From positions 124,001 to 188,000 of the forward strand of contig NZ_FWXS01000004.1 of assembly GCF_900176425.1 (NCBI RefSeq): a DNA stretch of 64,000 nt, read 5' to 3'. The notes beneath the pieces were generated by a model. The model made no database searches, was not told where the DNA came from, and worked only from the letters and a program-made list of their open reading frames with translations. A program made the position numbers and the translations under genes. Position 1 is the first letter of the stretch. The number at the start of each line of letters is the position of its first letter. The stretch is from Moheibacter sediminis (GTDB lineage: Bacteria; Bacteroidota; Bacteroidia; Flavobacteriales; Weeksellaceae). This document shows positions 1 through 64,000 of the stretch, in pieces.

Positions 1-1419
1 TTCCTCAACCAATTTTTTTGTCAATTGATAAGTAGAAACTTTCTCGGCTTTTCCTTTTTGGGTCAATTTTTCTTTTTGCTTCGCCAATTCTTTCTTATCG
101 GTAATCCCGCCGCAATGCACGATGAAACCTATGAACTCATTTTCCAGATCTTTTTCATCCAGAGAATCATCCCACTCCTGTGACAATTCCCGAAACCTGA
201 AATCGGCACGCATCGCCAGTTTATCAACTTCCAGTGCCGTTTGATTAAGTCCTCTTAGTTTCAGTCCTGACAAATCGCGCAAACGCGAAAGAGCCACATA
301 ACCCTGTCCCTTTTCAAACGCACGGCTAAGATCGATCATCGCAGCATCCATCGTCATTCCCTGGCTTTTGTGTACTGTAATTGCCCAGGCCAGACGCAGT
401 GGGATCTGCACAAAAGAAGCCAGAGGTTTTCCGGTTTCGTCTTCGATGGCCCAGGTTTCAACTTTCGCTTCGATGAGGTCATTGTCAAGTGTTTTTACCA
501 ACGGATTTCCCTTGTCTGTAAAACCTGTAACCCTCCCCAAAGTGCCGTTCACATAACCCACTTCATAATTGTTTTTGATGAACATGACCTGCGCACCCGT
601 TTTGAGTTCGAGGTTTTCGGGAGCCAGAACAGATCTTTTCAGGATTTCAAGCAAGCCATCATTTCCTTTGAGCATTGCAGGAAAAAATTTTGATGAACTT
701 CCGATTTGTTCGAGGTAAGCTTTATTGATTCTTTCCACATCGGCATTGTGCGTAAACAATTTGGTTTCCTGTTCGCCTTCGTCGGGATGAAATTCTACTC
801 TTGATTCCAGTAAATCGATTGATCTTTGGGAAACTTCTCCGTTTCTGATTTCATTTAAAATGCTATTCAAATCATTTTCAGATTGGCGGTGCTGTTCGGT
901 CAGGTAACAAATCACAGGTTCTGCTTCCAACCATGCATCGGACATGAAAGCGAATTTTTGACGTGAAGTTTCTTCCTGATTTCCAATCGGTGGTAACTGA
1001 AAGAAATCTCCTGAAAAGATGACCTGAATGCCTCCGAATGCCAATTCATTTTCTTTGAAAAATTTAAGTACGCGGTTGACCAATTCCAGTTGGTTGCGGT
1101 GAAGCATAGAAATTTCATCGACAATCAATACTTTGACATTGTCCATCTTGTCGCGGAAATATTTCTTTTCCTTGAGGTTGGACATTTGTTTGTAAGAAAT
1201 TTCATCTTTGATACCGATTCCAGACCATGAATGAATGGTCTGCCCGTTCATATGCGTAGCCGCAATTCCCGTCGAAGCGGTCGTTGCCACCGGAATTTTA
1301 TGTTCTTTGAGGTAAGTGATGTATTGGTTGAGCACATAGGTTTTTCCCGCGCCGGCCGAACCGGTAAGGAAAACATTTCGTCCGGATTTGAGTATGGCTA
1401 AGGCTTTGGATTGATTCAT
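1..1419 (-). CDS. PIF1-like AAA helicase, C-terminus cut by window edge
   Basis: The frame is open from the ATG at 1419 to position 1, giving 473 residues with no stop, so the C-terminus lies outside the window. Walker A (GSAGAGKT, residues 20-27) and Walker B (VLIVDE, about 97-102) match the PIF1/RecD-like ATP-dependent DNA helicases. A UvrD_C_2-like segment near residues 345-385 (TVHKSQGMT, then GYVALSR) is the typical motif V/VI region. Flavobacterial members are longer, often with extra C-terminal domains, which would lie to the left. It probably unwinds DNA in repair or replication. No partner gene is visible and the next gene is an unrelated exporter. The family call is firm; the cellular role is inferred. 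Confidence 0.88.
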   Translation of the reverse strand, partial: MNQSKALAILKSGRNVFLTGSAGAGKTYVLNQYITYLKEHKIPVATTASTGIAATHMNGQTIHSWSGIGIKDEISYKQMSNLKEKKYFRDKMDNVKVLIVDEISMLHRNQLELVNRVLKFFKENELAFGGIQVIFSGDFFQLPPIGNQEETSRQKFAFMSDAWLEAEPVICYLTEQHRQSENDLNSILNEIRNGEVSQRSIDLLESRVEFHPDEGEQETKLFTHNADVERINKAYLEQIGSSSKFFPAMLKGNDGLLEILKRSVLAPENLELKTGAQVMFIKNNYEVGYVNGTLGRVTGFTDKGNPLVKTLDNDLIEAKVETWAIEDETGKPLASFVQIPLRLAWAITVHKSQGMTMDAAMIDLSRAFEKGQGYVALSRLRDLSGLKLRGLNQTALEVDKLAMRADFRFRELSQEWDDSLDEKDLENEFIGFIVHCGGITDKKELAKQKEKLTQKGKAEKVSTYQLTKKLVEE

Positions 1420-1477
1420 AATTTCTTAGTTTCAAGTTTAAGTTTTTAAATTCTAAGTTGAGAGGCAATCTAATAAT

Positions 1478-2674
1478 TTATTTTCTTACAACTTTTTGTG
1501 CAATGTGCAGAAAAATGGTTGCTGAAATCGCCAATCCGCACATCGTGATGAACATTGTATTGGCTGAATTTCCTTGAAATATTCCAATTGTTGCAGCAAC
1601 TACAGCACCGACGCCCATTCGGATAGAGCCCCCTAAAGCAGATGCAGCACCTGCATTGTTGGTAAATGGAGCCAAAGATGCGGCAGTTGCATTTGGGTTA
1701 ATGAATCCTGTCGAAAATAAAATCAGAAACAATCCGGCAACAACCCATTGGTAAGGCATTTCCGGAATTACATTGATCAGAATTAAAATCAAAATGGAAA
1801 TAACGCTCAGTATGATGGCTGCAAGGTTGGCAATTTTGATATAATCCACATATTTATTCAAAACCCCATTCAGGTAGCTTCCCGAAATCAGCCCTGAAGC
1901 ATTTATAGCAAAAAGAATTGAAAATGTTCCTTTGTCCAATTTATACAAGGTTAGAAATACAAATGAAGCAGAGGAAATGTACGCAAACAAAATCGACATC
2001 GCGATACTTCCCGCCAAGGTGTACATCAGGAAAGAACGGTTTTTAAATATTTCGAAATAATCTTTGGAGATTTTTCGAATGCGTAATTTATTGGAGTGCA
2101 TGTACAAACTGGTTTCCGGCAAGAGAAAATAAATCATCGCACTGACCAATCCCGCAAAAACTGCCAAAAAGAAAAAGATGTAATTCCAGTCTGCTTTTTC
2201 AATGAATAAACTTCCCGCCGTAGGTGCAATCAATGGCGCAACACCCATGACAAGCATAATGTAGGAAAATGCTTTGGCTCTTTTGTCTACGGCATAAACA
2301 TCACTGATAATCGCATTGGAAGCAACCATTCCGACGCATCCGCCCAAGGCCTGCAACAAACGCATCCCTATCATCATTTCGATATTGACAGAAAATGCAC
2401 ATCCCAAACTTGCCAGAATGTAAATAGCTAAACCAAACAAAAGCGGTTTTTTACGTCCGTATTTGTCCACAATCGGACCGTAAATTAATTGCCCGACAGC
2501 AATTCCTACAAAATAAGAAGTCAGTGTAAATGCGACGTGTTTTTCATCTGTATAAAAATCCTCAGCGATCCTCTGGAAACCCGGAAGATACATGTCAATC
2601 GTGAAAGGACCAAGCGCTGCAAGTATCCCCAATAGAATGATCAGGAAATTCTTGTTAATCGTAGTATGTTGCAT
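1478..2674 (-). CDS. Bcr/CflA-family MFS drug exporter
   Basis: A 398-residue protein with about twelve hydrophobic segments. The MFS signature loop between TM2 and TM3 is visible (YGPIVDKYGRKKPLL, about residues 65-79). The N-terminal GPFTIDMYLPGFQRIAEDF segment is characteristic of the Bcr/CflA branch of DHA1 proton-driven multidrug antiporters. Length matches the family (about 400). It sits in the inner membrane and probably exports small toxic compounds; the substrate cannot be read from sequence. It starts 58 bases after the helicase gene begins on the same strand, but functional linkage is unlikely. The ATG start is preceded by an AT-rich region without a Shine-Dalgarno site. Confidence 0.9.
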   Translation of the reverse strand: MQHTTINKNFLIILLGILAALGPFTIDMYLPGFQRIAEDFYTDEKHVAFTLTSYFVGIAVGQLIYGPIVDKYGRKKPLLFGLAIYILASLGCAFSVNIEMMIGMRLLQALGGCVGMVASNAIISDVYAVDKRAKAFSYIMLVMGVAPLIAPTAGSLFIEKADWNYIFFFLAVFAGLVSAMIYFLLPETSLYMHSNKLRIRKISKDYFEIFKNRSFLMYTLAGSIAMSILFAYISSASFVFLTLYKLDKGTFSILFAINASGLISGSYLNGVLNKYVDYIKIANLAAIILSVISILILILINVIPEMPYQWVVAGLFLILFSTGFINPNATAASLAPFTNNAGAASALGGSIRMGVGAVVAATIGIFQGNSANTMFITMCGLAISATIFLHIAQKVVRK

Positions 2675-2841
2675 AATGAAGACTGCAAATTTACTTCATT
2701 TCAACCGAGGAAACCTAAAATTATGAGGTTATTAAATAAATTATCAAGAATTAATTTTATCCAGACGAAGGAGAAATCTAATTTTATTCAAGAGACTCTT
2801 CGTTTCGTTACACTACACTCAGAATGGCAAAACAAATTAAT

Positions 2842-3834
2842 TTATTCCTCCATGTATTCGTTATCGGATAATTTCAATTTGGTGGATATATTGAAAATAG
2901 CATCACCTTGAAAGACAATTGCACCTTGGTTTTCATTGATGATGTAGCCTGAATTCGGTGCCAAAACAGGATTTTCTACTTTTCCATACGGATCGGTAAT
3001 CCAAGCAACCGTTTGATTTTCTTCGACATAATCCCCTGCGGCAACAACACTTTGAAACAACCCTGAGAAATCAGCTCTGAGCCAAGTTGAATTTTCGATG
3101 CAAATCATCGGGCGTTCTGCAGCTTTTTCAGTGTGTTTTTCATTGAGCATTCCCAAATGCTTCAAAAATCTTTTGGTTCCATAAATCGCCTGCAACACCA
3201 CATCTTTGTTAATTTCCAATGATTTCCCACCTTCAAACAAAAGGTATTTTACGCCTAAATTATCACAGGCACTTCTGAAAGAACCTTCGATATTTTTGGA
3301 ATACAATAAAAACGGTGCCTGAAAAGCGTCTGCCATTGTTTTTAACTCCAGATTTTCTTCTTCAATTCGAACGTGAGGAACGTTGAAACGGCTTCTTCCT
3401 CCGGCATGAAAATCAATCACATAATCCACTAAAGGAACTATGTGTTCCATCAAATGATAAGCGAACTGACTTGCCAATGAACCATTGATACTTCCCGGAA
3501 AAACACGGTTCAAATCACGTCCGTCGGGAAATTCTCTTGATTGATTGACGAATCCGAAAACATTGACCAAAGGAATACAAATGATGGTTCCGATTTCGGG
3601 AATGTTGATTTCTTTCTGAATGATTTGGCGTACGATTTCTATACCGTTGAATTCATCGCCGTGCAATCCTGCACTCAACAAAACCACCGGGCCTTTTTGA
3701 TTGGAATGTGAAACAATTACCGGAATTTTCAAATCAGTCATCGTGTGCAACTTGGCAATTTTTAGGTTGACAGTTTTGGTTTTGCCAGGTTTGATTTCTT
3801 TATTGAGGATTTTGAAATTTTCGGTTTGGGTCAT
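2842..3834 (-). CDS. Succinylglutamate desuccinylase/aspartoacylase-family Zn hydrolase
   Basis: 330 residues from the ATG at 3834; a TTG six bases upstream is less likely. The zinc-binding pattern AGLHGDEFNG (His58, Glu61) and a later FHAGG motif (His near 150) place it in the M14-related AstE/AspA deacylase family. These enzymes cleave N-acyl groups from amino acids or related amides in the cytoplasm. Residues after about 240 form the C-terminal beta-rich domain common in bacterial members. The exact substrate is unknown. It lies between a drug exporter and purM, all on the minus strand, with a terminator separating it from purM. Confidence 0.85.
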   Translation of the reverse strand: MTQTENFKILNKEIKPGKTKTVNLKIAKLHTMTDLKIPVIVSHSNQKGPVVLLSAGLHGDEFNGIEIVRQIIQKEINIPEIGTIICIPLVNVFGFVNQSREFPDGRDLNRVFPGSINGSLASQFAYHLMEHIVPLVDYVIDFHAGGRSRFNVPHVRIEEENLELKTMADAFQAPFLLYSKNIEGSFRSACDNLGVKYLLFEGGKSLEINKDVVLQAIYGTKRFLKHLGMLNEKHTEKAAERPMICIENSTWLRADFSGLFQSVVAAGDYVEENQTVAWITDPYGKVENPVLAPNSGYIINENQGAIVFQGDAIFNISTKLKLSDNEYMEE

Positions 3835-3884
3835 TATCAATTCACTTTAAAATTCAAATTTAAGGATTTCAAATTTTATTAAAT

Positions 3885-3912
3885 GAAAAAGTCCCGCTAA
3901 AAAACGGGACTT
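3885..3912 (-). terminator. Rho-independent terminator after purM
   Basis: Perfect 8-bp stem AAGTCCCG (3889-3896) with CGGGACTT (3905-3912) and an 8-base loop. On the minus strand it is followed by a run of five Ts. It lies 28 bases past the purM stop, so it ends that transcript before the deacylase gene. Confidence 0.85.
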
Positions 3913-3939
3913 CAAATATTTTCATGAATTCTTAATTGA

Positions 3940-4929
3940 CTAATGCAAAACAATTTTTTCTTCGTTGTTTTCGATTTTTCCAATCAACATACTTCCTTCA
4001 ACCAAATCCAAAACGGTTTGTGCATCGGATTCATCACAAATCACAACCATTCCAACACCCATGTTGAAAGTTCCGAACATTTCATTTTCCTCTATACCGC
4101 CACGTTTCATCAATTCTTTCATAACCGATGGAACATGAACTTTTGATTTTTCAATTGTTGCACAAAGTCCTTCAGGAATGATTCTCGGCACGTTTTCGAT
4201 CAATCCGCCACCTGTGATGTGTGCAATTCCGGAAAGTTTAACTTTTTCCTGAATTTTGAAAATATCGTTTTGGTACAATTTCGTAGGAACCAAAAGTGTT
4301 TCGTACAAAGGTTTTCCTTCAAATTCTTCATTGAAATCAGGAAAAATTTTTCTAACTAATGAAAATCCGTTGCTGTGAAATCCGCTAGCCGCCAATCCGA
4401 TAATTACTTGTCCTGCTTTAATTTGAGAGCCATCAATGATGTCTTCTTTTTCCACCACGCCTACGCAAAATCCTGCAATGTCATAATCTCCTATTTTATA
4501 CATTCCGGGCATTTCAGCAGTTTCTCCGCCGATCAATGCCGTTCCTGTTTCTTTGCAGGCTGTCGCAATTCCTCCTACAATTTCAGCGGCAATGTCCGAA
4601 TCTAATTTTCCGCATGCCAAATAGTCTAGGAAAAATAAAGGCTTTGCGCCATGACAAAGAATATCATTGGCACACATAGCGAAACAATCAATACCGACTG
4701 TGTCGTATTTTTTTACATCCAATGCAATTCGCAATTTTGTTCCCACACCATCTGTTCCGGAAACCAAAACAGGATTTTTGTAACCTGCTAATTGGTAAAA
4801 AGCACCGAAACTTCCGATTCCGTTCAAAACATTTGAATTGTGGGTTTCCGAAACTGCTTTTTTGATTTTGGAAATTGTTTGATAACCTTCTTCTTTATCT
4901 ACTCCTGCTGACTTGTAGGTATTGCTCAT
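3940..4929 (-). CDS. purM: Phosphoribosylformylglycinamidine cyclo-ligase
   Basis: 329 residues, close to the usual length of AIR synthetase. It closes the imidazole ring of AIR from FGAM with ATP, step five of de novo purine synthesis, in the cytoplasm. The N-terminal AIRS half shows VSGTDGVGTKLRIA (ATP/substrate loop, about 56-69), GIDCFAMCANDILCHGA and GGETAEMPG. The C-terminal half contains AHITGGGLIENVPRI and FNMGVGMV, all standard PurM motifs. The ATG is preceded by an AT-rich leader of about 200 bases shared with the divergent outer-membrane protein genes. It is followed by its own terminator, so it appears monocistronic. Confidence 0.97.
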   Translation of the reverse strand: MSNTYKSAGVDKEEGYQTISKIKKAVSETHNSNVLNGIGSFGAFYQLAGYKNPVLVSGTDGVGTKLRIALDVKKYDTVGIDCFAMCANDILCHGAKPLFFLDYLACGKLDSDIAAEIVGGIATACKETGTALIGGETAEMPGMYKIGDYDIAGFCVGVVEKEDIIDGSQIKAGQVIIGLAASGFHSNGFSLVRKIFPDFNEEFEGKPLYETLLVPTKLYQNDIFKIQEKVKLSGIAHITGGGLIENVPRIIPEGLCATIEKSKVHVPSVMKELMKRGGIEENEMFGTFNMGVGMVVICDESDAQTVLDLVEGSMLIGKIENNEEKIVLH

Positions 4930-5103
4930 TTGATTTTGTTGAAATTATTGTGTTTTGCAAAAGTAATTAATTTAAGAAGAGATTCCTATCAGATTTTGAA
5001 CTTATCTATTCACAATTTATTGGGTTTTAAATTTAGCAATTCATCAAGCTGAAATTACGATTGGTAAAATAATAGATGAATTATTGAAGTGAAAATTTAA
5101 AAT

Positions 5104-5119
5104 TTGGCATAAATTATGA
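5104..5119 (+). promoter_or_regulatory. Possible sigma-54-like promoter for OMP gene 1
   Basis: TTGGCATAAATTATGA places GG (5106-5107) ten bases before GA (5118-5119), close to the sigma-54 -24/-12 layout (GG-N10-GC) but with GA at -12. A near-identical site with the same spacing lies before the paralogous downstream gene. The ATG is 30 bases away. rpoN is present in this window. The -12 mismatch keeps this tentative; the site could belong to another sigma factor. Confidence 0.4.
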
Positions 5120-5148
5120 AAACGGGTAATTAACAAAAAAAGTAAAAC

Positions 5149-5673
5149 ATGAAAAAGTTATTTTTAACAGCTGCTATTGCAGTTTTCGGATTAGTTGGAG
5201 TAAATGCACAGTTTGAAGCAGGAGCTTACCTTGGAGCACCAATCGGAGATTCAGATGGAGCCAGTTTAAATGCAGGAGCAACATTTGCTTATTATGTTCC
5301 AATTGTTGAGGGTTTAAAAATTGGAGGTATTGCGGGAGTTGATCATTTCTTTGGTAAAGATTACCGTGGGTTTGATTATCCGGATGCCACATTCATTCCG
5401 ATAGCAGCGTCTGCAAAATACAATTTCAATCCAAAATTATTCGTAGGATTGGATTTGGGTTATGCAATTGGAGTAAGTGACGGAGCCGGCGATGGGGGAT
5501 TCCTCGTGCGTCCGAGATTTGGATTCAGTTTACCGATTGTAGATTTGTACGCATATTATAAATCTATCAGTTATTCTTACGATAGCCCTGGAAATTGGAA
5601 TAATAACGACTGGGACTGGGATGATACTTGGAATTTAGGATCTGTAGGTGTAGGAGCATCGTTCAAATTCTAA
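5149..5673 (+). CDS. Secreted outer-membrane beta-barrel-like protein (copy 1)
   Basis: 174 residues starting MKKLFLTAAIAVFGLVGVNAQ, a clear Sec signal peptide with cleavage after GVNA. The mature part alternates short hydrophobic, aromatic-rich strands with glycine turns (for example FVGLDLGYAIGV). It ends in a phenylalanine (VGVGASFKF), as expected of a small OmpA/OprF-like eight-stranded outer-membrane barrel. The next gene is a clear paralog with the same signal-peptide core, the shared block FIPIAASAKYNF and the same C-terminus. The role is unknown; structural or adhesive surface functions are typical. A promoter-like site lies 30 bases upstream and a terminator follows directly. Confidence 0.85.
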   Translation: MKKLFLTAAIAVFGLVGVNAQFEAGAYLGAPIGDSDGASLNAGATFAYYVPIVEGLKIGGIAGVDHFFGKDYRGFDYPDATFIPIAASAKYNFNPKLFVGLDLGYAIGVSDGAGDGGFLVRPRFGFSLPIVDLYAYYKSISYSYDSPGNWNNNDWDWDDTWNLGSVGVGASFKF

Positions 5674-5701
5674 TTAGATAAATTATTATAAATTTTAAAA
5701 G

Positions 5702-5732
5702 CTGAGAGGTAAGTTTCTTCTCAGTTTTTTTT
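5702..5732 (+). terminator. Terminator after OMP copy 1
   Basis: Stem CTGAGA (5702-5707) with TCTCAG (5719-5724), followed by a run of eight Ts. Flanking As extend the stem. It separates the two tandem paralogs into two transcripts. Confidence 0.75.
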
Positions 5733-5787
5733 ATTGAAATTCACCTTCTTAAAATTTATTAACATTTTTTTATGTTAAAGTTAATGT

Positions 5788-5803
5788 TTGGCATAAATAT
5801 GGA
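5788..5803 (+). promoter_or_regulatory. Possible sigma-54-like promoter for OMP gene 2
   Basis: TTGGCATAAATATGGA repeats the site found before copy 1: GG (5790-5791), ten bases, then GA (5802-5803). It is 34 bases from the ATG. Conservation of position and sequence between two otherwise diverged upstream regions suggests it is functional. The sigma factor assignment is inference. Confidence 0.4.
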
Positions 5804-5836
5804 TAGAGGAAAATCAATTATTAAAATATATTTAAC

Positions 5837-6388
5837 ATGAAAAAATTATTTTTAACAGCTGCTTTTGCAGCTATTGCTATGGTTGGAGTAAATGCTCAGG
5901 CTACGGGTGTAGAAGCTGGTGCTTATGTGGGTATTCCGGTTGCAGATGCTTCTGATGGAAGTTCTATTAACTTGGGTGCTACAGTTGGTTATTATTTTGA
6001 GGTAATTGAAGGGCTGAAAGTCGGAGGTATTGTTGGTTATGATCATTTCATTGGAAAAAGTGGAGATGATGTAATCATCGGTGGTACTACTTTTTCAACT
6101 GATGCTGTAGATTATGGATTTATTCCGATTGCTGCTTCTGCAAAATACAATTTTGTGCCTAACTTTTTTGCAGGATTGGATTTAGGATATGCAATTTATG
6201 TTGGTGACGGAGAAGGTGACGGTGGATTTTATTTCCGTCCGCGTGCAGGTTACAGCACTACAAGTTTCGATATCTATGCATTCTTCAAAGGAATATCAAA
6301 CAAATACACGACAGATTATGGAATTTATTCTACAAGTGTAAGTTCTACATTAGGATCAGTGGGCGTAGGTGCTGCTTATAAATTCTAA
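5837..6388 (+). CDS. Secreted outer-membrane beta-barrel-like protein (copy 2)
   Basis: 183 residues, paralog of the gene just upstream. It shares MKKLFLTAA at the start, the GVNAQ cleavage region, EGLKVGGIVGYDHFIGK, FIPIAASAKYNF, GLDLGYAI and a C-terminal GSVGVGAAYKF. It differs by a longer loop around residues 75-95 (about ten extra residues) and by a short insertion after the cleavage site. Signal peptide, strand-turn pattern and terminal Phe indicate a small outer-membrane barrel. Tandem duplication with independent promoters and terminators suggests separate expression or surface variation; the function itself is not recognisable. Confidence 0.85.
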   Translation: MKKLFLTAAFAAIAMVGVNAQATGVEAGAYVGIPVADASDGSSINLGATVGYYFEVIEGLKVGGIVGYDHFIGKSGDDVIIGGTTFSTDAVDYGFIPIAASAKYNFVPNFFAGLDLGYAIYVGDGEGDGGFYFRPRAGYSTTSFDIYAFFKGISNKYTTDYGIYSTSVSSTLGSVGVGAAYKF

Positions 6389-6409
6389 TAAAAATAATTT
6401 ATAAAATAA

Positions 6410-6441
6410 AATGTCCGGTAATAAATGCCGGACATTTTTAT
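6410..6441 (+). terminator. Terminator after OMP copy 2
   Basis: Perfect 9-bp stem AATGTCCGG (6410-6418) with CCGGACATT (6428-6436), 9-base loop, then TTTTATTTT. A strong intrinsic terminator 22 bases after the stop codon. Confidence 0.88.
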
Positions 6442-6447
6442 TTTCAC

Positions 6448-6479
6448 TTTGTCTGTTCCAACAAATACATTTAATTTTG
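6448..6479 (+). promoter_or_regulatory. Bacteroidota sigma-A promoter for the 6525 gene
   Basis: TTTG (6448-6451), exactly 20 bases, then TAATTTTG (6472-6479). This fits the Bacteroidota consensus TTTG-N19-21-TAnnTTTG. Predicted transcription start is near 6486, about 40 bases before the TTG start codon. A second TAATTTTG at 6520-6527 overlaps the start codon itself and has no matching -33 element. Confidence 0.6.
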
Positions 6480-6524
6480 CATTTACTAAGCTAATCAATT
6501 TTAAATATACTAAACTAAGTAATT

Positions 6525-7712
6525 TTGTATAAATCTTTATTCCTCCTTTGTGTTATTCCTATATTTTCCTGGTCTCAGGGAATTGTTAGCGGATTTGTAA
6601 TTGATAAAGACAATCAACCCATTGACAGTGTTATGGTTTTTTTTCATAAATCTGATGATTTAAATACCGTAACAGATAGGCAAGGCTATTTTAAAATTGA
6701 TTATTCAGATATTGAAATCACAGGTTGGAAACTGACTTTTTATAAAGAGGGCTACAAAGAACAATCAATTGCTTTTAAAAAATTAAGTGATTTGATGGTT
6801 GTAACATTGGAGCCACTTGTCAAAAAAGCAGAAACTGTCATTTACGAAGATGAAATAGTAGAACTCGACGGAGGGATTGTTTACAGTAGTTTTGCAGTTG
6901 ATAGTTCGAAAATAATTAATTCTATTTTAGATAACATAAAAGCCCGTCATTCATCAAATTATCCGCTAATAAATACGACTTATCAGGTGCGAGGTTTTCA
7001 TTCGCTAACTGAAAGGCTAAGCGAGGAGAGAGAAGATACTTTACTTTATCTGAAAAATCCGCTTCATTTGGAATTGACTTCTTACAATGATAAAAGTATT
7101 CACCTCAATTCCAAAATTGCAGTTCAGCCAACTTCTACACTTTTCGTCAGAAATAATATTTATAATGTGCCTAAAGATTCGCCTTTCTTTTTGTACGAAC
7201 AGTTTTCTTGGGTTGATTTCATCAATAAGGATTTTCTCAATAAAAAAAGGAATTATAAATATAAAATACTGAGTCAGGATGAAACAAGTTATGTCATAGA
7301 ATTTAAGGTAAAAAAGCCGCAGGAAGGGAATTGGTCTGGCATAATGGTAGTAAACAAAGAAGATTTTGCAATCCTCAAACTTGAAGTAAATTTAGAATTT
7401 AACCGAAAAAACAGTTATTCTATCGTTTCTAAAAATCTTACAAAAAACTCAACTTCCATTATCTATTTCGAAGGTGCAAAAATTGGTTGGGAATTTAAAA
7501 AATCTAATTCCGGTTTTTACAAAATAAACAACCTCAATTCTGATTACAGAATCATTCACATAGGTGTAAGTCCAGATTATACACCTCAGTTTTTAGTGAA
7601 AACCAATATGAGTTTTGCGGAAGAATCTTTGCCGGAAGAGTGCAAAATTTTACCACTAAATGATTTGCTTTTCATTGCATTTCAAAAAAATTATGCTGCC
7701 TTTAAAGATTAA
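6525..7712 (+). CDS. Secreted carboxypeptidase-regulatory-like domain protein, TTG start
   Basis: 395 residues. The start is forced: an in-frame TAA at 6516-6518 leaves only ATT (6522) or TTG (6525), and TTG gives a sensible signal peptide (MYKSLFLLCVIPIFSWSQ). Residues about 20-95 form a CarboxypepD_reg-like beta-sandwich (GIVSGFVIDKDNQPIDSV, then YFKIDYSD), common at the N-terminus of Bacteroidota surface proteins. The remaining 300 residues are not recognised and show no plug or barrel. It is followed after 52 bases by a DUF5723-like outer-membrane protein, so the two may form a surface pair. Function unknown. Confidence 0.75.
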   Translation: MYKSLFLLCVIPIFSWSQGIVSGFVIDKDNQPIDSVMVFFHKSDDLNTVTDRQGYFKIDYSDIEITGWKLTFYKEGYKEQSIAFKKLSDLMVVTLEPLVKKAETVIYEDEIVELDGGIVYSSFAVDSSKIINSILDNIKARHSSNYPLINTTYQVRGFHSLTERLSEEREDTLLYLKNPLHLELTSYNDKSIHLNSKIAVQPTSTLFVRNNIYNVPKDSPFFLYEQFSWVDFINKDFLNKKRNYKYKILSQDETSYVIEFKVKKPQEGNWSGIMVVNKEDFAILKLEVNLEFNRKNSYSIVSKNLTKNSTSIIYFEGAKIGWEFKKSNSGFYKINNLNSDYRIIHIGVSPDYTPQFLVKTNMSFAEESLPEECKILPLNDLLFIAFQKNYAAFKD

Positions 7713-7764
7713 TTTTTAAACAAAATAAACCGTTTAACTTTTACGTTATACAAAAAATGGTATT

Positions 7765-9222
7765 TTGAAATTCCGGGGGGAGCAAAGGCTGTATTTTTTG
7801 GGGATTTATATTTTCTCCAATTTGACTTTTGCACAAGATCCAATTATTTTCAATAATGATCGATACAGCGGGATAAGCACAGTAGGGATTTCTCCCACAC
7901 AGCCATTTTTAAATCCAAATGGTTGGGATGTCCACATTTTTTCCGAAAATATTTTTGCCAACAGTGACTATATTTATATTTCTGAGACAAGTTTATTGGG
8001 GTTGACAAGTGGAGGAATTAAAAGTGCTGACATCAGTAACGGAATTACCGGAGAAAATACAGCCAAAATATCAGATTATTACAACCATGATAAATTCGGA
8101 TATCATATAAGCTCTGATTTGATGGGTCCTTCTTTTTCTTTGAATTTGAATATTTTTGAAAAAGATTTTTCAGTAGGGCTTTTCACAAGGCTTCGCATAC
8201 AAAGTTCTGCAAAAGAAATAGACAATTATTTGCAATACACTAATCAGGAAATAACAGAACCGGTTTTGTATGATTTGAGTCCTTTTAAAACCAATTTTAT
8301 GAATTGGGCAGAAGTGGGTTTAAATCTTTCGACAGAAATTTTTCCATATTCTCAATACCAATGGATTGTTGGTGTAAATTTAAAATATGAAATGGGATTG
8401 GATGCATTTTATGTAAACAATAAAGAAAACGCTGTTATGCGCAGGGAATATCTGCCCAATCCGGAAGATCCTGAGCAAAATATAAAAACGCTTTATGCCT
8501 CGGATTTTGATGTAGAGGTCGGTTATGCAACCAGTTATAATTTTGATGCTGACCGATATGAATTTAATCCTAAAGGAAAAGGATTTGGAATTGATTTAGG
8601 AATTGCGATAGTAAACCCTGACCGTTGGGAAGAGTCTTATGATTTCAAAATGAGCTTGAATGCGCTGGATATCGGATATGTGAATTTTACAGGAAACGTA
8701 CATAATTTCATTGGGGACAATTTAAGATACACCAACAATCCTGTGTTTGATGATGTAGATTTTGAATCTCCGGAACAATTTGCTCAATTAATAAGCAATG
8801 AAATTTACGGAAATCCTACTGAATCTCTAAAATCAAATGCTTTCAAAATTGGTTTGCCGACAAGCATTCATTTTAATTTGAGTAAAAATGTAGGCGAAAA
8901 TCAATTCTTAAATTTTGATTTAATTCAAAGAGCTCCGATTTTTGAAAATAGTCTGAAACGCGCTAACATTGCCAATATTTCTTATTCAGTTCAAAAACCG
9001 GGAATAGGTTATGGCGCATCGCTTTCTACATATGAATATGAAACTATTCAAATGGGAGGATTTCTACGTTGGGGACCTTTGGTTATTGGCAGTGAAAATA
9101 TACTTCCGATTTTTGTAAGGCACAAAAAATTACATGCACTTGATTTCTATATCGGTTTGAAATTATACCCGCTTTGGGATAATGATATGAAAAGAAGAAG
9201 CCGTGAGGATTGTAAGTGTTAA
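7765..9222 (+). CDS. DUF5723-like outer-membrane protein, TTG start
   Basis: 485 residues. An in-frame stop at 7735-7737 and no ATG near the start leave TTG at 7765 (or ATT at 7762). TTG gives the signal peptide MKFRGEQRLYFLGIYIFSNL, cleaved near TFA/QDP. The rest is a predicted beta-rich outer-membrane protein resembling DUF5723 proteins of Flavobacteriia, with an early FNNDRYSGISTVGISPTQPF block. An ATG at 7757 opens a three-codon frame whose TGA overlaps the TTG start, which may couple translation or mark an indel. It sits directly behind the carboxypeptidase-regulatory-like gene on the same strand. Biological role unknown. Confidence 0.72.
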   Translation: MKFRGEQRLYFLGIYIFSNLTFAQDPIIFNNDRYSGISTVGISPTQPFLNPNGWDVHIFSENIFANSDYIYISETSLLGLTSGGIKSADISNGITGENTAKISDYYNHDKFGYHISSDLMGPSFSLNLNIFEKDFSVGLFTRLRIQSSAKEIDNYLQYTNQEITEPVLYDLSPFKTNFMNWAEVGLNLSTEIFPYSQYQWIVGVNLKYEMGLDAFYVNNKENAVMRREYLPNPEDPEQNIKTLYASDFDVEVGYATSYNFDADRYEFNPKGKGFGIDLGIAIVNPDRWEESYDFKMSLNALDIGYVNFTGNVHNFIGDNLRYTNNPVFDDVDFESPEQFAQLISNEIYGNPTESLKSNAFKIGLPTSIHFNLSKNVGENQFLNFDLIQRAPIFENSLKRANIANISYSVQKPGIGYGASLSTYEYETIQMGGFLRWGPLVIGSENILPIFVRHKKLHALDFYIGLKLYPLWDNDMKRRSREDCKC

Positions 9223-9253
9223 TGCAGGATGGGTGTATGATGTTAAATTTAAT

Positions 9254-10501
9254 CTAATTTTTAATTTTAACAAATTCAAATACGTTTTGTAACGCCAGTT
9301 TTGAAACTTGAGAAATAAAATCTTCTCTTTCTAAATAGGGAAAGAAATACATTTTGGTTTCAGTCGAATTTCCATCAGTTACTGCAATCCAAACCGTGCC
9401 GACTTCTTTTCCGTCTTCGCCTTGTGCAGGACCGGCAACCCCTGTCGTGGAAACTGCGATGTCAGTTTTCAATAATTCCCTAACACCTTTTGCCATTGCG
9501 GCTGCAACTTCTTTACTTACAACTGTATAATTTTCAATTAATTCATTCGGAACTTTTAAAATATTTTCTTTTACGGAAGTCGCATAGGAAACTACAGAAC
9601 CGTAAAAATAATTTGAACTTCCGGGAGCAGAGGTAAGCATCGTAGCGATTGTTCCACCCGTACAGCTTTCTGCCGTCGAGATTGTTAAATTTAATTCTTT
9701 TAACTTTTCTCCTAAAATTAATTCGATGGAATCTTTATTTCTTGAATCTAAACGAGAACCAATAATCGGTATTAATTTTTGAACCTCAGCCTCAATTCTA
9801 TTTTCAATTTCTGTTTTGTAGTTTCCTTTTGCCGAAATTCGAAGTTTAACTTTACTTCTTTCAGGCAAATAAGCAAAATGAAAATCTGAAGGTAAATTAT
9901 CTTCCCAATCGGTCAACGCAATCGCCAAATCACTTTCCGGATAATTGGAAACCGAAAGAAATCTGTGAACCACAAAAGGTAAATCGAATTTTTCTTGCAA
10001 TCTTGGAACCACTTCCGTTTTGATGAGATTTTTCATTTCAAACGGAACACCTTGCAGGTTAATGAGGATAGTATCTTGAAACTCAGTCCAGATTCCCGGT
10101 GCCGTTCCCAATGCATTTTTCAAAGCTATCGAACCTTGCGGCATCAATGCTTGGGCTCTATTCAGCTCATTCATTGTTCGGTTTAATTTCAAATATCGTT
10201 CTTCCAATTGAGCCAAAATTTCTTCATCCATTACCAATTCAGTTTGTAGAAATTCGCACAAAGCATTTTTTGTCACATCGTCTTTTGTTGGACCTAAACC
10301 TCCTGTTGTGATGATGACATCTGAATCGGGAAGAATTCGATTTAGAGTTTCAATGATAATTTCGGAATCGTCATGTATGGAAAGAATTTCTTCAACTTCC
10401 AATCCTATTTCGTTTAATTTTTTTGCGATGTAAGCAGAATTGGAATCAACGATTTGTCCAATCAGAATTTCGTCTCCAATGGTTACCAAACGTACTTTCA
10501 T
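9254..10501 (-). CDS. cinA: CinA-family protein, NMN amidohydrolase
   Basis: 415 residues, the usual full-length CinA. Residues 1-170 are the MoCF/COG1058 domain (TIGDEILIGQIVDSNSAYIA, then VIITTGGLGPTKDD). Residues about 255-410 are the CinA C-terminal PncC domain (STAESCTGGTIATMLTSAPGSS, then VSTTGVAGPAQGEDGKEVGTVWIA). PncC hydrolyses nicotinamide mononucleotide to nicotinate mononucleotide in pyridine-nucleotide salvage; the N-terminal domain is linked to ADP-ribose pyrophosphatase activity in the family. It starts at ATG 10501, 19 bases after the lipA stop, so the two are likely co-transcribed. It converges with the DUF5723-like gene on the other side. Confidence 0.95.
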   Translation of the reverse strand: MKVRLVTIGDEILIGQIVDSNSAYIAKKLNEIGLEVEEILSIHDDSEIIIETLNRILPDSDVIITTGGLGPTKDDVTKNALCEFLQTELVMDEEILAQLEERYLKLNRTMNELNRAQALMPQGSIALKNALGTAPGIWTEFQDTILINLQGVPFEMKNLIKTEVVPRLQEKFDLPFVVHRFLSVSNYPESDLAIALTDWEDNLPSDFHFAYLPERSKVKLRISAKGNYKTEIENRIEAEVQKLIPIIGSRLDSRNKDSIELILGEKLKELNLTISTAESCTGGTIATMLTSAPGSSNYFYGSVVSYATSVKENILKVPNELIENYTVVSKEVAAAMAKGVRELLKTDIAVSTTGVAGPAQGEDGKEVGTVWIAVTDGNSTETKMYFFPYLEREDFISQVSKLALQNVFEFVKIKN

Positions 10502-10520
10502 TGATTAATTAATCTGAAAA

Positions 10521-11390
10521 TTAAAGAATATGCTTTTCTGCATGATAAGAAGAGCGCACCAAAGGACCGCTTTCCACATGACGGAAACCTAATTCCTTTC
10601 CAAATTCCTCGTATTTTTTGAATTGTTCAGGCGTGATAAATTCTTTAACTGGCAAATGTTTCTTAGTTGGTTGAAGGTATTGACCCAAAGTGATGATATC
10701 AACCCCGGCATTTCTGATTTCCTGAATGGTTTCGAAAACTTCTTCTTCCAATTCACCTAAACCAAGCATAACACCGGTTTTGGTCCTATGTTGGCCTTGT
10801 TCTTTCAAGTAACGAAGCACCTCTAAACTTTTGTCATATTTCGCCTGAATTCTCACTTCACGTGTCAAACGGCGAACGGTTTCCATATTGTGAGAAATCA
10901 CTTCAGGAGCCGCTTCCAATATTCTATCCAACATTTTAGTATTTCCCTGAAAATCCGGAATCAATGTTTCCATTGTCGTTCCCGGACTGATTCTGCGAAC
11001 TGCACCGATGGTTTCAGCCCAAATAATTGACCCCATATCTTTCAAATCATCGCGGTCAACAGAAGTGATTACTGCATGTTTAATTTTCATTAATTTGATA
11101 GAACGCGCAACTTTCTCAGGTTCTTCCCAATCTACTTGTTCAGGACGACCGGTTTTTACACCACAGAATCCGCAAGAACGGGTACAGATGTTTCCAAGAA
11201 TCATAAAAGTAGCAGTTCCCGCACCCCAACATTCGCCCATATTGGGACAGCTTCCGCTCTGACAAATGGTATTGAGCTTATATTTATCTACTAATCCGCG
11301 CAATTCACGGTGATTTTTACCGGTAGGTAATTTCACACGAAGCCATTGTGGCTTTTGAATTCTTCCGTCTTCTTTTACGATTACTTCCAT
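10521..11390 (-). CDS. lipA: Lipoyl synthase
   Basis: 289 residues. LipA inserts two sulfurs into octanoyl groups on carrier domains such as those of 2-oxoglutarate dehydrogenase, whose lipoyl-bearing E2 is encoded in this window. Both iron-sulfur clusters are readable: auxiliary Cys43, Cys48, Cys54 (CQSGSCPNMGEC) and radical-SAM Cys69, Cys73, Cys76 (CTRSCGFC). The terminal RSSYHAEKHIL carries the conserved Ser-containing RSSY motif that caps the auxiliary cluster. It is followed by cinA on the same strand. Upstream, TAATTTTG on the minus strand (11406-11399) lies only about 8 bases from the ATG, hinting at a very short leader. Confidence 0.97.
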   Translation of the reverse strand: MEVIVKEDGRIQKPQWLRVKLPTGKNHRELRGLVDKYKLNTICQSGSCPNMGECWGAGTATFMILGNICTRSCGFCGVKTGRPEQVDWEEPEKVARSIKLMKIKHAVITSVDRDDLKDMGSIIWAETIGAVRRISPGTTMETLIPDFQGNTKMLDRILEAAPEVISHNMETVRRLTREVRIQAKYDKSLEVLRYLKEQGQHRTKTGVMLGLGELEEEVFETIQEIRNAGVDIITLGQYLQPTKKHLPVKEFITPEQFKKYEEFGKELGFRHVESGPLVRSSYHAEKHIL

Positions 11391-11526
11391 AGAATTCCCA
11401 AAATTACGAATTAGGTTTTATATAAAACGATTTTACGATTGAAAAAGCCAATCTTTTCATTGTTTTATTAAATTAATTAAAATGTTATGATGAATTAAAA
11501 TTATTCGGTAAAATGTAAATCTTTTC

Positions 11527-11568
11527 CAACTCATCCCTTAAAAATTACAGCTCATCCATTCAAATTTT
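11527..11568 (+). promoter_or_regulatory. Tandem 21-bp direct repeat upstream of TonB receptor
   Basis: Two adjacent 21-mers match at 16 of 21 positions: 11527-11547 (core CAACTCATCC) and 11548-11568 (core CAGCTCATCC). The 21-bp period equals two helical turns, as expected for a dimeric or direct-repeat-binding regulator such as a LytTR or response-regulator protein. The repeat lies about 45-85 bases before the receptor ATG. The cognate regulator is not visible in the window. Confidence 0.5.
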
Positions 11569-11612
11569 TATATCAAATTTGCATTCATGAAATTCGCTTC
11601 AAAATTCATGAC

Positions 11613-13745
11613 ATGAAAAAATCTCTACTCACTGCAATCTTTACTATTATCGCCGCCTGCACAGTCTATTCACAAACAACCATCTCCGGAACCATTCTCA
11701 AACCATCGGGTTTACCTGCACAAAATATAAACGTTACTTTAGTCGGAACTTACGATGGTGCATCTACCGACGAAAAAGGATTTTTTACATTTGAAACTGA
11801 AGAAACAGGCGAATTTGATTTAGAGTTAGAAGGTACGGGTTTTGTTTCTCAAATTATCACCATCACTATTCCCATCGAATCTCCTTTGGAAATTACCATA
11901 GAAGAAGCTACTGAGCTCGATGCTGTGGTTTTTGGTGCCGGAACGATGAAGGCAGTTGGGAATACTAATCAAACCGTTATGAGTTCACTCGATATCGTTA
12001 CGACTGCAGGTTCAGACGGTGATATCATCGCAGCGATGCAAACACTTCCCGGAACCAATAATGTTTCCGAAGATGGGAGATTGTTTATTCGTGGAGGAGA
12101 AGGGGATGAAACTTCGATTTTCATCGATCGACTTCGGGTGTTCCAGCCTTACAGCCAAACCGCACCGAATACTCCTGCTCGCGGGCGATATTCTCCTTTT
12201 CTTTTCAAAGGAATTAATTTCAGTACGGGTGGATATGATGCGCCTTTTGGGCAAGCACTTTCCGGAATCCTTGCGCTCGAAACCCAAGATTTTCCCACAG
12301 AAAACAGCATCGATTTAGGTTTTATGTCATTGGGCGTGAGCGGTGCTTTCAACAAGGTGTGGGAAAAGGACGCACTTAGCGCAAGTTTGGCTTATTACAA
12401 TTTATGGCCGGCGTTTAAACTATTAAATACCCGTGACGACTGGAGACGTGCACCAGAAGGTTACAGCGGTGAAACCGTTTACCGACATCAGTTCAAAAAG
12501 GGTCTGTATAAATCGTATGCCGCTTTGGAATATTCAAGAATGGATATGAGTTACAACGACATCAACCAGATAAACCCTGTGAGATTCAGCATGGATAATA
12601 CCAATTTTTACTGGAATAATTCTTATGTGCATAATTTTTCGAAGAAATTAGAGGGTTTCATCGGATTTTCTATTGCGAATGCAGACACTAATATTAATCA
12701 ATCAGCAGATGAATTCAAAAAGAATGAATTTGGATTGAATGTAAAAGCTGAATTTGACTGGAAATTAAATTCAAAACATAATTTCAGATTCGGAAGTGAA
12801 TTTGTCGGAAGAACAAATGAAAACCAAGACGTTTTGCAAAATACAACTTCCGAAATCACCGAAAATCTTTTTGCCGCTTATGCTGAATATACTTGGTATT
12901 TCATCAAAAGGTGGGGAATCAAAGCGGGAGTCCGTTCTGAGCATTCAGATTTTGTTGATGAATGGAATGTTTCTCCGCGAGTTTCGCTCGCTTACAAACC
13001 TTCGAAAGACCATAATTTATCCATTTTTTATGGCGAATATTTTCAATCCCCAATGTCTGAAATAGGATATTACAATCCAGCAGATTTCATGAAATCAAAA
13101 CAATATTTGCTGAATTATTTCTACCAAAAAGAAAAACAAATCGTCCGTGTGGAATTGTACCAAAAAGATTACGAAGATTTGGTTCGAAATGATGGGAATT
13201 TCAATTATACTCAAAACGGAAACGGTTATGCAAGAGGAATTGATGTTTTCTGGCGAAACAGAGGAAGCCATATCAAAAATATGGAATATTGGGTTTCTTA
13301 TTCATACATCGACACCAAACGTTTGTATAAAGATTTTCCTGTTGAAGCACAGCCTTCATTCGTCGCGAACCATAATTTATCCGTTGTGGGAAAATATTGG
13401 ATCCAGGAATGGCGTTCGCAGATTGGATTTACCTATCAGTTCGGTTCAGGAAGACCTTACACCAATCCTAATACAAATGGATTTCTTTCCGAAAAAACAA
13501 AAACATTTAATACAATTAATTTAAGCTGGGCATATTTAATTGACCAACAAAAAATACTTTACATTTCATTTTCAAACCCAATGGGATTCAAAAACGTGAA
13601 TGGTTACAATTATTCTTATACGCCAAATGATAATGGAATTTATGACCGAATGGCTTTGAAACCTTCTATGGACAGATTTTTCTTCATCGGGTTTTTCTGG
13701 ACAATCAGCGAAAACAAAGAAAGAAATCAACTCGATACTTTGTAA
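11613..13745 (+). CDS. TonB-dependent outer-membrane receptor
   Basis: 710 residues. MKKSLLTAIFTIIAACTVYSQ is a signal peptide. Residues about 22-95 are a CarboxypepD_reg-like domain (ISGTILKPSGLPAQNINVTL). A plug domain follows (LPGTNNVSEDGRLFIRGGEGDETSIFIDRL, abbreviated here to its LFIRGGEGDETSIFID core). The rest is a 22-strand-type barrel ending in FFWTISENKERNQLDTL, an unusual extension past the terminal aromatic strand. It imports a ligand across the outer membrane using TonB energy. Substrate unknown: no SusD homologue is adjacent. A 21-bp tandem repeat upstream suggests specific regulation, and a small lipoprotein gene follows on the same strand. Confidence 0.9.
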   Translation: MKKSLLTAIFTIIAACTVYSQTTISGTILKPSGLPAQNINVTLVGTYDGASTDEKGFFTFETEETGEFDLELEGTGFVSQIITITIPIESPLEITIEEATELDAVVFGAGTMKAVGNTNQTVMSSLDIVTTAGSDGDIIAAMQTLPGTNNVSEDGRLFIRGGEGDETSIFIDRLRVFQPYSQTAPNTPARGRYSPFLFKGINFSTGGYDAPFGQALSGILALETQDFPTENSIDLGFMSLGVSGAFNKVWEKDALSASLAYYNLWPAFKLLNTRDDWRRAPEGYSGETVYRHQFKKGLYKSYAALEYSRMDMSYNDINQINPVRFSMDNTNFYWNNSYVHNFSKKLEGFIGFSIANADTNINQSADEFKKNEFGLNVKAEFDWKLNSKHNFRFGSEFVGRTNENQDVLQNTTSEITENLFAAYAEYTWYFIKRWGIKAGVRSEHSDFVDEWNVSPRVSLAYKPSKDHNLSIFYGEYFQSPMSEIGYYNPADFMKSKQYLLNYFYQKEKQIVRVELYQKDYEDLVRNDGNFNYTQNGNGYARGIDVFWRNRGSHIKNMEYWVSYSYIDTKRLYKDFPVEAQPSFVANHNLSVVGKYWIQEWRSQIGFTYQFGSGRPYTNPNTNGFLSEKTKTFNTINLSWAYLIDQQKILYISFSNPMGFKNVNGYNYSYTPNDNGIYDRMALKPSMDRFFFIGFFWTISENKERNQLDTL

Positions 13746-13858
13746 ATTTTCATCCATTAAACCTGTCAATTTGTCGATGAATACAGTATTCCATCATGTA
13801 ACACTTTTTTTGGTATGCGATTTGATTTAAAAAATTTAACAAATAAATATTCAATGTT

Positions 13859-14368
13859 ATGAAAAGAATTATTCCCTTGTTTTTACTTGCAATCTTTGCA
13901 GTAACTTCATTTAGTTGTACAAGTGATGACGAAGTATCAGTAGATTACGACACGTTTCCGGTAGTTTATGATTTGAGAAATGTAAACTTCCAATTGGTTG
14001 ATAATGTTTACACTATCGCCAGAACGATGGACAATCCTATGTATGAAACCGATATGATGCTGATTTATTTACAAGTTGGAAATACGGGAAACGGTTCTCC
14101 GATTTGGCAGCAAATTCCAATCAATCTTTATTTAGCTGACGGAAATGAAGTTGATTATAACTTTGATTTTTCGAGATATGATTTCCAGATTTATGCAGGT
14201 GGAACTTTTAACCTGGCAGGAACTTCTTATGTAAATAACAAAACATTTAGAATTGTTTTTATTCCCGCAAGTTATGGTAAAGGGACTGACAACCAAGTAG
14301 ATTACAGTAATTATGAAAGTGTCATCAATTTTTATAACATTGATGATGTGAATGTAGGAACGCTGTAA
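13859..14368 (+). CDS. Small predicted lipoprotein downstream of TonB receptor
   Basis: 169 residues beginning MKRIIPLFLLAIFAVTSFSC, a lipoprotein signal with lipobox SFSC at about residues 17-20. The following acidic TSDDE is typical of Bacteroidota surface or outer-membrane lipoproteins. The mature part is beta-rich and aromatic; no named domain was recognised. It lies 113 bases after the TonB receptor on the same strand and ends at a strong terminator, so the two may form one regulon. A role as receptor accessory lipoprotein is plausible but inferred only from context. Confidence 0.75.
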   Translation: MKRIIPLFLLAIFAVTSFSCTSDDEVSVDYDTFPVVYDLRNVNFQLVDNVYTIARTMDNPMYETDMMLIYLQVGNTGNGSPIWQQIPINLYLADGNEVDYNFDFSRYDFQIYAGGTFNLAGTSYVNNKTFRIVFIPASYGKGTDNQVDYSNYESVINFYNIDDVNVGTL

Positions 14369-14387
14369 TAGACTTTTAATATAGATG

Positions 14388-14434
14388 AAATTTGCTCTGA
14401 GAATCCAAATGGAAATTCAGAGCAAATTTTTTAT
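14388..14434 (+). terminator. Terminator after TonB-receptor/lipoprotein unit
   Basis: 13-bp perfect stem AAATTTGCTCTGA (14388-14400) with TCAGAGCAAATTT (14417-14429), 16-base loop, followed by Ts. It closes the receptor-lipoprotein unit before the GNAT gene. Confidence 0.85.
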
Positions 14435-14461
14435 ACATTTATTCCAAGATCAAATTTGATT

Positions 14462-14947
14462 ATGATATTTCCTCCATTTCATTCATTTCCAATTTTAGAA
14501 AATCAAAATATTCTACTTCGTGAAGTTCAACATGAAGATTCAGAATTTATTACAGAAATTTCTTACTATGACGGACAAAAAGCAAATTCAATTGCGCAAG
14601 CGAAAGAAATGAATAACAAAATCAATAAAAATTACAAAGAAGGCGATTCTATACATTGGTTGATTTTGGAAAAAAATACTCATCAAATTGCAGGAACGTG
14701 TGGTTATTATCGTGGATTTACAAATAATAGTGGAGAAATAGGATGCATTTTACTGCCGGAATTTCAAGGCAAAGGAATCATGCAAAATGCACTTCGATTA
14801 ATAATTGATTTTGCAACAAATGAAATGAAGCTAAATAGAATCTGGGCCGCAACATCTATTGAAAACCATCAAGCTATTAAATTGTTCAACCGACTTGGAT
14901 TTCATGAAACGAAAAGTGATGAAAACACTGTAACTTTTGATTTTTAA
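14462..14947 (+). CDS. GNAT-family N-acetyltransferase (RimJ/RimL type)
   Basis: 161 residues from ATG 14462; an in-frame TTG at 14456 is less likely. The pattern LRE at the first strand, GTCGYYRG, then EIGCILLPEFQGKGIMQNAL is the acetyl-CoA-binding motif A (Q-x-x-G-x-G/A variant QGKGIM). It ends with the typical IENHQAIKLFNRLGFHE. The family uses acetyl-CoA to acetylate ribosomal protein N-termini or small amines; the target here is unknown. It follows a strong terminator, so it is likely independently transcribed, and it converges with the VOC gene on the minus strand 18 bases away. Confidence 0.9.
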   Translation: MIFPPFHSFPILENQNILLREVQHEDSEFITEISYYDGQKANSIAQAKEMNNKINKNYKEGDSIHWLILEKNTHQIAGTCGYYRGFTNNSGEIGCILLPEFQGKGIMQNALRLIIDFATNEMKLNRIWAATSIENHQAIKLFNRLGFHETKSDENTVTFDF

Positions 14948-14965
14948 ATGAATTTGAATTCTCTA

Positions 14966-15808
14966 TTATTCAATCGCTTTTTTATAAGCTTCCAAGTCAA
15001 ATTTTTTCATTTTCATTACAGCTTCCATTGCTTTAGATGCTTTGTCAGGATTGACCATTGTTTCTTCTACAATCGAAGGGAATATTTGCCACCACACACC
15101 AAATTTATCCTGAATCCAGCCACACATACTTTCCTTTCCTTCTTTGGCAAAAGCATTCCAGTAAAGGTCGATTTCTTCCTGTGTATTTGCTTCAATTACA
15201 TTTGAAATTCCTTCCGAAAAAGTAAAGTCATGCCCCGTTCCCCCATCCATCGCCATCCACAAATGACCGTTGAGCGAAAACTGTGCATGCATCACATTGC
15301 CTTCCATAGCACCCTCCTGGTATTTTGAAATTCCGTCAGATTTGGAATTGGGAAATAAATCCATGTAAAAGTTCATAGCTTCTTCAGCCTTTCCATTTTG
15401 ATTTTGAGTAAACATAAGTGTAGGAGTAAATTTCTGTCTATGAACATCAGAAAGTTTTCCAAACATCAATTGCCACGAAATCCCGAATTTATCCTGCACC
15501 CAACTGTATTTTTCGCTCCAATCATATTTATCCAAAGGCATCAGGACAAATCCTTCATCTGCAAGTTGACTGTATATTTTATCCAATTCATTTTTATCTT
15601 CCAATACGACCATAAATGAAGTTGAAGGGGTAGGTTTGAATTCCGGGCCGCCATTTAATCCCATGAATTTCTGACCGCTCAGTTCAAAGTTTACAACCAT
15701 TGACGTATCAACTGTCGTTTTACCTTCTCCGAAAACTGAAATGTAAAATTCAGCAGCTTCTTTTGCGTTGCCTTCAAACCAAAGGCATGGGTACATTTTA
15801 TTGTTCAT
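14966..15808 (-). CDS. Tandem VOC (PhnB-like) protein
   Basis: 280 residues from ATG 15808; a TTG two codons upstream overlaps the previous stop. Two PhnB/3-demethylubiquinone-methyltransferase-like VOC domains are fused: residues about 3-120 (YPCLWFEGNAKEAAEFYISV) and about 125-260 (TPTLMFTQNQNGKAEEAMNFY). Each carries the DKFGxxWQ motif (DKFGISWQLMFG and DKFGVWWQIFPS). VOC proteins are metal-dependent lyases, dioxygenases or antibiotic-binding proteins; PhnB-like members have no firm activity. It starts 2 bases after the YdeI-like gene stops, indicating co-transcription. It is the last gene of the VOC/SRPBCC block. Confidence 0.88.
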   Translation of the reverse strand: MNNKMYPCLWFEGNAKEAAEFYISVFGEGKTTVDTSMVVNFELSGQKFMGLNGGPEFKPTPSTSFMVVLEDKNELDKIYSQLADEGFVLMPLDKYDWSEKYSWVQDKFGISWQLMFGKLSDVHRQKFTPTLMFTQNQNGKAEEAMNFYMDLFPNSKSDGISKYQEGAMEGNVMHAQFSLNGHLWMAMDGGTGHDFTFSEGISNVIEANTQEEIDLYWNAFAKEGKESMCGWIQDKFGVWWQIFPSIVEETMVNPDKASKAMEAVMKMKKFDLEAYKKAIE

Positions 15809-15810
15809 AA

Positions 15811-16374
15811 TCAATCTTTTTTATATTTATCGTACAACCCGATTCCTTGTAAAATCATAGGTTTAATTTTTTCGATTCTAGACATTTTTGTTTTTTCTTG
15901 TTTTGCTTCGTCTATGAAAAGGCTGTATTCTTTTTGTTTTCCAGGTATTAATTTTTCAAAGGCAGATTTCAGATTTTCATCCAGATTTAATTCATCTTGT
16001 AATAATTCAGGAACCGAAACTGATTGGAATTTTTTGGCTTTTATTTCTTTTCCTTCCTCAGAATTTTTAATCGCTTCTTTCACATATTCAAGAATTTGTT
16101 TTTCATCAATTTCCTCCATCAAATTAAATCTCCATTGACGCAAAGCTTTTGTTTTTTCTTGTGCGCTAATCAAAACTTTGTAAGGATCAGTGAGGAAAAC
16201 ACCATTGTAAAACCAAAGGGTAAAATAATTTTTGAAACCTACAAACCCCACAATGTTTTTTCCATTATGTGTGTAAACAGTCGTTCCCCACTTGATTGTT
16301 TCAGTCAATTCCGTTTTGTTGAGAATTTTCTGAAGCAATTCCAATTCTTTTCCCCAATGGTTGATTTTATCCAT
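15811..16374 (-). CDS. YdeI/OmdA-family protein with DUF1801 domain
   Basis: 187 residues. Residues about 1-115 are a DUF1801-like domain (ETIKWGTTVYTHNGKNIVGFVGFKNYFTL, core IKWGTTVYTHNGKNIVGF). The C-terminal 60 residues match the bacteriocin-protection YdeI/OmdA type (FEKLIPGKQKEYSLFIDEAKQ, core PGKQKEYSLFIDEAK, then RIEKIKPMILQG). Members are small cytosolic proteins linked to stress or peptide resistance; the biochemical function is unknown. It is packed between the tandem VOC gene (2 bases) and the DinB gene (2 bases), so all three are surely one transcript. Confidence 0.85.
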   Translation of the reverse strand: MDKINHWGKELELLQKILNKTELTETIKWGTTVYTHNGKNIVGFVGFKNYFTLWFYNGVFLTDPYKVLISAQEKTKALRQWRFNLMEEIDEKQILEYVKEAIKNSEEGKEIKAKKFQSVSVPELLQDELNLDENLKSAFEKLIPGKQKEYSLFIDEAKQEKTKMSRIEKIKPMILQGIGLYDKYKKD

Positions 16375-16376
16375 TT

Positions 16377-16991
16377 TTATTTCTTTGGAAAATTCGGATC
16401 ATTTTTCACTTCATCAATTTGGAGCGTATGTCTTGCAGTATGCCCTGCAATGAACAAAAGACTTTGATAAGCATCGGTTGCACCAGCGGGAGAATCGTTG
16501 ATGCGATTTCTCAGCTCGTTGATGTCTGTTTTTTTTATGAAATTAATTAACTCTTTTCTTTGGTTTTTAAAATCTTTCAAAGCCACTTTCGGCTGATTAT
16601 AAATCCCTTTTTTCTGAAGCATTTCAGGTGCCTTGTATTTCTCCGATCTATTGGTCATAAATCCGAGAATATCGTCATCCGAAAGAACCACATCTTTCTT
16701 TCGATCAGGATTTTCGGGTTGTTCCATGTAAGTTTTCAGCATTCCGAAAATCATATTTTCTGTGGCGATGATATGTTCTACACATTGACTCACAGACCAT
16801 TTGTCTTCTGAAGGTTTGAACTGCATTTGCGCCTCGCTCAGTCCGGAAATACTTTTGCTTAAATTATTTTTGGTTTGTTTGTAATAATCCAAAAGAAATT
16901 CTTTGTCGTGAAAGACAAGTTGTTTTTCATCTGTTTGAGCTGAAATGAAATAAGTTGGTAAAAGAAACAGTATTAAAATTACACTTTTCAT
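16377..16991 (-). CDS. DinB-family protein with signal peptide
   Basis: 204 residues. An N-terminal signal peptide (MKSVILILFLLPTYFISAQ) exports it, which is a common variant in Bacteroidota. A DinB_2-like four-helix bundle follows, with the putative metal ligands as His residues in SVSQCVEHIIATENMI and in LLFIAGHTARHTLQIDEV. DinB-superfamily proteins include thiol transferases using bacillithiol or mycothiol and many of unknown role. It overlaps nothing but is 2 bases from the YdeI-like gene downstream and 17 bases from a VOC gene upstream. Activity not predictable. Confidence 0.85.
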   Translation of the reverse strand: MKSVILILFLLPTYFISAQTDEKQLVFHDKEFLLDYYKQTKNNLSKSISGLSEAQMQFKPSEDKWSVSQCVEHIIATENMIFGMLKTYMEQPENPDRKKDVVLSDDDILGFMTNRSEKYKAPEMLQKKGIYNQPKVALKDFKNQRKELINFIKKTDINELRNRINDSPAGATDAYQSLLFIAGHTARHTLQIDEVKNDPNFPKK

Positions 16992-17008
16992 AATGATTTT
17001 TTTTTAAA

Positions 17009-17401
17009 TTAAATTTTAGCAAGTGCAAAAACCGCTCCTGCCGGGTCTTCGATCATAGCATAGAACAAAGTACCTTCTTTGGATTTGTATTCTTTCAATA
17101 ATTTTCCGCCCAATTTGAGCGCGTTTTCCACAGATTCATCTACATTTTCTACGCTTATGTAAGCAACCCATTGTGGCGGAACGCCTGTGTTTGCACCGCG
17201 GCTGTGGCAAATTCCCGCAACTGAATTCCCCTTGGCATCTTTCATCACATAATCCTGATATGCGTTCTCGCCGTCTTTCATGTCCAGTCCTTGCGAAGTC
17301 CAACCGGCAACAGATTGATAAAATTCTCGTAATTCGTCCGCTTTATAAGTTGTCAAATCGCGCCAATTGATGCTTCCCTGCACGTATTTTGGTTTTTCCA
17401 T
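17009..17401 (-). CDS. VOC-family (glyoxalase/bleomycin-resistance fold) protein
   Basis: 130 residues, single VOC domain pair of beta-alpha-beta-beta-beta modules. Visible signatures are ELREFYQSVAGW in the first module, WVAYISVENVDESVENALKLGG in the second and the closing EDPAGAVFALAKI. The family includes glyoxalase I, fosfomycin-resistance enzymes and dioxygenases, but many stand-alone members have unknown substrates. It starts 18 bases after the SRPBCC gene stops and is part of the same minus-strand block. Confidence 0.88.
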   Translation of the reverse strand: MEKPKYVQGSINWRDLTTYKADELREFYQSVAGWTSQGLDMKDGENAYQDYVMKDAKGNSVAGICHSRGANTGVPPQWVAYISVENVDESVENALKLGGKLLKEYKSKEGTLFYAMIEDPAGAVFALAKI

Positions 17402-17419
17402 GTTTAATTGATTTCGAAA

Positions 17420-17863
17420 TTATTCAGAAATTTCTTTCAACTTCTGCAAAGCTTTTGGCCAAGTTGTATCAAAATAATCTAGGTATTCTTCATTGGTGTC
17501 GACTTCCACAGAAACAGTCGTTATTCCGTTATTTTCATCAAAAGAATAATTTTCCAATGCACCCGCCCAGCCTTCAACCTGTGGGCCGCTTGTGATTTCA
17601 TTATCGCCTTCGAGCATTCCGATGTGACGGATGGAAATGAATTTATTAGGAATGTTTTCTGCGATCTCAGCTATCATGCCTCCTTTTTTCCCTTCATGCT
17701 CTCCGGTGAAATAGATTTTATCGCCCTTGTTCCAGCTGCCTTCAAAATCTGAAGTCGGATTGAATTCTGCTGTCCACTGTTTGTAAGTTTCTTTGCCAAT
17801 AATGGTTTCATAAACTTTTGAAACCGGTGCATTGATGTCGATTTTATAATTTGATTTTTTCAT
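17420..17863 (-). CDS. SRPBCC-family (START/Bet v1-like) protein
   Basis: 147 residues. The N-terminal KIDINAPVSKVYETIIGKETYKQW pattern (core INAPVSKVYETIIG) and a C-terminal long helix (TTWPKALQKLKEISE) are hallmarks of the AHSA1/polyketide-cyclase-like SRPBCC fold, a deep hydrophobic pocket around a long helix. Cytosolic, presumably binding a hydrophobic ligand; no catalytic residues can be read. One of four SRPBCC proteins in this block, in a chain with VOC genes either side. Confidence 0.88.
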   Translation of the reverse strand: MKKSNYKIDINAPVSKVYETIIGKETYKQWTAEFNPTSDFEGSWNKGDKIYFTGEHEGKKGGMIAEIAENIPNKFISIRHIGMLEGDNEITSGPQVEGWAGALENYSFDENNGITTVSVEVDTNEEYLDYFDTTWPKALQKLKEISE

Positions 17864-17893
17864 TTGATTGAATTTTAAATGATTAATTTTTAA

Positions 17894-18304
17894 TTATTCT
17901 TCACTTGGAATTTTAGACATATCCATGAAGAAAACCTCCCAGGTATGTCCGTCAAAATCTTCCAATGTTCGTTGCTGCATAAAACCATAATCACGCAGTT
18001 CGGTAGGTTCCGTTCCACCTGCCTGAAGCCCAGATTCCATGATTTTATTCATTTCTTCCACACTCTCTACGGACAATGCAAAAAGTCCGGCTATGTTAGA
18101 TTTTGTATCTGCAATGGGTTTGTTTGTAAAAGTTGAAAATTTCTCATGACTTAACAGCATTACAAAAATGCTGTCGCTCCAAACCATACATTTTCCAGTA
18201 TCGTCTGAAAATTGAGGGTTGTTTTCGAAACCTATCGAAGTATAGAAATCCATTGATTTTTGAATGTCTTTTACTGCTAAATTGATGAAAATTTGTTTTG
18301 TCAT
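17894..18304 (-). CDS. VOC-family protein
   Basis: 136 residues. It begins KQIFINLAVKDIQKSMDFY, the usual opening strand-helix of VOC domains, and ends EDFDGHTWEVFFMDMSKIP with the conserved DGHxWE metal-region motif. It resembles the lactoylglutathione-lyase-like proteins of proteobacterial and Bacteroidota stress clusters. Substrate unknown. It is 30 bases upstream of an SRPBCC gene and 42 bases downstream of a SnoaL-like gene on the same strand. Confidence 0.88.
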   Translation of the reverse strand: MTKQIFINLAVKDIQKSMDFYTSIGFENNPQFSDDTGKCMVWSDSIFVMLLSHEKFSTFTNKPIADTKSNIAGLFALSVESVEEMNKIMESGLQAGGTEPTELRDYGFMQQRTLEDFDGHTWEVFFMDMSKIPSEE

Positions 18305-18346
18305 AATTTTAATATTTTGATGAAATCTGAATGCAGATTCTGTTAT

Positions 18347-18730
18347 TTATTTTGAATTAATTGGATTTAAATGCGAGATTAATTTTTTGATTTTCCCGTT
18401 TTCAAATTCGAATACATCACAAAATGCGAGAAGAATGGGATTTTGATTTTTAGGTTTTGCAAGCACTGTGCCTTCAGCTATCACGACGTTATTTTCTTCC
18501 GTCATTCGGTTCAAAGTAATTTCAGGTTTGCCTTCGAAACCTTCATTTTCAATTTCCGCATCAAATTCCGTTTTCCCTTGTAATTTTCTATGCCCATGGA
18601 TTTCCCAAATTACATCTTCGGTCAGACAGGAAAGAATTTTTTCATGGTCTAACTCATTGAATGCATTCATGTAGCATTCTACTGTATTTTTGTTGGTCAC
18701 CGATTCAACTTTAAGAAATGCGCTCAACAT
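18347..18730 (-). CDS. SnoaL-like/NTF2-fold protein
   Basis: 127 residues from ATG 18730, which overlaps the previous gene by 20 bases; a GTG at 18700 would avoid the overlap and give 117 residues beginning TNKNTVECYMNAFNEL. The sequence NAFNELDHEKILSCLTEDV and the later ALAFCDVFEFENGKIKKL-like C-terminus (here LAFCDVFEFENGKIKKLIS) fit the SnoaL/NTF2 cone fold. These proteins form ligand-binding pockets or small isomerases; no activity can be assigned. The overlap with the SRPBCC gene indicates translational coupling. Confidence 0.82.
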   Translation of the reverse strand: MLSAFLKVESVTNKNTVECYMNAFNELDHEKILSCLTEDVIWEIHGHRKLQGKTEFDAEIENEGFEGKPEITLNRMTEENNVVIAEGTVLAKPKNQNPILLAFCDVFEFENGKIKKLISHLNPINSK

Positions 18731-19130
18731 AATTTTTAAAACTATTCATAATCGCTTGCCAGCCATCTTGCTGCATTTCGATTGGATTTTGATTTTCAGG
18801 ATCAAATGTCGTGGTTACTTTTGTCTGATTTCCGTCCGAAATAAATTCAATAGTAGCATTTCTACCATCGAGCATATTGTAAGATAATTTCTTTCTATCA
18901 ACGATTTCGTCATAAATTGCTTCAAAATCAAATCCAAAACTTCCGTCTTTGGCTTCCATTCTTGCATTGTATTTTCCGCCGACTTTTACATCATTTTCAG
19001 CATGCGGACAACACCAATCTTCCGAAGCCTGGTTCCATTTAGTGATGTGTTGAGGTTGCGTATAGGCATTCCAAACTTTTTCGATGGGAGCCTGAACGTC
19101 AGCGGCTACAGTGATTTTTTGATTTTCCAT
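18711..19130 (-). CDS. AHSA1-type SRPBCC protein
   Basis: 139 residues. ITVAADVQAPIEKVWNAYTQPQHITKWNQAS (core QAPIEKVWNAYTQPQHITKW) is the classic AHSA1 opening, and SEDWCCPHAENDVKVGGKY and a final QDGWQAIMNSFKNYVE long helix complete the fold. Members bind hydrophobic ligands or assist stress responses; function open. It is the first gene after a 107-base gap that carries the second copy of the operator-like element (19211-19240), so a new transcript probably begins here. Confidence 0.88.
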   Translation of the reverse strand: MENQKITVAADVQAPIEKVWNAYTQPQHITKWNQASEDWCCPHAENDVKVGGKYNARMEAKDGSFGFDFEAIYDEIVDRKKLSYNMLDGRNATIEFISDGNQTKVTTTFDPENQNPIEMQQDGWQAIMNSFKNYVERIS

Positions 19131-19210
19131 AATTTTATTATTTCAGGTTTAATTTATACTATAATGTAAAATTATAATTTAGTTAGAAAATTGCAGATGT
19201 CAATTTATGC

Positions 19211-19240
19211 CATTTTGTGGGTGAATTTGTGACAATTTTA
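19211..19240 (+). promoter_or_regulatory. Operator-like element, internal copy
   Basis: CATTTTG (19211-19217) is followed after one base by a segment reading GGGTGA, TTTGTGACAA and TTTTA. It matches the element in the GlxA divergent region, apart from about nine bases missing in the middle and single-base shifts. The core TTGTGACAA is an inverted repeat around a central G. It lies 81 bases before the SRPBCC start at 19130 and touches the DinB stop codon. As in the other copy, a TAnnTTTG box (19239-19246) follows on the plus strand, here pointing into antisense of DinB. Confidence 0.5.
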
Positions 19241-19705
19241 ATTTTGGTTCAAAATCTTTTTTATCAAAACAATTTGCCCTAAATGATAATGGGAATGTTC
19301 AATAATTCCATGGAGGTTTCGATAATAATTGCCGTATTGGTCTTCGAAGAAAATTTCATCCAATTTTTCTTGCGGAAATGTTTCAATTGTGTGGGCTAAA
19401 TTCTCAGCATGAATCCAAAATTCAGTTAAGAAATTTTGCCATTCTTCTTCAGAATTGAACTCCGGCATTTCCCAACTTAATTTATCTTTTGTGGTCAATG
19501 GCTTTCCTTTTAAAAATTCAGCTACTCCGACTGTGTAATAATCTATATGGTAAACCAAAGCCGCAATGGTATTGAAATCGTGAACTTTTGCTGTTGCCTG
19601 TTCCAAATTAATTCCATCCAAAGTTTCTTTGAAATTGACCCAAGTCCAGTTTCCTCCGAAATGGACATCTCTGAATTGTTGGGCTATTTGTTTTGCGATT
19701 TCCAT
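19238..19705 (-). CDS. DinB-like (DUF1572-type) protein
   Basis: 155 residues from ATG 19705, one base past the previous stop; upstream in-frame residues are not needed. Histidines placed as in DinB metal sites are visible in NTIAALVYHIDYYTVGV and in NLHGIIEHSHYHLGQIVLIKK. Unlike the DinB at 16377 it has no signal peptide, so it is cytosolic. Four-helix-bundle members often act as metal-dependent thiol transferases, but this is not established here. It follows the SRPBCC gene at 19707 in the same transcript. Confidence 0.85.
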   Translation of the reverse strand: MEIAKQIAQQFRDVHFGGNWTWVNFKETLDGINLEQATAKVHDFNTIAALVYHIDYYTVGVAEFLKGKPLTTKDKLSWEMPEFNSEEEWQNFLTEFWIHAENLAHTIETFPQEKLDEIFFEDQYGNYYRNLHGIIEHSHYHLGQIVLIKKILNQN

Positions 19706-19706
19706 T

Positions 19707-20147
19707 TTATTTAAGCATATAATCAAACGCGCCTTTTCTCAAATGAATTCCATATTCCAACCAAGCTTTCATACAAGAAAGAAAATTGCCCCAACCTTCG
19801 GTTTGTCCGATTGCCCATTTGATGACTTTTTCATCTGCCTGATAACCTTCTTCGCTGACGCGCACTGTCGTGTTTTTATTCCTGTCTTCTTCCAATTCAA
19901 TTTTTACAATGGAATTCGGGTCCCAATCCAAAATGATCAGTTGATTTGGAATAATTTCTTTTATCTGAACCGGATAACTTCCATCAAATTCAGGAAATTC
20001 CCACATGACTTCTTTTCCTTGCTCCAATCTTCCAGAACCTTTTGAAATAAAATATTGTGACATGATTTCAGGATTAATGATGGCTTCGAAAACTTCGTCA
20101 ATTGGTTTATAAATGGTTATCGCTGCTTTGGATGTGATTTTTCCCAT
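19707..20147 (-). CDS. SRPBCC-family protein
   Basis: 146 residues. KAAITIYKPIDEVFEAIINPEIMSQYF (core YKPIDEVFEAIINPE) opens an AHSA1-type SRPBCC fold, with WEFPEFDGSYPVQIKEI and a C-terminal QTEGWGNFLSCMKAWLEYG helix. It follows an intrinsic terminator (20171-20202), so it either begins a new transcript or is read through at reduced level. The DinB gene starts one base after its stop. Ligand unknown. Confidence 0.87.
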   Translation of the reverse strand: MGKITSKAAITIYKPIDEVFEAIINPEIMSQYFISKGSGRLEQGKEVMWEFPEFDGSYPVQIKEIIPNQLIILDWDPNSIVKIELEEDRNKNTTVRVSEEGYQADEKVIKWAIGQTEGWGNFLSCMKAWLEYGIHLRKGAFDYMLK

Positions 20148-20170
20148 GATTTTATATTTGATTTAATTAA

Positions 20171-20202
20171 AAAAGGAGATAAAAATTCATCTATCTCCTT
20201 TT
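20171..20202 (-). terminator. Terminator inside the VOC/SRPBCC block
   Basis: 11-bp perfect stem AAAAGGAGATA (20171-20181) with TATCTCCTTTT (20192-20202), 10-base loop, followed on the minus strand by TTAATTAAAT. It lies 6 bases past the stop of the PhnB-like gene and ends or attenuates that transcript. Confidence 0.8.
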
Positions 20203-20207
20203 AATTT

Positions 20208-20630
20208 TTAGTCTTGTTGAGGATTTGCACAATTGATCATCCAGCAAACGCCAAATTTATCGGTAAATGAACCGAAATAATCCCCCCAAAACATATCTTC
20301 CATCGGCATTTCAATTTTGCCTCCAGCTGAAAGTCCGTTGAAAATTTTGTCAGCTTCCTCACGACTGTCAGGCGAAACGGAAATGTAATTGTTGTTTCCG
20401 ACGTTTAAAACATGACCTGCGGAAGGCAAGCAATCTGAAGCCATCAGATGCTGGTCTTTTCCGATTGGAAGCGAAACGTGCATCGCTCTGTCTTTTTCAT
20501 TTTCGGGAATTTCCATTCTGGGAACGCTGTCCATTTTCTGAACAAATAATTCTCCGCCAAAAACGGACTGATAAAACTTGAAAGCTTCTTCAGCATTTCC
20601 ATCAAAGTTTAAATAAGGATTTAATTTCAT
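20208..20630 (-). CDS. PhnB-like VOC protein
   Basis: 140 residues, single PhnB-type VOC domain: LNPYLNFDGNAEEAFKFYQSVFGG at the start (core NFDGNAEEAFKFYQSVFGG), AMHVSLPIG and a closing FTDKFGVCWMINC. This matches the family formerly mis-named 3-demethylubiquinone methyltransferase. No catalytic role is established. It is the last gene before a terminator and shares a transcript with DoxX, DUF4199 and DUF1801 genes upstream. Confidence 0.88.
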   Translation of the reverse strand: MKLNPYLNFDGNAEEAFKFYQSVFGGELFVQKMDSVPRMEIPENEKDRAMHVSLPIGKDQHLMASDCLPSAGHVLNVGNNNYISVSPDSREEADKIFNGLSAGGKIEMPMEDMFWGDYFGSFTDKFGVCWMINCANPQQD

Positions 20631-20647
20631 AATAATTTGTTTGATAA

Positions 20648-21022
20648 TTAACTACAAATAAGTTTTTTATATTTTTCACGGTTATCAATGATCATCCAAA
20701 TATTGATCAAAAGCAATACCCCTGCGATTGCCAGACCTTCAGGCATATATACTGCGTTGTGGATAATAATTCCAACCATAACAGGTAATATTACGATTGC
20801 TCCCAATGCTCTTGTTTTGGGAATGATGAATAACAATCCACCAATTAATTCTATAAACCCAATTAAGGGCATCAACCAGACAATAGTTCCAAAAGCTTCG
20901 TTTACTTTTTGCATTTCAGGTTCTATCGGGGGTATGGGCATATAATGTAAGAATTTATCCAATCCGGCGTTGATGAACATCAATCCGAAGAGTGTACAGA
21001 GTATTAATTTTATAATTTTCAT
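20648..21022 (-). CDS. DoxX-family membrane protein
   Basis: 124 residues with four hydrophobic segments and the DoxX opening LCTLFGLMFINAGLDKFLHYMP (core GLMFINAGLDKFLHY), followed by LMPLIGFIELIGGLLFIIPKT. DoxX-like proteins sit in the inner membrane and are associated with redox or thiol stress modules in several bacteria. It is 17 bases from the PhnB-like gene and 3 bases from the DUF4199 gene, so it is co-transcribed with both. Confidence 0.87.
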   Translation of the reverse strand: MKIIKLILCTLFGLMFINAGLDKFLHYMPIPPIEPEMQKVNEAFGTIVWLMPLIGFIELIGGLLFIIPKTRALGAIVILPVMVGIIIHNAVYMPEGLAIAGVLLLINIWMIIDNREKYKKLICS

Positions 21023-21025
21023 AAT

Positions 21026-21517
21026 TTAATTTTTTACAGTTTTCGTTCGTACAAAATAGGCAACTACCAAAGTGGTGATGATTCCCATCATAAAAGAAGC
21101 GATAGTGCTTTGAACGGCATAATTTTTATAATTAAAATTTGCGGTGGCTTCTGTGGTAGTTTTGTAATAACCCAATTCTACCGAACGTTTGATTACATTA
21201 GGGAAATATTCAGGCGAGATGATGTAAGAAATAATCCATTGCGTTAAAGGAGCAAAAATGGTAACAATAACTGTGATGATCATTCCGGAAACGAATCCTT
21301 GTTTGAAATTCATTTGACCATTGTAATAATTTTTCCTGATGTCTTTGAGTGCGAAAACAAATACAGCAATAGCAGGAATCGCATACAAATTGGTAAGATA
21401 CAAATGATAATCAATGTATTTGCCATGTAAACCGGACAGCTTTTCTAAAACCATCCACAGCAGGGACATGATGATGAAAATCAATGCCCACTTCATTTCA
21501 AATTTAAATCGTGCCAT
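21026..21517 (-). CDS. DUF4199 membrane protein
   Basis: 163 residues with four predicted membrane helices (about residues 8-27, 42-60, 77-98 and 135-157). The arrangement and the segment NYYNGQMNFKQGFVSGMIIT (between helices two and three) match DUF4199 proteins, which are frequent in Bacteroidota and of unknown function. Its start overlaps the end of the DUF1801 gene by 14 bases, indicating translational coupling. No enzymatic motif is seen. Confidence 0.82.
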   Translation of the reverse strand: MARFKFEMKWALIFIIMSLLWMVLEKLSGLHGKYIDYHLYLTNLYAIPAIAVFVFALKDIRKNYYNGQMNFKQGFVSGMIITVIVTIFAPLTQWIISYIISPEYFPNVIKRSVELGYYKTTTEATANFNYKNYAVQSTIASFMMGIITTLVVAYFVRTKTVKN

Positions 21518-21929
21518 ATTTTTCTTCTAAAAATTTTATTGTTTCTTTCATCATTTTATCCAGAACATTTAAATCGATATCAGACAATTTATTGACATAA
21601 ATACAAGCTTTTCCCATTTTGAATTTCCCTAAATCTTGCAGCAAATGTTCATGCTCTTCCAATCCTGTAAAAGTGTACAGTGAAATGGCAGCTTTGCGCG
21701 GTGAAAATCCCAATAATGGAGCATCGCCTTCGTGGCCGCTGTCGTATCTGTAATGGTAATTTCCAAATCCTACGATGCTTGGACCGTACATTTTGGGTTC
21801 AAAACCCGATACATTTCGCATGAGTTCGATTAGCTCATAACTGTCTTTCTTTTTCTGTTCGGAATTACTAAATGTTTCGATGAATTCATAAACGTCGGCA
21901 TCGGTTGTTTCGGTTTTATTTTTTGCCAT
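21504..21929 (-). CDS. DUF1801 (YdhG-like) protein
   Basis: 141 residues. LIELMRNVSGFEPKMYGPSI, then IVGFGNYHYRYDSGHEGDAPLLGF-type strand (core GFGNYHYRYDSGHEGD) and FSPRKAAISLYTFTG fit DUF1801. This is a second DUF1801-fold protein in the block, besides the YdeI-type gene at 15811. The family resembles a ligand-binding domain found in iron-related and stress proteins; the function is unknown. It is the first gene after a strong terminator, so it probably has its own promoter in the 64-base gap upstream. Confidence 0.85.
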   Translation of the reverse strand: MAKNKTETTDADVYEFIETFSNSEQKKKDSYELIELMRNVSGFEPKMYGPSIVGFGNYHYRYDSGHEGDAPLLGFSPRKAAISLYTFTGLEEHEHLLQDLGKFKMGKACIYVNKLSDIDLNVLDKMMKETIKFLEEKYGTI

Positions 21930-21952
21930 TTTTTTTAAATTAAATTTTTTAA

Positions 21953-21990
21953 AAAATAAGGGAGAACTGAATTCAATTCTCCCTTATTTT
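21953..21990 (-). terminator. Strong terminator inside the VOC/SRPBCC block
   Basis: 14-bp perfect stem AAAATAAGGGAGAA (21953-21966) with TTCTCCCTTATTTT (21977-21990), 10-base loop, T-rich tail on the minus strand. It lies 3 bases past the VOC stop and isolates the two genes next to the regulator from the rest of the block. Confidence 0.88.
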
Positions 21991-21993
21991 AAA

Positions 21994-22389
21994 CTATTGC
22001 ATGGAAAACAACCCGAACGGATTTCCTTCGCTGTCTACACAAATGGAACAGAAACCAAATTCTCCAATATCCATTTTTGCATGCTGAACTTGCCCGCCGG
22101 CAGCTTCTACTTTCGCAGCTTCTACGGCACAGTCTTCACATGGGAAATAAACCATCGTATTGACGCAAGCGCCGTCGCCTTCTTTGGTTCCGGGCATTTC
22201 GATGAGCGCACCGCTCACACCTTGGTTTTCCGGTGAGGAGAAAAATGACATTTTCATATTTCCGGGAGCTTCGCCTGGCGGCATTGGTGCGTCTGTGAAA
22301 TTAATTCCCAATACAGCGTTGTAAAATTTCTTGGCGCGTTCGATGTCTTTTGCATAAATTTCAAACCAGCAGATGATGTTTTGATTCAT
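21994..22389 (-). CDS. VOC-family protein
   Basis: 131 residues. ICWFEIYAKDIERAKKFYNAVLG is the canonical opening of a two-module VOC domain (core EIYAKDIERAKKFYNAVLG), with NTMVYFPCEDC and a closing GEFGFCSICVDSEGNPFGLF. Proteins of this type are small cytosolic metal-site or ligand-binding proteins of unknown substrate. It ends right at a strong terminator. With the SRPBCC gene upstream it forms the promoter-proximal pair divergent from the GlxA-type regulator. Confidence 0.88.
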   Translation of the reverse strand: MNQNIICWFEIYAKDIERAKKFYNAVLGINFTDAPMPPGEAPGNMKMSFFSSPENQGVSGALIEMPGTKEGDGACVNTMVYFPCEDCAVEAAKVEAAGGQVQHAKMDIGEFGFCSICVDSEGNPFGLFSMQ

Positions 22390-22443
22390 AGTTTTTTATT
22401 TTTTTATTATAGAATTTAGAAATACTTTAAACATCCAACATAA

Positions 22444-22965
22444 TTATTCCTCTAATTGATTTTTGAGATTTTGTAAGCCTTCTTCGAAATCCTTGTCCAT
22501 ATTAAAGAACAAATTCATGAAATTCCACGGATAAGGAGAAGTTCCTTTAACTTCCCATTTGATCAAAGTTTTATCAGCTCCTTGCGCTTCAGTTGACATT
22601 ACGGATTTTGCGGGTCCCATAGTTTCATCAAAGAACAAGTCAGATTTCATGTTGGAGCCGTCTAGGTCTGTGATGACTTGTTTTCCTTTTCCGACCATCC
22701 AATTTTCGCTGCTCCATTTGTAAGTAAATCCAACTGTTCCGTCGGTGCCTTCGTAAGAAGTTTTCATTTCCGGATCCATTTGGTGCCATGTTCCGTATTT
22801 TTCCTGGTTTTTCAGAAATTTTATGTGGTTGTAAACTTCCTGCTGAGGTTTGTTGATGACGATTTCACTCTTTCCGCTAAATTCTTTTGGCGCAAATGCT
22901 GCTCCAATTAGTACGATTGCGACCAACGCCACAATAAAGATTAAGATTCCTTTTAAAATTTTCAT
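22444..22965 (-). CDS. SRPBCC protein with N-terminal membrane anchor
   Basis: 173 residues. A hydrophobic N-terminus (ILKGILIFIVALVAIVLIGA) acts as a membrane anchor or signal. The SRPBCC domain follows: SEIVINKPQQEVYNHIKFLKN (core VINKPQQEVYNHIKFL), GTWHQMDPEMKTSYEGTDG and a long C-terminal helix. This is the polyketide-cyclase-like type that often carries a membrane helix. It is the first gene of the minus-strand block and is divergent from the GlxA-type regulator, with 164 bases and the operator-like element between them. Confidence 0.88.
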   Translation of the reverse strand: MKILKGILIFIVALVAIVLIGAAFAPKEFSGKSEIVINKPQQEVYNHIKFLKNQEKYGTWHQMDPEMKTSYEGTDGTVGFTYKWSSENWMVGKGKQVITDLDGSNMKSDLFFDETMGPAKSVMSTEAQGADKTLIKWEVKGTSPYPWNFMNLFFNMDKDFEEGLQNLKNQLEE

Positions 22966-23072
22966 ATTTTTTTTATTTGTTTAAATAAAGTTAGATAAAA
23001 TTTCAATACCTAATAAATGTCATGTTTTTAATTAATTCAAAATTAAACTTAAATCCAAAAAGAAAAGTGGCT

Positions 23073-23119
23073 CATTTTGCTAAATGATGGGGTGATTTGT
23101 GACAAATTTTATAAGTTTG
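23073..23119 (+). promoter_or_regulatory. Operator-like element and promoter box of the GlxA-type regulator
   Basis: CATTTTG (23073-23079), then GGGTGATTTGTGACAAAT (23090-23107) and TTTTA. The core ATTTGT-G-ACAAAT is a 13-base perfect inverted repeat. TAAGTTTG (23112-23119) is a Bacteroidota -7 box directly after it, 11 bases before the regulator ATG, and no TTG lies at the -33 spacing. The element therefore sits where an activator or autorepressor would act on the regulator gene and is also upstream of the divergent SRPBCC gene. A second copy lies at 19211-19240. Confidence 0.5.
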
Positions 23120-23129
23120 AATAAATATT

Positions 23130-24110
23130 TTGAATATGCAATTAGCACTTTTGGTTACCAAAAATCACCGTTTATTGAGTCTTGTAGCGGCTTTGGATTT
23201 GTTTGAAATGGTTAATAGGATGTTGGTGGAGTCAGGGAAAGAGGCAGGTTTGGAATTGTCTTTTTTAGGACTTTCACCCAATTCTCCTTTCGGGGAAAAT
23301 TTAAATCATATCAATTATTACCAAATAAATGAATCAATTCCGAAACTGGATATGATTGTAGTTCCGGCTTTTGCCAATCGGGAAATGCCCAATAATATCG
23401 CAATGAATCAGGAATTCATAGGTTTTCTAAGGCAGCAATATGAAAAAGGGTGTGAACTAGCGAGTTTGTGCACCGGTTCTTTTTTGCTGGCGGCAAGCGG
23501 ATTGCTGAATGGTAAAGCTGCTACAACGCATGTGGATGCGGCAGAAGGTTTTTATTATGCTTTTCCGTTGGTGGATTTGCAGCCGCATGCAGTCATCACG
23601 AGTGATTCAAATATTTATACGAGCGGCGGTGCTACGAGCAGTTTTCATTTGAAACTTTTTATCGTTCAGAAATTTTTCGGGAGAGAATTGGCACTTCAGA
23701 TAGCGAAAGCATTTGCGATTGATATGGACAGGGATAATCAATTGTATTTTGATCAGTTTAAACCAAGTTTAGCTGAAGGTGATGATTTGGTAAGAAAAAT
23801 TCAATTGATGATTAATGAGCGTTATTCTGAAATCAGAAATGTGGAAGAAGCGATGGAGGAAGTGCCGTCGAGCCGTCGAAATATCATTAGAAGATTTAAG
23901 CAGGCAACTGGAATCACGCCGATTCGCTATTTGCAAAAAACTAAAATCGAAGCTGCAAAGAATTTATTGGAAACCACCAATAAAGATATTTTGGATGTGA
24001 TGGTTTGCTCCGGATACAACGATATGAAAAATTTCCGTCAATTGTTTAAAACCTTTACAGGACTAACTCCGAAAAGCTATCGTGAAAAATATGGGATGAG
24101 GCTGGGTTAG
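23130..24110 (+). CDS. GlxA-family transcriptional regulator (DJ-1/PfpI plus AraC HTH)
   Basis: 326 residues. Residues about 4-180 are a class I glutamine-amidotransferase-like DJ-1/PfpI domain with the nucleophile-elbow region ELASLCTGSFLLAASGLLNG (Cys at about 113). Residues about 225-322 are an AraC-type double helix-turn-helix (SRRNIIRRFKQATGITPIRY, then the second-HTH DMKNFRQLFKTFTGLTPKSYR). GlxA-type regulators sense small molecules through the DJ-1 domain and bind near promoters. It is divergent from the block of small VOC/SRPBCC/DinB genes, and its promoter overlaps the operator-like element. It is the likely controller; the inducer is unknown. It overlaps the convergent lipoprotein gene by 4 bases. 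Confidence 0.93.
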   Translation: MNMQLALLVTKNHRLLSLVAALDLFEMVNRMLVESGKEAGLELSFLGLSPNSPFGENLNHINYYQINESIPKLDMIVVPAFANREMPNNIAMNQEFIGFLRQQYEKGCELASLCTGSFLLAASGLLNGKAATTHVDAAEGFYYAFPLVDLQPHAVITSDSNIYTSGGATSSFHLKLFIVQKFFGRELALQIAKAFAIDMDRDNQLYFDQFKPSLAEGDDLVRKIQLMINERYSEIRNVEEAMEEVPSSRRNIIRRFKQATGITPIRYLQKTKIEAAKNLLETTNKDILDVMVCSGYNDMKNFRQLFKTFTGLTPKSYREKYGMRLG

Positions 24111-24796
24111 TTTACATAATGATCTACACAATTACTAATTATTTCAGGTATTCCTGATATCTGAACTCTTGCTGACATGCTGAAACTTCCTGTTTCACCA
24201 TTGTTAAACTGATAGCTTAATCCGTCAACATTTCCATCTGTGAAATGATGAAAATTAATATAATTAAATGCTCCAGGACAATTTAATCCGTAATGTCTTG
24301 TGAAATAAATAGTGCCACTTTTACCTGGCGCTCCAATCAATTTTGCTTTTGGAACAATGCCATCTGTTGGTGTATAATAAGTTTTTTCAAGTGTAATTTC
24401 CAAAACGGGAACTTCTCTTTCTACATTTACCCGAATTTCTTTTTGTTCTGATGTTGATGTTTTATCTGATAAATCATGTACTATAGCGTGATATCTTTCA
24501 TTACCATAAGCGTTTGCACCATAATTTAATTCAAATTCATAAGGTTGTTCCAAATCCGTAAACCGCAGATTTTCCAATTCATCATAAAATTCAACTTTTG
24601 AAATTCCTGTATCGTCTGAAACATTGGCTATAATTTTAGTCGAACCGGGTTGTATGATGTAAGGATTGGTAACAACTAATTCAATCTTAGGAAATTCTGA
24701 ATCGTTTGAATTATTATCACTGTCATCATTATTGCATGATAGAAATAGAAACAATAAACAAATAATTGATAATTTTAAATATGCTTTTGATTTCAT
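24107..24796 (-). CDS. Predicted lipoprotein with Ig-like domain
   Basis: 229 residues. MKSKAYLKLSIICLLFLFLSC is a lipoprotein signal with lipobox LFLSC and Cys about 21, followed by an asparagine- and aspartate-rich linker typical of outer-membrane lipoproteins in this phylum. Residues about 38-130 look like a bacterial Ig-like beta-sandwich (ANVSDDTGISKVEFYDELEN). The rest is not recognised and ends in CVDHYVN. The 5' leader (24799-24847) holds a 10-bp inverted repeat TATTTTCATT/AATGAAAATA that may shape the mRNA. Function unknown. Confidence 0.78.
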   Translation of the reverse strand: MKSKAYLKLSIICLLFLFLSCNNDDSDNNSNDSEFPKIELVVTNPYIIQPGSTKIIANVSDDTGISKVEFYDELENLRFTDLEQPYEFELNYGANAYGNERYHAIVHDLSDKTSTSEQKEIRVNVEREVPVLEITLEKTYYTPTDGIVPKAKLIGAPGKSGTIYFTRHYGLNCPGAFNYINFHHFTDGNVDGLSYQFNNGETGSFSMSARVQISGIPEIISNCVDHYVN

Positions 24797-24893
24797 AATA
24801 TTTTCATTTAATAATTGTAAAATTCTTAATGAAAATACTTTTTTGAAAATGATTTTTCTCTAACTGTAAGTTTGAATTTGTGAATTGCGAATT

Positions 24894-25628
24894 TTAAAAC
24901 TGCTCAAACCTGAAATTCTCTCCGAGATAAACACGTCTTACATCTTTGTCATTGGCGAGTTCTTCCGGGGTTCCTTCTTTTAGAATTTTTCCTTCGAACA
25001 TGATGTAGGTTTTGTCAGTAATCGCCAAAGTTTGAGAAACGTTGTGATCGGTAATGAGTATTCCGATGTTTTTGTCTTTCAGTGAACGGACAATTTTCTG
25101 AATGTCTTCCACCGCAATTGGATCTACCCCTGCAAAAGGTTCGTCCAATAAGATAAATTTCGGTTCGGTAGCGAGGCAGCGCGCGATTTCGGTACGGCGT
25201 CTTTCACCCCCGGAAAGCAAATCTCCGCGATTTTTCCGTACGTGTTCCAAACTGAATTCTTCGATTAATTCGTCAGTTTTTCTTTGTTGCTGCGTTTTGG
25301 AAAGTTTTGTAAATTGTAGAACGGATTTGATGTTGTCTTCTACCGAAAGTTTTCTGAAAACCGATGCTTCCTGCGCCAAATAACCGATTCCTTTCTGTGC
25401 ACGTTTGTACATCGCATCGTTGGTAATATCCAGTTTATCGAGTGAAACCTTTCCACTGGTTGCTTTTACTAAACCGACAATCATGTAGAACGAAGTGGTT
25501 TTTCCGGCACCGTTTGGGCCGAGCAAACCGATGATTTCTCCTTGTTCCACCTGAAATGAAACATTTTTCACTACGTGTTTTTTACCGTAATCTTTTATCA
25601 GATTTTCTCCTTTCAGTACAATTCCCAT
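24894..25628 (-). CDS. lptB: LPS export ABC transporter ATPase
   Basis: 244 residues, the size of LptB. Walker [12 protein letters not shown] (about 34-44), ABC signature [17 protein letters not shown], Walker [14 protein letters not shown] and the switch His in ITDHNV are all present. The [11 protein letters not shown] variant of the signature is diagnostic of LptB. It powers LptFG in moving lipopolysaccharide from the inner membrane to the outer leaflet through the Lpt bridge. The other lpt genes are not in this window. Start ATG 25628; the nearest upstream gene on this strand ends at 25671, and the intervening gap is short. Confidence 0.95.
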
Positions 25629-25670
25629 TGGGTCAAAGATAATTCAATTTGAAATATTAAAGAATTAATT

Positions 25671-26861
25671 TTAAAGCGCCACAGTGGTTCTATCATCAGA
25701 AAAATATGAGGTCTTATTTATTTCAAGATTTAAAACTTCATCATTTCTTTTTATTTTTAATTTCAGATTTTCCTTTTCGTTTTTGGGAGAATTTGCTTTG
25801 ATTTCACACGCTTCATCATCACTTAGATTCTCAAGATTTTTATCATTTAAACTTAAAATAATATCACCCAATTGAAGTGGGAAACCATCGGTATTGTAAA
25901 CCAAAGTAACCACTGCTTTTTTTTCCATAAATCTATAGCCGAAACCATAAGTTTCAAGTTCTGGTTCGATATTTTTTATTTTTTTCAGATAGATTTTACT
26001 TTGATTCCAATCAATTACAAATATGAAATCTTGTAGAAATTCATTTCCGATTAAACTTGATAATCCGGTACTAATTATTTCATTTTTAAATACATTGTCA
26101 GCGATTTTAAATTCATCCGTTTTGAAAATATATTCTGTCGAACTTTCGGCTTTTCCATAAATCCCAAATGAACTTGCTCCGGATGTTTCAATTTTATTCA
26201 TATGTCCATTTTCTTTAATTTCGGACGGGATTTTATTCAATTTAAATCTACCATTATAACCGGTGTCAAAAGTAAAATTGAATTTATCATCAAATAAAAT
26301 TCCTTCCACTTTAGGAGTTTTCTGCTGTTGATAAGTAAATTGAAAAACATGGTCGAACCCGTTCATATCAAAATTGGAAATATCTGTTGTGATTTCTGCG
26401 GTTTCTTCATCGTAATTGAATTTCCATAAAGCTTTTGCCATTTGATTCGCACCTAAAATTCCTTCCAGTTCCAAACATTTAAATTCCGGTGCCTGAAAAT
26501 CAATCACTACACTTCCGATGTTCGTAAATGTGATGTTTCCAACTTTCATTTCGGGCAAAATCGTGAAAATTTGTGTTTCTTTTTCATTTTGAGAATCCGA
26601 TATTTTATTTTTTGTTGCCGGTTTTAGATTGAGTTCGTTGTAAATTTTATTGGAAATAACAGTTGGAGCACCTGTATCAATCAAAAAATTATAATCTTTT
26701 CCATTGATACTTACAACCACTACAGGAAGTTTATTGGTATAATTTAAAGGTATTTTTTCAACTGAATTGGGAAGGTTTATTTCTCCTTTTGTAAATAATT
26801 TCGAAGTTGTACAATTGTATAAAAATAATGATGCAAAGAGTAAAACGAATATTTTTTTCAT
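25671..26861 (-). CDS. Retropepsin-like aspartyl protease lipoprotein with PDZ domain
   Basis: 396 residues. MKKIFVLLFASLFLYNC gives a lipobox with Cys17, so the protein is an envelope lipoprotein. Two retropepsin-like half-sites are seen: FLIDTGAPTVIS (Asp62) and NFTFDTGYNGRF (Asp about 198). Residues about 310-380 resemble a PDZ domain (GFPLQLGDIILSLNDKNLEN), which may bind peptide ends. The two DTG motifs within one chain suggest a pseudo-dimeric aspartyl protease of the envelope, but activity is inferred. It is 14 bases from the DUF4197 gene and 42 bases from lptB. Confidence 0.8.
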   Translation of the reverse strand: MKKIFVLLFASLFLYNCTTSKLFTKGEINLPNSVEKIPLNYTNKLPVVVVSINGKDYNFLIDTGAPTVISNKIYNELNLKPATKNKISDSQNEKETQIFTILPEMKVGNITFTNIGSVVIDFQAPEFKCLELEGILGANQMAKALWKFNYDEETAEITTDISNFDMNGFDHVFQFTYQQQKTPKVEGILFDDKFNFTFDTGYNGRFKLNKIPSEIKENGHMNKIETSGASSFGIYGKAESSTEYIFKTDEFKIADNVFKNEIISTGLSSLIGNEFLQDFIFVIDWNQSKIYLKKIKNIEPELETYGFGYRFMEKKAVVTLVYNTDGFPLQLGDIILSLNDKNLENLSDDEACEIKANSPKNEKENLKLKIKRNDEVLNLEINKTSYFSDDRTTVAL

Positions 26862-26875
26862 TTAATAAATTATAA

Positions 26876-27595
26876 TTAATCCTGTAAAGCAAAAATTTCC
26901 TGTAAGAGTGGAGTAGTACGTAATCCGATGTTGTTCCGAATGCCTTCTTCCTTTTGTGCTACCATTTTGAAAACACCGTTGATGGCTTGTTCGGTTACAT
27001 AAGAATTCAAATCTGTATTGACGCTTTGTCCTGTAAAAGTATTGTATTTTCCGATAATTTGCTCCCATATTTTATCTGCGCCAACTTTCCCTAATGAGTT
27101 ATCAATTTTAGGTTTAAATGCGCTGAACAATTGGGTTTGTGTAGTTCTTTGAAGATAATTTGTAGCTGCATTGTCATTTCCCAAAAGGATTCCTTTGGCA
27201 TCGTTGAAAGTCATGGAAGTAATCGCGTTGGTAAAAATCGGAGTTGCTTCTACAACTGCATCTTCAGCCGCGCGGTTCAACAATTTTAAACCTTCATCCG
27301 CCAAACTTCCCAAACCGATATTTCTTAAAGTATTATCTACTTTTTGTAATTCCTGCGGCAATAAAATTTTGGTCAAGCTGTTCCCGAAAAATCCGTCTTT
27401 TTTACCCAGACTTGTGATTCCTTCCTGAATGCCGAAATTTAATGCTTGCTTGAGCCCTTCCGCGATTCTTGTGCTGGAAACCCCTGCGATCCCACCCGTT
27501 TGTGTAGGGATTTGCGTTGCGATTTGCTGTAGTTCTGTACAGCTTGAAAATGATAAAAGCGAAATGAAGCCGATGGTCAGGTATTTTTGTTTCAT
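26876..27595 (-). CDS. DUF4197 lipoprotein
   Basis: 239 residues from ATG 27595 (the frame remains open further upstream but lacks a signal). MKQKYLTIGFISLLSFSSC is a lipoprotein signal with lipobox SFSSC. The remaining protein is helical and matches DUF4197: GLKQALNFGIQEGITSLGKKDGFFGN near residues 50-75 (core LKQALNFGIQEGITSLGKKD), KILLPQELQKV, AEDAVVEATPIFTNAI and a C-terminal GIRNNIGLRTTPLLQEIFAL. Function unknown; DUF4197 is a common envelope family of gram-negatives. It precedes the aspartyl protease gene closely, so a joint transcript is likely. Confidence 0.87.
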   Translation of the reverse strand: MKQKYLTIGFISLLSFSSCTELQQIATQIPTQTGGIAGVSSTRIAEGLKQALNFGIQEGITSLGKKDGFFGNSLTKILLPQELQKVDNTLRNIGLGSLADEGLKLLNRAAEDAVVEATPIFTNAITSMTFNDAKGILLGNDNAATNYLQRTTQTQLFSAFKPKIDNSLGKVGADKIWEQIIGKYNTFTGQSVNTDLNSYVTEQAINGVFKMVAQKEEGIRNNIGLRTTPLLQEIFALQD

Positions 27596-27641
27596 TTTGA
27601 AATTTTTAATGAACTTCAAATTTAACAAAATTTATTCCGAA

Positions 27642-29609
27642 TTAGTTTTTTACCAAAATTGAGCCCGAGACTCTTTTCTCATCTTTTAGTTTTATGATGT
27701 ACCAATAAGTACCTGACGGAATTTCTCTTCCTAGATATTTTCCATCCCAAACCGTATCATTATTTCCTGCTTTTCGGTCAATAAATAATTTACCATAACG
27801 GTCAAAAATCTGAACATGCGCATCAGGATATTGCGTAATCCCCCGAATCGTCCATACATCGTTGTAGCCATCGCCGTTGGGAGATATGAAATTCGGAACA
27901 TTGAAGAAAATAAATTCATATCCATCATTTCTACATCCTGTAAAATCTCTTACATAAATTTCGTAATCGGCAATTTCTACATTATGGAAAGTATTTGAAC
28001 TCTGCCAAAATATGCCATTGAGTGAATATTCATATTGTCCCGAAGGAGAAACTTCTACTGTAATGGAATTTCCATTGATAATGACATCTGTAACTTCCGG
28101 CATTCCATCCAAAATTGCTGTAAACGGTACATTAAAGGTACAATTGTTAATATCTGTAACGGTCAAGAAATAGTTTCCGGGATGTGTGATGATGACTTCA
28201 TTTGAATTTAAATTTTGGTCTAAATCATCGTCGATCAGCCCATTCCATTGATAACTGACAAACTCATTTGGAACGCTTAAAACTTCACTCGTTCCCAAAC
28301 AGAAAACCACATTTGGTTCGTAATTCACATTTTCAGCAGAAGGAACAATCAATTCAATTTCCGCAACATTGTAACAAGCACTTGCAGAATTGTCCTTTAC
28401 TTTTGCATAAATGGTTTTGTTTGCAGGAATTTCATAAATTATTGGTAATGGATTTATATTATTGTTTAAATCTTCAATCGAAGCATAGTATGTGAAATTG
28501 GCAGCTGTCGGATTGATTGCATTTGAAGTTTCATTTAAATAAAATGTTGCCCAACCTAAATTTTCATCCAAACATTCAGTTAAAGTTGTATCATTTGCCT
28601 CCGGCTTGATGTCAACAATTATGCTGACAGGAATTATATAAGTGTCATTATTAGTGGATTCATGAATTCTAATGTAAATCATATCCGCAAATGGAGTAGA
28701 ATTTGTGTAAGGATCGCTTAACGGGTTAGAGCCATCAAGTGCTTCATTTAATTCTTCATGATACGAAATCTGCATATTCAATGCTTCATGCAAACCGGCC
28801 GCACCCCACCAGTCACTTCCGGAATTAGGTCGAAAACGTATAATAGTTCGCTCCATCGTTTCCAGATTGATTTCATATAGATAATCAGTAGTGTTACCAT
28901 ACAAGCGACCGTATTCAGAAGCAAGTCCGAAAGTACCTTGTTCAATAGGTCCCAGGCTTTCGTGGCTTACATATTCATTGTTTGTACCTAAGGTAACTTT
29001 ATAAAGATAATCACGCCCATTGTTAGTCCATGCAACATATAAAAAATCTCTAATTTGAACAAAATCACCCGAAGCGCGTCCGTTGCCGAAGTTATGCCAC
29101 AACGAAAACTGTGTTAAATCATTTGCTTCGGCTCTGTAAACCTGGCTTGTCCAACCTCCTTCATATAAATTGTTTAATTTATCAAAAGAAAGTGCAAGCA
29201 CAGTTTGTCCGTCAGAATGAACTTGTCCGATGTTTGTTATTTGACAAGTTTGCGTATCTATTTTTTGTAAAATTCCGGCTCCGCGAACAACAAAAACTTC
29301 TTGTTGGTCATTGATTGCAATATCGTAATATCCGCTTCCACCATCACTAGAACAAACATTTACTACTTGTGGATTGTTGTATAAACTGGTAATCTTCGCA
29401 ATCCCATCGTAGGCTTGTGTAACATAAATTTCAGGCTGGTGGTTGAACTGCTCCAAAACATCCAAAGCATAACTCTGAAATTGGCTGAAAGGAATTGTAA
29501 CAAATCCATCACCATCTTCATCACAAACGCGGTAATCTACAGGGTCAGTAATAATTTGTGCTTGTATTATCAGAGAAAATAAAAGCATCGTAAAAAATAG
29601 AAGTCTCAA
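27642..29609 (-). CDS. Large secreted protein with T9SS type-B sorting domain, TTG start
   Basis: 655 residues. Start TTG 29609 gives MRLLFFTMLLFSLIIQAQ, a proper signal peptide with a positive charge; the ATG seven codons later would lack the charged n-region. The N-terminal 300 residues are beta-rich and may form a propeller-like domain (IAINDQQEVFVVRGAGILQK). Middle parts look like adhesion-type beta-sandwiches. The last about 80 residues are the gliding-motility/CHU_C type-B sorting signal (FISPNGDGYNDVWTIRG, then IFDRYGKLFIDRK and GTYWYIIKLKDEKRVSGSIL). It is expected to be exported by the type IX system and anchored or released at the surface. It lies alone before the metK terminator. 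Confidence 0.88.
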   Translation of the reverse strand: MRLLFFTMLLFSLIIQAQIITDPVDYRVCDEDGDGFVTIPFSQFQSYALDVLEQFNHQPEIYVTQAYDGIAKITSLYNNPQVVNVCSSDGGSGYYDIAINDQQEVFVVRGAGILQKIDTQTCQITNIGQVHSDGQTVLALSFDKLNNLYEGGWTSQVYRAEANDLTQFSLWHNFGNGRASGDFVQIRDFLYVAWTNNGRDYLYKVTLGTNNEYVSHESLGPIEQGTFGLASEYGRLYGNTTDYLYEINLETMERTIIRFRPNSGSDWWGAAGLHEALNMQISYHEELNEALDGSNPLSDPYTNSTPFADMIYIRIHESTNNDTYIIPVSIIVDIKPEANDTTLTECLDENLGWATFYLNETSNAINPTAANFTYYASIEDLNNNINPLPIIYEIPANKTIYAKVKDNSASACYNVAEIELIVPSAENVNYEPNVVFCLGTSEVLSVPNEFVSYQWNGLIDDDLDQNLNSNEVIITHPGNYFLTVTDINNCTFNVPFTAILDGMPEVTDVIINGNSITVEVSPSGQYEYSLNGIFWQSSNTFHNVEIADYEIYVRDFTGCRNDGYEFIFFNVPNFISPNGDGYNDVWTIRGITQYPDAHVQIFDRYGKLFIDRKAGNNDTVWDGKYLGREIPSGTYWYIIKLKDEKRVSGSILVKN

Positions 29610-29673
29610 AAATGAACTGAATTAATTTGCAAATTTCCGAAAAATTGCGGGATTGAAACGTGAAATTTATATT

Positions 29674-29712
29674 AAAAAAAGCCAATAGTGTAAGAACGAT
29701 TGGCTTTTTTAA
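29674..29712 (-). terminator. Terminator after metK
   Basis: Stem AAAAAGCCAAT (29676-29686) with ATTGGCTTTTT (29699-29709), 12-base loop, A-run on the left and T-run on the right, so it could work in both directions. It stands between metK and the T9SS-cargo gene. Confidence 0.85.
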
Positions 29713-29730
29713 TTTTTATTTTAAATTGAA

Positions 29731-31011
29731 TTATAAACCGAATTCAGACTTTACTTTGTCAACATGATCCAATTTTTCCCAAGTGAAAAATTCAAGATTT
29801 TCCAGTGTTTTTTCGTTTAATTTCCCTTTGTTGAATGTTTTGTTCCCAACGAAATATTCTCTTCCCATGTGACCATAAGATGCAGTTTCCTGGTAAATTG
29901 GATTTCTCAATTTCAAATTTTGTTCAATTGCATACGGACGCAGATCGAAGATGTTTTTCACTCTTTCAGCGATTTCACCATCGTTCAATTCAACTTTAGA
30001 AGTTCCATACGTGTTGATGTACAAACCACATGGTTCTGCAACGCCAATCGCATAAGAAACCTGTACCAAAACTTCGTCAGCCAATCCGGCAGCAACCAAA
30101 TTTTTAGCAATATGACGCGTCGCATACGCTGCTGAACGGTCAACTTTTGAAGGATCTTTTCCACTGAATGCACCACCACCATGAGCACCTTTCCCGCCGT
30201 AAGTATCCACGATGATTTTACGCCCGGTCAATCCTGTATCTCCGTGTGGCCCACCGATTACAAATTTTCCGGTTGGGTTGATGTGGTATTTGATTTGATC
30301 GTTAAACAAAGCTCTGATTTCAGGTTTTTGTTTCAACATCACTCTTGGGATCAAATTTTCAATGACGTCTTTTCTAATTTTCGCCAGCATCGCTTCATCA
30401 CTTCCAAATTCATCATGCTGCGTAGAAACGACAATGCTGTCAATTCTTACCGGTTTGTGGTCGTCTGAATATTCAATTGTAACCTGAGATTTTGCATCGG
30501 GACGCAAATATTTGATGACATCACTTTCTCTGCGGATTGCTGCCAATTCTTTCAAAATCGAATGTGCCAAATCCAAAGCCAAGGGCATATAATTTTCGGT
30601 TTCGTTGGTAGCATAACCAAACATCATCCCTTGGTCACCTGCTCCTTGAGAATTTGCACGAGTTTCAAAATCTGCATCATTCTTTGCGCGGTCAACACCT
30701 TGATTGATGTCCGGTGATTGTTCATGGATGGCAGAAATTACTCCGCAAGAATCTCCATTAAACATATATTCTCCTTTTGTATAACCAATTTCATTGATAA
30801 CTTCTCTAGCAATGTGCTGTACATCCAGATAAACATCTGATTTTACTTCACCTGCCAAAACAACCTGACCTGTCGTTACCAAAGTTTCGCAAGCTACCTT
30901 TGAAGATGGATCGTAAGCTAAAAAGTTGTCAATCAAAGCATCCGAAATTTGGTCGGCTATTTTGTCGGGATGTCCTTCAGAAACGGATTCTGATGTAAAT
31001 AAATATGGCAT
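29731..31011 (-). CDS. metK: S-adenosylmethionine synthetase
   Basis: 426 residues, the longer Bacteroidota form. It makes SAM from methionine and ATP in the cytoplasm. Motifs: [17 protein letters not shown] (about 8-24), the hexapeptide region [14 protein letters not shown] (about 120-133), [20 protein letters not shown] and [19 protein letters not shown]. It is preceded by a SAM-II riboswitch, so SAM represses its own synthesis. The methionine gamma-lyase-like gene upstream on the same strand points to a local methionine-metabolism module. Confidence 0.97.
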
Positions 31012-31053
31012 AATTTTATTTTAAATTAATCGGAGAGAATATGCGTAACAGTT

Positions 31054-31107
31054 CCTGTTTTAGCAATTTTTAACGAGGTTGCAATCAGACAAATCCTTCC
31101 TCCGAAG
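31054..31107 (-). ncRNA. SAM-II riboswitch in the metK leader
   Basis: On the minus strand, the leader of metK carries the SAM-II core: P1 strand GAGG, then GATTTGTCTGATTGCAA, P1 closing CCTC, then GTTAAAAATTGCTAAAA followed by CAGG. These match the recalled SAM-II consensus segments GAUUU, AUUGCAA, and AAAU/GCUAAAA. The UCUG in the loop can pair with CAGG to form the expected H-type pseudoknot. It ends about 43 bases before the metK ATG. SAM binding should hide the translation start. A downstream CTCCG (31039-31030 region) could alternatively pair with the CGGAG of P1. Confidence 0.82.
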
Positions 31108-31161
31108 ATTTTACCGAGCAAAATTAAAGAGAATTTATCAATTAAAAACCGATTCACATTT

Positions 31162-32367
31162 TTATTTTAGAATGTTGAGTTTAATCATACATTCTTTCAT
31201 TTTTTGGTAAGTTCTTTCGATATCATCATCCAATCCGATTGAAAAACGAATCAAACCGTCTGACAATCCCATTTCTTTTTGTTCTTCCAATGGAATTTCA
31301 CTTGAAGTAGAAGTTCCAGGCGCACTGAATAAAGTTTTATAAAAACCTAAACTCACCGCCAAATATCCCAGATTTTCCATTTGCATCAATTCCATCAATT
31401 CATTGGCTTTATCGAGCGAACCTACGTCGAGCGTCATCATTCCTCCAAAACCATATTCCGGATTGTATAAATTTTTCAAAGTTTCGTGTCCAGAATGTTT
31501 TTGTATTCCCGGATAAACCACTTTCAATCCGTCTTTGTCAAATGCTTCGGCTAGAAATTGCGCATTTCGACTATGTTGTTTCATGCGGATGTGCAAGGTT
31601 CTCAGATTTTTCAAAATGCTCGCTGCACGCAAACTGTCCATCGTCGGGCCGAGCAACATACAAGCACCGTCGTTCACATTTCGCAAATCATCGATGAATT
31701 GCTGCGTGCCACAAATCACTCCACCTACCGCATCACTACTTCCGTTGATGAATTTCGTCAAACTATGTATTACGACGTCTGCACCTAGATTAACAGGCGT
31801 AACCATGAAAGGGGAGAAGGTGTTGTCCACAACCAATTTCAAATTGTGTTTTTTAGCGATTTTGGATAAGGCTTCGATTTCTGCGATTTCCAAAAGAGGA
31901 TTGCTAATGGTTTCGCAATAAAGCACTTTTGTGTTTTCATTAATTGCTTTTTCTACTTTTTCCAAATTCGTAATGTCCACAAATTTTGTTTGAATTTGCA
32001 GCTTTGGTAGAAAATTTTTCATGAAAGCATACGTGCCACCGTAAATCGTTCGGCTCGAAATGATTTCATCTCCGCTTTGACACAATTGGAGCAGGACAGA
32101 AGTAATTGCGCCCATTCCAGATGCTGTTACATTAGCGGCTTCCGTATTTTCCATTGCAGCCAATGCTTGTCCCAAATACAAATTACTCGGTGTGGAGTGT
32201 CTCGAATACAAATAGCATCCTTCTGCGTTGCCTTCAAATGTATCGAACATCGTTTTAGCGGAAAGAAATGTGTAAGTAGATGAATCTGTAATGGATGGGT
32301 TTACACCTCCGAATTCTCCGAAATATTGTAAATCCTGTATCCTGTCAGCAGGTTTGTGTGTTTTCAT
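31162..32367 (-). CDS. PLP-dependent Cys/Met-metabolism enzyme, methionine gamma-lyase-like
   Basis: 401 residues of the trans-sulfuration PLP family. The segment YSRHSTPSNLYLGQALAAME (about 55-74), ETISNPLLEIAEI, VVDNTFSPF and the PLP-lysine motif VIHSLTKFINGSSD (Lys about 213) are clear. These enzymes split or replace gamma-substituents of methionine or homoserine derivatives. Methionine gamma-lyase is favoured by the adjacent Lrp/AsnC regulator and metK, but cystathionine gamma-synthase or O-acetylhomoserine sulfhydrylase cannot be excluded. It is divergent from the Lrp gene with 164 bases between. Confidence 0.88.
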   Translation of the reverse strand: MKTHKPADRIQDLQYFGEFGGVNPSITDSSTYTFLSAKTMFDTFEGNAEGCYLYSRHSTPSNLYLGQALAAMENTEAANVTASGMGAITSVLLQLCQSGDEIISSRTIYGGTYAFMKNFLPKLQIQTKFVDITNLEKVEKAINENTKVLYCETISNPLLEIAEIEALSKIAKKHNLKLVVDNTFSPFMVTPVNLGADVVIHSLTKFINGSSDAVGGVICGTQQFIDDLRNVNDGACMLLGPTMDSLRAASILKNLRTLHIRMKQHSRNAQFLAEAFDKDGLKVVYPGIQKHSGHETLKNLYNPEYGFGGMMTLDVGSLDKANELMELMQMENLGYLAVSLGFYKTLFSAPGTSTSSEIPLEEQKEMGLSDGLIRFSIGLDDDIERTYQKMKECMIKLNILK

Positions 32368-32416
32368 ATGTTGATTATTATTTGTTTTACAAGGGCTAAA
32401 TAAATTATTATAAAAA

Positions 32417-32435
32417 CAATAATCAATAAATATTG
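32417..32435. promoter_or_regulatory. Possible Lrp/AsnC operator
   Basis: CAATA (32417-32421) and TATTG (32431-32435) form an inverted repeat with 9 bases between, in the divergent region of the lyase and the Lrp/AsnC gene, as expected for an Lrp-type site. AT-rich surroundings make chance occurrence likely. TAATTTTG (32499-32506) is a possible -7 box for the Lrp gene. Confidence 0.3.
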
Positions 32436-32531
32436 CCTATTTTAGATTTTAATTCTAATTAATTTTAATTATTTAGATAAATTTTCTATAAATTAAATTA
32501 ATTTTGGAATAATTTAAAAAATTATCCTTTT

Positions 32532-32993
32532 ATGAATTTAGATGAAAAAGATTTTGAGATTTTAAATGCACTGCAAATCAATTCCAAAATCACTCATAAA
32601 CAATTATCACTCAATCTGCATCTTTCGACAACTGCAGTTTATGAAAGGATTAAAAAACTAGAACGCACCGGAATTATCAAAAATTACGCAGCAGTTTTGG
32701 AAAGAAAAGCTTTGGGGAAAGAATTATTGGTGCTTTCACACATAAAATTAGAGAAACATTCGCAGCAAAATATTGCTGAATTTGAAAAGAAAATTTTTTC
32801 TTTAAACGAAGTGCATGAATGTTTCCACGTCAGCGGCGATTATGATTATATTTTAAAAATGACTTTCCAAAATATGGACGCTTACCGCGATTTTATGGTC
32901 AATAAATTGACTGCGATTCCCAGCATTGGGAGTACACACAGCATTTTTGTGATAAATGAAGTGAAAAATGAGATTGGGTTTAGGTTGGAATAG
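32532..32993 (+). CDS. Lrp/AsnC-family transcriptional regulator
   Basis: 153 residues. Residues about 4-60 are the AsnC helix-turn-helix (DEKDFEILNALQINSKITHK, then LHLSTTAVYERIKKLERTGIIK). Residues about 68-148 are the AsnC/RAM ligand-binding domain (VHECFHVSGDYDYILKMTFQ, then GSTHSIFVINEVK). Members respond to amino acids, commonly leucine or methionine. It is divergent from the methionine gamma-lyase-like gene and probably controls that gene in response to an amino acid. No direct evidence for the effector is visible. Confidence 0.93.
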   Translation: MNLDEKDFEILNALQINSKITHKQLSLNLHLSTTAVYERIKKLERTGIIKNYAAVLERKALGKELLVLSHIKLEKHSQQNIAEFEKKIFSLNEVHECFHVSGDYDYILKMTFQNMDAYRDFMVNKLTAIPSIGSTHSIFVINEVKNEIGFRLE

Positions 32994-33100
32994 ATTTAAC
33001 GATTGAGGGCTTTTCGTTCGGGTATAAAGTTCGCAGGAAATCTAACGTTTAAATGTTAGCCTATCTGACACAAAAAAAACTTGTTAGTAGCTGGCAAATT

Positions 33101-33481
33101 CTATGGTAGTTGCATAAAACTTGCGCCAATCACCTTCAATGTGTCGTCAAAGCATTTCCAAACTCTAAAATAGCGAAATTTTCCTTCTATTGGTGTTCCT
33201 ATCATTTTTCCTTTCGCTGTCATTGTAACGATTGAAAGTGCGGTGTCGCCTGTTATTTTAATGTCATCAATTTCTGTTGAAGCATTCTCAATAATCATGG
33301 TTTTTGCTTTATGTGAGTTCAAGTCCATTTCTTTGGTTACAACTTCTCCTGTCGGTGCGACTGCAATCAGGTCATCGTGCAATAGTTGGTCAAGAATTTC
33401 CACATCGCTTACAAGTTGAGCCGAAAAAAGTTTATTCTCCGCTTCAACTACGTCTTCTCTGTTGATTTTTGTTTTTTCCAT
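33101..33481 (-). CDS. SnoaL/DUF4440-like NTF2-fold protein
   Basis: 126 residues. VVEAENKLFSAQLVSDVEILDQLLHDDLIAVAPTG (core LFSAQLVSDVEILDQLLHDD) and the later FRYFRVWKCFDDTLKVIGASFMQ fit DUF4440-type NTF2-fold proteins. These small cytosolic proteins have a cone-shaped pocket; ketosteroid-isomerase-like or ligand-binding roles are known in relatives. It stands alone with 258 bases of non-coding DNA on its upstream side. An imperfect palindrome CTAACGTTT/AAATGTTAG lies downstream at 33042-33059. Function unknown. Confidence 0.82.
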   Translation of the reverse strand: MEKTKINREDVVEAENKLFSAQLVSDVEILDQLLHDDLIAVAPTGEVVTKEMDLNSHKAKTMIIENASTEIDDIKITGDTALSIVTMTAKGKMIGTPIEGKFRYFRVWKCFDDTLKVIGASFMQLP

Positions 33482-33740
33482 ATTTCAATGTTTTCGCTTT
33501 CAGTTATTATAAGTTTTATAAGTCAGTCATGTCTTTCTTGCCACTAACACTCACAATTTACAAAGCCTTCCTATTATACAAATAACTTTTGAATCATTTC
33601 TTGTATGGTCATGACCATGTTCAGAATTTAAGATACACAGCCTAAATGCGAAGTACAAAGCTTGGAATTGGGATTACAAAGTTTTGAATTCTAAGTTTAA
33701 TTATTAAAAACTCATAACCATAACTCACAACTTCCTAAAT

Positions 33741-35210
33741 CTAAATCTCCTTCCTTAACCTCGCCACAGGGATGTTCAGCTGTTCACGGTATTTTGCAAT
33801 CGTTCTACGCGCAATCGGATAACCTTTCTCTTTCAGTATTTCAGTTAACTTTTCATCGGTCAAGGGTTTCTTTTTATCCTCTTCACCGATGACATCTTGC
33901 AAGATTCTTTTGATTTCACGTGTCGAAACTTCTTCACCTTCTTCATTCGTCAAACTTTCAGAAAACAAATCTTTGATAAGAAAAGTACCGTAAGGCGTAT
34001 TTACATATTTACTGTTGGCAACGCGGGAAACTGTAGATATGTCCATCCCAATCAAATCCGCAATGTCCTTCAAAATCATCGGTTTGATTTTCGTTTCGTC
34101 ACCCGTCAAGAAATATTCCTGCTGAAACTGCATAATTGCCTGCATGGTGATCAGAAGCGTATTTCTGCGCTGTGTGATGGCATCGATGAACCATTTGGCA
34201 GCATCTAATTTTTGTTTTACAAACAAAACAGCTTCTTTCTGTTCGTTTGATTTTTTCTCGGTATGCTTGTAAGTATCAAGCATTTCCGCATAAGAATTTG
34301 AAATTCTTAATTCAGGAACGTTTCTCCCGTTGAGCGACAATTCCAAATCTCCTTCAACTATTTTTATGGTAAAATCAGGCGTGATATGCTCAACTTCTTT
34401 TGTATTTCCCGAGAAAGATTTTCCCGGTTTTGGATTCAGTTTTTCAATTTCCGAAACCGCACTTTTCAGTTGAGATTCTGTCACATCATGCTTTTGCATC
34501 AAGCGCGTATAATGTTTTTTGGTAAAAGCTTCAAATGACTTTGACATCAAATCGATTGCCAGCTCAGTTGTTTCTGTCTGAGGTGTTTTATTTTCCAGTT
34601 GAATCAAAAGACATTCCTGCAAATCTCTTGCGCCGACGCCAATTGGATCTAATTTCTGAATGTAATTTTTTAACAATTGTTCTACTTCAGCTTTGTCGGT
34701 ATAAATGTTTTGTGTAAATGCCAAATCATCTACAATCGCCTGTAGGTCTCGGCGTATGTAACCGTCGTCGTCAATGTTTCCAATGATAAATTCAGCAATT
34801 AAAAATTCTTCTTCGTCCAACCGGAAAGTTCTCAATTGACTTTCCAGAAAATCGATGAAACTTACTCCCTGTGCATAAGGCGTAGAACGGTCTTCGTCGT
34901 CATCGCTGTAGTTGTTGGTGTAAGTTTTATAGTTGGGAATTTCATCATCACTGAGGTATTCATCGATGTTGATGTCACTGGTATCGATGTTGCTTTCACC
35001 CTCGTATTCACCATCTTCCCAAGTGTCAGATTCAGCGGCAAAATCTTCATCAGAAAATTCGCTTCCCTCTTCCAGTGCAGGGTTTTCCTCCATCTCTTGT
35101 TTGATTCTCTGCTCAAATGCAATCGTAGGCAATTGAACCAATTTCATTAACTGAATTTGTTGCGGAGAAAGTTTTTGTTGGAGTTTTAAGTATAATTCCT
35201 GCTTTAACAT
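33741..35210 (-). CDS. rpoN: RNA polymerase sigma-54 factor
   Basis: 489 residues. The N-terminal Gln-rich activator-contact region is seen (LKLQQKLSPQQIQLMKLVQL), followed by an acidic stretch (about residues 45-105), the core-binding domain and the HTH region. Near the C-terminus the RpoN box ARRTIAKYRE (preceded by GYPI) identifies the -24 recognition helix. It directs polymerase to GG-N10-GC promoters with enhancer-binding activators. Sites resembling these occur at 5104 and 5788. The gene starts 23 bases after the asnS stop on the same strand. Its 3' end runs into a degenerate heptamer tract. Confidence 0.96.
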   Translation of the reverse strand: MLKQELYLKLQQKLSPQQIQLMKLVQLPTIAFEQRIKQEMEENPALEEGSEFSDEDFAAESDTWEDGEYEGESNIDTSDINIDEYLSDDEIPNYKTYTNNYSDDDEDRSTPYAQGVSFIDFLESQLRTFRLDEEEFLIAEFIIGNIDDDGYIRRDLQAIVDDLAFTQNIYTDKAEVEQLLKNYIQKLDPIGVGARDLQECLLIQLENKTPQTETTELAIDLMSKSFEAFTKKHYTRLMQKHDVTESQLKSAVSEIEKLNPKPGKSFSGNTKEVEHITPDFTIKIVEGDLELSLNGRNVPELRISNSYAEMLDTYKHTEKKSNEQKEAVLFVKQKLDAAKWFIDAITQRRNTLLITMQAIMQFQQEYFLTGDETKIKPMILKDIADLIGMDISTVSRVANSKYVNTPYGTFLIKDLFSESLTNEEGEEVSTREIKRILQDVIGEEDKKKPLTDEKLTEILKEKGYPIARRTIAKYREQLNIPVARLRKEI

Positions 35211-35233
35211 ATTTTAAATATAACTAAAATTAA

Positions 35234-36682
35234 TTAGAATTCTGCGTTCTTAGGCGTTCTCGGGAAAGGAATCACGTCGCGGATGTTGCCCATTCCGGTG
35301 ACAAACAACACCAATCTTTCCAATCCCAAACCAAATCCGCTGTGCGGAACTGTCCCGAATCTTCTGGTATCGCGGTACCACCAAAGTTCTTCCTTGTCGA
35401 TTCCAAATCTTTCAATCTTTTGATCCAGAATGTCCAAACGTTCTTCACGCTGTGAACCACCTACTATTTCACCGATTCCAGGGAAAAGGATGTCCATCGC
35501 ACGTACGGTTTTTCCGTCATCGTTCAATCGCATGTAAAAGGATTTAATTTCGGTTGGGTAATCAAATAAAATCACTGGTGTTTTGAAATGTTTTTCAACC
35601 AAATATCTTTCGTGTTCAGACTGTAAATCAGCACCCCAATCTTCGATTTTATAAGTGAATTTTCCTTTTTTGTTGTGGTTCGAATTCTTTAAAATATCAA
35701 TTGCTTCGGTATAAGTCAAACGAATAAATTCGTTATTTAAAATATAATCCAAACGTTCCATCAAAGTCAATTCAGAACGTTCGTTTTGTGGTTTCTGTGT
35801 TTGTTCTTTGTCAAATCTTTCTGCCAAAAACTGCAAGTCATCTGCGCAATTGTCCACTGCATATTTGATGACATATTTGAGTAAATCTTCCGCCAAATCC
35901 ATGTTCATGTCCAAATCATAGAAAGCCATTTCAGGTTCTATCATCCAGAATTCCGCCAGGTGGCGTGTCGTATTTGAATTTTCAGCACGGAAAGTAGGGC
36001 CAAAAGTATAAATTTTACCCAATCCCATCGCCGCAACTTCACCTTCCAATTGTCCCGAAACGGTAAGGTTTGTATGTTTTCCAAAGAAATCTTGTTCGTA
36101 ATCTACTTTTCCTTCTTCGTTTTTTGGCGTTTTATCCAAATCAAAATTGGTCACGGTAAACATTTCTCCGGCACCTTCAGCGTCAGAACCTGTAATGATT
36201 GGTGTATTTACGTAAACGAATCCTTTTTCGTTGAAATATTTATGAACTCCGAACATCAAAGTATTTCGCACACGCATCACAGACGCAAAAGTATTGGTCC
36301 TGAAACGCAAATGTGCCTGCTCACGCAATTTCTCTAAACTGTGTTGCTTTGGTTGTAAAATTGTTTCCTGAACATCATCCGGATTGGCTTCACCCAAAAT
36401 GATGATTTCTTTGGCAACGACTTCTATTTCTTGTCCTGAACCTTGGCTTTCGATTACTTCTCCTTGAATTTTAAGCGAAGCAGCAGTGTTGATTTTCTTC
36501 AATAAATCTGCATCGAAATTCTCAAAATCAACTACAACTTGTATGTTTTTGATGGTAGAACCGTCATTCAAAGCAATAAATCGATTGCTTCTAAATGAAC
36601 GAACCCAACCTTGTACGGTTACTTCCTGTGAAATTGCCTCTTTTCCTTTGTCCAATAATTCTTTTACGTGGTACGTATGCAT
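35234..36682 (-). CDS. asnS: Asparaginyl-tRNA synthetase
   Basis: 482 residues from ATG 36682; the frame stays open for another 94 codons upstream but that part is AT-rich leader and repeat sequence. Residues about 15-100 are the OB-fold anticodon-binding domain ([20 protein letters not shown]). The class-II catalytic core follows: motif 2 ([20 protein letters not shown], about 215-235) and motif 3 ([16 protein letters not shown] near the C-terminus). The terminal [17 protein letters not shown] is typical of AsnRS. It charges tRNA-Asn directly. It is upstream of rpoN on the same strand. Confidence 0.97.
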
Positions 36683-36734
36683 AGCTTGATAATCTGAAAA
36701 GCAAAAATAATCATAATTAACAAAGAGAAAATTT

Positions 36735-37005
36735 ATTAGGGTATAATTTTTGCTGAAGGGATGGATTTTTCTTTGAATGATATGGTTTGTTTGTGTTTGA
36801 TCGAGGATTGAAATTTGAAAAAGTCTGTGGATTTTTGTTTTGAAAGAATTGATTTGCTTTTGACTGGATATTTGGTAGGTGTGGGATGTTGGAGGTTTGC
36901 CCGCGGCCGTGATGTGCAGGGCTTGGTGTGCCGCCTTACCAAGTTGTCTTTTTGGAGGCGGCATACGGAACCCCGTAGCAGCGCGATAAGCCGCCCTCTT
37001 TCAAT
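36735..37005. repeat. GC-rich intergenic element, possible dispersed repeat or structured RNA
   Basis: The 320-base gap between asnS and sucB holds no convincing gene. Its right part (about 36876-37000) is far richer in GC than the surroundings. It contains a nested hairpin: TGCCGCC (36929-36935) with GGCGGCA (36957-36963), enclosing CCAA (36939-36942) and TTGG (36952-36955). Another GC-rich hairpin candidate is GCCC/GGGC around 36899-36921. GAGGCGGC can also pair with GCCGCCC (36990-36996), giving a rival fold. The left half is G/T-rich on the plus strand. I recall similar elements between genes of other flavobacteria, but this is unverified. Confidence 0.55.
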
Positions 37006-37024
37006 ATTTAATGTATTTATCAAA

Positions 37025-37060
37025 AGAAAAAATGGACACTTTCTGAGTGTCCATTTTCTA
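37025..37060 (-). terminator. Terminator after sucB
   Basis: 12-bp perfect stem AAAATGGACACT (37029-37040) with AGTGTCCATTTT (37046-37057), 5-base loop, followed on the minus strand by TTCTTTTG. It ends the sucA-sucB transcript. Confidence 0.88.
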
Positions 37061-37081
37061 TTATTTTAACTTGGAATTGGA

Positions 37082-38302
37082 TTACAGTTCTAATGCTTTT
37101 CTTGCATTTCCATCCAACAATAAGTTCAATGGATCTTCCAAACCTTCTTTTACAGCTACCAAAAATCCAACTGACTCGCGTCCGTCGATGATTCTGTGGT
37201 CGTAAGAAAGTGCGATGTACATCATCGGGTGGATTTCAACCTGACCGTTTACGGCGATTGGACGCTCTATGATATTATGCATTCCCAAGATACCTGATTG
37301 AGGCGGGTTGATGATAGGCGTGCTCAACATAGACCCGAAAACTCCACCGTTTGAAATGGTAAAAGTACCTCCGGTCATTTCGTCTACTGTGATTTGTCCG
37401 TCACGTGCACGCAAAGCCAATCTTTTGATTTCGTTTTCAATTCCTCTGAAACTCAATGTTTCTGCATTTCTCATTACCGGAACCATCAAACCTTTTGGTC
37501 CTGAAACTGCAACTGAAATGTCACAGAAATTGTAAGCTACTTTGTAGTCTCCGTCGATCATTGAATTCACATCCGGATACATTTGCAACGCGCGTACAAC
37601 AGCTTTGGTAAAGAAAGACATAAACCCTAATCCAACACCGTGTTTATTTTTAAATTCTTCTTTGAATTCGTTTCTAATTTCATTGATAGGCTTCATGGTT
37701 GCTTCGTTGAAAGTAGTCAACATAGCTGTTTCATTTTTAGCCGCAACCAACCTTTCTGCTACTTTTCTGCGCAACATAGAAAGTTTAGTTCTTTCAGAGC
37801 CTCTGTTTCCTCCGGTTGGAGTTCCCATTGCAGCTACTTGAGCTGTGTTGGCGTCATCTTTGGTGATGCGTCCGTCTTTTCCGCTTCCGGTTACTTGCGC
37901 AGCATCGATTCCTTTTTCGTCCAAAATTTTCTTGGCAGCAGGAGAAGGCGTTCCTGAAGCATAAGTTGCAGGTTTTGCTTCTTCTTTTTTAGGTTCTTCC
38001 GCTTTTGGAGCTTCTTTGGCTTCTTCCTTTTTTTCTTCAGCAGGTGCAGCACCATCAGGTTTTGCAGCAGAAGTATCAATTAAACAAACTACTTGTCCAA
38101 CCGCAACCGTATCACCTTCTTCAGCTTTCAACGTAATGATTCCGCTTTCTTCAGCAGGTAATTCAAGTGTGGCTTTGTCTGAATCTACTTCAGCGATTGC
38201 CTGATCTTTTTCTACATAATCACCGTCCTGTACAAGCCAGCTTGCAATTTCAACTTCTGTGATTGATTCTCCCGGTGAAGGGACTTTCATTTCTAATACC
38301 AT
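37082..38302 (-). CDS. sucB: Dihydrolipoamide succinyltransferase (E2 of 2-oxoglutarate dehydrogenase)
   Basis: 406 residues. The lipoyl domain is residues 1-77 with the lipoyl-lysine in [12 protein letters not shown] (Lys43). An Ala/Pro/Glu/Lys-rich linker follows. The peripheral E1/E3-binding domain is about 116-152 ([20 protein letters not shown]), and the catalytic domain runs to the end with the active-site His in [15 protein letters not shown]. It moves succinyl groups from lipoyl to CoA. It follows sucA by 27 bases on the same strand and ends at a strong terminator. LipA in this window would supply its lipoyl group. Confidence 0.96.
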
Positions 38303-38329
38303 AATGTGTTCAGTATTTTGGTTGCTAAT

Positions 38330-41074
38330 TTATTCAAAAACTTTGTTAATTGTATTATTGTGTATGTGGTGGAATTTTTGGTGTGAACCGGTTGCAGGCG
38401 AAGCCGCTTCTCTAGGAGAAATGATTTCGAACTGAACTTCTCTGAATTTTCTCAAAAGATAAGTCCATGCACCCATGTTTTCAGGTTCTTCCTGTGCCCA
38501 AATTAATTGTTTTTTGTTGGAATATTTTCCTATAATTGAATTGATTTTTTCTTTGTCTAATGGATATAGCTGCTCCAAACGAACCAAAGCTACATTTTCT
38601 GCGTTCAATTCTTCTTTCTTTTTCAAAAGATCATAATAGAATTTACCCTGGCAGAAAACTACTTTTTCAACTTTGGAAGCATCTGCGCTTGCATCGTCGA
38701 TAACTGTTTGGAATTCACCATTCGCCAATTCATCTAAACTTGAAACCACCAAAGGATGACGCAACAAACTTTTTGGCGTGAAAACCACCAAAGGTTTACG
38801 GTATTTTGCTTTCAATTGTCTTCTCAATAAATGATAGAAATTGGCCGGTGTTGTACAGTTCGCCGAAATCATATTGGCTTGTGCGCTTAACTGTAAAAAT
38901 CTTTCCATACGTGCAGAAGAGTGCTCAGCTCCCTGACCTTCATAACCGTGAGGTAACAACATTACCAATCCGTTCTGGATTTTCCATTTGTCCTCTGCAG
39001 CGGAAATGTATTGGTCAATTACGATTTGTGCGCCGTTGGCGAAATCTCCAAACTGTGCTTCCCACAAAGTAAGAGTATTTGGCGTTGCCATCGCATAACC
39101 ATAATCAAATCCTAGAACCGCATACTCAGAAAGATGTGAATTGTAAACGGTATATTCACCTTGTTCTTCAGAAATATGGTTGAGTAAAATTACTTCTTCT
39201 TCCGTTGCTTCTGTTTTCAAAACAGCATGGCGGTGAGAGAAAGTTCCTCTTTCCACATCTTCACCCGAAAGACGGACATCGTGACCTTCTTCCAAAAGTG
39301 AACCGTAAGCCAGCATTTCAGCCATTCCCCAATCTAGTTTATTGTCGGCAACCATTTGTTTGCGTTGTTCCAATAAACGTTCGATTTTTTTGATGAATTT
39401 TTTTCCTACCGGAATGGTTGTAATAGTACTGGTGATTTGTTCTAATTTCTCTTTCGGATACTTTGTATCGACAGGTTTCAGTACTTCCGCTTCATTTGCA
39501 ATTTCAAATCCTTCCCATCTTTGTGGCATGAAAGGGTCTAAAGTGTTCTTTTCAATTTCTTTAGATGCATCAAAATTTTCATCTAATAATTGTTTGAATT
39601 CTTTTTCTTTCTTCGCTAAAATTTCATTTCCTAAAACACCTTCTTTTTCCAAGTGCTGTCTGTAGATTTCTCTTGGATTCGGATGTTTAGCGATTAAACT
39701 ATACAATTGAGGCTGAGTGAAACGAGGTTCGTCACCTTCGTTGTGCCCATATTTTCTGTAACCTAATAAATCGATGAAAACGTCTTGTCCGTAACGCATG
39801 CGGAAATCCGCAGCAAAATTCAAAGCATGAACAACCGCTTCAGCATCATCTGCATTTACATGTAAAACGGGTGAAAGTGTCGTTTTGGCAACATCTGTAC
39901 AATAAGTACTCGAACGTGCATCTAAATAATTGGTTGTAAATCCAACTTGATTGTTTACAACAATGTGAACTGTTCCTCCGGTTTTGTACCCATCCAGACT
40001 CATCATCTGAACGACTTCATAAACAATTCCTTGTCCAGCAACTGCAGCGTCTCCGTGAATCAAAATCGGGAAAACTTTGCTGTAATCTTTTGCGTAATCA
40101 TTGTCAGCTTTTGCTCTGACAATTCCTTCCACAATCGCATCTACTGTTTCAAGGTGCGATGGGTTGGGAGCGAGGTTGATTTTTACTTTTTTGCCGGAAT
40201 GAGATTCCACTTCGGTCGAAGAACCTAAATGGTATTTCACGTCACCTGCAAAAATATCATCTACGAATTCTTTTCCTTCAAATTCGCTGAATATCTGTGT
40301 GTATGATTTTTTGAAAACATTTGCCAAAACGTTCAAACGTCCGCGGTGCGCCATTCCGATTACGAATTCTTCAACTCCAGCGTCAGAAGCTCTGTTGATA
40401 ACCGCATCCAAAGCAGGAATCAATGTTTCGTTTCCTTCTAGAGAGAAACGTTTTTGTCCTACAAATTTGGTATGCAGGAAATTTTCAAAAGCAACAGCTT
40501 CATTTAATTTCAATAAGATTCTTTCTTTTTCTTCCACGCTCAACTGGGGATGGTTCCAGTTGTTGTTGAGCCAGTTTTGAATCCACTCTCTCTTTTCAGG
40601 GTCGCGGATGTACATATATTCAATCCCGATGGAATCACAATAAATCTTTTCAAGATGTTCGATGATGTTGCGCAAAGTGGCTCCTTCACCTATTTTCAGG
40701 ATTTTACCTGCATCGAAAAAAGTATCTAAATCACTTTCAGACAAACCAAAATTTGTTAGGTCAAGTGTTGGGGTATATTGTCTTCTTTCTCTTACCGGAT
40801 TGGTTTTGGTAAATAAATGCCCACGTGTTCTGTAACCGTCAATCAAGTTGATTACTTTGAATTCTTTCTGAACTTGTTCAGGAATTTGCGCTGTGGCAGC
40901 ATTGGCTTGTTCGCCCTCGAGCGAATGACCGTTGTAAGATGAATTTCCAAAGTCAAATCCTTGAAAAAAAGCTTTCCAACTAGGTTCTATGCTGTCTGGA
41001 TATTGTTTGTACTGGTCGTACAAGTCGCTGATATATTCGGAATGTATAGCGTTTAAGAATGAAAATTTCTCCAT
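38330..41074 (-). CDS. sucA: 2-oxoglutarate dehydrogenase E1
   Basis: 914 residues, the usual E1o size. It decarboxylates 2-oxoglutarate with thiamine diphosphate and passes the succinyl group to SucB. The N-terminal E2-binding segment has SEYISDLYDQYKQYPDSIEPSW. The TPP region has the sequence IGMAHRGRLNVLANV (about 240-254), HGDAAVAGQGIVYEV and a later YGYAMATPNTLTLWEAQFGDF. The terminal SHQKFHHIHNN is typical. sucB follows directly. A TAAATTTG box on the minus strand (41112-41105) is a candidate -7 element, about 31 bases before the ATG. Confidence 0.97.
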   Translation of the reverse strand: MEKFSFLNAIHSEYISDLYDQYKQYPDSIEPSWKAFFQGFDFGNSSYNGHSLEGEQANAATAQIPEQVQKEFKVINLIDGYRTRGHLFTKTNPVRERRQYTPTLDLTNFGLSESDLDTFFDAGKILKIGEGATLRNIIEHLEKIYCDSIGIEYMYIRDPEKREWIQNWLNNNWNHPQLSVEEKERILLKLNEAVAFENFLHTKFVGQKRFSLEGNETLIPALDAVINRASDAGVEEFVIGMAHRGRLNVLANVFKKSYTQIFSEFEGKEFVDDIFAGDVKYHLGSSTEVESHSGKKVKINLAPNPSHLETVDAIVEGIVRAKADNDYAKDYSKVFPILIHGDAAVAGQGIVYEVVQMMSLDGYKTGGTVHIVVNNQVGFTTNYLDARSSTYCTDVAKTTLSPVLHVNADDAEAVVHALNFAADFRMRYGQDVFIDLLGYRKYGHNEGDEPRFTQPQLYSLIAKHPNPREIYRQHLEKEGVLGNEILAKKEKEFKQLLDENFDASKEIEKNTLDPFMPQRWEGFEIANEAEVLKPVDTKYPKEKLEQITSTITTIPVGKKFIKKIERLLEQRKQMVADNKLDWGMAEMLAYGSLLEEGHDVRLSGEDVERGTFSHRHAVLKTEATEEEVILLNHISEEQGEYTVYNSHLSEYAVLGFDYGYAMATPNTLTLWEAQFGDFANGAQIVIDQYISAAEDKWKIQNGLVMLLPHGYEGQGAEHSSARMERFLQLSAQANMISANCTTPANFYHLLRRQLKAKYRKPLVVFTPKSLLRHPLVVSSLDELANGEFQTVIDDASADASKVEKVVFCQGKFYYDLLKKKEELNAENVALVRLEQLYPLDKEKINSIIGKYSNKKQLIWAQEEPENMGAWTYLLRKFREVQFEIISPREAASPATGSHQKFHHIHNNTINKVFE

Positions 41075-41104
41075 TATAACTAACTCTTATTGAGAATTGG
41101 CTTA

Positions 41105-41112
41105 CAAATTTA
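41105..41112 (-). promoter_or_regulatory. Candidate -7 box of sucA promoter
   Basis: Read on the minus strand, TAAATTTG matches the Bacteroidota TAnnTTTG -7 element and lies 31 bases before the sucA ATG. A clear TTG at the -33 spacing is not seen, so support is moderate. Confidence 0.35.
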
Positions 41113-41301
41113 AGGCATTTTATAGGTTTAAAAAAACTTGTCAGTAGTTTATTTTTATTTAGGTTAATTTTATGATAAGGATTCAGATGTTAGTTTGTTT
41201 TATTCCTATTTATTAAATTAATTATTTAATAAATTTTCATTAAACTATGATGAATAGTGAGGAATCTGTAAAATCTGTTAAGAATCATTTTTCCAAATTT
41301 T

Positions 41302-41330
41302 TGCCAACCCAACTAATTTGCTATTTTTGT
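41302..41330 (+). promoter_or_regulatory. Bacteroidota sigma-A promoter of icd
   Basis: TTTG ending at 41304, 18 bases, then TATTTTTG (41323-41330). This is a close match to TTTG-N19-TAnnTTTG. Predicted start near 41337, giving a 35-base leader before the icd ATG at 41372. The sucA start lies in the opposite direction across the same 297-base gap. Confidence 0.55.
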
Positions 41331-41371
41331 GAACTTTATAATTTTAAAATAATAGAATACAATTTTACATA

Positions 41372-42601
41372 ATGGAAAAAATTAAAGTAATAAACCCCGT
41401 TGTAGATTTGGACGGAGACGAAATGACTAGAATCATTTGGCAATTCATCAAAGACAAATTGATACTTCCTTATCTTGAAATCGACATCAAATATTACGAT
41501 TTAGGAATGGAAAATCGCGATGCAACAAATGACCAGGTTACCATTGATGCGGCGGAGGCTATCAAAAAATATAATGTTGGAATCAAATGTGCAACCATTA
41601 CTCCTGATGAGCAGCGCGTTGAGGAATTTGGTTTAAAAAAAATGTGGAAATCTCCAAACGGAACCATCCGTAATATCGTGGGAGGAACTGTTTTCCGTGA
41701 GCCAATCATTATGAAAAATGTACCTCGTTATGTTCAGGGTTGGACGAAGCCGATTGTAATCGGTCGTCATGCTTTTGGAGACCAGTACAAAGCGACTGAT
41801 ACCGTTATCAAAGGAAAAGGAAAATTGACCATGAGTTTCGTTCCGGAAGATGGAGGAGAAGCACAGACTTGGGAAGTTTACGATTTCAAAGGAGACGGTG
41901 TTGCGATGTCTATGTACAACACAGATGAGTCTATCTACGGATTTGCTCATTCGTCTTTCCAAATGGCTTTGACTAAAAAATGGCCACTTTATCTTTCTAC
42001 AAAAAATACAATTTTGAAAGCTTATGATGGAAGATTCAAAGATATTTTTCAGGAAGTTTTTGAACAAAATTATAAAGCTCAGTTTGAAGAAATAGGAATC
42101 ACCTACGAACACCGTTTAATCGATGATATGGTTGCTGCGGCAATGAAGTGGAACGGAGGTTTTGTTTGGGCTTGTAAAAATTATGATGGTGACGTTCAGT
42201 CAGATACCGTTGCACAAGGATTTGGTTCTTTAGGATTGATGGCGTCTGTATTGGTTACGCCTGATGGAAAAACAGTTGAAGCTGAAGCTGCACACGGAAC
42301 GGTTACACGTCACTACCGTCAACACCAACAAGGAAAAGAAACTTCAACTAACCCAATAGCATCTATTTTTGCGTGGACAAGAGGTTTGGCACACAGAGGG
42401 AAATTGGATGAAAACCAAGAATTGATTCACTTCGCCGAAACTTTGGAGAAAGTTTGTATCGATGTGGTTGAAGGAGGTAAAATGACCAAAGATTTAGCAA
42501 TGCTTGTTTATGGTGATGCGATGACTTCTGATAATTATTTGAATACTCAGGATTTCTTAAATGCAATTGATTCTGCATTGAAATCAGCATTGAATAAATA
42601 A
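41372..42601 (+). CDS. icd: NADP-dependent isocitrate dehydrogenase, eukaryotic-type
   Basis: 409 residues of the dimeric type II (eukaryotic-like) IDH rather than the E. coli or monomeric forms. [22 protein letters not shown] (core [16 protein letters not shown]), [19 protein letters not shown], and the Asp-rich metal site [15 protein letters not shown] are seen, followed by [14 protein letters not shown]. It converts isocitrate to 2-oxoglutarate, the substrate of the divergently encoded SucAB complex, and makes NADPH. It has its own promoter and terminator, so it is transcribed alone. Confidence 0.96.
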
Positions 42602-42625
42602 TTAATTCATTTTATATAAATTGAA

Positions 42626-42656
42626 AAACCCACCAGTAAGGTGGGTTTCGTTTTTA
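42626..42656 (+). terminator. Terminator after icd
   Basis: 9-bp perfect stem AAACCCACC (42626-42634) with GGTGGGTTT (42640-42648), 5-base loop, followed by CGTTTTTA. It lies 24 bases past the stop. Confidence 0.85.
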
Positions 42657-42695
42657 TAGGTATTCAGGTTAAGGTATTAAACCTGATACAATAGG

Positions 42696-43316
42696 TTAAG
42701 GCAAAGATATAAATTCTTTGAATACCTTTATGTCTTTGACATCATATTGTTGTGTTTGAGGATTTAATTCTCCCAATAATAAATATGGATAGTATCTTCC
42801 TGCTGGCAATGGTGTTTCTATTTTAAGTTCAGAGATAAAAGATTGACTTTCCTTTTTTCCTTGGGCTGCAATTGTTTCTATGTCACTTGTCAAAAATTCA
42901 GTTCCAATCAAATCAGGCTTTTGTAAATCGAACTCTTTATCTGCAAAATAAACCATGATTCTTAAATTATTGGATGGCTTATCAGTTAGATTTTTCATCG
43001 TCCCTCCAGTAACTACAATTTCCTTTTTAGCCAAATTTAAATCAACCTTCCATATTCCTTCAAAGGCAAGAGCTTGTCCAAATCCTGAATTTTCAGCGAC
43101 TGATTTCACACTATATACATGAGTGGTATCTTTTACAACGATCTCTTTTCCTTCAGCTAAAGCAACTTCAGCCTCAGATTTTTGAGCAGCCACTTCTTTT
43201 TCTTGAATTGCTGTGGCAGCATTTTCTTTCTTTACCTGTTCTGGTTTCAAAGGTTTTTCCTGTGCGTTCAGTACTAAAGGTGTTACAAATAACGCTGCTA
43301 AAATAATTTGTTTCAT
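42696..43316 (-). CDS. Secreted protein of unknown function, shares a domain with the 44550 gene
   Basis: 206 residues. MKQIILAALFVTPLVLNAQ is a signal peptide. Residues about 20-60 are an Ala/Glu/Lys-rich, probably helical linker. Residues about 85-206 form one beta-rich domain beginning GIWKVDLNLAKKEIVVTGGT and closing with PLPAGRYYPYLLLGELNPQT. The same order of motifs (WK-x-D, then GG-x-M, then P-x-G-x-YY-x-LL) occurs in the C-terminal half of the protein at 44550-45473. No known family was recognised. Periplasmic or surface location inferred. Confidence 0.75.
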   Translation of the reverse strand: MKQIILAALFVTPLVLNAQEKPLKPEQVKKENAATAIQEKEVAAQKSEAEVALAEGKEIVVKDTTHVYSVKSVAENSGFGQALAFEGIWKVDLNLAKKEIVVTGGTMKNLTDKPSNNLRIMVYFADKEFDLQKPDLIGTEFLTSDIETIAAQGKKESQSFISELKIETPLPAGRYYPYLLLGELNPQTQQYDVKDIKVFKEFISLP

Positions 43317-43470
43317 AATTTTAATTTTTTAACTTTTCAGATACCATAAAGACAATTACTATTCCATTCATAACTTAAAGAAATGTTAAAAATTACACCA
43401 ATTTGTTAAACCAAATTATAAATTGAAAAGTGTGTGTGGAATTTATAGATTTGTAAAAGATGTAAATTTT

Positions 43471-44553
43471 ATGCTGAAATTAGAAAAACCGTTTTACCAT
43501 TTTTTATTATTTGCAGTCACTTTTTTATTTATTAGGATAATCGCTGTTTATACTAGTTTTGCCGACGTTATTTTTCCGGGGATAAATTATTTTTTTGCAA
43601 AAATCGGAAGTAAATTTTCTTCAATTTTTCCATTTTCTTTGGGAGACGTTTTTTATTCCATTTTAGGATTAATGATCATCATTTTTATTGTTAAAATAAT
43701 AATTGCCGTTATTAGGAAAAATTGGTTAAAAATCAAAAAAATGATTTCAATTTTATTTATCGGCTTGACAATTATTATTCTGATTTTTCATTTTTTCTGG
43801 GGATTTAATTATTATAAAACACCTATAAAAGAATATTACAATTCCGAAAAAATCAATACAGAAGAATTGAAAAGACTGGCTGAATTTTATTTAAAGAAAT
43901 CCATTGAAACAAGAGAATTTGTCTATGAAAATCAAGAAGGAGTTTTTACAGTTTCTCTTACTCCCGAAGAATTAAATGAAAATATTTTGATTTCTTCCTC
44001 TAATTTAAAAAAATACAACGAACTACAATTGGAGAGAATTACTAAACCCAATCTCAAAAAATCCCTTTATAGTGAAGGCTTCAGCTATATGGGTGTTTTA
44101 GGATACTATAATCCTTTCACTGCTGAAGCGCAATACAATTCCAAAATGCCTGACACAAAACTGCTTTTTACGAAATTTCATGAAGTTGCTCACCAATGGG
44201 GATTTGCCGCAGAGAGCGAAGCTAATTTCGTGGGTTTTTTAATCGGGGTTCAAAGTGAAAATAAAGAATTTAATTATGTCTCTAATTATAAAGCGCTGAG
44301 AAGTCTGTTGAACAAAATCATTTGGGAAGACCCGATTTACGTTCAAATAATGCTAACTGCTTATTCCACTAAAATGAAAAAAGACAGAGAGTACGAATTG
44401 CTCATTCAGGAAAAATACCTGCACAGCGCTGACGATACTTTTTCAATGCTCAATGAGGCCTACTTACAACTCAACAACCAAGATGGGTTAGAATCTTATG
44501 GTCAATTTGTGGAGCTGTTGGTTGGTTATCATAGAAAACATAACCTTCCTTAG
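43471..44553 (+). CDS. DUF3810-like membrane metalloprotease
   Basis: 360 residues from ATG 43471; a TTG at 43423 would add 16 poorly conserved residues. The N-terminal about 120 residues contain three hydrophobic segments (HFLLFAVTFLFIRIIAVY, then FYSILGLMIIIFIVKIIIAV and SILFIGLTIIILIFHFFWG). An HExxH zinc motif follows in FHEVAHQWGFAAESEANFVG, with a downstream Glu as third ligand. This matches DUF3810 of Bacteroidota. It probably acts as a membrane-bound peptidase; substrates are unknown. It overlaps the convergent secreted protein by 4 bases and is divergent from the 42696 gene. Confidence 0.85.
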   Translation: MLKLEKPFYHFLLFAVTFLFIRIIAVYTSFADVIFPGINYFFAKIGSKFSSIFPFSLGDVFYSILGLMIIIFIVKIIIAVIRKNWLKIKKMISILFIGLTIIILIFHFFWGFNYYKTPIKEYYNSEKINTEELKRLAEFYLKKSIETREFVYENQEGVFTVSLTPEELNENILISSSNLKKYNELQLERITKPNLKKSLYSEGFSYMGVLGYYNPFTAEAQYNSKMPDTKLLFTKFHEVAHQWGFAAESEANFVGFLIGVQSENKEFNYVSNYKALRSLLNKIIWEDPIYVQIMLTAYSTKMKKDREYELLIQEKYLHSADDTFSMLNEAYLQLNNQDGLESYGQFVELLVGYHRKHNLP

Positions 44554-45473
44554 AAGGTTATGGGATTCTTAAATGTTTTTGAATTTACAACTATTTGGTT
44601 TCCAGAATCATCTAATTCTGATACAGTGAGTAATAAATAATATGTTCCTGATGGAGGAATGGCTCTTAAGTTCGTTTTTATGCTTGCACCTATCAACTTT
44701 TTAGCATTTTCAATTGGATCCAATGGAACCATAGCTATTTGTATTCCTTCAAAATTACTAGAAAATACTGTTTGATTGTCCTTGGTCAAAAATACATCTA
44801 AAACAATTTTTCCTGTGTTCTCCGATTTATTGTTTGCCATGTCGCCTCCGATGATCTTCACCATGAAGTTTTTGAAATCGATTTCAATTTTCCATTCATT
44901 TTCAAGAGAGATACTATTGTCAGATTTGATAGTCAATTTTGTAGGTTTACTTAAATCAGTAACGCCAGACATATCTGTTCTAGAAGTATTGTTTGGAGTT
45001 TTATTAATTTCAGTATTGTCAACTTCCTTTTTGGGTTGAAGTTTACCGTTTTTAATTATAATTTGACTTCGTAATTGAGTCAAATCTTTTACTCCTCCGT
45101 TTACATCAGTTAACACTAAAATCTGATAATAAATACCATCTTCAGGAACTTGTTTGATACGGTTTTGCAGGGAGATTCCCGAAATAGAAGCATTTCTATT
45201 TAAAGAATTGACAGGGTTCTTTGCTATCAAAATCCCATATGAATCAGGATTTGATACATCATAAGGGTTTTGAGATAAATAAAAATCTAAGCTTAATTTT
45301 TTTGTGGATTTGTTTAAGTGATTTGAAACACTTCCGTTAGATAATCTCAATTCATTTCCGTCAAGGTTAACTACTGACATCCAGTTTTTTGAAACTGAAA
45401 CTTCTTTGCCTAGTTCTTGAGCATTGATAAAGCTAAGTAAAATCAATGCAAGCGCTGATAATGCTTTTTTCAT
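44550..45473 (-). CDS. Secreted protein with two copies of an unnamed beta domain
   Basis: 307 residues. MKKALSALALILLSFINAQ is a signal peptide. Two tandem domains are seen: residues about 25-150 (LDFYLSQNPYDV, ending VPEDGIYYQILVLTDVNGG) and residues about 185-307 (NEWKIEIDFKNFMVKIIGGD, ending IPPSGTYYLLLTVSELDDSG). The second resembles the single domain of the 42696-43316 protein. A polar linker near residues 150-180 separates the two. The function is unrecognised; envelope location is inferred from the signal peptide. Its stop overlaps the end of the convergent DUF3810 gene by 4 bases. Confidence 0.75.
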   Translation of the reverse strand: MKKALSALALILLSFINAQELGKEVSVSKNWMSVVNLDGNELRLSNGSVSNHLNKSTKKLSLDFYLSQNPYDVSNPDSYGILIAKNPVNSLNRNASISGISLQNRIKQVPEDGIYYQILVLTDVNGGVKDLTQLRSQIIIKNGKLQPKKEVDNTEINKTPNNTSRTDMSGVTDLSKPTKLTIKSDNSISLENEWKIEIDFKNFMVKIIGGDMANNKSENTGKIVLDVFLTKDNQTVFSSNFEGIQIAMVPLDPIENAKKLIGASIKTNLRAIPPSGTYYLLLTVSELDDSGNQIVVNSKTFKNPITF

Positions 45474-45530
45474 GTTTGGTGGTTGTTTAAAGGTTTTGGT
45501 TTTTTAACTGTGTAAATGTAAGAAAAGTAT

Positions 45531-46772
45531 TTATTCTTTAAAATTCTTAAATGTTTTCTTTAAAATATTTAATGCTAAATTTAATTCTTCTTGATTCATA
45601 ACCAATGGTGGGGCGAATCTGATAATGTTACCGTGTGTAGGTTTTGCCAGTAAGCCGTTTTCCATTAATTCAACACATAAATCCCATGCTGTCGAACTTT
45701 CAGGTGTATCATTGATAAGAATTGCGTTCAACAATCCTTTTCCTCGCACGGCTTTCAGGAAATCAAATTCTGCAATCATTTTTTCAATTTCGCTTCTAAA
45801 AATTTTTCCTAATTCTTCGGAATTTTCTGCTAATTTTTCATCTAAAACTACTTGTAGAGCTTCCAAAGCAACTGCACAAGCCAATGGATTTCCGCCGTAA
45901 GTAGAACCATGTTGTCCCGGTTTGATGACGTTCATGACATCGTCGTTTGCAAAAACTGCAGATACAGGATAAACTCCGCCAGACAATGCTTTTCCTAAAA
46001 TCAACATATCAGGTTTGATGTTTTCATGGTCGATTGCCAGCATTTTTCCTGTGCGTGCAATTCCGGTTTGGATTTCGTCTGCTATGAAAAGAATGTTGTT
46101 TTCTTTACAGATTTCACGGCAAGCGGATAGATATCCTTCAGAAGGAACATTTACTCCGGCTTCACCTTGGATAGGTTCTACTAAAAAACCGCAAATGGTA
46201 TCTTTATTTTCTTTAGCAATTTTTCTGAATGCTTCGATATCGTTGTAATCAACGCTTAAAAATCCGGTTGTATAGGGATTGAAATTGTTTCTTGCATCTT
46301 CGTCATTGGAGAAAGAAATAATAGTCGTCGTGCGTCCGTGGAAGTTTCCGTTGCAAACTACAATTTGCGCTTTTCCGGATTCGATTCCTTTCTTTTCGTA
46401 ACCCCATTTTCTGGAGATTTTGATAGCTGTTTCAACAGCTTCGGCACCTGTATTCATCGGAAGAACTTTGTCGAATCCGAATAATTTGGTTACGAATTCT
46501 TCGTATTTTCCTAACTCTGAATTGTAAAATGCACGGGAAGTCAAAGTCATTTTTTCTGCCTGAGTTTTCAAAGCTTCAATGATTCTCGGATGACTGTGTC
46601 CTTGGTTAACCGCAGAGTAAGCAGAAAGAAAGTCAAAGTATTTTTTACCTTCGACATCATAAACATAAACACCTTCTCCTCTTTCTAAAACAACCGGAAG
46701 CGGATGGTAATTGTGGGCGCCATATTTTTCTTCTAACTGAATTAATTCCTTTGAATTTAAAACCTCTTGCAT
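45531..46772 (-). CDS. rocD: Ornithine aminotransferase
   Basis: 413 residues of class-III PLP aminotransferase. The features of ornithine-oxo-acid transaminase are seen: [23 protein letters not shown] (core [20 protein letters not shown]), [52 protein letters not shown] and the PLP lysine in [17 protein letters not shown]. It converts ornithine and 2-oxoglutarate to glutamate semialdehyde and glutamate, linking arginine and proline metabolism. It stands alone, 54 bases downstream of murI on the same strand. Confidence 0.95.
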
Positions 46773-46825
46773 TTCGTGAAAATTTTTGCCAAAGGTAACA
46801 AATTTATAAGAGTTATAGCTTTTGA

Positions 46826-47620
46826 TTAAAGCTGTTTCTGTTCGAGCGTGATGGATTTTCCGAAAAAATGTTTGGCGAGTTTGGCGAAGTTTTCTGTGTA
46901 GTCTGAAAGATAGAAATGATAATTGGGTTCTGTGGAATCTGTCATCAGATTTAATTTTCTCATTTCGTGAATCAAATGATTGACGACAATCAAAGGTGAA
47001 TCAACGACTTTTACTCGTCCTTGGAAAACTGCTTGTACTTCTTTTTCAATCAATGGATAATGTGTGCAGCCTAAAATAATGGTATCAATGTCTTCAAATT
47101 TCTTATTGGAGAGGTATAATTCCATTGCGTATTTAGAAACCTGAGTGTTTCGGAAGCCTTCTTCGATGATGGGAACTAATAAGGGAGTTGCGAGTTCGAT
47201 AACCTTTAAATGGCGGTTGTATTTGCGGATGTATTTTTTGTAAGCGTGGGAATTGACGGTGGCTTTGGTGGCGATGACTCCGATTTTCTGGTTGAGTTCG
47301 TAGGCTACTTTTTTGGCGACAGGTGAAATCACGTCAATGACTAAAACGTCTCCGGCTGCTTCGCGGATTTCATCAATTGAATTGGAAGTAGCGGAGTTGC
47401 AGGCCACGACTATTGCTTTGCAATCTTGCTCTACCAAAAACCTGGTGATGGCGGTTGTGAATTTTGTGATGGATTCTTTGGATTTTTCTCCGTAGGGCAG
47501 GTGTTGGGTGTCACCAAAATAAATGATGCTTTCGTTGGGGAGCAGTCGTTTTATTTCTTTGGCTACTGTGAGTCCGCCTACTCCGGAATCGAATACGCCA
47601 ATGGGTCTGTTGTCATTCAT
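46826..47620 (-). CDS. murI: Glutamate racemase
   Basis: 264 residues. The substrate-binding [14 protein letters not shown] (Asp11, Ser12), the first catalytic cysteine in VACNSATSN (Cys74) and the second in [14 protein letters not shown] (Cys near 185) identify MurI. It supplies D-glutamate for peptidoglycan in the cytoplasm. The gene begins 18 bases after a degenerate heptamer tract. The preceding gene on the strand is the small lipoprotein gene at 47771, 150 bases away. Confidence 0.96.
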
Positions 47621-47637
47621 CTGGCAAATGTATTTTA

Positions 47638-47672
47638 AAAAGTATAATTGTACAAAGTATAAAGTATATTGG
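47638..47672. repeat. Degenerate 7-base tandem tract upstream of murI
   Basis: GTACAAA, GTATAAA and GTATATT follow each other with period seven (47650-47670), preceded by AAAGTATAATT. A related ACTxxxA tract with the same period occurs at 52649-52683 and near 33710. Short period-seven tracts like these are likely the result of slippage. Confidence 0.4.
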
Positions 47673-47688
47673 GAAAAGTAGTTGGAAA

Positions 47689-47778
47689 TTAAGGATTTTC
47701 TGCAAATGATAATTCGGATACACTATTTTTAGTCAAATTAATAACCAAACCACCGTCGCAAATTTCTCCATCAAACAT
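47689..47778 (-). pseudogene. 29-residue ORF, possible remnant of a truncated gene
   Basis: An ATG (47778) overlapping the previous stop by 8 bases opens 29 codons (MFDGEICDGGLVINLTKNSV, then SELSFAENP) and stops at 47689. The composition is protein-like and polar. It may be the fragment of a longer lost gene or a tiny real gene coupled to the lipoprotein at 47771. No family recognised. Confidence 0.3.
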
Positions 47779-48013
47779 TTTTAATCTTTAATTTCCCTTT
47801 GAAAGTTTCATTTTTATAATAATCTCTGATTCTGTCTTGTATAGTTGAAGTAAATGAAAAAATAGACTCTTTAAATATCAAAAATTGGTTTTGAATATAA
47901 TCTATTGAATTAATTGATTTTCCTGAACGCAATAAGAATGGAGATTCTTTTTTACATGAAATAACGATAAAACTTATGACCAGTAATAGTGAAAAATATA
48001 CTAGTGTTTTCAT
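47771..48013 (-). CDS. Small predicted lipoprotein
   Basis: 80 residues. MKTLVYFSLLLVISFIVISC is a lipoprotein signal with Cys20 and a following KKES. The rest is short, basic and aromatic (FKESIFSFTSTIQDRIRDYY) with no known domain. Its start overlaps the alpha/beta-hydrolase stop by 4 bases (ATGA type), so it is translationally coupled to that gene. It may help anchor or support the hydrolase in the envelope, which is only a guess from context. Confidence 0.6.
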   Translation of the reverse strand: MKTLVYFSLLLVISFIVISCKKESPFLLRSGKSINSIDYIQNQFLIFKESIFSFTSTIQDRIRDYYKNETFKGKLKIKNV

Positions 48014-48804
48014 AAAATCAATTTCAATTTGCTTAAAAACAGTGGATGTTCATTGACGGCGTTGTGTCCGAAGTTTTCGAGGGTGGTGTATTCGTCTTTT
48101 TCTTTGAGGTGTTCTTTGAGCTTGATGGAGTTGTGGTAGCTGATGACCAAATCGCTGTCGCCGTGAAATATGTAAACGGGGCATTTGGTTTTGGAGATAT
48201 TTTGGGCGTTTTCAAATTTGTATTTGAGCAAAGATGTAGGGGTAAAGGGAACCCTCATTTTCATAATTTCGGTGAGGTTGTAATAAGGCGATTGCAGAAT
48301 GAGTAATTTCGGGTTGTTGGTGCTTGCTAGGTGGGAAGCCGTTCCGGTGCCGACGGAATAACCGACCATGATGATTTGGTTTTCGTCAAATGATGCTTTC
48401 AGAAAATCGTATCCCAATTGAGCGTCTTCGTAAAAGTGTTTTTCGTTGTGGATCTGGCCTTCGCTTTTGCCGAATCCTCTGTAATCGATCATCAGAATAT
48501 TATATCCTAAATCGAGGTAAGCACCTGCCACATCACCCCAGCCGCTCAAATCTCCTGAATTTCCGTGTAAATAATAGACAACGCCTTTGGGATTTTCTAC
48601 TTCAAAATAAAGACTGTGAATTTTGGTGCTGTCGGATGCGGTGAAATAGATTTCTTTGAACGGGTGTGGGAAATCGTATTTGAAATCTTTGGGAACTTTG
48701 GTAGGATGAAATATGAATTTTTCCTGATTGAAATAGAGTAGAATGCAAATAAGGAGGTAAATTCCTATTAATACCAATATGATTTGGAGGATGAGTTTAG
48801 GCAT
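48010..48804 (-). CDS. Alpha/beta hydrolase with N-terminal membrane anchor
   Basis: 264 residues. A hydrophobic helix (LILQIILVLIGIYLLICILL, residues 3-22) anchors the protein to the membrane. The alpha/beta-hydrolase core shows the oxyanion HG motif (VVYYLHGNSGDLSGWGD), then the DYRGFGKSEG segment, the nucleophile elbow MVGYSVGTGTASHLA (Ser about 138) and the acid and His regions near VYIFHGDSDLVI and FGHNAVNEHP. It is close to the YqiK/BAAT-like hydrolases of the ABHD13 group. Substrate unknown. It shares a transcript with the small lipoprotein gene. Confidence 0.87.
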   Translation of the reverse strand: MPKLILQIILVLIGIYLLICILLYFNQEKFIFHPTKVPKDFKYDFPHPFKEIYFTASDSTKIHSLYFEVENPKGVVYYLHGNSGDLSGWGDVAGAYLDLGYNILMIDYRGFGKSEGQIHNEKHFYEDAQLGYDFLKASFDENQIIMVGYSVGTGTASHLASTNNPKLLILQSPYYNLTEIMKMRVPFTPTSLLKYKFENAQNISKTKCPVYIFHGDSDLVISYHNSIKLKEHLKEKDEYTTLENFGHNAVNEHPLFLSKLKLIL

Positions 48805-48978
48805 TTTCTTAATTTAAGAATTCAGATTTTAGATTTGACTTGGTTGAAACTTCGTTGTCAAAATTCAACATTTTATTTTAAATCAGCAAAAAACTAATCT
48901 GCCGTTATTGGTAAGAATTGAGGTTTTTTTTAATAATAATTGGTAATAGTGCCGATACCGGGATCAAAATGAATTTCA

Positions 48979-50103
48979 TCAAACCCGAAACAAATTGGAA
49001 GCAATTCCGTCTGCGAGGAATTTTCCTTTTTCGGTCAAAGTCAAAAGGTTTTCTTTTTGCTGGATTAATTTTTCATTTAAATAGGGTTGAATTTCATTTA
49101 TCAAATCATCATAAAATTCTTTCGGAAAATATTTTTGAATTTTGATTAAATCAATTCCATAAAGCGTACGAAGGCCTATCATCATCATTTCGTTGAAACG
49201 TTCATTTTCTGAGAGGATTTCAACTTCGTTAGGGATATTATTTTCTTTTAAATTTTTGATGTAAATGGCATTGTTGGCAATGTTCCAGCTTCGGTTTTTA
49301 CCATCAAATGAATGTGCGGAAGGTCCGACTCCCAGATAGGATTTGCCCTTCCAATAATTGCTGTTGTGCTGTGAGAAAAACCCTTCTTTTCCGAAATTTG
49401 AAATTTCATATTGGATGAAATTATTTTCAGTCAAAGTTTCGCAAAGCATTTTGAAATGACGTTCCTGTTTGGTTTCATCGACATCTTCTATTTTTCCTTT
49501 TTCTATCTCGAAATCTAAAACTGTTTTGGGTTCGATAGTTAAAGCATAAGATGAAATATGGGGAACATTTAAGCTTAAAGCAATTTCCAGATTCTTTTGC
49601 CACATATCATCAGAAGTCGTTTGTCCGCCGTAAATCAAATCAATTGTGATGTTTTTAAAACCGTGTTCCTGTGCTATTTTTACGCTTTTGATGGCTTCGT
49701 TGGAATTGTGTGCACGGTTCATCAATTTTAAATCTTCATCAAAAAAAGACTGGATACCGATGCTGAATCTATTAATTGGGAGAGATTTGAATTCTTTGAT
49801 TTTGGGTTCCGTTAAATCATCGGGATTGGTTTCGATGGTGATTTCCGAATGAGATTTAACATTGTAATTTTTATAAATGGAATTAAAAATCAAATCCAAT
49901 TCAAATTGATTTAATAGGGAAGGCGTTCCGCCACCGAAATAAATGGTTTCAACGGGTTCTGAAATTTCATTTTTCCTTAAAACCAATTCATTTATTATCA
50001 TTTCCACCAGTTCTGATTTGGAATTGAGATTGGTTGAAAAGTGAAAATCACAATAACTGCAACGTTGTTTACAAAAAGGAATATGGATGTAAATCCCTGC
50101 CAT
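48979..50103 (-). CDS. hemW: Radical-SAM heme chaperone HemW
   Basis: 374 residues. The radical-SAM motif is near the start (IHIPFCKQRCSYCDFHF, with Cys11, Cys15 and Cys18), followed by IYFGGGTPSLLNQFEL and the HemN/HemW region SIGIQSFFDEDLKLMNRAH. The C-terminal HemN_C domain contains MMMIGLRTLYGIDL. The Phe after the cluster motif is typical of HemW, a heme chaperone, rather than HemN coproporphyrinogen dehydrogenase. The aerobic oxidase hemF is elsewhere in this window, which fits a separate role. It is divergent from the S46 peptidase gene across 293 bases containing an inverted repeat. Confidence 0.92.
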   Translation of the reverse strand: MAGIYIHIPFCKQRCSYCDFHFSTNLNSKSELVEMIINELVLRKNEISEPVETIYFGGGTPSLLNQFELDLIFNSIYKNYNVKSHSEITIETNPDDLTEPKIKEFKSLPINRFSIGIQSFFDEDLKLMNRAHNSNEAIKSVKIAQEHGFKNITIDLIYGGQTTSDDMWQKNLEIALSLNVPHISSYALTIEPKTVLDFEIEKGKIEDVDETKQERHFKMLCETLTENNFIQYEISNFGKEGFFSQHNSNYWKGKSYLGVGPSAHSFDGKNRSWNIANNAIYIKNLKENNIPNEVEILSENERFNEMMMIGLRTLYGIDLIKIQKYFPKEFYDDLINEIQPYLNEKLIQQKENLLTLTEKGKFLADGIASNLFRV

Positions 50104-50118
50104 GGCGCAAATGTACTT

Positions 50119-50304
50119 AGAACTGTTTAAATTTTAACGAAATGAGTATTCTTTCCGTTAGTTTAACTTATCCTTTTTTATGTCCTTTTCCACGTACTTT
50201 CCTCCCATAACTTTCAATTTAGCCCGATAAATTTTCAAATTTCGGTAGAAAAACCCATCTAAAAATTACTATAAAAAATTCGGATATAAAATTTAAACAG
50301 TTCT
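50119..50304. repeat. 17-bp perfect inverted repeat, possible MITE-like element
   Basis: The 17 bases AGAACTGTTTAAATTTT (50119-50135) recur exactly as the reverse complement at 50288-50304 (AAAATTTAAACAGTTCT), enclosing 152 bases without a gene. The sequence fills most of the 293-base gap between hemW and the S46 peptidase gene. No target-site duplication is clear. The between-arm part shows no protein. It may be a non-autonomous mobile remnant or a regulatory fold. Confidence 0.55.
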
Positions 50305-50396
50305 TGCTTTGAATTTGAGTACTTTGAAAAATCGCAGTATGTTTGTAACGAAACGTATAAAAAACAAACAAATACATAGTTAAATATTAGAATTAT

Positions 50397-52550
50397 ATGA
50401 AAAAACTCATCGTTTTGATTACAGGTATCACATTTTTGCTTTCGCCTTTCAAGGTAAAAGCTGACGAAGGAATGTGGTTCCTGATGTTCATCGGTAAAAA
50501 CATCGATGACATGCAGAAAAAAGGATTAAAACTATCTGCAGAAGAAATTTACAGCATCAACAACAGCAGCTTGAAAGACGCTATCGTTCAGTTTGGCGGA
50601 GGTTGTACGGCTGAAATTATTTCTTCAACAGGTTTGGTTTTGACAAACCATCACTGTGGATATGGCAACATTGCAGAACTTTCTACACCTGAAAATGACC
50701 ATTTGACAAATGGATTTTGGGCTTCTGATTATTCAAAAGAATTAAAACCAAAAAACTTAAAAGTTAGATTTTTTGTTAGAATGGACGATGTTTCCAAAAG
50801 AATTTTAGGAAAAGTAAACGATAAAATGACTGAAGATGAACGCATGGCTGCCATCAATCAGGAAATCGCAAAAATCGAACAGGAAAACAATGAAGGTGGA
50901 AAATATGTAGTTTCTGTTCGTTCTTTCTTTGAAGGAAATGAATATTACTATTTCGTTTACCAAGACTTTCAGGATGTACGTTTGGTAGGAACTCCTCCGG
51001 ACATGATCGGTCGATTTGGTGGTGATACTGATAACTGGGAATGGCCTCGCCACACGGGAGATTTCTCATTGTTCAGAGTTTATACAGACAAAAACGGAAA
51101 CCCTGCTGATTATTCTACAAGCAATGTTCCGATGAAACCAAAGCATCATTTACCGGTAAGTTTGGCTGGATACAAAGACGGAGATTTCTCTATGATCTTG
51201 GGGTATCCGGGAAGAACGAATCGTTGGATGCCTGCCGGAGGAGTAGAGCAAAACATCAATTTTGCTTATCCGGCTTGGGTTGAAGGTTCAAAATTGGGAA
51301 TGGATGTATTGAAAAAATACATGGACAAAGACCAGAAAGTAAAATTGGATTATGCTTCTAAATATGCAGGTTTGGCAAATTACTGGAAAAACCGTGCAGG
51401 TATGATCGACGCTTTGAAACAACACAAAACAGTTGATTCAAAAAGAAAAACCGAAAAAGATTTTACAAAATGGGCTCAGAGGGGAGACAAAAAAGCGAAA
51501 TATGGTGATGCAGTTGAAATCATCAACAATTATTATTCTAAAACAAATGAAACAGCTCGTCATGACAACTATTTGATGACGATGTTACGTTCAAGTACTT
51601 TCGCTGCGCTTCCTGCTAATTTAGGTAAAACATTGGAGCAATATGCTTCTGAAAATGCAGCTAAAAGAGCAGAAATGAGACCTGGAATTGAGGAAATGAT
51701 CAATGGAATTTTCGAAGGTGCTTACATGCCTTTGGAAGAAGATATGTTGGCTTCTCAATTGAATTTATATTATACGAAAGCTGCTAAAGGCGGTTTGGCT
51801 CCTTATGTAAAAGAGCTTGGAGGTAAATTGAACGGAAACTTCAAAGACTATGTCAACAAAACTTTCGCAACAAGTATTTTCACTAAAAAAGACCAATTGT
51901 TGAAATATTTGGACAATCCGGTTGCAGCAACTATCCAAGGTGATGAATTGTACAAATTGTCAGGTGATTTGATGACGCGTTACAGAGCTGAAACTGCTGA
52001 AGAAAAAGCATTGGCTGACGCTTACCAGAAATCTTTCCGTTTATTGGTGGAAGGTTTGAGAGAGTCAGGTTTGAGTCCGATCGAATATCCGGATGCAAAC
52101 AGTACATTGCGTTTGACTTATGGTAAAGTGGTTGACTTGCCTTTGGGTAAAAAAGTAAACGATGCGAAATTCAATTACTTCACAACTTTGAAAGGAACTA
52201 TCGCGAAACATAAAAAAGGTGATGATGAATTTGATGCACCTCAGAAATTGATTGATTTGTATAACAAAAAAGACTATGGTCAATATGCTGATAAAAGCGG
52301 TGAGTTGTGGGTAAATTTCTTGACTGACCATGACATTACAGGAGGAAACTCAGGTTCGCCTGTATTGAACGGAAAAGGAGAATTGATCGGTTTGGCATTT
52401 GACGGAAACATCGAAGCGATGGCTGGTGACGTAATCTTCGACCCTAAATTACAAAGAACGATTTCTGTTGACATCCGTTACGTACTTTTCGTTATCGATA
52501 AATATGCGGGAGCGAAAAATATCATTGATGAATTGACTTTGGTGAAATAA
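50397..52550 (+). CDS. S46-family dipeptidyl-peptidase, DPP7-type
   Basis: 717 residues, the full S46 size. A signal peptide (MKKLIVLITGITFLLSPFKV) exports it to the periplasm. The catalytic triad is readable: His in LTNHHCGYGNI (about 91), Asp in GGDTDNWEWPRH (about 212-220) and Ser in TGGNSGSPVLNGKGELIG (about 655). The downstream GLAFDGNIEAM has Gly where DPP11 has Arg, so it should prefer hydrophobic P1 residues as in DPP7 rather than Asp/Glu as in DPP11. It removes dipeptides for amino-acid catabolism. It has its own terminator and is divergent from hemW. Confidence 0.93.
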   Translation: MKKLIVLITGITFLLSPFKVKADEGMWFLMFIGKNIDDMQKKGLKLSAEEIYSINNSSLKDAIVQFGGGCTAEIISSTGLVLTNHHCGYGNIAELSTPENDHLTNGFWASDYSKELKPKNLKVRFFVRMDDVSKRILGKVNDKMTEDERMAAINQEIAKIEQENNEGGKYVVSVRSFFEGNEYYYFVYQDFQDVRLVGTPPDMIGRFGGDTDNWEWPRHTGDFSLFRVYTDKNGNPADYSTSNVPMKPKHHLPVSLAGYKDGDFSMILGYPGRTNRWMPAGGVEQNINFAYPAWVEGSKLGMDVLKKYMDKDQKVKLDYASKYAGLANYWKNRAGMIDALKQHKTVDSKRKTEKDFTKWAQRGDKKAKYGDAVEIINNYYSKTNETARHDNYLMTMLRSSTFAALPANLGKTLEQYASENAAKRAEMRPGIEEMINGIFEGAYMPLEEDMLASQLNLYYTKAAKGGLAPYVKELGGKLNGNFKDYVNKTFATSIFTKKDQLLKYLDNPVAATIQGDELYKLSGDLMTRYRAETAEEKALADAYQKSFRLLVEGLRESGLSPIEYPDANSTLRLTYGKVVDLPLGKKVNDAKFNYFTTLKGTIAKHKKGDDEFDAPQKLIDLYNKKDYGQYADKSGELWVNFLTDHDITGGNSGSPVLNGKGELIGLAFDGNIEAMAGDVIFDPKLQRTISVDIRYVLFVIDKYAGAKNIIDELTLVK

Positions 52551-52574
52551 TTTTATTTCTCAAATAAAAAATAG

Positions 52575-52604
52575 AATCCCGCTCAATTAGCGGGATTTTT
52601 TATT
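52575..52604 (+). terminator. Terminator after the S46 peptidase gene
   Basis: 9-bp perfect stem AATCCCGCT (52575-52583) with AGCGGGATT (52589-52597), 5-base loop, followed by TTTTATTATT. It is 25 bases after the stop. Confidence 0.85.
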
Positions 52605-52648
52605 ATTAATTCAAATTAAATGTCTTGAATCTTGTGTCCTAAATCTGC

Positions 52649-52683
52649 ACTCATAACTCACAACTCAGAACTTTTAACTCCCA
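52649..52683. repeat. Five ACTxxxA heptamers at the 3' end of the MFS gene
   Basis: ACTCATA, ACTCACA, ACTCAGA, ACTTTTA and ACTCCCA follow in perfect seven-base phase (52649-52683). The tract covers the last codons and stop of the MFS gene (stop at 52658-52660). A shorter relative ACTCATA-ACCATA-ACTCACA is at 33710-33730, next to the rpoN stop. Confidence 0.55.
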
Positions 52684-53887
52684 ATCTTTTTATCTCCGGA
52701 ATCAAAAACGAAACAATTCCAATCAAGGTAATCGCACTCCCTAAAATCAGAAAAGTCAATGCCAGCCCCAAATAATCAGCCAAAAATCCCGTAAATAAAA
52801 GACCTAAAATAGAAGGCAATACCGCAACACTGAAAAACATCGAAAAGACTCTTCCTAATTTTGCAGGATTAATTTTTTCCTGAACGATGGCTGTAAAACA
52901 AGCATTGTAAACTGAAAAAGAAATTCCTTCTAATGCAGTTAAAATAACAAACAATACATATCCTTCTTTTGGTAAGATTCCCGAAAATGCCAATGCCAAT
53001 CCAAGTAAAATATAAGTCGCATTTACCGCAAGCGCTTTGTTGTATTCCAATTTGATTAATCCCAGCAGAGCGCCGCCAATAAGCATTCCCACACCCCATG
53101 CAGCTTCCACAATGCTCATCTGAAATTCATTTCCTCCAAAATGTTTCAGCGTCATCAATGGAAAAATAACCGCAATCGGCATGATGCAAAACGTAACCAA
53201 AATCGAAAACAGAAAAAGCATCCGCAGACCTTTTTCCTTTGTGGCTTCTACAAAACCATCTTTCATTTCTCTGAATACCTGTTTGATTCCGTTAGAAACC
53301 CGTTCTGCCTTTTCAGGATTCGGAATTTTTACAAGTAGGAGAGACGTTACCGCAATCAATGCACCCGCCGCATCAAACAGCAAAACATAACTGATATCCA
53401 TCATCCCGATGAACAAGGCTCCCAATGCCGGACCCGCAATCGTGGAAACCGACATAATCGCTTGATTTACTCCTGCAACTCTTACAAGTTCGGATTCCGG
53501 AGCGAGCAACGGAACCGACGCTTGCATCGCCGGCATGTGAAATGCCGTTCCCACCGAACGAAGCGCCAGCAAAACATAGATGTACCAAAGTTCTTCACTT
53601 CCCAGATAAAACAGAATGGAAATGATTCCTGTACAAACCGCAATAAATAAATCTGCAAAAATCATTGTCTTTTTCCTATCCCAGCGGTCAATGAAAACCC
53701 CTGCAAAAAATCCCAATATCGATTGTGGTAAAAGCCCTGCAATTGCCGCAAAAGCCAGCACTTCTGCAGATTCTGTTTCGATACTCATCCAGATGATGAG
53801 CGCAAAACCCACCATCGAACTGCTCAATATCGAAAACAATTGCCCCGTCCAGATGATGGCAAACGTCTTTTTCCAATTATTTTTCAT
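52658..53887 (-). CDS. MFS efflux transporter (EntS/Mef-like)
   Basis: 409 residues with about twelve membrane helices. The N-terminal IWTGQLFSILSSSMVGFALI, FFAGVFIDRWDRKKTMIFADLF (the TM2-3 loop signature) and VPLLAPESELVRVAGVNQAIMSVSTIAGPALG fit the MFS_3/TMEM180-like exporters, including enterobactin and macrolide-efflux types. It sits in the inner membrane and may export a siderophore-like or antibiotic substrate; not resolvable from sequence. Its C-terminal codons lie in the heptamer tract. Upstream is a degraded-repeat region, so it probably forms a single-gene transcript. Confidence 0.87.
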   Translation of the reverse strand: MKNNWKKTFAIIWTGQLFSILSSSMVGFALIIWMSIETESAEVLAFAAIAGLLPQSILGFFAGVFIDRWDRKKTMIFADLFIAVCTGIISILFYLGSEELWYIYVLLALRSVGTAFHMPAMQASVPLLAPESELVRVAGVNQAIMSVSTIAGPALGALFIGMMDISYVLLFDAAGALIAVTSLLLVKIPNPEKAERVSNGIKQVFREMKDGFVEATKEKGLRMLFLFSILVTFCIMPIAVIFPLMTLKHFGGNEFQMSIVEAAWGVGMLIGGALLGLIKLEYNKALAVNATYILLGLALAFSGILPKEGYVLFVILTALEGISFSVYNACFTAIVQEKINPAKLGRVFSMFFSVAVLPSILGLLFTGFLADYLGLALTFLILGSAITLIGIVSFLIPEIKRLGVKSSEL

Positions 53888-53929
53888 GAAATAAAAATAT
53901 AAAAACAGTCAATGACTGTGATGTTAATA

Positions 53930-54060
53930 ATAGATGAAATGTTCGGCAACAGCCGAAACTAAAAGTAAAGGATGAAATCCTCGTTTAGAAAGAATTTCTG
54001 TCTCTGTAAGGGATGAAATATAATGGGAAGAAATACATCGTAGTCATATTTGATGGCAAA
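53930..54060. repeat. Degraded GGATGAAAT-type intergenic repeat
   Basis: The 182-base gap contains AGGATGAAATCC (a small inverted repeat) near 53967-53980, GGGATGAAATAT near 54010-54021 and TTCGGCAACAGCCGAA (imperfect hairpin, 53942-53957). Repeats built on GGATGAAAT are recalled from Bacteroidota intergenic regions, sometimes with REP-associated transposases; no such transposase is here. This looks like a worn copy. Confidence 0.35.
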
Positions 54061-54069
54061 GATAAAAAT

Positions 54070-54630
54070 TTATTCAATTCCGGAAATCGGTTCATAAATC
54101 AACTGGACAACACCCGATTTGAAAACATTTGTATCGATTAATTTCAGATTAATTCGTTCTTTTAAATCCTCAAACAACGGTTTTCCGCTTCCCAAAACTA
54201 CAGGATGCACGGAAATTCTGTAAACATCAATTGCATTTGACTGTATGAAAGTTTTAATGAGACTTGCTCCGCCATAAAGCCAGATATTTTTGCCGCCTTC
54301 TTGTTTGATTTCAGCGATTTTTTCTTCAAAATTTGAATTGATAAAAACCGCTCTGTCATCTTCTCTTTTTTGACTTGAGAAGACGTATTTATTTTTAGAA
54401 TGAACCGCATCCCAAAGCTTTTGTTCGGCTTCGCTTGCATCCGCTTCCGGAACATAATTTCCCCAGCTGTCATAGCTCACTCTCCCATAAAAAATAGTAT
54501 CTATGCCCGAAAGAAAACCGTTGAAATCCATATCTTCATCCATGATGCACCAATCGATTTCTCCGTTTTTACCTTCTATAAATCCGTCAAGACTGACAGC
54601 CAAATCCAGGATGATTTTCTTTTCTGACAT
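54070..54630 (-). CDS. Dihydrofolate-reductase-family (RibD C-terminal-like) protein
   Basis: 186 residues from ATG 54630 (ATG 54639 adds three residues; a TTG at 54660 is unlikely). KIILDLAVSLDGFIEGKNGEIDW at the start, IDTIFYGRVSYDSWGNY in the middle (core TIFYGRVSYDSW), then NIWLYGGASLIKTFIQSNAIDV and VHPVVLGSGKPLF are the recurring motifs of the RibD_C/YwjB-type DHFR-like family. Members are NADPH-binding reductases of unknown substrate, distinct from true FolA. It stands between a degraded-repeat region and mepB. Confidence 0.88.
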   Translation of the reverse strand: MSEKKIILDLAVSLDGFIEGKNGEIDWCIMDEDMDFNGFLSGIDTIFYGRVSYDSWGNYVPEADASEAEQKLWDAVHSKNKYVFSSQKREDDRAVFINSNFEEKIAEIKQEGGKNIWLYGGASLIKTFIQSNAIDVYRISVHPVVLGSGKPLFEDLKERINLKLIDTNVFKSGVVQLIYEPISGIE

Positions 54631-54686
54631 ATTTTTCATTTTAAAAAAAGGAATCTTCAAAATTAAAATAATGCGGGAAATAATGC

Positions 54687-55187
54687 TCAGAAATTTGAAT
54701 TAAATATTAAATCAAACTTCCGTTTATTTTCATTCTCACCCAATTTGATGAAATATTCACCCTGCCAGCTTTTCGTTTTATCTGCTTGTTTACTTTCAGG
54801 CAAGTCCCATTCCGCATACAATCTGAGACCTCTTTTTCCTTTTTTTTGAGAATTAGTCAAAATATTATGCTTTCCTAAAACTTCTTTCGGAAACAGGAAA
54901 AATCCAAAACTTTTATCATTTTCCAATGCTACGATGTAATAATCAAAATCATCTTCTACATCAAAAGGTTCCGTCTGTCCCGCAGTATTCCTTTTCCAAA
55001 GCGTAACGAACTGCCCGATTTTCTTAGGAGTTTTTTTTGCTTTTCGGTATTTTACATTTTTGTTATCCAATAGGAAATTATAACCCTCATATTCTTCGCA
55101 TTCAGTATCTTTATTCAAATTTGAAATCAGAATTTCAGAGGGTCTCAAAAAGAAATTCTCAAATCGGATTAATTCTTCAGTCATCAT
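54687..55187 (-). CDS. MepB-family protein
   Basis: 166 residues from ATG 55187; the frame is open further upstream but that part overlaps phzF and is not conserved. The MepB hallmarks are seen: YEGYNFLLDNKNVKYRKAKKTPKKIGQFVTLWKR (core DNKNVKYRKAKKTPKKIGQF), YIVALENDKSFGFFLFPKEVL and GKRGLRLYAEWDLP. MepB is named after the staphylococcal mepRAB locus, where its function is unclear. The gene starts 20 bases after the phzF stop, so it may be read with it. No MepA-type pump lies next to it here. Confidence 0.85.
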   Translation of the reverse strand: MMTEELIRFENFFLRPSEILISNLNKDTECEEYEGYNFLLDNKNVKYRKAKKTPKKIGQFVTLWKRNTAGQTEPFDVEDDFDYYIVALENDKSFGFFLFPKEVLGKHNILTNSQKKGKRGLRLYAEWDLPESKQADKTKSWQGEYFIKLGENENKRKFDLIFNSNF

Positions 55188-55207
55188 TCTTTTAAATGAA
55201 AATTCTG

Positions 55208-55996
55208 TTAGTCCACATAAATCTCCCCCTTCATATACAACTTTGCCTTTCCGCTGATTTCTACACGATTGCCCAAAATCCTGCATTTCAAATCTCCCTT
55301 TCGTGACGAGAGCTGCTTTGCAGTCAGTTCATCTTTTCCCAACTCCACTGCCCAATAAGGTGTAAGCGTAGTATGCGCAGAGCCCGTTACAGGATCTTCA
55401 TCTATGCCCGATTGCGGAGCAAAAAAGCGTGATACAAAATCCACTTCATTTCCCTTTGCAGTGACGATTACACCGCGCCCGTCCAATTGAGAAATTGATT
55501 CAAGAGCCGGCACCAGTCCCTTTACTTCCGCCTCATTTTCAAAGACTAGCATATAATCAGTTTTGCCCTTGTATGCAGCCTGGGGACGCTCCTCAAAACA
55601 ACGCAGCAATTCCGCCGACAAATCCACAGTTCCAAACACATCTGCAGGGAAATTCAATGTCAGCAAATCCCCGCTTCGCGCTACTGTCAGTGCACCGCTT
55701 CGCGGCGAATGAAACAGAACCGTATCTCCCTCATGATTTTCAAGCGTAAGCAAAACATAAGCCGCCGCCAGCGTCGCATGCCCACAAAGATCAACCTCAA
55801 CTGTCGGCGTAAACCATCGGATCTCGTACTCATCCCGATTATTCACATAAAAAGCAGTTTCCGCGAGGTTGTTTTCCATTGCTATCTTCTGAAGCAAAGT
55901 ATCATCCAGCCATTCATTCAAAGGACAAACCGCCGCAGGATTCCCGCCGAAAATTTCATCTGTAAAAGCGTCTATTTGGTATATTTTGAGGTTCAT
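55208..55996 (-). CDS. PhzF-family isomerase-like protein, GC-rich
   Basis: 262 residues. NNLAETAFYV contains the PhzF catalytic Glu (about residue 45), CGHATLAAAYVLL follows, and DEDPVTGSAHTTLTPYWA near residue 205-222 carries the conserved Asp and Gly-Ser. It has the diaminopimelate-epimerase fold. Most stand-alone relatives have unknown substrates; phenazine synthesis is not implied. Its base composition (near 48-50% GC in sampled stretches) and GCG/CTG-rich codon use differ clearly from its neighbours and suggest recent transfer. An equally GC-rich gene fragment adjoins its 5' end. Confidence 0.9.
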   Translation of the reverse strand: MNLKIYQIDAFTDEIFGGNPAAVCPLNEWLDDTLLQKIAMENNLAETAFYVNNRDEYEIRWFTPTVEVDLCGHATLAAAYVLLTLENHEGDTVLFHSPRSGALTVARSGDLLTLNFPADVFGTVDLSAELLRCFEERPQAAYKGKTDYMLVFENEAEVKGLVPALESISQLDGRGVIVTAKGNEVDFVSRFFAPQSGIDEDPVTGSAHTTLTPYWAVELGKDELTAKQLSSRKGDLKCRILGNRVEISGKAKLYMKGEIYVD

Positions 55997-56028
55997 TTTT
56001 TATTATTTTAAATATTTATCAAACAGTT

Positions 56029-56220
56029 TTACAGCAGCGGTTTTACATCCTCATATTTATAATCCTCATTAAATCCCAGCCCCGGATTCAGATGTGTACC
56101 GCCTTTGCTTGCACATAGCATATATTTCGCAACGCCCATCTCCGCCGAAACAGGAGAAAACTCCGTCTGCACGCTGTTACTGGGTGTTATTTTGAGTTTT
56201 TTAAAGCTTTTATTTCTAAA
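56029..56220 (-). pseudogene. C-terminal remnant of an unidentified GC-rich gene
   Basis: On the minus strand, an open frame of about 60 codons without a credible start ends in TAA at 56029. The readable part is TPSNSVQTEFSPVSAEMGVA, then KYMLCASKGGTHLNPGLGF and NEDYKYEDVKPLL. Its base composition matches phzF and drops sharply to AT-rich DNA near 56185. It looks like the end of a gene cut at the boundary of an acquired segment. The family is not recognised. Confidence 0.4.
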
Positions 56221-56451
56221 TTATTAGATAAATTGATTTTTATTCAAATTCAATTATTTCTTTTTAACCTTTATGATATTTTTCTCCAACCTGAATTGAG
56301 ATTTAAATGTTAATCAGAAAACTAAAATACAAAAATTAATACACCATCCAACAAACCCAACTGCCAGACCTTTCATCCCAATACCAAACAACGGTTAACC
56401 AAAAACCAGAGCCCCACCACCATCAACCAATAAAATTCTTAACTTAGCACC

Positions 56452-57261
56452 ATGATACAGAACTTAGCAAAAATAAAACACAAAGATTCTCCCAACTTCT
56501 TTCTCATCGCAGGTCCATGCGCCATCGAAAACGAAGATACACCACGCAGAATCGCCGAAAAAGTTTTAAAGCTCACAGACGAATTAAATATTCCTTACAT
56601 ATTCAAAGGCTCATTCCGAAAAGCAAACCGTTCCCGTATCGATAGCTTCTCAGGAATCGGTGATGAAAAAGCACTCAAAATCATCCAGCAGATAGGAGAG
56701 GAGTTTGATTTGCCTACAACTACAGATATTCATGAACCCTTCCACGCAGAAATGGCAGCCGCTTATGTAGATGTTTTACAAATCCCAGCATTTCTGGTAA
56801 GACAAACCGATTTAGTTGTTGCTGCAGCTAAAACCGGCAAACATGTTACTCTCAAAAAAGGACAATTCCTTTCACCCGAAAGCATGAAATTCCCTGTAGA
56901 AAAAGTAACCGACTCAGGAAATCCAAACGTTGCCATCATCGAACGCGGAACCATGCTCGGTTACGGCGATTTGGTGGTAGATTACCGCGGAATTCCAGTG
57001 ATGCAGAAATATGCACCCGTTATTTTGGACATTACTCATTCATTACAGCAACCCAACCAAGCAAGCGGTGTCACAGGTGGAAAACCCGAACTCATCGAAA
57101 CTATAGCCAAAGCCGGAATCGCAGTAGGAGCAGATGGAATCTTCATCGAAACACATCCCGACCCAGCCCACGCCAAAAGCGATGGAGCCAATATGCTTCA
57201 ATTGGATTTGTTAGAAGATTTATTGAAAAAATTAGTAAGAGTTAGGGAAGCGATTCTTTAA
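56452..57261 (+). CDS. kdsA: 3-deoxy-D-manno-octulosonate-8-phosphate synthase
   Basis: 269 residues, the KDO8P synthase size. FFLIAGPCAIENEDTPRRIAEK (core IAGPCAIENEDTPRR), YIFKGSFRKANRSRIDSFSG, DIHEPFHAEMAA, VTLKKGQFLSPESMKFPVEK and FIETHPDPAHAKSDGANML are all typical. It joins PEP and arabinose-5-phosphate for the Kdo part of lipopolysaccharide, which LptB here helps export. The NQAS-containing PNQASGVTGG segment lacks a clear metal Cys, so the metal type is open. A C-rich, G-poor tract of about 90 bases precedes the ATG. Confidence 0.96.
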   Translation: MIQNLAKIKHKDSPNFFLIAGPCAIENEDTPRRIAEKVLKLTDELNIPYIFKGSFRKANRSRIDSFSGIGDEKALKIIQQIGEEFDLPTTTDIHEPFHAEMAAAYVDVLQIPAFLVRQTDLVVAAAKTGKHVTLKKGQFLSPESMKFPVEKVTDSGNPNVAIIERGTMLGYGDLVVDYRGIPVMQKYAPVILDITHSLQQPNQASGVTGGKPELIETIAKAGIAVGADGIFIETHPDPAHAKSDGANMLQLDLLEDLLKKLVRVREAIL

Positions 57262-57268
57262 TTTGAAG

Positions 57269-57640
57269 ATGAGTTTAAGTGGTAAAATAATTTTTTCATT
57301 TTTTTTACTATTACAAATTCTTGTTACAGTAATATCTACAATAATTTATCTTATAGAAGGAGAATTACATTTCTTAATGAATCTTTACGCAGGAGGTATT
57401 TCTTTTATATTGAGTATAATTTTATTGATTTTGATGAATTTCTTCTATTATCCTAAAACAATGCTGCCTATTATTTTAGTTGCCTTTTTGATTTCTTTAG
57501 TAGTATTCTTTCCTTTTTTAATTAAAGATTTTAGTTGGGAAACCAGAAAGAACACATCTCTTATTTTGAGTTTAATTTGTATTCTTCAATTAATTTTATG
57601 GTTTAGATTTTTGTTTATAAAAAGAGAAAATCATTCATAA
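57269..57640 (+). CDS. Small four-helix membrane protein, unknown function
   Basis: 123 residues from ATG 57269 (TTG 57263 is also possible). There are four hydrophobic segments: KIIFSFFLLLQILVTVISTI, then YAGGISFILSIILLILMNFF, MLPIILVAFLISLVVFFPFL and SLILSLICILQLILWFRFLF. It ends with a short basic tail (IKRENHS). No family recognised. It starts 7 bases after kdsA, so it is probably read with it, but a role in Kdo metabolism is not indicated. It may be a generic inner-membrane protein. Confidence 0.65.
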   Translation: MSLSGKIIFSFFLLLQILVTVISTIIYLIEGELHFLMNLYAGGISFILSIILLILMNFFYYPKTMLPIILVAFLISLVVFFPFLIKDFSWETRKNTSLILSLICILQLILWFRFLFIKRENHS

Positions 57641-57667
57641 TTTAAAAATCAACACTTAAATAATAAA

Positions 57668-58570
57668 TCAAACCCATTCCCTCGGATGCATCAAAACTTC
57701 AACGAGTTTTGCTTCTTCTGTTCCGGCTTCCGGATGATGATTGTAATGCCATTGAACACGGGGAGGTAAACTCATCAAGATAGATTCAATTCGTCCGTTG
57801 GTTTTTAATCCAAATAAAGTTCCGCGGTCGTGAATTAAATTAAATTCCACATAACGACCACGACGGATTTCCTGCCACTTACGGTTTTCATCTGTGTAAG
57901 TTTCACCTTTGTGCTTTTCCACAATCGGAACATAAGATTTCAAAAATGAATTGCCAACCGCCGTCACAAAGTCAAACCAATTTTCAGCAGACATTTCCTC
58001 GTTCGGCTTTAAATAATCAAAGAACAAACCGCCGATTCCACGCGCTTCATGTCTATGTGTATTCCAGAAATAAGCGTCACATTCCTTTTTGTATTTCAGA
58101 TAAAATTCTGGCGAATGTTCATCACAAACCCTTTTACAGATGCTGTGCCAATGCTTGCAATCCTCTTCATCTAGGAAATATGGAGTCAAATCTTGCCCTC
58201 CGCCAAACCATTGGTCTGTTACGTTACCGTTTTCATCATACATTTCAAAATACCGCCAGTTAGCATGCGTAGTAGGAATTTTCGGATTGGTCGGGTGAAG
58301 TACTAAACTGAGTCCGCACGCGAAAAATTTTCCTGAAGCAACATTCAGCGTTTTCTGCATCGTATCCGGTAAATCGCCATGCACTTTCGAAATGTTTACA
58401 CCGCCTTTTTCAAATACGTCTCCGTCTTCGATAACCATCGTCAATCCGCCACCGCCTTCTTCACGCGTCCATTCGTCTTTTTGGAATTGGGCTTTGCCGT
58501 CAACACGTTCTATTTCTCTTGTGATTTTGATTTGAAGTTGTTCGATGTAATTGAAAAAACGGTTTTTCAT
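57668..58570 (-). CDS. hemF: Oxygen-dependent coproporphyrinogen III oxidase
   Basis: 300 residues. EWTREEGGGGLTMVIEDGDVFEKGGVNIS (core REEGGGGLTMVIEDGDVFEK), WFGGGQDLTPYFLDEEDC, HRHEARGIGGLFFDYL, RRGRYVEFNLIHDRGTLFGL and the final SLPPRVQWHYNHHPEAGTEE are diagnostic of HemF. It converts coproporphyrinogen III to protoporphyrinogen IX with oxygen during heme synthesis. It is divergent from hpt. With hemW in the window, heme synthesis and heme delivery are both represented but not in one operon. Confidence 0.97.
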   Translation of the reverse strand: MKNRFFNYIEQLQIKITREIERVDGKAQFQKDEWTREEGGGGLTMVIEDGDVFEKGGVNISKVHGDLPDTMQKTLNVASGKFFACGLSLVLHPTNPKIPTTHANWRYFEMYDENGNVTDQWFGGGQDLTPYFLDEEDCKHWHSICKRVCDEHSPEFYLKYKKECDAYFWNTHRHEARGIGGLFFDYLKPNEEMSAENWFDFVTAVGNSFLKSYVPIVEKHKGETYTDENRKWQEIRRGRYVEFNLIHDRGTLFGLKTNGRIESILMSLPPRVQWHYNHHPEAGTEEAKLVEVLMHPREWV

Positions 58571-58724
58571 TTTGATGAAATTTGAATCAAATGTAAAAGG
58601 TTAAATTCAGAATTAATATGATTTTTGAAAGGAATCATAATTCAAATTGATTTTAAATGAGTATCAAAACCATTTATTTTCCAATTACAAGCTTTTCAAA
58701 TTTTCAAATCGTAAAAAAAATGTT

Positions 58725-58732
58725 TAGTTTTG
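58725..58732 (+). promoter_or_regulatory. Candidate -7 box of hpt promoter
   Basis: TAGTTTTG fits TAnnTTTG and lies 18-25 bases before the ATG at 58750. It falls inside the frame that would be coding if the upstream ATG at 58657 were used. This argues that hpt begins at 58750 or 58768. No clear TTG at -33. Confidence 0.4.
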
Positions 58733-58749
58733 ACGCTTCATTAAATTTT

Positions 58750-59310
58750 ATGGACGAATCATACCTTATGCACGAGATCAAAATTCACGATAAAGTATTT
58801 ATTCCTTACATCACATTCGAAGAAATCGACTATGCAATCAAACGCATGGCCAATACAATTTATGAAGAACATAAAAATGATGTTCCTGTCTTTGTAGGGG
58901 TTTTGAATGGTGTTGTAATGTTTATGAGTGATTTCCTCAAAAGATATCCGGGAGAGTGTGAAATTTCATTTTTGAAATTGAAATCTTATGAAGGAACGGA
59001 ATCTACCGGAAAAGTTGAAATCGTAATGGACATCCCGATGGATTTGACCGGAAGACATGTCATCATCATGGAAGACATCATCGACACGGGAAATACTTTA
59101 CAGGAATTGTACAGGATCCTGGATACAAAAAATACAAAAAGCATCAAAATCGCGACTTTGCTTTATAAGCCTGAAGCTTACAAGAAAAATTTAAATATCG
59201 ATTTGATTGCATTAACTATACCTGATAAATTTGTGGTAGGTTACGGTCTTGACTACGATGGTCTTGGACGAAATCTTCCCGATATTTATCAAATTAAAAC
59301 AGAAGAATGA
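58750..59310 (+). CDS. hpt: Hypoxanthine phosphoribosyltransferase
   Basis: 186 residues from ATG 58750, which matches the family length (about 175-185). The ATG at 58657 would add 31 residues and include a promoter-like box. The PRPP-binding motif VIIMEDIIDTGNTL (about 105-118), the substrate loop KLKSYEGTESTG and the C-terminal FVVGYGLDYDGLGRNLPDIY are clear. It salvages hypoxanthine and guanine to IMP and GMP. It overlaps adk by 4 bases, so both nucleotide enzymes are co-transcribed. Confidence 0.93.
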   Translation: MDESYLMHEIKIHDKVFIPYITFEEIDYAIKRMANTIYEEHKNDVPVFVGVLNGVVMFMSDFLKRYPGECEISFLKLKSYEGTESTGKVEIVMDIPMDLTGRHVIIMEDIIDTGNTLQELYRILDTKNTKSIKIATLLYKPEAYKKNLNIDLIALTIPDKFVVGYGLDYDGLGRNLPDIYQIKTEE

Positions 59311-59885
59311 TCAACATAGTGTTATTTGGCCCTCCGGGCAGTGGAAAAGGAACTCAAGCAAAATTTTTAGAAGAAAAATTTAATCTGAAACAACTTTCCA
59401 CAGGTGATATGTTTCGTTACAATATGAAAAACGATACGGAACTTGGACAGCTTGCGAAGTCTTACATCAACAAAGGACTTTTGGTTCCGGATGAAGTTAC
59501 CACAGATATGTTGAGACAGGAATTGAAATTGCACACTGGTTTTGCAGGTTACATTTTTGACGGTTATCCGAGAACTATTTCCCAGGCTGAATCATTGGAT
59601 CAGATTTTAAAAGAAGATTTAAACGACGAGGTTTCCGTAACGCTTTCCTTGAAAGTTGAAGATGAAATTTTGGTTCAACGCCTTTTGGAAAGAGGAAAAG
59701 AAAGCGGACGTGCCGACGATGCCAACGAAGCTGTAATCCGTGACAGAATCACCGAATATTACACCAAAACAGACGAAGTTGCTGAGCATTACAAAGCTCA
59801 GAATAAATATGCCGAAATAAATGGTGTAGGCGAAATTTCTGAAATTACTTCGAAATTGATTCAAGAAGTTGAGAAAGTTATTTAA
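59307..59885 (+). CDS. adk: Adenylate kinase
   Basis: 192 residues, the short Adk type lacking the long zinc-type lid. P-loop GPPGSGKGTQAKFL (residues 8-21), QLSTGDMFRYNM, FDGYPRTISQAESLD and the lid Arg region GRADDANEAVIRDRI are present. It interconverts ATP, ADP and AMP in the cytoplasm. It starts within the hpt stop (4-base overlap) and is followed after 6 bases by a methyltransferase gene. Confidence 0.96.
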   Translation: MINIVLFGPPGSGKGTQAKFLEEKFNLKQLSTGDMFRYNMKNDTELGQLAKSYINKGLLVPDEVTTDMLRQELKLHTGFAGYIFDGYPRTISQAESLDQILKEDLNDEVSVTLSLKVEDEILVQRLLERGKESGRADDANEAVIRDRITEYYTKTDEVAEHYKAQNKYAEINGVGEISEITSKLIQEVEKVI

Positions 59886-59891
59886 TTCCTT

Positions 59892-60755
59892 ATGAAAAAA
59901 ACGAACGGTCTGCGTAATATTTGGTATAATCATCTGTCTTCAGAACAGAGATATTTTATCAGGAAAATGTATTACCTGCCTATAGATTTGAAGGATAAAC
60001 TTACAGGTAAATCACACAAATACGTGCCGCCACGCGGATATATCTACACAGGAAGTCCTGCTAGCGGAGAAAAATATTACAAACAAGGTCAGCATCAAAT
60101 TCGTTTGATGCAAAATTATATTGATTTAAATTCAAACGACTCCGTATTGGACATAGGAAGCGGAGTTGGAAGAAGTGCCATGGTTTTGACAGAACTTCTC
60201 GATAAAAATTCACGTTATGAAGGTTTTGATGTAGTTCAGAAAGGCGTAGATTGGTGCAATAAGAAAATTAAAAAAGATTTCCCGAATTTTAATTTCACTT
60301 ATGTGCCTTTGTTCAATGATCTTTATAATAAAGAAAAGAACGATGCATCACAATTTATTTTTCCTTACCAAGCTGCATCTTTTGATAAAACATTTTCATT
60401 TTCGGTTTTTACCCACATGAAGATGAATGAAATAGAACATTATTTTACAGAAATGAACCGCGTGATGAAACCTAATGGATTGTCATTGCATACTTTTTTT
60501 CTGTACGATGAAAATGATGCGGAGCGAATCAGTAAACTTGAAAATTTTAATTTTCCTGTCGATAGGGGAAATTACAAATTGATGAGTGATAAGGTTGAAT
60601 CTGCCAACATTGCAATTCACAAAGAAGAGCTTCATAAAATGGCAGAACGTTCCGGTTTGGAAATTGTTTCAATCATTGATGGATTTTGGAAAGGTCCAAA
60701 AAAGGAAAATTCTCAAAATGATTACCAAGACACCGTTGTCTTTAAAAAGAAATAA
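59892..60755 (+). CDS. SAM-dependent class I methyltransferase
   Basis: 287 residues. VLDIGSGVGRSAMVLTELLD (about 80-99) is the SAM-binding motif I, GFDVVQKGVDWCNKKIKKDF provides motif II with an acidic residue, and SFDKTFSFSVFTHMKMNEIEHYF fits motif III to IV. N-terminal about 60 residues are basic and not recognised (KTNGLRNIWYNHLSSEQRYF). The C-terminus has the typical YQDTVVFKKK closing strand. Substrate unknown; glycan or lipid methylation is seen in relatives. It ends the hpt-adk-methyltransferase unit and converges with the small membrane gene 3 bases away. Confidence 0.87.
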   Translation: MKKTNGLRNIWYNHLSSEQRYFIRKMYYLPIDLKDKLTGKSHKYVPPRGYIYTGSPASGEKYYKQGQHQIRLMQNYIDLNSNDSVLDIGSGVGRSAMVLTELLDKNSRYEGFDVVQKGVDWCNKKIKKDFPNFNFTYVPLFNDLYNKEKNDASQFIFPYQAASFDKTFSFSVFTHMKMNEIEHYFTEMNRVMKPNGLSLHTFFLYDENDAERISKLENFNFPVDRGNYKLMSDKVESANIAIHKEELHKMAERSGLEIVSIIDGFWKGPKKENSQNDYQDTVVFKKK

Positions 60756-60757
60756 AA

Positions 60758-61135
60758 TTAATTCACTTTCTTCAACTCTGTAATCACGGTTTTCTTTTTG
60801 CAAATTTCATAAACCAAATCATAAGACTTTGCTTCACGGTATTCTGCACGGTAAACTCTGCAAGGTGTTGCGCGAACTTCTTCAGTTCCGAAATTGGTGA
60901 TTTTACTTTTCTTCAAAATTTCATTGAATAAAAATACACTGTCTATTTTATCAGCATCAACTGTTGCAGCAGCACTTTCAGAAAAAGTTATCGGATAAAT
61001 TTTGGCTTCTTCCAATGCACGGGAATTTGGGAAATAAGAACATTGCACAGCCTTAGGACCGAAAAATACAAGTACAATGCACAATCCCAATGAAGCGCCA
61101 ATCATGTAAAAACGTAATCTTTTCCAAAAAGTCAT
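60758..61135 (-). CDS. Small membrane-anchored protein, unknown function
   Basis: 125 residues. An N-terminal amphipathic start and one membrane helix (MTFWKRLRFYMIGASLGLCI, extending to VLVFFG) anchor a soluble part of about 95 residues with several cysteines (CSYFPNSRALEEA, RATPCRVYRAEYR, YEICKKK). It is similar in layout to small DUF4258-like anchored proteins found beside ald in Flavobacteriia, but I could not confirm the domain. It lies 56 bases after ald on the same strand. Confidence 0.6.
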   Translation of the reverse strand: MTFWKRLRFYMIGASLGLCIVLVFFGPKAVQCSYFPNSRALEEAKIYPITFSESAAATVDADKIDSVFLFNEILKKSKITNFGTEEVRATPCRVYRAEYREAKSYDLVYEICKKKTVITELKKVN

Positions 61136-61191
61136 TTGTTTATTTTTTATTTTTAATAATCTGTGGTAAAATGTTTTAGGATGAAATTAAT

Positions 61192-62397
61192 TTATACAAT
61201 CAATAAATTAATGTCGTGAAACGGCAATCCAAACCAATCGCTCAATTTCTTTTTTGTCAGTCTTCCTTGGTATAAATAAATTCCGGAACGCAACCCTCGG
61301 TCGCATTTGATGACATGTTCAAATCCGCCTTCTTTTGCAATTGACAATAAATAGGGGAGAAAAAAATTGCTCAAAGCTTTGGTGGAAGTTCTTGATACAC
61401 GAGAAGTTACGTTGGTTACACCGTAATGAATTACGCCATGTTTTATTACAACAGGTTTGTCGTGGGTTGTAATTTCAGAAGTCTCAAAACAGCCGCCATT
61501 GTCAATGCTTAAATCAATAATCACGGCACCATTTTTCATGTTTTCAACCATTTTTTCTGTTACCACGCAAGGACTGCGGTCATCGCCGCGAAGTGCGCCA
61601 ATTGCGACATCACAACGTTTCAATGATTTACTCAATTCTTTCGGATCCAACATCGAAGTTGAAACTCGAACGCCTAAATCTGTTTGTAATCTTCGTAATC
61701 TGCTGAGTGAATTGTCAAAAACCCTTACGTTTGCCCCTAATCCCAAAGCGGCACGTGAAGCATATTCGCCAACCGTTCCGCCTCCTAAAATTACAATTTC
61801 TGCAGGGCGGACGCCGGCAATTCCTCCCATCAAAATTCCGTTTCCACCGTTGGTATTGACCATCAGCTCACTTGCCAATAAAATAGAAGTTGTTCCTGCA
61901 ATTTCACTTAACAGGCGAACTACAGGTAAATATCCATGGCTATCTTTGATGAATTCAAAACCTAAAGCGGTAATTTTTTTGGCTGATAATTTCTCAAAAT
62001 AAGAACGCGTCTGCATATTGATTTGAACCGTTGAAACCAAATAAGAATTAGGTTTTAACCATTCGATTTCTGTCTGGGTAAGCGGTCCGACTTTTACGAT
62101 AATCGGTTTGGAAAAAACTTCCTGCGAATTGTACGAAATATGCGCACCCGCTTCTGAATATTCCTGATCAGAATAATTAGCACCATCACCCGCACCCGTT
62201 TCTACCGTGATTTCATGGCCATTTGCCACCAAAACCTGTACCGCATCCGGCGATAAACAAACGCGTCTTTCTTGGTAATGCGTTTCTTTCGGAATTCCGA
62301 TGCTCAATTTGCCATCTTTATGGATAACTTCCAGACGCTCTTCTTTGGGCATCAGTTCCTGACGGGTAAAAGGTGTGTAAATTCCGCTGTTTTCCAT
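61192..62397 (-). CDS. ald: Alanine dehydrogenase
   Basis: 401 residues. IGIPKETHYQERRVCLSPDAVQVL at the N-terminus (core PKETHYQERRVCLSPDAV), VEIVILGGGTVGEYASRAALGLGANVRVFDNSL-type NAD-binding Rossmann region (core VILGGGTVGEYASRAA) and IDLSIDNGGCFETSE are seen. Its extra N-terminal about 30 residues and RTSTKALSNFFLPYL C-terminus resemble the longer Bacteroidota version rather than the 370-residue B. subtilis form. It deaminates L-alanine to pyruvate and ammonium with NAD. It is 9 bases after tsaE on the same strand, a conserved order in this phylum. Confidence 0.93.
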   Translation of the reverse strand: MENSGIYTPFTRQELMPKEERLEVIHKDGKLSIGIPKETHYQERRVCLSPDAVQVLVANGHEITVETGAGDGANYSDQEYSEAGAHISYNSQEVFSKPIIVKVGPLTQTEIEWLKPNSYLVSTVQINMQTRSYFEKLSAKKITALGFEFIKDSHGYLPVVRLLSEIAGTTSILLASELMVNTNGGNGILMGGIAGVRPAEIVILGGGTVGEYASRAALGLGANVRVFDNSLSRLRRLQTDLGVRVSTSMLDPKELSKSLKRCDVAIGALRGDDRSPCVVTEKMVENMKNGAVIIDLSIDNGGCFETSEITTHDKPVVIKHGVIHYGVTNVTSRVSRTSTKALSNFFLPYLLSIAKEGGFEHVIKCDRGLRSGIYLYQGRLTKKKLSDWFGLPFHDINLLIV

Positions 62398-62406
62398 CTT
62401 TTAAAA

Positions 62407-62811
62407 TTACGCAAAAATAACAGTTCTCAGATTGTTTTCTGCAATAATTTTAACCAAATGATGGGTTTCGGGGATTAAATTTTCAATTTTATCAGGCCAT
62501 TCGATGAAACAATACGCGCCGGAATCGAGATATTCCTCAATTCCAAAATCATAGGCTTCCATTTCTGATTTGATTCTATACAAATCAAAATGAAATACTT
62601 TGCCCATCTGGGTTTCGTATTCATTGACTATGGAAAAAGTTGGGCTGCTGGTTTCGTCATCGCTTCCCATCTGAGCAATGATTTCTTTGATCAAAGTCGT
62701 TTTTCCTGCGCCCATTTCTCCTTCAAACAAAATGATTTTATGTTGGAAATTTGAAATGATTTCTTGCGCTAAATTGGAGAGTTCTTGGATGGAGTTAATT
62801 GTGGTAGTCAT
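62407..62811 (-). CDS. tsaE: tRNA t6A biosynthesis ATPase TsaE
   Basis: 134 residues. The P-loop FEGEMGAGKTTLIKEII (about 29-45) and SPTFSIVNEY, VFHFDLYRI and GAYCFIEWPDKIENLIP are the TsaE signature set. It works with TsaB and TsaD to put N6-threonylcarbamoyl on A37 of tRNAs that read ANN codons. Its ATG overlaps the YwqK-like gene stop by 4 bases, and it is followed by ald, so these genes share a transcript. Confidence 0.96.
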   Translation of the reverse strand: MTTTINSIQELSNLAQEIISNFQHKIILFEGEMGAGKTTLIKEIIAQMGSDDETSSPTFSIVNEYETQMGKVFHFDLYRIKSEMEAYDFGIEEYLDSGAYCFIEWPDKIENLIPETHHLVKIIAENNLRTVIFA

Positions 62812-63302
62812 TTTTCTTCGATTAATTTTCCATCTTTATAGATTTGTACAATTTTCTTTCCATCTTCATTATACATTTCCCATTCTCCATCATACACTCC
62901 ATTATTCCAATTCCCAATACCTCTCAAGTTTCCATTTTCGTACCAATACTTATGTCTGCCGTTTGGTTTTCCATCTACGAAATCTCCTTCACGGGCTTTT
63001 TTTCCATTAATATGCCAATATTCCCAAGTTCCATTTTCCTTTAAATTTTTAATTTTCCCAATAGAATAAACATTACCATTGATATAATATGCTTTTTTAT
63101 CACCATTTGAAATTGGTTTAAATTGGATTTTTTGTGATTTTTCAGCAGATAAAGTTTTACTATTTTTAATGAAATCAGATTTTGAAATAAGTGTGTCTCC
63201 AATATAAATTTCATATTCTTCTAAATTCATTTCTTGGGCATAAGAAATTTGAGAAGCAAAAATTGATAACACAAATAAAATTAGAGCTAAAGATTTTTTC
63301 AT
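62808..63302 (-). CDS. Secreted YwqK-like MORN-repeat protein
   Basis: 164 residues. MKKSLALILFVLSIFASQIS is a signal peptide. From about residue 80 on there are tandem YwqK/MORN_2 repeats (ENGTWEYWHINGKKAREGDF, then GKPNGRHKYWYENGNLRGIG and GVYDGEWEMYNEDGKK). The name 'YwqK antitoxin' is used in databases for this fold, but there is no toxin gene here and the protein is exported. Surface or periplasmic scaffold roles are more plausible. It overlaps tsaE by 4 bases. Confidence 0.82.
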   Translation of the reverse strand: MKKSLALILFVLSIFASQISYAQEMNLEEYEIYIGDTLISKSDFIKNSKTLSAEKSQKIQFKPISNGDKKAYYINGNVYSIGKIKNLKENGTWEYWHINGKKAREGDFVDGKPNGRHKYWYENGNLRGIGNWNNGVYDGEWEMYNEDGKKIVQIYKDGKLIEEK

Positions 63303-63353
63303 AAGAGAAAATTTTATGTTTAATATTATTTATTAATTTATAAGACATGAAAT

Positions 63354-64000
63354 TTAAACCTTTGGCGTCAAAGTTATAAAAGGAATAATCATTTCTTCCA
63401 TCGAAACGCCGCCGTGCTGATATGTTTCTTTATAATAATTTACGTAATGGTTGTAATTTTTCGGATAAGCCAAAAAGATGTCTTCTTTTGCGAAAATGTA
63501 CTTCGAACTCACATTCACACGCGGTAAGAAATAATCTTCAGCATCATCAATCGCAAAAACGTCTTTGTCTTCGTATTGTAATTTTCGCCCCATTTTGTAG
63601 CGAAGATTGGTACTCGTTTCTCTGTCGCCTACAACTTGTGATGGTTTTTTGACGAAAATCGTTCCGTGGTCGGTGGTTAATAAAATTTTCATTCCTTCTG
63701 CTGCAGCTTTGCGTACAATTTGAAGTAAATATGAATTCTGGAACCAATTCTTCGTAGTCGAACGATAAGTTTTATCATCTCGAATCATCTGACTTACAAT
63801 GCGGTTATCTGTTTTCGCGTGAGAAAGGATGTCAATAAAATTATAGACAATGACCGTCAGATTTTTGTTTTTATATTGGTGGAAATCATCCAAAATTTTC
63901 TTTTCAAAATCCGAATTCAGAATTTTATAATATTGTGTGCTCAACTCCGAAAGTCCCAGTCTTTTCATTTGATCTTCCAAAAATTCTTTTTCATATTGAT
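63354..64000 (-). CDS. porX: PorX, T9SS response regulator, C-terminal PglZ part only
   Basis: The frame is open to the right edge (residues read QYEKEFLEDQMKRLGLS), so only the last about 215 residues are seen. The segment TVIVYNFIDILSHAKTDNRI, then ILLTTDHGTIFVKKPSQVVGDRETS, and YQHGGVSMEEMIIPFITLTP match the alkaline-phosphatase-like PglZ domain of PorX, with the metal-site TTDHG and QHGG patterns. The missing N-terminus should hold the CheY-like receiver. PorX regulates type IX secretion and gliding genes. It lies before the YwqK-tsaE-ald genes; the order porX-tsaE-ald is frequent in the phylum. Confidence 0.9.
   Translation of the reverse strand, partial: QYEKEFLEDQMKRLGLSELSTQYYKILNSDFEKKILDDFHQYKNKNLTVIVYNFIDILSHAKTDNRIVSQMIRDDKTYRSTTKNWFQNSYLLQIVRKAAAEGMKILLTTDHGTIFVKKPSQVVGDRETSTNLRYKMGRKLQYEDKDVFAIDDAEDYFLPRVNVSSKYIFAKEDIFLAYPKNYNHYVNYYKETYQHGGVSMEEMIIPFITLTPKV

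What the first reader, a model, noticed from the sequence alone, without database searches (positions are those of the whole stretch)
14966..24110. GlxA-type regulator faces a 16-gene block of VOC, SRPBCC, DinB, DUF1801, SnoaL and DoxX genes
Sixteen small genes with ligand-binding or thiol/metal-type folds run in one direction over 8 kb, most a few bases apart. They comprise four SRPBCC proteins, five VOC proteins, two DinB-like, two DUF1801-fold, one SnoaL-like, DoxX and DUF4199. A single DJ-1/AraC regulator is divergent from them. Such sets are known around ECF sigma factors in other phyla, but here a GlxA sensor is used. None of the members has an obvious substrate. This could be a detoxification or small-molecule modification system with one unknown inducer.
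Basis: partly seen in the sequence, partly recalled or inferred. Interest (0 to 1): 0.72.

Follow-up and report, generated by a model that had tools for sequence, protein, structure and literature searches.

The report
GlxA regulator facing small-fold gene cassette
Sixteen small ligand-binding-type genes stand in two groups, each behind a copy of the same DNA motif beside a divergent sensor-regulator, and the same kind of regulator, motif and gene set recurs in many members of one bacterial phylum, so this is probably one inducible stress or toxin response rather than a random collection.

Summary
In detail: 16 co-directional genes (14966-22965, minus strand) of VOC, SRPBCC, DinB, DUF1801, SnoaL, DoxX and DUF4199 folds face a divergent DJ-1/AraC regulator. 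It is not a local accident. Of 74 other loci with a related regulator, 65 have such genes nearby; 0 of 20 distant DJ-1/AraC loci do. Kinds of fold are conserved, not genes or order. A candidate operator (GACA direct repeats 21-22 bp apart around GGG) is found in 63 of 75 upstream regions and 0 of 20 controls; the window's own region misses that cut-off. On the cassette side a TAnnTTTG box lies 43-45 nt from GGG at 36 of 60 regulator sites, with only one box elsewhere. This genome has exactly two perfect copies of a related 17-base core, one before each half of the block, so the block is probably two units. In other genomes, 19 of 27 examined sites away from listed regulators precede genes of the same folds. 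Best reading: a regulon against toxic or reactive small molecules. Inducer, binding and activities are untested.

The parts
23130..24110 (+). GlxA-type regulator: DJ-1/PfpI domain plus AraC HTH (likely ATG start 23136)
   Evidence: Cys114 and His134 invariant in 75 of 75, and in 20 of 20 controls
23089..23105 (+). operator core 1 (GGGGTGATTTGTGACAA) between regulator and g01; first half-site degenerate
   Evidence: cassette-side TAATTTTG at 43 nt, regulator-side TAAGTTTG at 23 nt
19219..19235 (+). operator core 2 (GGGTGAATTTGTGACAA) in the g08/g09 gap, upstream of g09; imperfect box TAATTTTA at 44 nt
22444..22965 (-). g01 SRPBCC-type, N-terminal membrane segment by eye
   Evidence: (below Pfam cut-off)
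21994..22389 (-). g02 VOC; sequence relative of Rv0577; 72-95% identical in five relatives
21504..21929 (-). g03 DUF1801
21026..21517 (-). g04 DUF4199
20648..21022 (-). g05 DoxX
20208..20630 (-). g06 PhnB-type VOC
19707..20147 (-). g07 SRPBCC (AHSA1)
19238..19726 (-). g08 DinB_2; last gene of proposed unit 1
18711..19130 (-). g09 SRPBCC (AHSA1); first gene of proposed unit 2
18347..18730 (-). g10 SnoaL_2
17894..18304 (-). g11 VOC
17420..17863 (-). g12 SRPBCC (AHSA1)
17009..17401 (-). g13 VOC (Glyoxalase_6)
16377..16991 (-). g14 DinB_2, apparent signal peptide by eye
15811..16374 (-). g15 DUF1801 plus OmdA
14966..15814 (-). g16 double PhnB-type VOC (3-dmu-9_3-mt)

Best explanation
The locus is a regulon module. 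The regulator senses a small molecule through its DJ-1-type domain, binds direct-repeat operators as an AraC-type protein, and switches on two transcription units, g01-g08 and g09-g16, each with its own operator. The operator lies upstream of the cassette promoter at a preferred distance, where AraC-type activators work, and its other end falls near the regulator's own promoter, so autorepression is likely. The products bind, modify or remove toxic or reactive small molecules (DinB-type thiol transferases; VOC, SRPBCC and SnoaL ligand binders; DoxX membrane redox proteins). Gene content turns over while regulator and operator stay. Seen in sequence: gene set, operator motif, spacing, recurrence. 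Inferred: binding, activation, autorepression, small-molecule sensing, detoxification.
For: Recurrence: cassette-type genes near 65 of 74 related regulators and 0 of 20 controls. Pfam tally of the first two divergent ORFs (138): Glyoxalase 47, AHSA1 27, 3-dmu-9_3-mt 21, DinB_2 13, RibD_C 12; first two downstream ORFs of the same loci (143): Glyoxalase 6, none of the others among the 25 of 142 families shown. Operator profile: 63 of 75 regions against 0 of 20; split-half models 26 of 43 and 35 of 43 regions not trained on. Box TAnnTTTG at 43-45 nt in 36 of 60 regulator sites that have GGG, one other occurrence; 23 of 24 occurrences without the 12 close loci L049-L060. Own genome: exactly two zero-mismatch cores in 3.23 Mb, both in this block; window shuffles expect 0.07 at one mismatch. 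Sites away from listed regulators: 19 of 27 examined precede a gene of the same folds. The DoxX-type operator is in 14 of the 16 order-level genomes whose regulator scores 280 bits or more and in 0 of the other 379. The seven cassette-less Parapedobacter loci have no operator hit. Function hints: AlkD-type, MATE and DUF899 genes in related cassettes.
Against: No expression or binding data. The window's own upstream region is one of the 12 of 75 not reached by the profile; the two window sites score E 0.089 and 0.58, and site 1 has no two-half-site match at one mismatch. 24 of 60 regulator sites lack the exact box at 43-45 nt, and only 1 of 7 other operator copies with GGG has it; with looser boxes the preference weakens (25 of 31 for TAnnTTT[GA], 34 of 73 for TAnnTT). 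The operator-plus-box pattern is at noise level in the window's family (42 matches in 316 genomes, three at regulator loci, and more than 50 control hits by my count). Many loci are close copies, so counts are not independent events. The 20 controls come from one family. BshC is in 40 of 40 genomes tested, including genus members without the regulator, and the DJ-1 Cys is in all controls, so neither discriminates. No substrate is known for any block protein.
Confidence: 0.65

Rival explanations
1. The regulator binds the operator but mainly controls itself; the cassette genes are expressed otherwise and cluster there because the site tolerates insertions.
For: A TAnnTTTG box also lies 22-28 nt on the regulator's side at 20 of 60 regulator sites, with one other occurrence. 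Block homologues exist in G001 and G002 beside LptB without regulator or operator hit.
Against: A second core stands before g09, where no plus-strand regulator exists; sites elsewhere precede the same kinds of gene; the cassette-side spacing is tighter.
Confidence: 0.13
2. The module serves catabolism or modification of one specific metabolite rather than defence.
For: GlxA-type regulators with known ligands control catabolism (GbdR, choline metabolism: NCBIfam hit at 103 bits, under its cut-off of 480). 3-dmu-9_3-mt, RibD_C and AHSA1 folds could be enzymes.
Against: Content differs between loci; the same operator stands before single genes or pairs of DoxX, VOC, DinB or RibD_C type.
Confidence: 0.15
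3. A narrower form of the best explanation: the module answers DNA damage or genotoxic antibiotics, as the WYL regulator SiwR does with its DinB genes in mycobacteria.
For: SiwR upregulates adjacent DinB-superfamily genes on H2O2 or zeocin, and some species have a Glyoxalase_6-family gene there (PMC10693628, passages); AlkD-type genes occur in related cassettes (4 of 138 ORFs).
Against: No DNA-repair family among the 16 block proteins; the sensor domain is DJ-1, with no WYL hit.
Confidence: 0.25

Closest known systems
SiwR module of Mycobacterium smegmatis (PMC10693628, passages read)
   Same: An activator facing oppositely oriented DinB-superfamily genes, a Glyoxalase_6-family gene in some species, a binding site in the intergenic region.
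   Different: Sensor is WYL, not DJ-1/AraC; site is a 19-bp imperfect palindrome, not 21-22-bp direct repeats; two target genes, not 16; other phylum.
ECF41 and ECF42 sigma-factor loci (PMC3426412 and PMC8999054, passages read)
   Same: Single regulators beside small genes of unclear substrate; two relatives here carry GlxA with YCII- and ECF42-like genes (by eye).
   Different: No sigma gene found in the block; ECF41 targets are COE genes; regulator family and DNA signal differ.
GlxA/FtrA/GbdR-type DJ-1-AraC regulators (NCBIfam)
   Same: Same domain order; DJ-1 fold.
   Different: Far below the FtrA cut-off (150 of 425 bits); targets differ from the named members as far as recalled.

Membership tests
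GlxA-type (DJ-1/PfpI plus AraC HTH) regulators | N-terminal DJ-1/PfpI domain and C-terminal HTH_18 | tested here: met
   both above Pfam cut-offs; DJ-1 fold matches, 3gra_A at E 2.8e-09
GlxA-type (DJ-1/PfpI plus AraC HTH) regulators | nucleophile-elbow Cys kept | tested here: met
   Cys114 in 75 of 75 relatives and 20 of 20 controls
FtrA equivalog | NCBIfam NF006902 cut-off 425 bits | tested here: not met
   150 bits
AraC-type direct-repeat operator | two half-sites about two helical turns apart next to a promoter | tested here: inconclusive
   clear in relatives (20 of 75 at zero, 60 of 75 at one mismatch; shuffles 0.95 and 19.9); in the window only the second half-site of site 1 is good, site 2 reads GCCA-22-GACA
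AraC-type direct-repeat operator | regulator binds it | not testable with these tools
   needs EMSA or footprinting
ECF41/ECF42 systems | ECF sigma gene at the locus | tested here: not met
   no sigma domain in the 19 proteins of 14456-24796 scanned
SiwR-type WYL module | WYL-domain regulator | tested here: not met
   only HTH_18, HTH_AraC and DJ-1_PfpI hits
Bacillithiol transferase (YfiT equivalog) | NCBIfam NF009807 cut-off 160 bits | tested here: not met
   g14: 19.6 bits; g08 was not scanned against NCBIfam
Known anti-phage defence genes | PADLOC model match | tested here: not met
   0 matches for 10 of the 17 proteins; the other 7 were not scanned

The most novel reading that the evidence does not exclude
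Bacteroidota keep an exchangeable library of small binding and thiol-transfer proteins under one DJ-1/AraC sensor type and one phylum-wide operator: a chemical-defence regulon in which sensor and DNA address are fixed while the gene payload is swapped, so that any gene acquiring the operator joins the response.
Probability: 0.35. Interest if true: 0.8.

Novelty: new variant of a known kind. Interest (0 to 1): 0.6.

Why it matters
VOC, SRPBCC, DinB, DUF1801, SnoaL and DoxX genes are common and mostly without known function. A shared operator with a preferred promoter distance would turn many such genes into one predicted regulon across a phylum, would give a sequence rule for finding members away from the regulator, and reduces the function question to a testable one: what induces this promoter.

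Tried and rejected
Sigma-70 promoter and terminator scans gave no more than shuffles and were dropped for the Bacteroidota -7 box (TAnnTTTG, recalled, from no call). Viral contigs: no match to the regulator. PADLOC: nothing for 10 proteins. PHROGs: no hit for the 4 cassette proteins scanned. Plasmids: one distant Ideonella hit. BshC was tested as a marker of thiol-dependent function and does not discriminate. The operator-plus-box pattern is noise in the window's family outside regulator loci (42 matches in 39 of 316 genomes; more than 50 control hits by my own count). VOC metal ligands: by eye the usual first-strand His/Glu looks replaced (W8 in g02, invariant in 6 sequences); not tested by structure. 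Solved-structure search of g14 found nothing. Literature, in the held open-access library only: no paper found that combines GlxA or a regulator with these families; 0 papers; one (PMC4360819, listing only, no AHSA1); one (PMC11925935, listing only, no DinB); 418 papers, 8 listed, 'GlxA family' in none of the 8, the rest unseen. Searches (107 papers, 20 listed; 574 papers, 20 listed) gave mostly unrelated listings.
Full report
What is there. Sixteen ORFs run on the minus strand from 22965 to 14966, facing a plus-strand regulator at 23130-24110. Pfam confirms the folds: five VOC (g16 double), four SRPBCC (g01 only below the cut-off), two DinB_2, two DUF1801, SnoaL_2, DoxX, DUF4199. The regulator has a DJ-1/PfpI domain and an AraC HTH. 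Its AlphaFold2 model (mean pLDDT 83.4, pTM 0.61) matches DJ-1-fold structures such as isocyanide hydratase and a Pseudomonas putida AraC-family regulator. GC of the block (0.36) equals its surroundings. The genome has no name in the tools; the closest named relative is an uncultured Moheibacter (L069: regulator 77%, g01 71%, g02 95%, g03 89% identical), and that contig has the same number and length as contig 307 of G005, a genome of the window's genus.

Is the set conserved? In a phylum-wide sample 74 of 395 genomes have a regulator match at E 1e-50 or better. I read 74 further loci, picked by regulator score and by room on the contig, not by gene content: 20 from family and order searches, 15 from a scan for close relatives in named contigs, 39 new ones from the phylum sample (a part of the matches listed). 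All score at least 199 BLAST bits to the window regulator. With profiles seeded from the block, 65 of 74 have at least one cassette-type gene within 8 kb upstream or 3 kb downstream, 57 at least two; 61 have one among the first four divergent genes; 0 of 20 distant DJ-1/AraC loci have any. The nine without are seven Parapedobacter loci, L101 and L110. The 20 controls are all from the window's family, 17 from one genus. Since the profiles were seeded from this block, I repeated the test with Pfam on the first two divergent ORFs: 47 of 138 Glyoxalase, 27 AHSA1, 21 3-dmu-9_3-mt, 13 DinB_2, 12 RibD_C, against 6 Glyoxalase and none of the others among the 25 families shown for 143 downstream ORFs. 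Single members scanned with Pfam add AlkD-type, DUF899, MATE and an RNA-polymerase-alpha-CTD-like protein (grouping). Kinds are conserved while genes and order vary.

The DNA motif. Intergenic regions of close relatives share GGGG..ATTT..GACAA. Across the phylum the pattern is a direct repeat of GACA half-sites 21-22 bp apart with GGG between: zero mismatches in 20 of 75 regions (0.95 expected from shuffles), one or fewer in 60 (19.9 expected); controls 0 and 7 of 20, with 0.2 and 4.4 expected. A profile from 64 sites, chosen as the best-scoring site of each region, finds 63 of 75 regions and 0 of 20 controls; the 12 missed are L062, L066, L068, the seven Parapedobacter loci, L099 and the window itself. 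Split-half models find 26 of 43 and 35 of 43 regions they were not trained on; 11 regions are in both sets. In this genome a 17-base core written from site 1 and its close relatives has exactly two perfect matches: 23089-23105 and 19219-19235 (47 more at one or two mismatches elsewhere). Within the window 0.07 matches are expected at one mismatch, and 1 of 100 shuffles had two. The second site was not used to write the core. It fills the only gap over 64 bp inside the block, just upstream of g09. The general profile scores the two window sites weakly (E 0.089 and 0.58).

Distance to the promoter. On the cassette side the Bacteroidota -7 box TAnnTTTG (consensus recalled) lies 43-45 nt from GGG at 36 of 60 regulator sites, with one box elsewhere in 130 nt; of 7 other operator copies with GGG only one has it. 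One box in all was found in matching stretches of the 20 controls. Without the 12 close loci L049-L060, 23 of 24 boxes are at 43-45 nt; looser boxes weaken this (25 of 31, 34 of 73). Window site 1 has TAATTTTG at 43 nt and site 2 the imperfect TAATTTTA at 44. On the regulator side the box lies at 22-28 nt at 20 of 60 sites, one elsewhere. This suggests activation of the cassette and occlusion of the regulator's promoter (inference).

Further sites. Seven extra operator copies in L115 (two), L090, L094, L081 and L068 (two) have E from 0.00012 to 0.75 and lie at SRPBCC, VOC, DUF1801, RibD_C-like and DUF899-like genes; one in L068 is almost 12 kb from its regulator. A genome-wide operator-plus-box pattern in 59 genomes with the regulator gives 55 matches in 31 genomes, against 10 by my count for the reversed control. 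By coordinates, 27 are at regulators listed, and 28 are not. Of these 28, 27 were examined and one at a contig end was not. By script rule 18 of 27 precede a cassette-type gene within 20-41 nt of the box: 11 DoxX_2-type (one of them, L148, scanned with Pfam, the others by likeness), 2 SRPBCC, 2 VOC, 1 PhnB-type, 1 DinB, 1 RibD_C; L146 adds a DoxX_2 gene, making 19. One precedes a MATE-like gene (by eye); seven give nothing assignable. The 11 DoxX cases are orthologous copies in one genus (g35, Flavobacterium by inference). L165 has a regulator-like ORF nearby, and other unlisted paralogues may lie outside the 3 kb read, so 'away from the regulator' is provisional. In the order-level sample the DoxX-type operator is in 14 of 395 genomes, all 14 among the 16 whose regulator scores 280 bits or more (taken to be the same draw). 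Three of the 14 (G503, G614, G515) had not been used to write the pattern; relatedness of these genomes confounds this. In the window's family the loose pattern is at noise level.

History. The regulator tree puts the Moheibacter pair with Sinomicrobium (Flavobacteriaceae) and Siphonobacter (Cytophagaceae) at 100/98 support, which suggests horizontal transfer, though two of these are metagenome-assembled. Of six genus genomes two have the regulator. At the same place beside LptB, G001 has homologues of g01, g13, g14 and g15 and G002 of g01 and g12, without regulator or operator hit; G003 has none in the stretch read; G004 and G005 were not read there.

What it does. Nothing here shows a substrate. 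DinB and DoxX folds (thiol transfer, membrane redox; recalled), AlkD-type and MATE genes in sister cassettes, and the Cys/His of the DJ-1 domain (also in controls) point to reactive or toxic small molecules. BshC is in 40 of 40 genomes tested, which allows but does not support bacillithiol use here. The closest tested analogue, SiwR, upregulates adjacent DinB genes on H2O2 or zeocin (PMC10693628, passages).

Verdict. The finding is real and larger than stated: it has a candidate operator, probably two units, and relatives across the phylum. The novelty lies in the regulator-operator-payload architecture, not in a new protein family.

Noticed in passing
L080:11136-12770 and L082:11041-12658: A YCII-like (DGPF-type) gene and an ECF42-like sigma gene, named by eye, follow the GlxA regulator directly, joining two regulator types at one locus.
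   Followed up: partly
L073, L074, L076-L079, L083 (Parapedobacter): Regulator orthologues (52-56% identical) without cassette or operator hit, each followed by a gene of about 180 aa; their target is unknown.
   Followed up: no
window 24894-25628; L178; L179: The site beside LptB in this genus holds cassette-type genes in varying number, with or without the regulator.
   Followed up: partly
L049-L060, end of the cassette: A gene of 409-450 aa (SerB/ACT-like by eye) directly follows the cassette in 12 of 12 g35 loci.
   Followed up: no
window 14456-14947: A GNAT acetyltransferase gene sits tail-to-tail with the end of the block.
   Followed up: no
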